A stretch of DNA of 11,231 bases from Mycobacteriaceae bacterium. GTDB lineage: Bacteria > Actinomycetota > Actinomycetes > Mycobacteriales > Mycobacteriaceae. Both the position numbers and the translations under genes were made by a program. Numbering within the stretch: position 1 is the first letter of the stretch; each line of letters opens with the position of its first letter. The stretch lies in NCBI GenBank assembly GCA_019242135.1, contig JAFAWC010000482.1:1-11231 (forward strand), given 5' to 3'. The notes under the pieces were generated by a model that ran no database searches, was not told the DNA's origin, and saw only the letters and a list, made by a program, of their open reading frames with translations. Below, in pieces: positions 1-11,231 of the stretch.

Positions 1-674
1 AGTTGATCGGACTCGTGACCGGTCCGCTGACCAACCTGGCACTGGCGCTGCGCGCGGAACCGGCGCTGCCGGAACTGCTGCGACGACTGGTGATCATGGG
101 TGGCTCGTTCGGATATCGCGGCAACACTGATCTGGTGGCCGAGTGGAACATCTGCGTCGACCCCGAGGCCGCGGCGGAGGTGCTGGCGGCCTGGTCCGGC
201 AGAGAGAATCTGCCGATCATATTGGGACTCAATCTAACCGAGAAGATCGTGATGTCACCGGCGACCCTCACCCGGCTCGCCGCGGCGGTCGGATGCTCGA
301 CGGTGGAGATGAATGTGCGTGACGCGCGCGGTCAGAGATCGGTCGCGTCGAATCCCCTGATCCGTGCGCTTGAGGACGCGATGCGGTTCTATTTCGAGTT
401 CCACTTCGATCAAGGTGAGGGATTCCTGGCGCACCTGCATGATCCGCTGGCGGCTGCGGTCGCACTGGACCCGGCGCTGGTGCATACCCGCGCAGCCACG
501 GTGGGTGTGGAACTGACGGGCACGCTCACACGAGGGATGACGATCGCCGACTGGTCCGGGCGCTGGGGCCGTCCGCCGAACGCACGCGTCGGTGTGGCCG
601 TCGACCCATTCCTGTTTTTTGATCGCTTCATCGAAAGGGTGGGGCCGTTCGCCCGGCAACTGAACGAGCCGTAA
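1..674 (+). CDS. iunH: Inosine/uridine-preferring nucleoside hydrolase, 3' part (5' end outside window)
   Basis: C-terminal ~223 residues of a nucleoside hydrolase (full family length is about 300). These enzymes cleave the N-glycosidic bond of purine or pyrimidine nucleosides to free base and ribose in cytoplasmic salvage. Seen here: the TGPLTNLALAL segment at the left edge, GGSF...GN followed by AEWNICVDPEAA (visible residues 46-57), which contains the Asn that contacts ribose in this family, GLNLTEK, and HDPLAAA near residue 146, which carries the family's active-site His. The N-terminal DxDxxxDD calcium-binding motif must lie upstream of the window. The TTG at position 3 is internal and not the true start. 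The gene converges on imuB with 30 bases between stop codons, as iunH (Rv3393) does in M. tuberculosis. Substrate preference cannot be told from this fragment. Confidence 0.9.
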   Translation, partial: LIGLVTGPLTNLALALRAEPALPELLRRLVIMGGSFGYRGNTDLVAEWNICVDPEAAAEVLAAWSGRENLPIILGLNLTEKIVMSPATLTRLAAAVGCSTVEMNVRDARGQRSVASNPLIRALEDAMRFYFEFHFDQGEGFLAHLHDPLAAAVALDPALVHTRAATVGVELTGTLTRGMTIADWSGRWGRPPNARVGVAVDPFLFFDRFIERVGPFARQLNEP

Positions 675-704
675 GGGCATCCGGCTCAGTCCGCGCCGAT
701 CTCG

Positions 705-2276
705 TTACTCGTAGATGCCCTCGAGGTACCAGCGCCGCTGGCGATAGCACAGCAAGAAGGCTATGCCAGGATCGCCTTCCTCGTGCCCGACCAACACCTG
801 TGCACGCGCAGTGCGTCCGGTCTTGACCGCTGGATCCCACCAGCGTTCGTCGACCGGCCACGGCCCGGCCCACCAGCGCAGCGGACCGTCGCGATGTGGC
901 GCTTCCAGCCGCGCCGGGTCGGCGGAAAATACTCCCCTGCTGGTCACCCGCACTGGATTACCTTCCGAATCAAGGAGTTCCACCGGATCATCGAGGAGCA
1001 CCGTCGGCGATGGCTCCGGCAACTGACCGGGCCACGGCTGGCACGGATCCGTCCGTGGAACGAGTTCATCGCCCAACGGCACCAAGGTGATCCGCTCCGC
1101 CGGTCCGCGGCCACCGGACAGCACCGGAACCTGGACCGCCTCCGGACCGAGAAGACCCTGCACCCGCACCAGAGCCCGTCGTGCACGCAGCCTGTCTTCC
1201 TCACCGATCCCACCCCACAGCGGCAGCTGCAGCGCCTCGGCCGAGATGACCTCGACCGGGTGCAGCCGAAGCATGGTCACCGGCGCGGTCGGCCGTTCGC
1301 CGGTGCGGTTGTTGAGCCAGCCGTCCAGCTGCCAGCGGACCCGGTCCGCGGTGGCGTCCTCGGTCAACGGCTCTGCGCAGCGCCACACCCGGCTCAGCTC
1401 TTCTCCGTTGGCGGTGACGGCATGGATGGCCAGCCGGGTGCATCCGACGCCGGCCGACATCAGCGTTTGGTGCAGCTGACCGGCCAGCGACCGCCCGGCG
1501 AACGCCGCAGCATCCACCCGGTCGATCGGCGGATCGCAGCGCATCTCGGCGTCCAGTTCCGGCTCCGGCTCGTGGCCGGATGGGCCGCGCTCGGGCTCCC
1601 CGCGGGCGAACCGGTGCGCCACCACCGCGTCGGCGCCGAACCGGGACGCCACGTCGGTACGTGATAGCGCCGCGAACTGGCCGACGGTTCGAATTCCCAA
1701 CCGCCACAATAGATCAGTCAGATCTGCGCGGCTTTCCCCAGACAGGCTCGGCTCGGTGGCCAGCTCGCGGATGGACAGGTTCGTCAGAAACGCGGCATCC
1801 CCGCCGGGCTCGACGATCCGTCCGGCCCGAGCGGCGAACACGGCGGTGGACAACTGGTCGGCGATGCCGGCCTGGCATTCCGCGCCGGCGGCCGAGACCG
1901 TATCGACCAACCGCTCGGCAGCGGCGGATTCGGAACCGAAGTAGCGGGCCGCACCACGCACCGACAGCACCAGCAGGCCGGGACGTAACACCTCGGCGCG
2001 TGGCACCAGGTCGTCCACCGCCGCGGTTACCGGTTCGAAGAACCGGGCGTCGCGACCCGGGTCGGCGGTGACGACGTGCAGTTGCGGACAACGCGCCTGC
2101 GATTCGCGACGGCGCAGGCCTCGTCGTACTCCGGCCGCCCGTGCCGCCGCGGAACAGGCGACCACTCGGTTGGCCAGTGTCACCGCCACCGGCGTTATCG
2201 CGGGCAGGTCCGCGGCGGTGGCGGCCGCGACAGCAGGCCAGTCCATGCACCACAGCGCCAATACACGGGAGGGCAT
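705..2276 (-). CDS. imuB: ImuB, catalytically inactive Y-family polymerase-like mutasome adaptor
   Basis: 523 residues, complete. ImuB is the hub of the mycobacterial mutasome: it binds the beta clamp, ImuA' and the polymerase DnaE2 during SOS-induced translesion synthesis. The N-terminal Y-family fold starts VLALWCMDWPAVAAA, and a helix-hairpin-helix-like stretch WRLGIRTVGQFAALSR lies at 191-206. Where active Y-family polymerases carry the SxDE catalytic acids, this protein reads SVRGA (105-109), so it should not polymerise. The clamp-binding peptide QLPLWG is at 350-355, almost exactly where it lies in M. tuberculosis ImuB. The C-terminal part is Trp/Arg-rich (RWWAGPWPVDERWW, 467-480; YLEGIYE end). 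The ATG follows the imuA' stop by one base (TGA-G-ATG) with only a weak Shine-Dalgarno, so translation is probably coupled to imuA'. Confidence 0.95.
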   Translation of the reverse strand: MPSRVLALWCMDWPAVAAATAADLPAITPVAVTLANRVVACSAAARAAGVRRGLRRRESQARCPQLHVVTADPGRDARFFEPVTAAVDDLVPRAEVLRPGLLVLSVRGAARYFGSESAAAERLVDTVSAAGAECQAGIADQLSTAVFAARAGRIVEPGGDAAFLTNLSIRELATEPSLSGESRADLTDLLWRLGIRTVGQFAALSRTDVASRFGADAVVAHRFARGEPERGPSGHEPEPELDAEMRCDPPIDRVDAAAFAGRSLAGQLHQTLMSAGVGCTRLAIHAVTANGEELSRVWRCAEPLTEDATADRVRWQLDGWLNNRTGERPTAPVTMLRLHPVEVISAEALQLPLWGGIGEEDRLRARRALVRVQGLLGPEAVQVPVLSGGRGPAERITLVPLGDELVPRTDPCQPWPGQLPEPSPTVLLDDPVELLDSEGNPVRVTSRGVFSADPARLEAPHRDGPLRWWAGPWPVDERWWDPAVKTGRTARAQVLVGHEEGDPGIAFLLCYRQRRWYLEGIYE

Positions 2277-2277
2277 C

Positions 2278-2922
2278 TCATCCCGTTCGCGCCATTCGGC
2301 GGTTCGTTATCGCCAGCCGTACCTTGCGGATTCGACCACCCACCTCGTAGCCGCTGACCCTGGCTTCCAGTCCCATCCGTGCACCTTGCCAGTCACCACC
2401 GGTGACCAGAAGCGTGCAGCCCTTGTTGCGGGCCCGCGCTGTCACCGCCCGCGCCCGGGACAGCGGCACCGACCGGCCTCCGAGGCCGAGCACCACCAGA
2501 TCCATCCCGTCCAGCAGCACGGCGGCCACCTCGACCGGATCGGCCCCGGGGTCGGGCACTAGCGCGAGCCGGGACAGGTCCGCACCCATCTCCATGGCGG
2601 CCAGTAGACCGACGTCGGGCTGGCCGACGACAGCGACATGACCACCTGCCGCTGTCGCTGCCGCCACCACACCCAATATCAGTGACCGAGCCCCCGAGGC
2701 CACCACCACCGAGCCGCGCGGCAATCCCCCAGGTAGGTGGTTGGCCAGCGATTCGGGTATCGACAGCAAACTTTTGGAGTCGAGGATGAGTTCCTCGCCC
2801 CGGGGCGGCGCCGCGTGGCCACGACTGGCCCTCCCCGACACCGCCGCGATCTTGCGGCGCAGGTGTTCTACCTGGTCAGCGCGGTCTAAAGGGCGGGGGG
2901 CCTGGCTTATCGCTGCTGTCAC
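2278..2922 (-). CDS. imuA': ImuA', RecA-like mutasome accessory protein
   Basis: 214 residues, first gene of the imuA'-imuB operon. ImuA' has a RecA-related fold and supports DnaE2/ImuB-dependent damage-induced mutagenesis in mycobacteria. Seen: an N-terminal helix ([17 protein letters not shown], 14-30), then the RecA-like core from about residue 45. The Walker A position reads [11 protein letters not shown] (73-83) and lacks the GxxxxGK[ST] signature, so ATP binding is doubtful. A hydrophobic strand DLVVLGLGG (141-149) occupies the Walker B region without the usual acidic end. The start is GTG at 2922, preceded by a Shine-Dalgarno-like AAAGGTG (2928-2934) at normal spacing. A LexA box lies at 2958-2973. 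dnaE2 is not in this window, in keeping with the split arrangement of mycobacteria. Confidence 0.93.
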
Positions 2923-2957
2923 AGCAGCACCTTTAGCACCATCTGCTTAACCTGTGT

Positions 2958-2973
2958 TCGAATGTATGTTCGA
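2958..2973. promoter_or_regulatory. LexA (SOS) box in front of imuA'
   Basis: The + strand reads TCGAATGTATGTTCGA, matching the mycobacterial SOS box TCGAAC-N4-GTTCGA at 11 of 12 defined positions. On the imuA' strand the upstream half-site TCGAAC is perfect. It lies 35 bases upstream of the imuA' GTG and 63 bases upstream of the divergent reductase ATG. LexA control of imuA'-imuB is established in mycobacteria. Whether the same site affects the divergent gene is open. Confidence 0.93.
2961..2966 (-). promoter_or_regulatory. Candidate -10 element of imuA' inside the LexA box
   Basis: The minus strand reads TACATT (TANNNT type) within the LexA box. Transcription would start near 2954, giving a leader of about 30 bases that carries the AAAGGTG ribosome-binding site. 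LexA bound at the box would directly block RNA polymerase. No convincing -35 is visible. Confidence 0.4.
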
Positions 2974-3023
2974 TACAGTCAGTAAACACCCACCCACCGA
3001 CACCGTCAAGCGACAGGCGAGTG

Positions 3024-3029
3024 TACGTT
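3024..3029 (+). promoter_or_regulatory. Candidate -10 element for a leaderless start of the F420-type reductase
   Basis: TACGTT (TANNNT) lies seven bases before the ATG at 3037, so transcription would begin at or within a base or two of the start codon. This agrees with the absence of a Shine-Dalgarno sequence there. An alternative is TACAGT at 2974-2979, just beside the LexA box, which would give a leader of about 50 bases. Confidence 0.35.
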
Positions 3030-3036
3030 TCGCCGC

Positions 3037-3537
3037 ATGCCGCTGCCCTATGCCGACCCGCACAAGAAGCGGGGTCGCTGGTATACCGCCTTGGAAAGCT
3101 TTGGTCGCTCGCGTCCGGGACAGTTCGTGGCCCGCCACGTCACCCCTCGCATCGACCCGTGGCTATTCCGCGCGACCCGAGGCCGCTACCCATCAAAGCT
3201 CGGCGGGGTTTCTACCGCACCTCTGCTGACTATCGGAGCCAAGTCGGGTCAGCCGCGAGAGCACCAGCTCACCTACTTTCACGACGGACATGACGCCATC
3301 GTGATTGCCTCCAACTATGGAGGACCCAAACATCCGCAGTGGTACTACAACTTGAAGGCCAATCCTGAGTGCGAATTTGGTGACGAGAAATTCGTGGCGA
3401 AGGAGGTCACCGACCCCGACGATTACGCATACCTATATGGACTCGCTGGGAAGGTCTACGCCGGTTGGAACGACTACCGCCTGAAAACAGACCCCATCGG
3501 TCGTCGCATCCCGGTCTTCCGACTCAAGCCGCGCTAG
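3037..3537 (+). CDS. Deazaflavin (F420)-dependent nitroreductase-family protein
   Basis: 166 residues. It belongs to the split-beta-barrel family of M. tuberculosis Ddn (Rv3547), whose members use reduced coenzyme F420 to reduce quinones and some nitro compounds. Family signatures are visible: PLLTIGAKSGQPREHQLTYF (62-81), matching the LLTTxGRKSGxPR...L.Y core that lines the F420 pocket, and ASNYGGPKHPQWYYNLKANP (91-110), the strongly conserved G.PKHPxWyxNLkANP segment. The N-terminus is basic and aromatic (KKRGRWYTALESFGRS), resembling the membrane-associated N-terminus of Ddn. There is no signal peptide. The ATG at 3037 lacks a Shine-Dalgarno and may be leaderless. The gene is divergent from imuA' and convergent with guaA. 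The natural substrate cannot be inferred, because mycobacteria carry many paralogues. Confidence 0.88.
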   Translation: MPLPYADPHKKRGRWYTALESFGRSRPGQFVARHVTPRIDPWLFRATRGRYPSKLGGVSTAPLLTIGAKSGQPREHQLTYFHDGHDAIVIASNYGGPKHPQWYYNLKANPECEFGDEKFVAKEVTDPDDYAYLYGLAGKVYAGWNDYRLKTDPIGRRIPVFRLKPR

Positions 3538-3539
3538 CG

Positions 3540-3596
3540 CCGCCGTCGCAGTTCAAAGCCGACCCTCTACCACGTGATGGCCGGCCGCGACGGTGG
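3540..3596. terminator. Candidate bidirectional terminator stem between the reductase gene and guaA
   Basis: The arms CCGCCGTCGC (3540-3549) and GCGACGGTGG (3587-3596) can pair over ten positions with one G-U. The loop is 37 bases. The stem lies wholly in the 62-base gap between two convergent stop codons. There is no T-run on either side. The long loop makes this a weak call. Confidence 0.3.
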
Positions 3597-3599
3597 ACC

Positions 3600-5156
3600 T
3601 TATTCCCACTCGATGGTGCCCGGCGGCTTGCTCGTGATGTCGAGCACCACCCTGTTGACCTCGGCCACCTCGTTGGTGATCCGCGTCGAGATGCGCTCCA
3701 GCGTTTCGTACGGGATCCGTGTCCAGTCGGCGGTCATCGCATCCTCACTGGACACGGGCCGCAACACGATCGGATGACCGTACGTGCGTCCGTCGCCCTG
3801 CACGCCCACCGACCGGATGTCTGCCAGCAGCACCACCGGGCACTGCCAGATCAGTCTGTCCAGCCCCGCCGCGGTCAGCTCCTCCCGCGCGATCGCATCC
3901 GCGCGGCGCAGCGTGTCCAGCCGCTGCGCGGTGACTTCCCCGACGATGCGGATCCCCAGGCCGGGTCCGGGAAAAGGTTGGCGCGCAACGATTTCCTCCG
4001 GCAGCCCCAGCTCCCGCCCTACCGCACGGACCTCGTCCTTGAAAAGCAGCCGCAACGGTTCCACCAGCGTGAAGTTGAGATCGGCCGGCAGCCCCCCGAC
4101 ATTGTGATGACTCTTGATGTTCGCGGTCCCGCTGCCTCCGCCCGACTCCACGACATCCGGGTAGAGCGTGCCCTGCACCAGAAACCTGACCTCAGAACCG
4201 CTGTCGCCCACTAGCTCTCGCACGGCACCCTCGAATGTGCGGATGAACTCGCGTCCGATGATCTTGCGTTTGCCCTCGGGGTTGTGCACCGCGGATAACG
4301 CCTCCAGGAACCGGTCGGCGGCGTCGACCGTCACCAGCCGCGCACCGGTGGCCGCCACGAAATCGCGTTCCACCTGGACACGTTCGCCCGCGCGCAGCAG
4401 ACCGTGGTCGACGAACACGCAGGTCAACCGATCGCCGATCGCCCGCTGCACCAACGCCGCCGCCACCGCCGAGTCAACCCCGCCGGACAGCCCACAGATC
4501 GCCCGCCCCTCGCCGATCTGTGCGCGCACCTGCTCGGTCAGCGCGTCGGCGATGTTCGCCGGGGTCCACGACGAATCGATGCCGGCGAACTCGTGCAGGA
4601 ACCGGCTGAGCACCTGTTGGCCGTGCGGGCTGTGCATGACCTCGGGGTGATACTGCACGCCGGCCAGTCTGCGGGCGTGGTTCTCGAAGGCCGCCACCGG
4701 CGCTCCTGCGGTGCTGGCCACCACATCGAAGCCCGCAGGTGCCGAGGTGACGGCGTCGCCGTGGCTCATCCACACCGGTTGTGTCTCCGGCAAACCCGAA
4801 TGTAGCTGACCCCCGGCAACTTTGAGCTCGGTCCGGCCGTATTCACTGGTTCCCGTGTGTGCCACCGTCCCGCCCAGGGCCTGGGCCATCGCCTGAAACC
4901 CGTAGCAGATGCCGAACACCGGCACACCGAGGTCGAACAGCGCCGGATCCAATTGCGGGGCGCCTTCGGTGTACACGCTGGCGGGCCCGCCCGACAGCAC
5001 TATCGCAACAGGATCCTTGGCCTTGACATCCGCGACGCTGGCCGTGTGTGGGATGACCTCGGAATAGACCCGTGCCTCCCGCACCCGGCGAGCGATCAAC
5101 TGGGCATACTGGGCGCCGAAGTCGATCACCAGAACCGGTCGAACTCCCTCTGTCAC
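3600..5156 (-). CDS. guaA: GMP synthase (glutamine-hydrolysing)
   Basis: 518 residues, complete. It converts XMP + ATP + glutamine to GMP, the last step of guanine nucleotide synthesis, in the cytoplasm. Domain 1 is a class I glutamine amidotransferase (about 7-195): nucleophile Cys84 in GICYGFQAM, with His170 and Glu172 in VQYHPEVMH. Domain 2 is the N-type ATP pyrophosphatase, with P-loop SGGVDS at 224-229. The C-terminal dimerisation domain includes [12 protein letters not shown] (392-403) and ends in the family's TIEWE. It is slightly shorter at the N-terminus than I recall for the M. tuberculosis protein (about 525 residues). The start is GTG at 5156. No Shine-Dalgarno precedes it, and a TAAAAT hexamer at 5163-5168 is placed for a leaderless message. 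GuaB2, which supplies XMP, is encoded about 5 kb to the right on the same strand. Confidence 0.98.
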
Positions 5157-5162
5157 ACCGCA

Positions 5163-5168
5163 ATTTTA
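5163..5168 (-). promoter_or_regulatory. Candidate -10 element for leaderless guaA transcription
   Basis: The minus strand reads TAAAAT, then six bases (TGCGGT), then the GTG start. The seventh base after the hexamer, a normal initiation position, is the first base of the start codon. No Shine-Dalgarno or clear -35 is present. Leaderless genes are common in mycobacteria. Confidence 0.55.
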
Positions 5169-5182
5169 GGGCAGCACATTCA

Positions 5183-5488
5183 TCAGCCCTTGCGGCGCAG
5201 CATCCATGCCGGTATCCAGTGGGTCACCGAACGGCTGTTGGCACCGTAGCTGACCGGATAGCTCACCAATCCCCACCAATGACCTTGCTCGCACAGGCCC
5301 CAGCAGCACAGCCGCCCCTCGACGACCTTGTGCATCTGCAGGCCGGCGGGGTGATAGGCGCCGCGGCGGTGGGGTTCCCGCGGGAAAAGCGCCCCAAGAT
5401 CGATCAGCACCAGGACCGGCGGCTCGACCGCGCGAAACGGATCGGGCACCGGCTGGCCGCTGTAGTTGATCCCCTGCAGATCACCCAC
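5183..5488 (-). CDS. Unrecognised small W/C/H-rich protein, candidate SOS-regulated gene
   Basis: 101 residues from GTG 5488. I do not recognise the family. There is no signal peptide and no clear membrane span; a short hydrophobic strand VEPPVLVLIDLGALF lies at 21-35. The second half is rich in Trp, Cys and His: CCWGLCEQGHWWG (61-73) places C61, C62, C66 and H70 in a possible metal-binding pattern, followed by VTHWIPAW (88-95) and a basic end MLRRKG. The GTG is chosen because TATGAT at 5495-5500 is correctly placed for a leaderless start, and a LexA-type box (5492-5507) covers that hexamer. The same frame extends to a TTG at 5545 (120 residues), which overlaps the stop codon of the upstream gene and would allow coupled translation. 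The stop lies 26 bases before guaA. Codon use and composition look coding, but the protein's existence is an inference. Confidence 0.68.
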   Translation of the reverse strand: MGDLQGINYSGQPVPDPFRAVEPPVLVLIDLGALFPREPHRRGAYHPAGLQMHKVVEGRLCCWGLCEQGHWWGLVSYPVSYGANSRSVTHWIPAWMLRRKG

Positions 5489-5491
5489 GGT

Positions 5492-5507
5492 TCGATCATA
5501 CGTTCGA
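5492..5507. promoter_or_regulatory. Second LexA (SOS)-type box
   Basis: The minus strand reads TCGAACGTATGATCGA. Compared with TCGAAC-N4-GTTCGA, 11 of 12 defined positions match, with a perfect upstream half-site and one mismatch in the downstream half, as in the imuA' box. It ends three bases before the GTG of the 101-residue protein and covers that gene's candidate -10. It could be a chance match, but its position is what a repressor site needs. Confidence 0.72.
5495..5500 (-). promoter_or_regulatory. Candidate -10 element for the small unknown gene
   Basis: The minus strand reads TATGAT, five of six matches to TATAAT, followed by six bases (CGAACC) and the GTG at 5488. The seventh base is the G of the start codon, giving a leaderless message. 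It lies inside the LexA-type box. The palindrome GGTTAACC at 5515-5522 occupies the spacer/-35 area, where no standard -35 is seen. Confidence 0.5.
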
Positions 5508-5541
5508 TTAGGCCGGTTAACCCCGGGATGAAGCGGCGGCG

Positions 5542-6594
5542 TCAATCGTTGTGACCGTGGCTGCCTCGCAGCTTGGCGGCGCGCTTGAGGTCCTGCTGGA
5601 ATTTCGCCTCGCGTTTTTCCGCAGCACGAGTATCGCGCTCAGGCAGCTGCAGCTGATCTTCGGCCGGCATGCCCGCCTGTAACTCGCGTCCCCGCTCGAG
5701 TTCCGCGTCTAGCTCCGCACCGAATAGCAAGGCAACGTTGGTGATCCACAACCACAGCAAGAAGACGATCACCCCGGCCAAACTGCCGTAGGTCTTGTTG
5801 TAGCGGCCGAAGTTGGCGACGTAGGTGCCAAACAGCAGCGACACGATGATCCATACCAGGATCGCCACAGCCGCCCCGACGCTGATCCAGCGAAACTTTG
5901 GCTGTCGCACATTAGGTGTTGCGTAGTACAAAATCGCGACAGCCACGATGACAAAGCCCAAGATGACGGGCCATCGGGCGATGTTCCAGACCGTCAGCGC
6001 CACGTGCCCCGCACCAAGAGCATCTCCGATCGCTTTGGCCACCGGACCGCTGACGGCCAACATCAACCCCACCGCGCCGGCCATGATCAATCCGCCCAGG
6101 GTGAGCAGCAGCTGAAGCGGCCGCAGTTTCCAGACCGGCCGGCCCTCGGGGATCTCATATATCCGGTTCATCGCCCGGCCGAACGCCCCGACGTAGCCCG
6201 ATGCCGACCACAAACCGCCGACGATGCCGGCGATCAGCGCGGCTCCCGCCGACGGTGAATTCACCAGTTGCTGGATCGGGTCCCGCACGGTATCGGACAC
6301 CGAATGTGGACCCAACTCACCGACGATCTGCAGCACCGTGTCGGTGGTGCGCCTACCTTGCCCGACCACCCCGAGCAGCGACACCATCACCACCAGCGCC
6401 GGAAACACCGATAACACAGCGTAGTAAGTCAGTGCGGCAGCCAGGTCAGTGCATTGATCGCGAGAAAATTGGCGGGCGGTGCGTCGCAGCACATAGAGCA
6501 CCGACGGCTTGGTCAAATCGGTTGGTGACTCCGGCTTCAGCGGATCGTTCGGGCCAACCGAAACATTCTCCTGGGACGGCACAGCCGCGGACAT
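5542..6594 (-). CDS. YihY/BrkB-family (UPF0761) inner membrane protein
   Basis: 350 residues. It is a multi-pass membrane protein of the YihY/virulence-factor BrkB family, whose molecular function is unsettled; the old RNase BN name for E. coli relatives was a misassignment. About six membrane segments are visible near 50-76, 117-137, 159-181, 207-225, 236-258 and 270-293. Family motifs are AALTYYAVLSVFPAL (52-66), ASGYVGAFGRAMNRIYE (131-147) and YGSLAGVIVFLLWLWITN (269-286), then GAELDAELE. The first ~30 residues are polar. The last ~55 are highly charged (AAEKREAKFQQDLKRAAKLR) and likely cytoplasmic. The start is ATG 6594; a purine-rich GAAGGGG at 6607-6613 is a rather distant Shine-Dalgarno, so a different start is possible. 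Its stop overlaps the alternative TTG start of the small gene that follows. Confidence 0.9.
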   Translation of the reverse strand: MSAAVPSQENVSVGPNDPLKPESPTDLTKPSVLYVLRRTARQFSRDQCTDLAAALTYYAVLSVFPALVVMVSLLGVVGQGRRTTDTVLQIVGELGPHSVSDTVRDPIQQLVNSPSAGAALIAGIVGGLWSASGYVGAFGRAMNRIYEIPEGRPVWKLRPLQLLLTLGGLIMAGAVGLMLAVSGPVAKAIGDALGAGHVALTVWNIARWPVILGFVIVAVAILYYATPNVRQPKFRWISVGAAVAILVWIIVSLLFGTYVANFGRYNKTYGSLAGVIVFLLWLWITNVALLFGAELDAELERGRELQAGMPAEDQLQLPERDTRAAEKREAKFQQDLKRAAKLRGSHGHND

Positions 6595-6881
6595 ACCTGG
6601 CCCGTACCCCTTCGTTGGCAGCCAGAAACCGACCCCGGTTTGGTGCGCCTTCGTGGCCGAGAGCGTCCCGCTGCAGGTGATTTCGCTTGCTGAGCAGGGG
6701 GAAACGTACGGCCACTCGCGGTTACCCGGGTGGGCCCCTCACGTGCGAGCAGATCGTTTAGCTTGAGGCGCTGCATGTTTCGGTTCCGCGATATGTGAAT
6801 GCGGCTTGTCCCTTCGGAGAACCGCGTTCCGCCCAGGAGGTCGCCGCAGCTAACTTGCCGGCGAAAACCAGCCGACTCGGC
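6595..6881. other. Intergenic gap without a convincing gene
   Basis: 287 bases between the choD stop and the yihY-type start. Both strands have open frames, but codon use is poor, starts lack ribosome-binding sites, and no family motif is seen. One frame, from ATG 6776 (-), reads MQRLKLNDLLAREG and then becomes Arg/Pro/Ser-rich without coding character. No tRNA shape or T-loop GGTTCGA is present. The yihY promoter is probably here, but I cannot place it. Confidence 0.5.
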
Positions 6882-6894
6882 TCAGCCGGCCGAG
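6876..6894 (-). terminator. Weak hairpin at the choD stop codon, candidate terminator
   Basis: The arms CTCGGC (6876-6881) and GCCGAG (6889-6894) flank a seven-base loop and overlap the choD stop (6882-6884). On the minus strand an alternative palindrome, AGCCGA-G-TCGGCT, followed by GGTTTTC lies just downstream. Stems are short and the region is repetitive (two copies of ACCGGCTCG inside choD), so confidence is low. Confidence 0.25.
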
Positions 6895-8627
6895 CTGACC
6901 GGCTCGACCGGCTCGATGGGCAGCCGACGCAGCGCCCCGGGCGCATCCGCGGGTACCGCCGGATGCTGGGGCGGGATGGGGTCGAGCCGCCGGTAGGGAT
7001 CACCCTGGCGCGGTCGTAGGTCGGTCTCACCCTTGTTCGGCCACAGCGATGCCGCGCGCTCCGCCTGCGCGGTGATCGAAAGCGACGGGTTGACACCAAG
7101 ATTCGCGGAGATAGCCGCGCCGTCGACCACCGACAGCGTCGGGTAGGCATACACTCGGTGGTAGGCGTCGATGACGCCGCTCTGGGGGCTGTCGCCGATG
7201 GCCGCACCCCCGAGAAAGTGCGCGGTCAGCGGAATGTTGAACAGCTCACCCCATGTCCCCCCGGCGACGCCGTCGATCTTCGCGGCGATCCGGCGGGTCA
7301 CCTCGTTGCCGACCGGGATCCAGCTCGGGTTGGGTTCGCCGTGGCCCTGCTTACTCGTTATCCGTCGCATCCCCAACTTGGTGCGCCTTGTAAATGTGGT
7401 GATGGAATTGTCCAGATTCTGCATCACCAGCGCGATCATCGTCCGCTCGCTCCAATGCCGCGCATTGATCATCCGCAGCGTGTCGCGCGGGTTCTTGCCG
7501 GCCTCTTGGAAGAACTGCTTCCAGCGCGGCACGTCGGTGCCCTGCGGGCCCGCGCCGTCGGTCATCAGCGTCTGCAACAGGCCCATAGCGTTGGAGCCCT
7601 TGCCGTAGCGAACCGGCTCGATATGAGTGTCCGACGTCGGGTGAATCGATGACGTGATCGCCACCCCGTGCGTCAGATCCAGGTCGGGGCTGACCTTGAA
7701 TCGTCCTGCGCCGACAATGGATTCCGAGTTGGTCCGAGTCAGCACGCCCAGTTTGTCGGAAAGCTTCGGCAGCTTTCCGCGGTCACGCATCTTGAACAGC
7801 AGCTTCTGCGTGTTATATGTCCCGGCGGCCAACGTGAGATGGGAAGCCGTGAACGATTTCTTCTTCCTGCGCAGCCAGCGGCCTGTCACGACGGTGTCGA
7901 CGCGCCACGTGCCATCGGGCAGCTGTTCGAACCCCGTCACCGTTCTCATCGGAAATACCTGCGCCCCCGCCCTTTCCGCGAGCCCCAGGTAGTTTTTTAC
8001 CAAGGTGTTCTTGGCGCCGTAGCGGCAGCCCGTCATGCACGAGCCGCATTCGATACAGCCGGTCCGGTCGGGTCCCGCTCCGCCGAAGTACGGGTCGGCC
8101 ACCGTCTTGCCCGGGGTCTTTTGCTGGTCCGGACCGAAGAACACACCAACGGGTGTCGGCACGAAGGTCTCGCCGACCCCCATCTCGTCGGCGACCTCCT
8201 TAACGACGCGATCAGCGTCGGTGAACGTCGGGTTGTTGACGACGCCCAGCATGCGCTGTGCCTGCTCATAGTGCGGCATCAACTCCGCACGCCAGTCGGT
8301 GATCTGGGACCACTGCCGGTCGGTGAAGAACGGCTCCGGCGGCACGTAGAGGGTATTGGCGTAGTTCAGCGAGCCCCCACCGACCCCCGCGCCGCCCAGG
8401 ATCATCACATTGCGCAGCAGATGAATGCGCTGGATGCCGTACATGCCGAACTTCGGCGCCCACAGGAACTTGCGCAGGTTCCACGACGTTCGGGCGAATT
8501 CGTGGTCAGCGAAGCGGCGGCCGGCCTCGAGCACACCGACGCGGTAGCCCTTTTCCGTGAGCCGGAGGGCGGTGACGCTGCCGCCGAAACCCGAACCGAT
8601 GATGAGGACGTCGAAGTCAGGCTCCAT
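6882..8627 (-). CDS. choD: ChoD, GMC-type FAD oxidoreductase (putative cholesterol oxidase)
   Basis: 581 residues, complete. It belongs to the glucose-methanol-choline oxidoreductase family and corresponds to Rv3409c; members oxidise alcohols, here presumably sterols. Seen: FAD dinucleotide fold DVLIIGSGFGGSVTALRL (6-23) with LEAG (33-36); the second FAD contact GGAGVGGGSLNYANTLYVPP (78-97); His470 in LTAHFLGG; and the C-terminal VVDGAAISANLGVNPSLSIT (500-519) with Asn513, the His/Asn pair typical of this family's active site. Unusual for GMC enzymes is C191-x2-C194-x2-C197-x3-C201 (CIECGSCMTGC). There is no signal peptide. The 50-residue C-terminal tail is Pro/Arg-rich and low in complexity. 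A true 3-beta-hydroxysterol oxidase activity is disputed for mycobacterial ChoD. The ATG at 8627 lacks a clear Shine-Dalgarno. The gene follows guaB3 after 66 bases and a strong inverted repeat. Confidence 0.95.
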   Translation of the reverse strand: MEPDFDVLIIGSGFGGSVTALRLTEKGYRVGVLEAGRRFADHEFARTSWNLRKFLWAPKFGMYGIQRIHLLRNVMILGGAGVGGGSLNYANTLYVPPEPFFTDRQWSQITDWRAELMPHYEQAQRMLGVVNNPTFTDADRVVKEVADEMGVGETFVPTPVGVFFGPDQQKTPGKTVADPYFGGAGPDRTGCIECGSCMTGCRYGAKNTLVKNYLGLAERAGAQVFPMRTVTGFEQLPDGTWRVDTVVTGRWLRRKKKSFTASHLTLAAGTYNTQKLLFKMRDRGKLPKLSDKLGVLTRTNSESIVGAGRFKVSPDLDLTHGVAITSSIHPTSDTHIEPVRYGKGSNAMGLLQTLMTDGAGPQGTDVPRWKQFFQEAGKNPRDTLRMINARHWSERTMIALVMQNLDNSITTFTRRTKLGMRRITSKQGHGEPNPSWIPVGNEVTRRIAAKIDGVAGGTWGELFNIPLTAHFLGGAAIGDSPQSGVIDAYHRVYAYPTLSVVDGAAISANLGVNPSLSITAQAERAASLWPNKGETDLRPRQGDPYRRLDPIPPQHPAVPADAPGALRRLPIEPVEPVSSAG

Positions 8628-8633
8628 CCGGCA

Positions 8634-8639
8634 AGTATG
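8634..8639 (-). promoter_or_regulatory. Candidate -10 element for leaderless choD transcription
   Basis: The minus strand reads CATACT (four of six to TATAAT), then six bases (TGCCGG), then ATG 8627: the same geometry as at guaA and at the small unknown gene. It lies downstream of the inverted repeat at the guaB3 stop, so choD may have its own promoter. The hexamer itself is mediocre. Confidence 0.35.
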
Positions 8640-8684
8640 ACCTTGCCGGCGGGTAACGCTCCAGGTCGGGTCGGCGTTGTTCGT

Positions 8685-8705
8685 GTCGACTCCTCAGGAG
8701 TCGAC
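8685..8705. terminator. Perfect inverted repeat on the guaB3 stop codon, candidate terminator or RNA stem
   Basis: The arms GTCGACTCCT (8685-8694) and AGGAGTCGAC (8696-8705) are exact complements around a single C. As RNA this is an 8-bp stem with a five-base loop. The guaB3 TGA (8694-8696) sits at the apex. No T-run follows in the direction of transcription, so it would be a terminator without a U-tail or a stem that affects mRNA stability. It could instead be a protein-binding palindrome. Confidence 0.5.
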
Positions 8706-9830
8706 CGTCAGGCCGACCTTCTGGAATTCCTTGAGGTCGCAGTAGCCGGCCTTCGCCATGGCTCGCCGCAGGCCGCCGACCAGATTCAACGACCCGAACG
8801 GGTCGTCAGACGGGCCGCCGAGCACCTGGCGCAGTGGTGGGCGTTCGCCGACCGCGACCTGAAGCAGTGCGCCGCGCGGCAGCGACGGGTGCGCGGCCGC
8901 AGCCGGCCAGAACCACCCGTCGCCCAGTGCCTCGGCCGAGGCCGCCAGCGGCGTGCCGAGCACCACGGCGTCGGCGCCACACGCGATGGCCTTGGCAAGG
9001 TCGCCGGAGGTGTGGATGTCTCCGTCGGCAAGCACATGCACGTAGCGTCCCCCTGTTTCGTCGAGGTATTCGCGCCGCGCCGCGGCGGCGTCGGCGATCG
9101 CGGTGGCCATCGGCACGCTGATGCCCAACACTGCGTCGCTGGTGGTGACGCCGCTGGTGGACCCGTAGCCGACGATGACACCTGCCGCGCCGGTGCGCAT
9201 CAAGTGCAGCGCCGTGCGGTGGTCGATCACCCCGCCGGCCACCACGGGAACGTCAAGCTCGGCGATGAACGTCTTGAGGTTGAGGGGCTCGCCGTCGCGA
9301 GCGACGCGTTCGGCCGACACGATCGAGCCCTGGACCACCAGGAGGTCGATACCGGCCTGGACGAGCACCGGTGTCAGCGAGCGCGCGTTCTGCGGGCTGA
9401 CCCGCACCGCGGTGATCACCCCCGCGTCGCGTATCCGCGCGATCGCGGCACTGAGCAGATCGCGATTCAGCGGCGCGGAGTGCAACTGTTGCAGCAGTCG
9501 GATCGCCGCCGATGGCTCGGGCTCCTTCTCCGCGGCTTCGATTACCTGGGCGATCTTCGCCTCGACGTCGGCGTGCCTGCCAATCAGGCCTTCTCCGTTG
9601 AGGATTCCCAGTCCGCCGAGCCGGCCCAACTCGATCGCGAACGCAGGCGATGCCAGCGCGTCGGTGGGGTGTGACACGACCGGGATCTCGAACCGGTACG
9701 CGTCGAGCTGCCAGGCCGTGGAAACGTCCTTAGACGACCGTGTGCGCCGTGACGGCACGATATTGATGTCGTCGAGTTCATAGGTCCGGCGGGCCGTTCG
9801 GCCCATGCCGATCTCGACCATGTCGCGCAC
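8694..9830 (-). CDS. guaB3: GuaB3, IMP dehydrogenase-family protein without CBS domains
   Basis: 378 residues, complete. It has an IMPDH/GMP reductase-type TIM barrel and very closely matches M. tuberculosis GuaB3 (Rv3410c). Seen: EIGMGRTARRTYELDDI at the N-terminus, a phosphate-binding-type segment DGDIHTSGDLAKAIACGADAVVLG (269-292), and LVGGLRRAMAKAGYCDL near the end. No CBS pair interrupts the barrel. Where IMPDH has the GSICTTR loop with its catalytic Cys, this protein reads GYGSTSGVTTSDAVLG (221-236), without Cys. Its reaction is therefore uncertain: M. tuberculosis GuaB3 was not found to have normal IMPDH activity, while GuaB3 of cyanobacteria is reported active. The start GTG 9830 has purine-rich GAAGAGAGA upstream; ATG 9821 (375 residues, MVEIGMG) is the alternative and matches the M. 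tuberculosis length. It lies 48 bases after guaB2 and is likely co-transcribed. Confidence 0.95.
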   Translation of the reverse strand: MRDMVEIGMGRTARRTYELDDINIVPSRRTRSSKDVSTAWQLDAYRFEIPVVSHPTDALASPAFAIELGRLGGLGILNGEGLIGRHADVEAKIAQVIEAAEKEPEPSAAIRLLQQLHSAPLNRDLLSAAIARIRDAGVITAVRVSPQNARSLTPVLVQAGIDLLVVQGSIVSAERVARDGEPLNLKTFIAELDVPVVAGGVIDHRTALHLMRTGAAGVIVGYGSTSGVTTSDAVLGISVPMATAIADAAAARREYLDETGGRYVHVLADGDIHTSGDLAKAIACGADAVVLGTPLAASAEALGDGWFWPAAAAHPSLPRGALLQVAVGERPPLRQVLGGPSDDPFGSLNLVGGLRRAMAKAGYCDLKEFQKVGLTVDS

Positions 9831-9878
9831 TTTTTCTATCTCTCTTCACCCAAGCGGTTCATCGGAATGAAGTCTGCT

Positions 9879-11231
<1,353 letters not shown>

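Follow-up and report, generated by a model that had tools for sequence, protein, structure and literature searches.

The 11,231-nucleotide stretch of DNA analysed here (the window) belongs to a draft Mycobacterium genome (G000; 724 contigs, 84% complete), and a small open reading frame on its minus strand raises the question of whether a genuine gene lies there and whether LexA controls it. Gene order on that strand is guaB2, guaB3, choD, a YihY/BrkB membrane protein gene, the ORF (5183–5488), guaA, imuA′ and imuB; between guaA and imuA′ the plus strand encodes an F420-type reductase. An earlier note had read a 101-residue frame behind a LexA-type box, and both readings were borne out. The ORF encodes 101 residues from a GTG start (coordinates include the stop), and the minus strand ahead of it runs TCGAAC GTAT GATCGA ACC GTG. 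The predicted LexA (SOS) box, TCGAACGTATGATCGA (5492–5507, minus strand), matches TCGAAC-N4-GTTCGA at 11 of 12 half-site positions, with a single mismatch. The −10 hexamer TATGAT sits within the box at 5500–5495, followed by six bases and the GTG at 5488, the leaderless arrangement that had been described. Taken together with the comparisons below, these features suggest that the roughly 100-residue protein very probably belongs to the bacterial DNA-damage (SOS) response, as a so far unstudied component.

A search of 5.8 billion proteins returned 73 relatives of the product, of which 50 were 97–109 residues long and most others longer; one of the longer ones (P0009) is so visibly because its start was called upstream of the box. 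The gene was present in 278 of 396 sampled Mycobacterium genomes, mostly as one match, and a wider profile found two or three copies in some genomes. Across 3,564 mycobacterial gene pairs (0.1 < dS < 0.8) the median dN/dS was 0.13, indicating purifying selection, and the window gene itself differed from the L002 copy by dN 0.16 and dS 0.79. On the strength of this ratio and the 73 homologous proteins, a spurious ORF was rejected, and 5183–5488 was assigned as a coding sequence of an unnamed small-protein family.

The box by itself says less. The window held 14 sites with at most three mismatches against 5.5 expected, and the whole genome held 34 sites with at most one mismatch against 17 for a reversed control pattern, about twice as many. 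A lone one-mismatch site is evidence of little force, so cross-species conservation has to decide. We assembled 111 mycobacterial loci (that of the window, 80 of named genomes and 30 from a genus search, the genomes partly overlapping), which gave 89 distinct upstream sequences. The results revealed a conserved, sharp-edged island of 16–17 bp ahead of the gene, TCGAACRTATGATCGA-N3-RTG. The exact TCGAACRTATGATCGA lay at −19 to −4 in 83 of the 89 distinct upstreams, and a LexA box within one mismatch lay within 60 nt in 86, while the reversed half-site control pattern reached four mismatches at best, in 7 of 89. Between −19 and −4 each base carried 1.5–2 bits of information, the R at −13 excepted (1.1); values were 1.1 at −20 and less than 0.5 farther upstream. 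Position −20 (5508, minus strand) is A in the window and T in 74 of 89 distinct upstreams. Among the 80 named-genome loci, 77 had at the start a box with no more than one mismatch, compared with 21 such boxes elsewhere in 467 kb. By eye, among the matches listed, the exact 16-mer was present in 42 of 45 sampled genomes that have the gene and in 1 of 15 that do not. The island was kept across several different gene neighbourhoods in Mycobacterium. Box, −10 and start spacing were retained together with the gene in most relatives, and the outcome that the earlier note had named as contrary to its idea, a frame kept with the box lost, did not apply to most copies. As in known members of the LexA regulon, the predicted operator is close to TCGAAC-N4-GTTCGA, lies over the promoter or start, and is conserved with the gene in relatives, exceptions existing.

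The same alignments bear on the translation start. Of the 89 distinct mycobacterial upstreams, 88 had an xANNNT hexamer 6–7 nt ahead of the start, and none had a Shine–Dalgarno-like tetramer (GGAG, GAGG or AGGA) in the last 20 nt. The predicted leaderless start thereby has the two marks of a leaderless gene, a −10 at 6–7 nt and no Shine–Dalgarno sequence. The frame stays open upstream to a TTG at 5545, which overlaps with the stop codon of the preceding YihY gene. We judged this extension (5489–5545, minus strand) untranslated from homologue starts and upstream conservation: only P0009 and P0023 of 23 homologues reach upstream of the GTG at 5488, and the DNA beyond −20, at less than 0.5 bits per base, speaks against translation. 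Control by PafBC was likewise rejected. The PafBC (RecA-independent) regulon carries a conserved motif about 8 nt upstream of the −10, and positions −29 to −21 held at most 0.44 bits in the 89 distinct upstreams. A leaderless start has a precedent within the SOS system, as M. tuberculosis LexA is described as translated from its own transcription start (PMC2897130), and the spacer RTAT agrees with the motif given as MKWMTCGAAMRYWTGTTCGA in PMC4181829.

Copies without a good box were found as well. The exceptions among the 80 named-genome loci were L002 and L012, with two mismatches each, and L072, with four. In L072 (M. nebraskense), whose gene start lies at position 91 near the contig end, the left half-site is broken and the −10 and gene are retained, possibly a natural escape from LexA or else a contig-end effect. 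The M. bohemicum locus (L038) has a partly duplicated promoter, with an intact box at −36 and a second element, TATGATCGA, at the start. Sixteen genomes selected because they were odd, had several copies or did not have the exact element yielded 26 distinct genes, 15 with a box of at most one mismatch near the start, 5 with two mismatches and 6 with neither. L177 and the extra copies L181–L183 of genome G541 had no box of their own. The exact 16-mer was also seen at about position 994 of L137, from genome G007 (70% complete), in which the gene was not found.

Beyond Mycobacterium, we fetched 11 of 21 non-genus places found at order level and 7 of 17 plasmid records. All 18 of these loci had, near the start, a box with at most one mismatch, perfect palindromes being found in L140, L146, L148 and L156; one of the 18, on an M. 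alvei plasmid (L150), is a close relative at 65% identity. The box began no more than 21 nt from the start in 17 loci, and in L146, which has no hexamer at the leaderless spacing, it lay 28 nt ahead of the first GTG in frame. At class level, where the start position is not fixed exactly, 7 of 8 loci had a box near the expected start, L177 being the one without. In 19 distant chromosomal windows of 5–16 kb, 18 boxes with at most one mismatch lay at the gene and 2 elsewhere in 268 kb. The family is also carried on Rhodococcus, Nocardia and Nocardioidaceae plasmids and on M. abscessus prophages. In the Nocardioidaceae plasmids (3 of the four records found), the single box in 14.3 kb lay directly before the gene in 3/3. 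Eleven M. abscessus prophage records held a relative; in the nine fetched the box was always at −8, and in eight it was perfect. A prophage-type query gave 38 viral-contig loci; after the truncated L286 was dropped, the remaining 37 represented 29 distinct alleles, which overlap in kind with the M. abscessus prophage records. The box lay at −8 in all 29 and was perfect in 28, with no other box in 113 kb; L287, examined apart from this set, had one mismatch. In profile comparisons the main profile was linked with the Nocardioides group at P = 94.6% and with the prophage group at P = 86%, and the Nocardioides-type search alone returned 841 proteins. In four M. abscessus prophages (L185, L188, L190 and L192), the family member was observed near WXG100 polymorphic toxin cassettes, not far from a prophage end.

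The relation of box to promoter differed among these groups. In Mycobacterium and in L139, L140, L141, L144, L145, L147 and L150, the box lies over the −10 and the start follows 2–5 bases behind it. In L142, L143, L148, L149, L151–L156 and the prophages, the box contains the start codon. In the Nocardioidaceae plasmids, read by eye, the box runs into the first bases of a TANNNT, which stands seven bases before an ATG. An xANNNT hexamer stood 6–7 nt ahead of the start in all 25 distinct prophage upstreams and in 15 of 17 distant upstreams, a count biased by starts chosen partly by the hexamer. As the position of the palindrome shifts between the −10 and the start codon, the shared feature is the LexA operator. 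Common to all are a LexA palindrome and a leaderless start; this speaks for LexA as the regulator, the off-consensus A of the mycobacterial copies notwithstanding.

That A, which replaces T in the GATCGA half-site and departs from the LexA consensus, is itself conserved in 87 of 89 mycobacterial upstreams, and a weaker LexA site or another repressor is therefore possible. Another repressor could read the conserved TCGAACRTATGATCGA variant in mycobacteria, with LexA incidental; the conservation of the A favours this, as does the reported resemblance of the E. coli ArsR motif to the mycobacterial SOS box (PMC8151990). We nevertheless consider it very unlikely, because perfect LexA palindromes occur with homologues elsewhere, many of them in another register, because the GATCGA half-site also occurs in mycobacteria at lexA-chiZ and whiB2-fbiA (neighbours read in L133 and L138, names by eye), and because the A also fits the −10 (TATGAT). 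The overlap of the island with this −10 could instead mean that a strong conserved promoter yields the palindrome as a by-product and that no regulator binds. Such a reading is hardly credible, since TCGAAC is conserved outside the hexamer and the box of the prophage and Rhodococcus types lies behind the −10, on the start codon. LexA control remains our preferred reading.

Upstream of fbiA, TCGAACATRTGATCGA, with this off-consensus half-site, was observed in four mycobacterial genomes (L130–L132 and L138), L138 also having a divergent whiB2. The lexA-chiZ intergenic region (L133–L136, neighbours read in L133) contains several LexA-like sites, one with a GATCGA half. An SOS box is documented at whiB2-fbiA in M. 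tuberculosis (PMC4181829), and four SOS boxes are reported for lexA (PMC4181829, PMC8151990). PMC4181829 infers that LexA activates whiB2 rather than repressing it; a GATCGA half-site therefore need not mean repression there.

We then considered the protein itself. Its conserved core comprises a Val-Asp-Leu segment, G-x-L-x-x-W, G-x-W-x-G-x-V-x-Y and W-V-P-A-x-x-L-R. The earlier note had pointed to a CCxxxCxxxH cluster and several Trp residues. The cluster failed as a family feature, both Cys being gone in distant members. Conservation of these residues held in part: Cys62 and Cys66 are invariant in 23 sequences, whereas the first Cys and the His vary, and Trp63 is invariant in wide alignments. 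One or both of Cys62 and Cys66 are missing in single mycobacterial copies (P0055, L200, L202 and L203). A zinc-binding Cys/His protein was rejected, as the ligands are not conserved across the family. The alignments (A3, 111 rows; A4, 89 rows) were hand-picked, with long, short and odd proteins (among them P0153–P0159) omitted; one of the excluded homologues, P0153, carries a precomputed PF08751 assignment. The claim that no family could be assigned agrees with our searches, in which no Pfam or NCBIfam match rose above its curated cut-off. Weak Pfam matches each occurred in at most 4 of 111 members, the best being DUF2554 in one member, below cut-off; NCBIfam and PADLOC gave weak matches in single members, and PDB sequence searches gave nothing below E 0.18. 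The nearest catalogued group is phrog_37248 (PHROGs v4, unknown function), matched by the Rhodococcus plasmid protein L151 over residues 1–101 at E 3.4e-08; the window protein itself had no match to this unannotated PHROG. The description of the gene as undescribed is consistent with this picture, in which curated matches and convincing PDB matches are absent and an unnamed PHROG is reached only by distant members. Among the titles and abstract openings that searches of an open-access library listed, none described such a family, and mention in a regulon table of a subscription paper is possible.

A LexA box at imuA′-imuB, noted earlier as lying nearby, was confirmed by pattern search at 2958–2973 (minus strand; context only), the imuA′ box being the sole other one-mismatch site in the window. 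Nearness to imuA′-imuB proved specific to the window's own lineage rather than general: L002 and L014 have guaA and imuA′-imuB surroundings as in the window, and no neighbour gene of the window was present in the flanks (at most 3 kb, often shorter) of 125 of 127 relatives' loci. A functional link to guaA or to the window's imuA′-imuB was rejected, since the neighbourhood is not kept in most relatives. A place in the ImuA′-ImuB-DnaE2 mutasome was not supported either, as probes for imuA′ and imuB found no constant linkage (exceptions L002, L014 and G541). In G541, two copies (contigs L222 and L223) follow an imuA′-like gene (NF058630) with a 4-base overlap, and the order LexA box, imuA′-like gene, family member was found at 8041–9239 of L222 and 7253–8401 of L223. 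The L222 product scored 143.7 bits against the ImuA′ family cut-off of 65, and a ParB-like gene follows the family member there; the L223 imuA′-like gene is interrupted, its pieces lying in three frames. Two of L181–L183 have no box of their own because they follow an imuA′-like gene with an upstream box. Among the family neighbourhoods searched, such coupling was found in G541 only, and the link of imuA′ to the family is only a hint.

Judged from the sequence comparisons, the locus is highly likely to be a stand-alone SOS cistron that is LexA-repressed, damage-induced and leaderless. We infer LexA binding, repression, induction and leaderless translation from established knowledge of LexA and RecA. 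A LexA dimer on 5492–5507 would cover the −10 and block transcription; DNA damage would lead to RecA-stimulated LexA cleavage and free the promoter; and the transcript would run from about 5488, its GTG being translated without a leader.

What the protein does can be proposed only tentatively. It may be a damage-response accessory acting on RecA/ImuA′-type recombination or translesion synthesis, and we place such a damage-tolerance role weakly ahead of two others. Rv2719c/ChiZ and DivS are SOS cell-division brakes, and SOS control, small size and occurrence on chromosomes and mobile elements would suit a checkpoint factor of that kind; a brake is unlikely, however, as no match to any named family rose above cut-off and one genome instead couples two copies to imuA′. 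We are similarly doubtful that the protein serves chiefly mobile elements and was domesticated on chromosomes, modulating, once induced by the SOS response, host recombination, defence or the exit of prophages. Its relatives on Rhodococcus, Nocardia and Nocardioidaceae plasmids and M. abscessus prophages, and its occurrence as a single gene accompanied by its own operator in diverse settings, would fit that role, but the mostly single copy in 278 of 396 Mycobacterium genomes suggests a lasting chromosomal one. Extended beyond the damage-tolerance accessory that we weakly prefer, it is a speculative thought that a large actinobacterial family of portable one-gene SOS modules, each with its LexA operator set into the leaderless start, provides a new RecA/ImuA′-dependent modulator of damage tolerance, deployed by chromosomes, plasmids and prophages. 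As a short, leaderless and nameless gene, a likely effector of this type could be missed. The family offers a directly testable candidate for the damage response of these bacteria and of the mobile elements they carry, and it illustrates cleanly how a LexA operator can be sited on a start codon in nature.

Actinobacterial SOS regulons have been defined in a few species, among them M. tuberculosis, M. smegmatis and Corynebacterium. The mycobacterial LexA regulon, which includes imuA′-imuB, dnaE2, recA, lexA and Rv2719c, shares with the present locus the operator type TCGAAC-N4-GTTCGA and, at lexA-chiZ and whiB2-fbiA, the GATCGA half; the family differs in being nameless, in having its operator on a leaderless start and in having relatives on plasmids and prophages. 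RecX, DinI, ChiZ and DivS are likewise SOS-induced proteins of modest size, whereas this family is without a match in any library searched. The SOS regulon of Streptomyces has also been defined (PMC9380542), and that source provides a plasmid hypothetical gene under LexA that, by its description, resembles those reported here: pvnz_37140 of S. venezuelae plasmid pSVJI1, for which the SOS box is listed at −14 and which shares an operon with a DNA polymerase IV gene.
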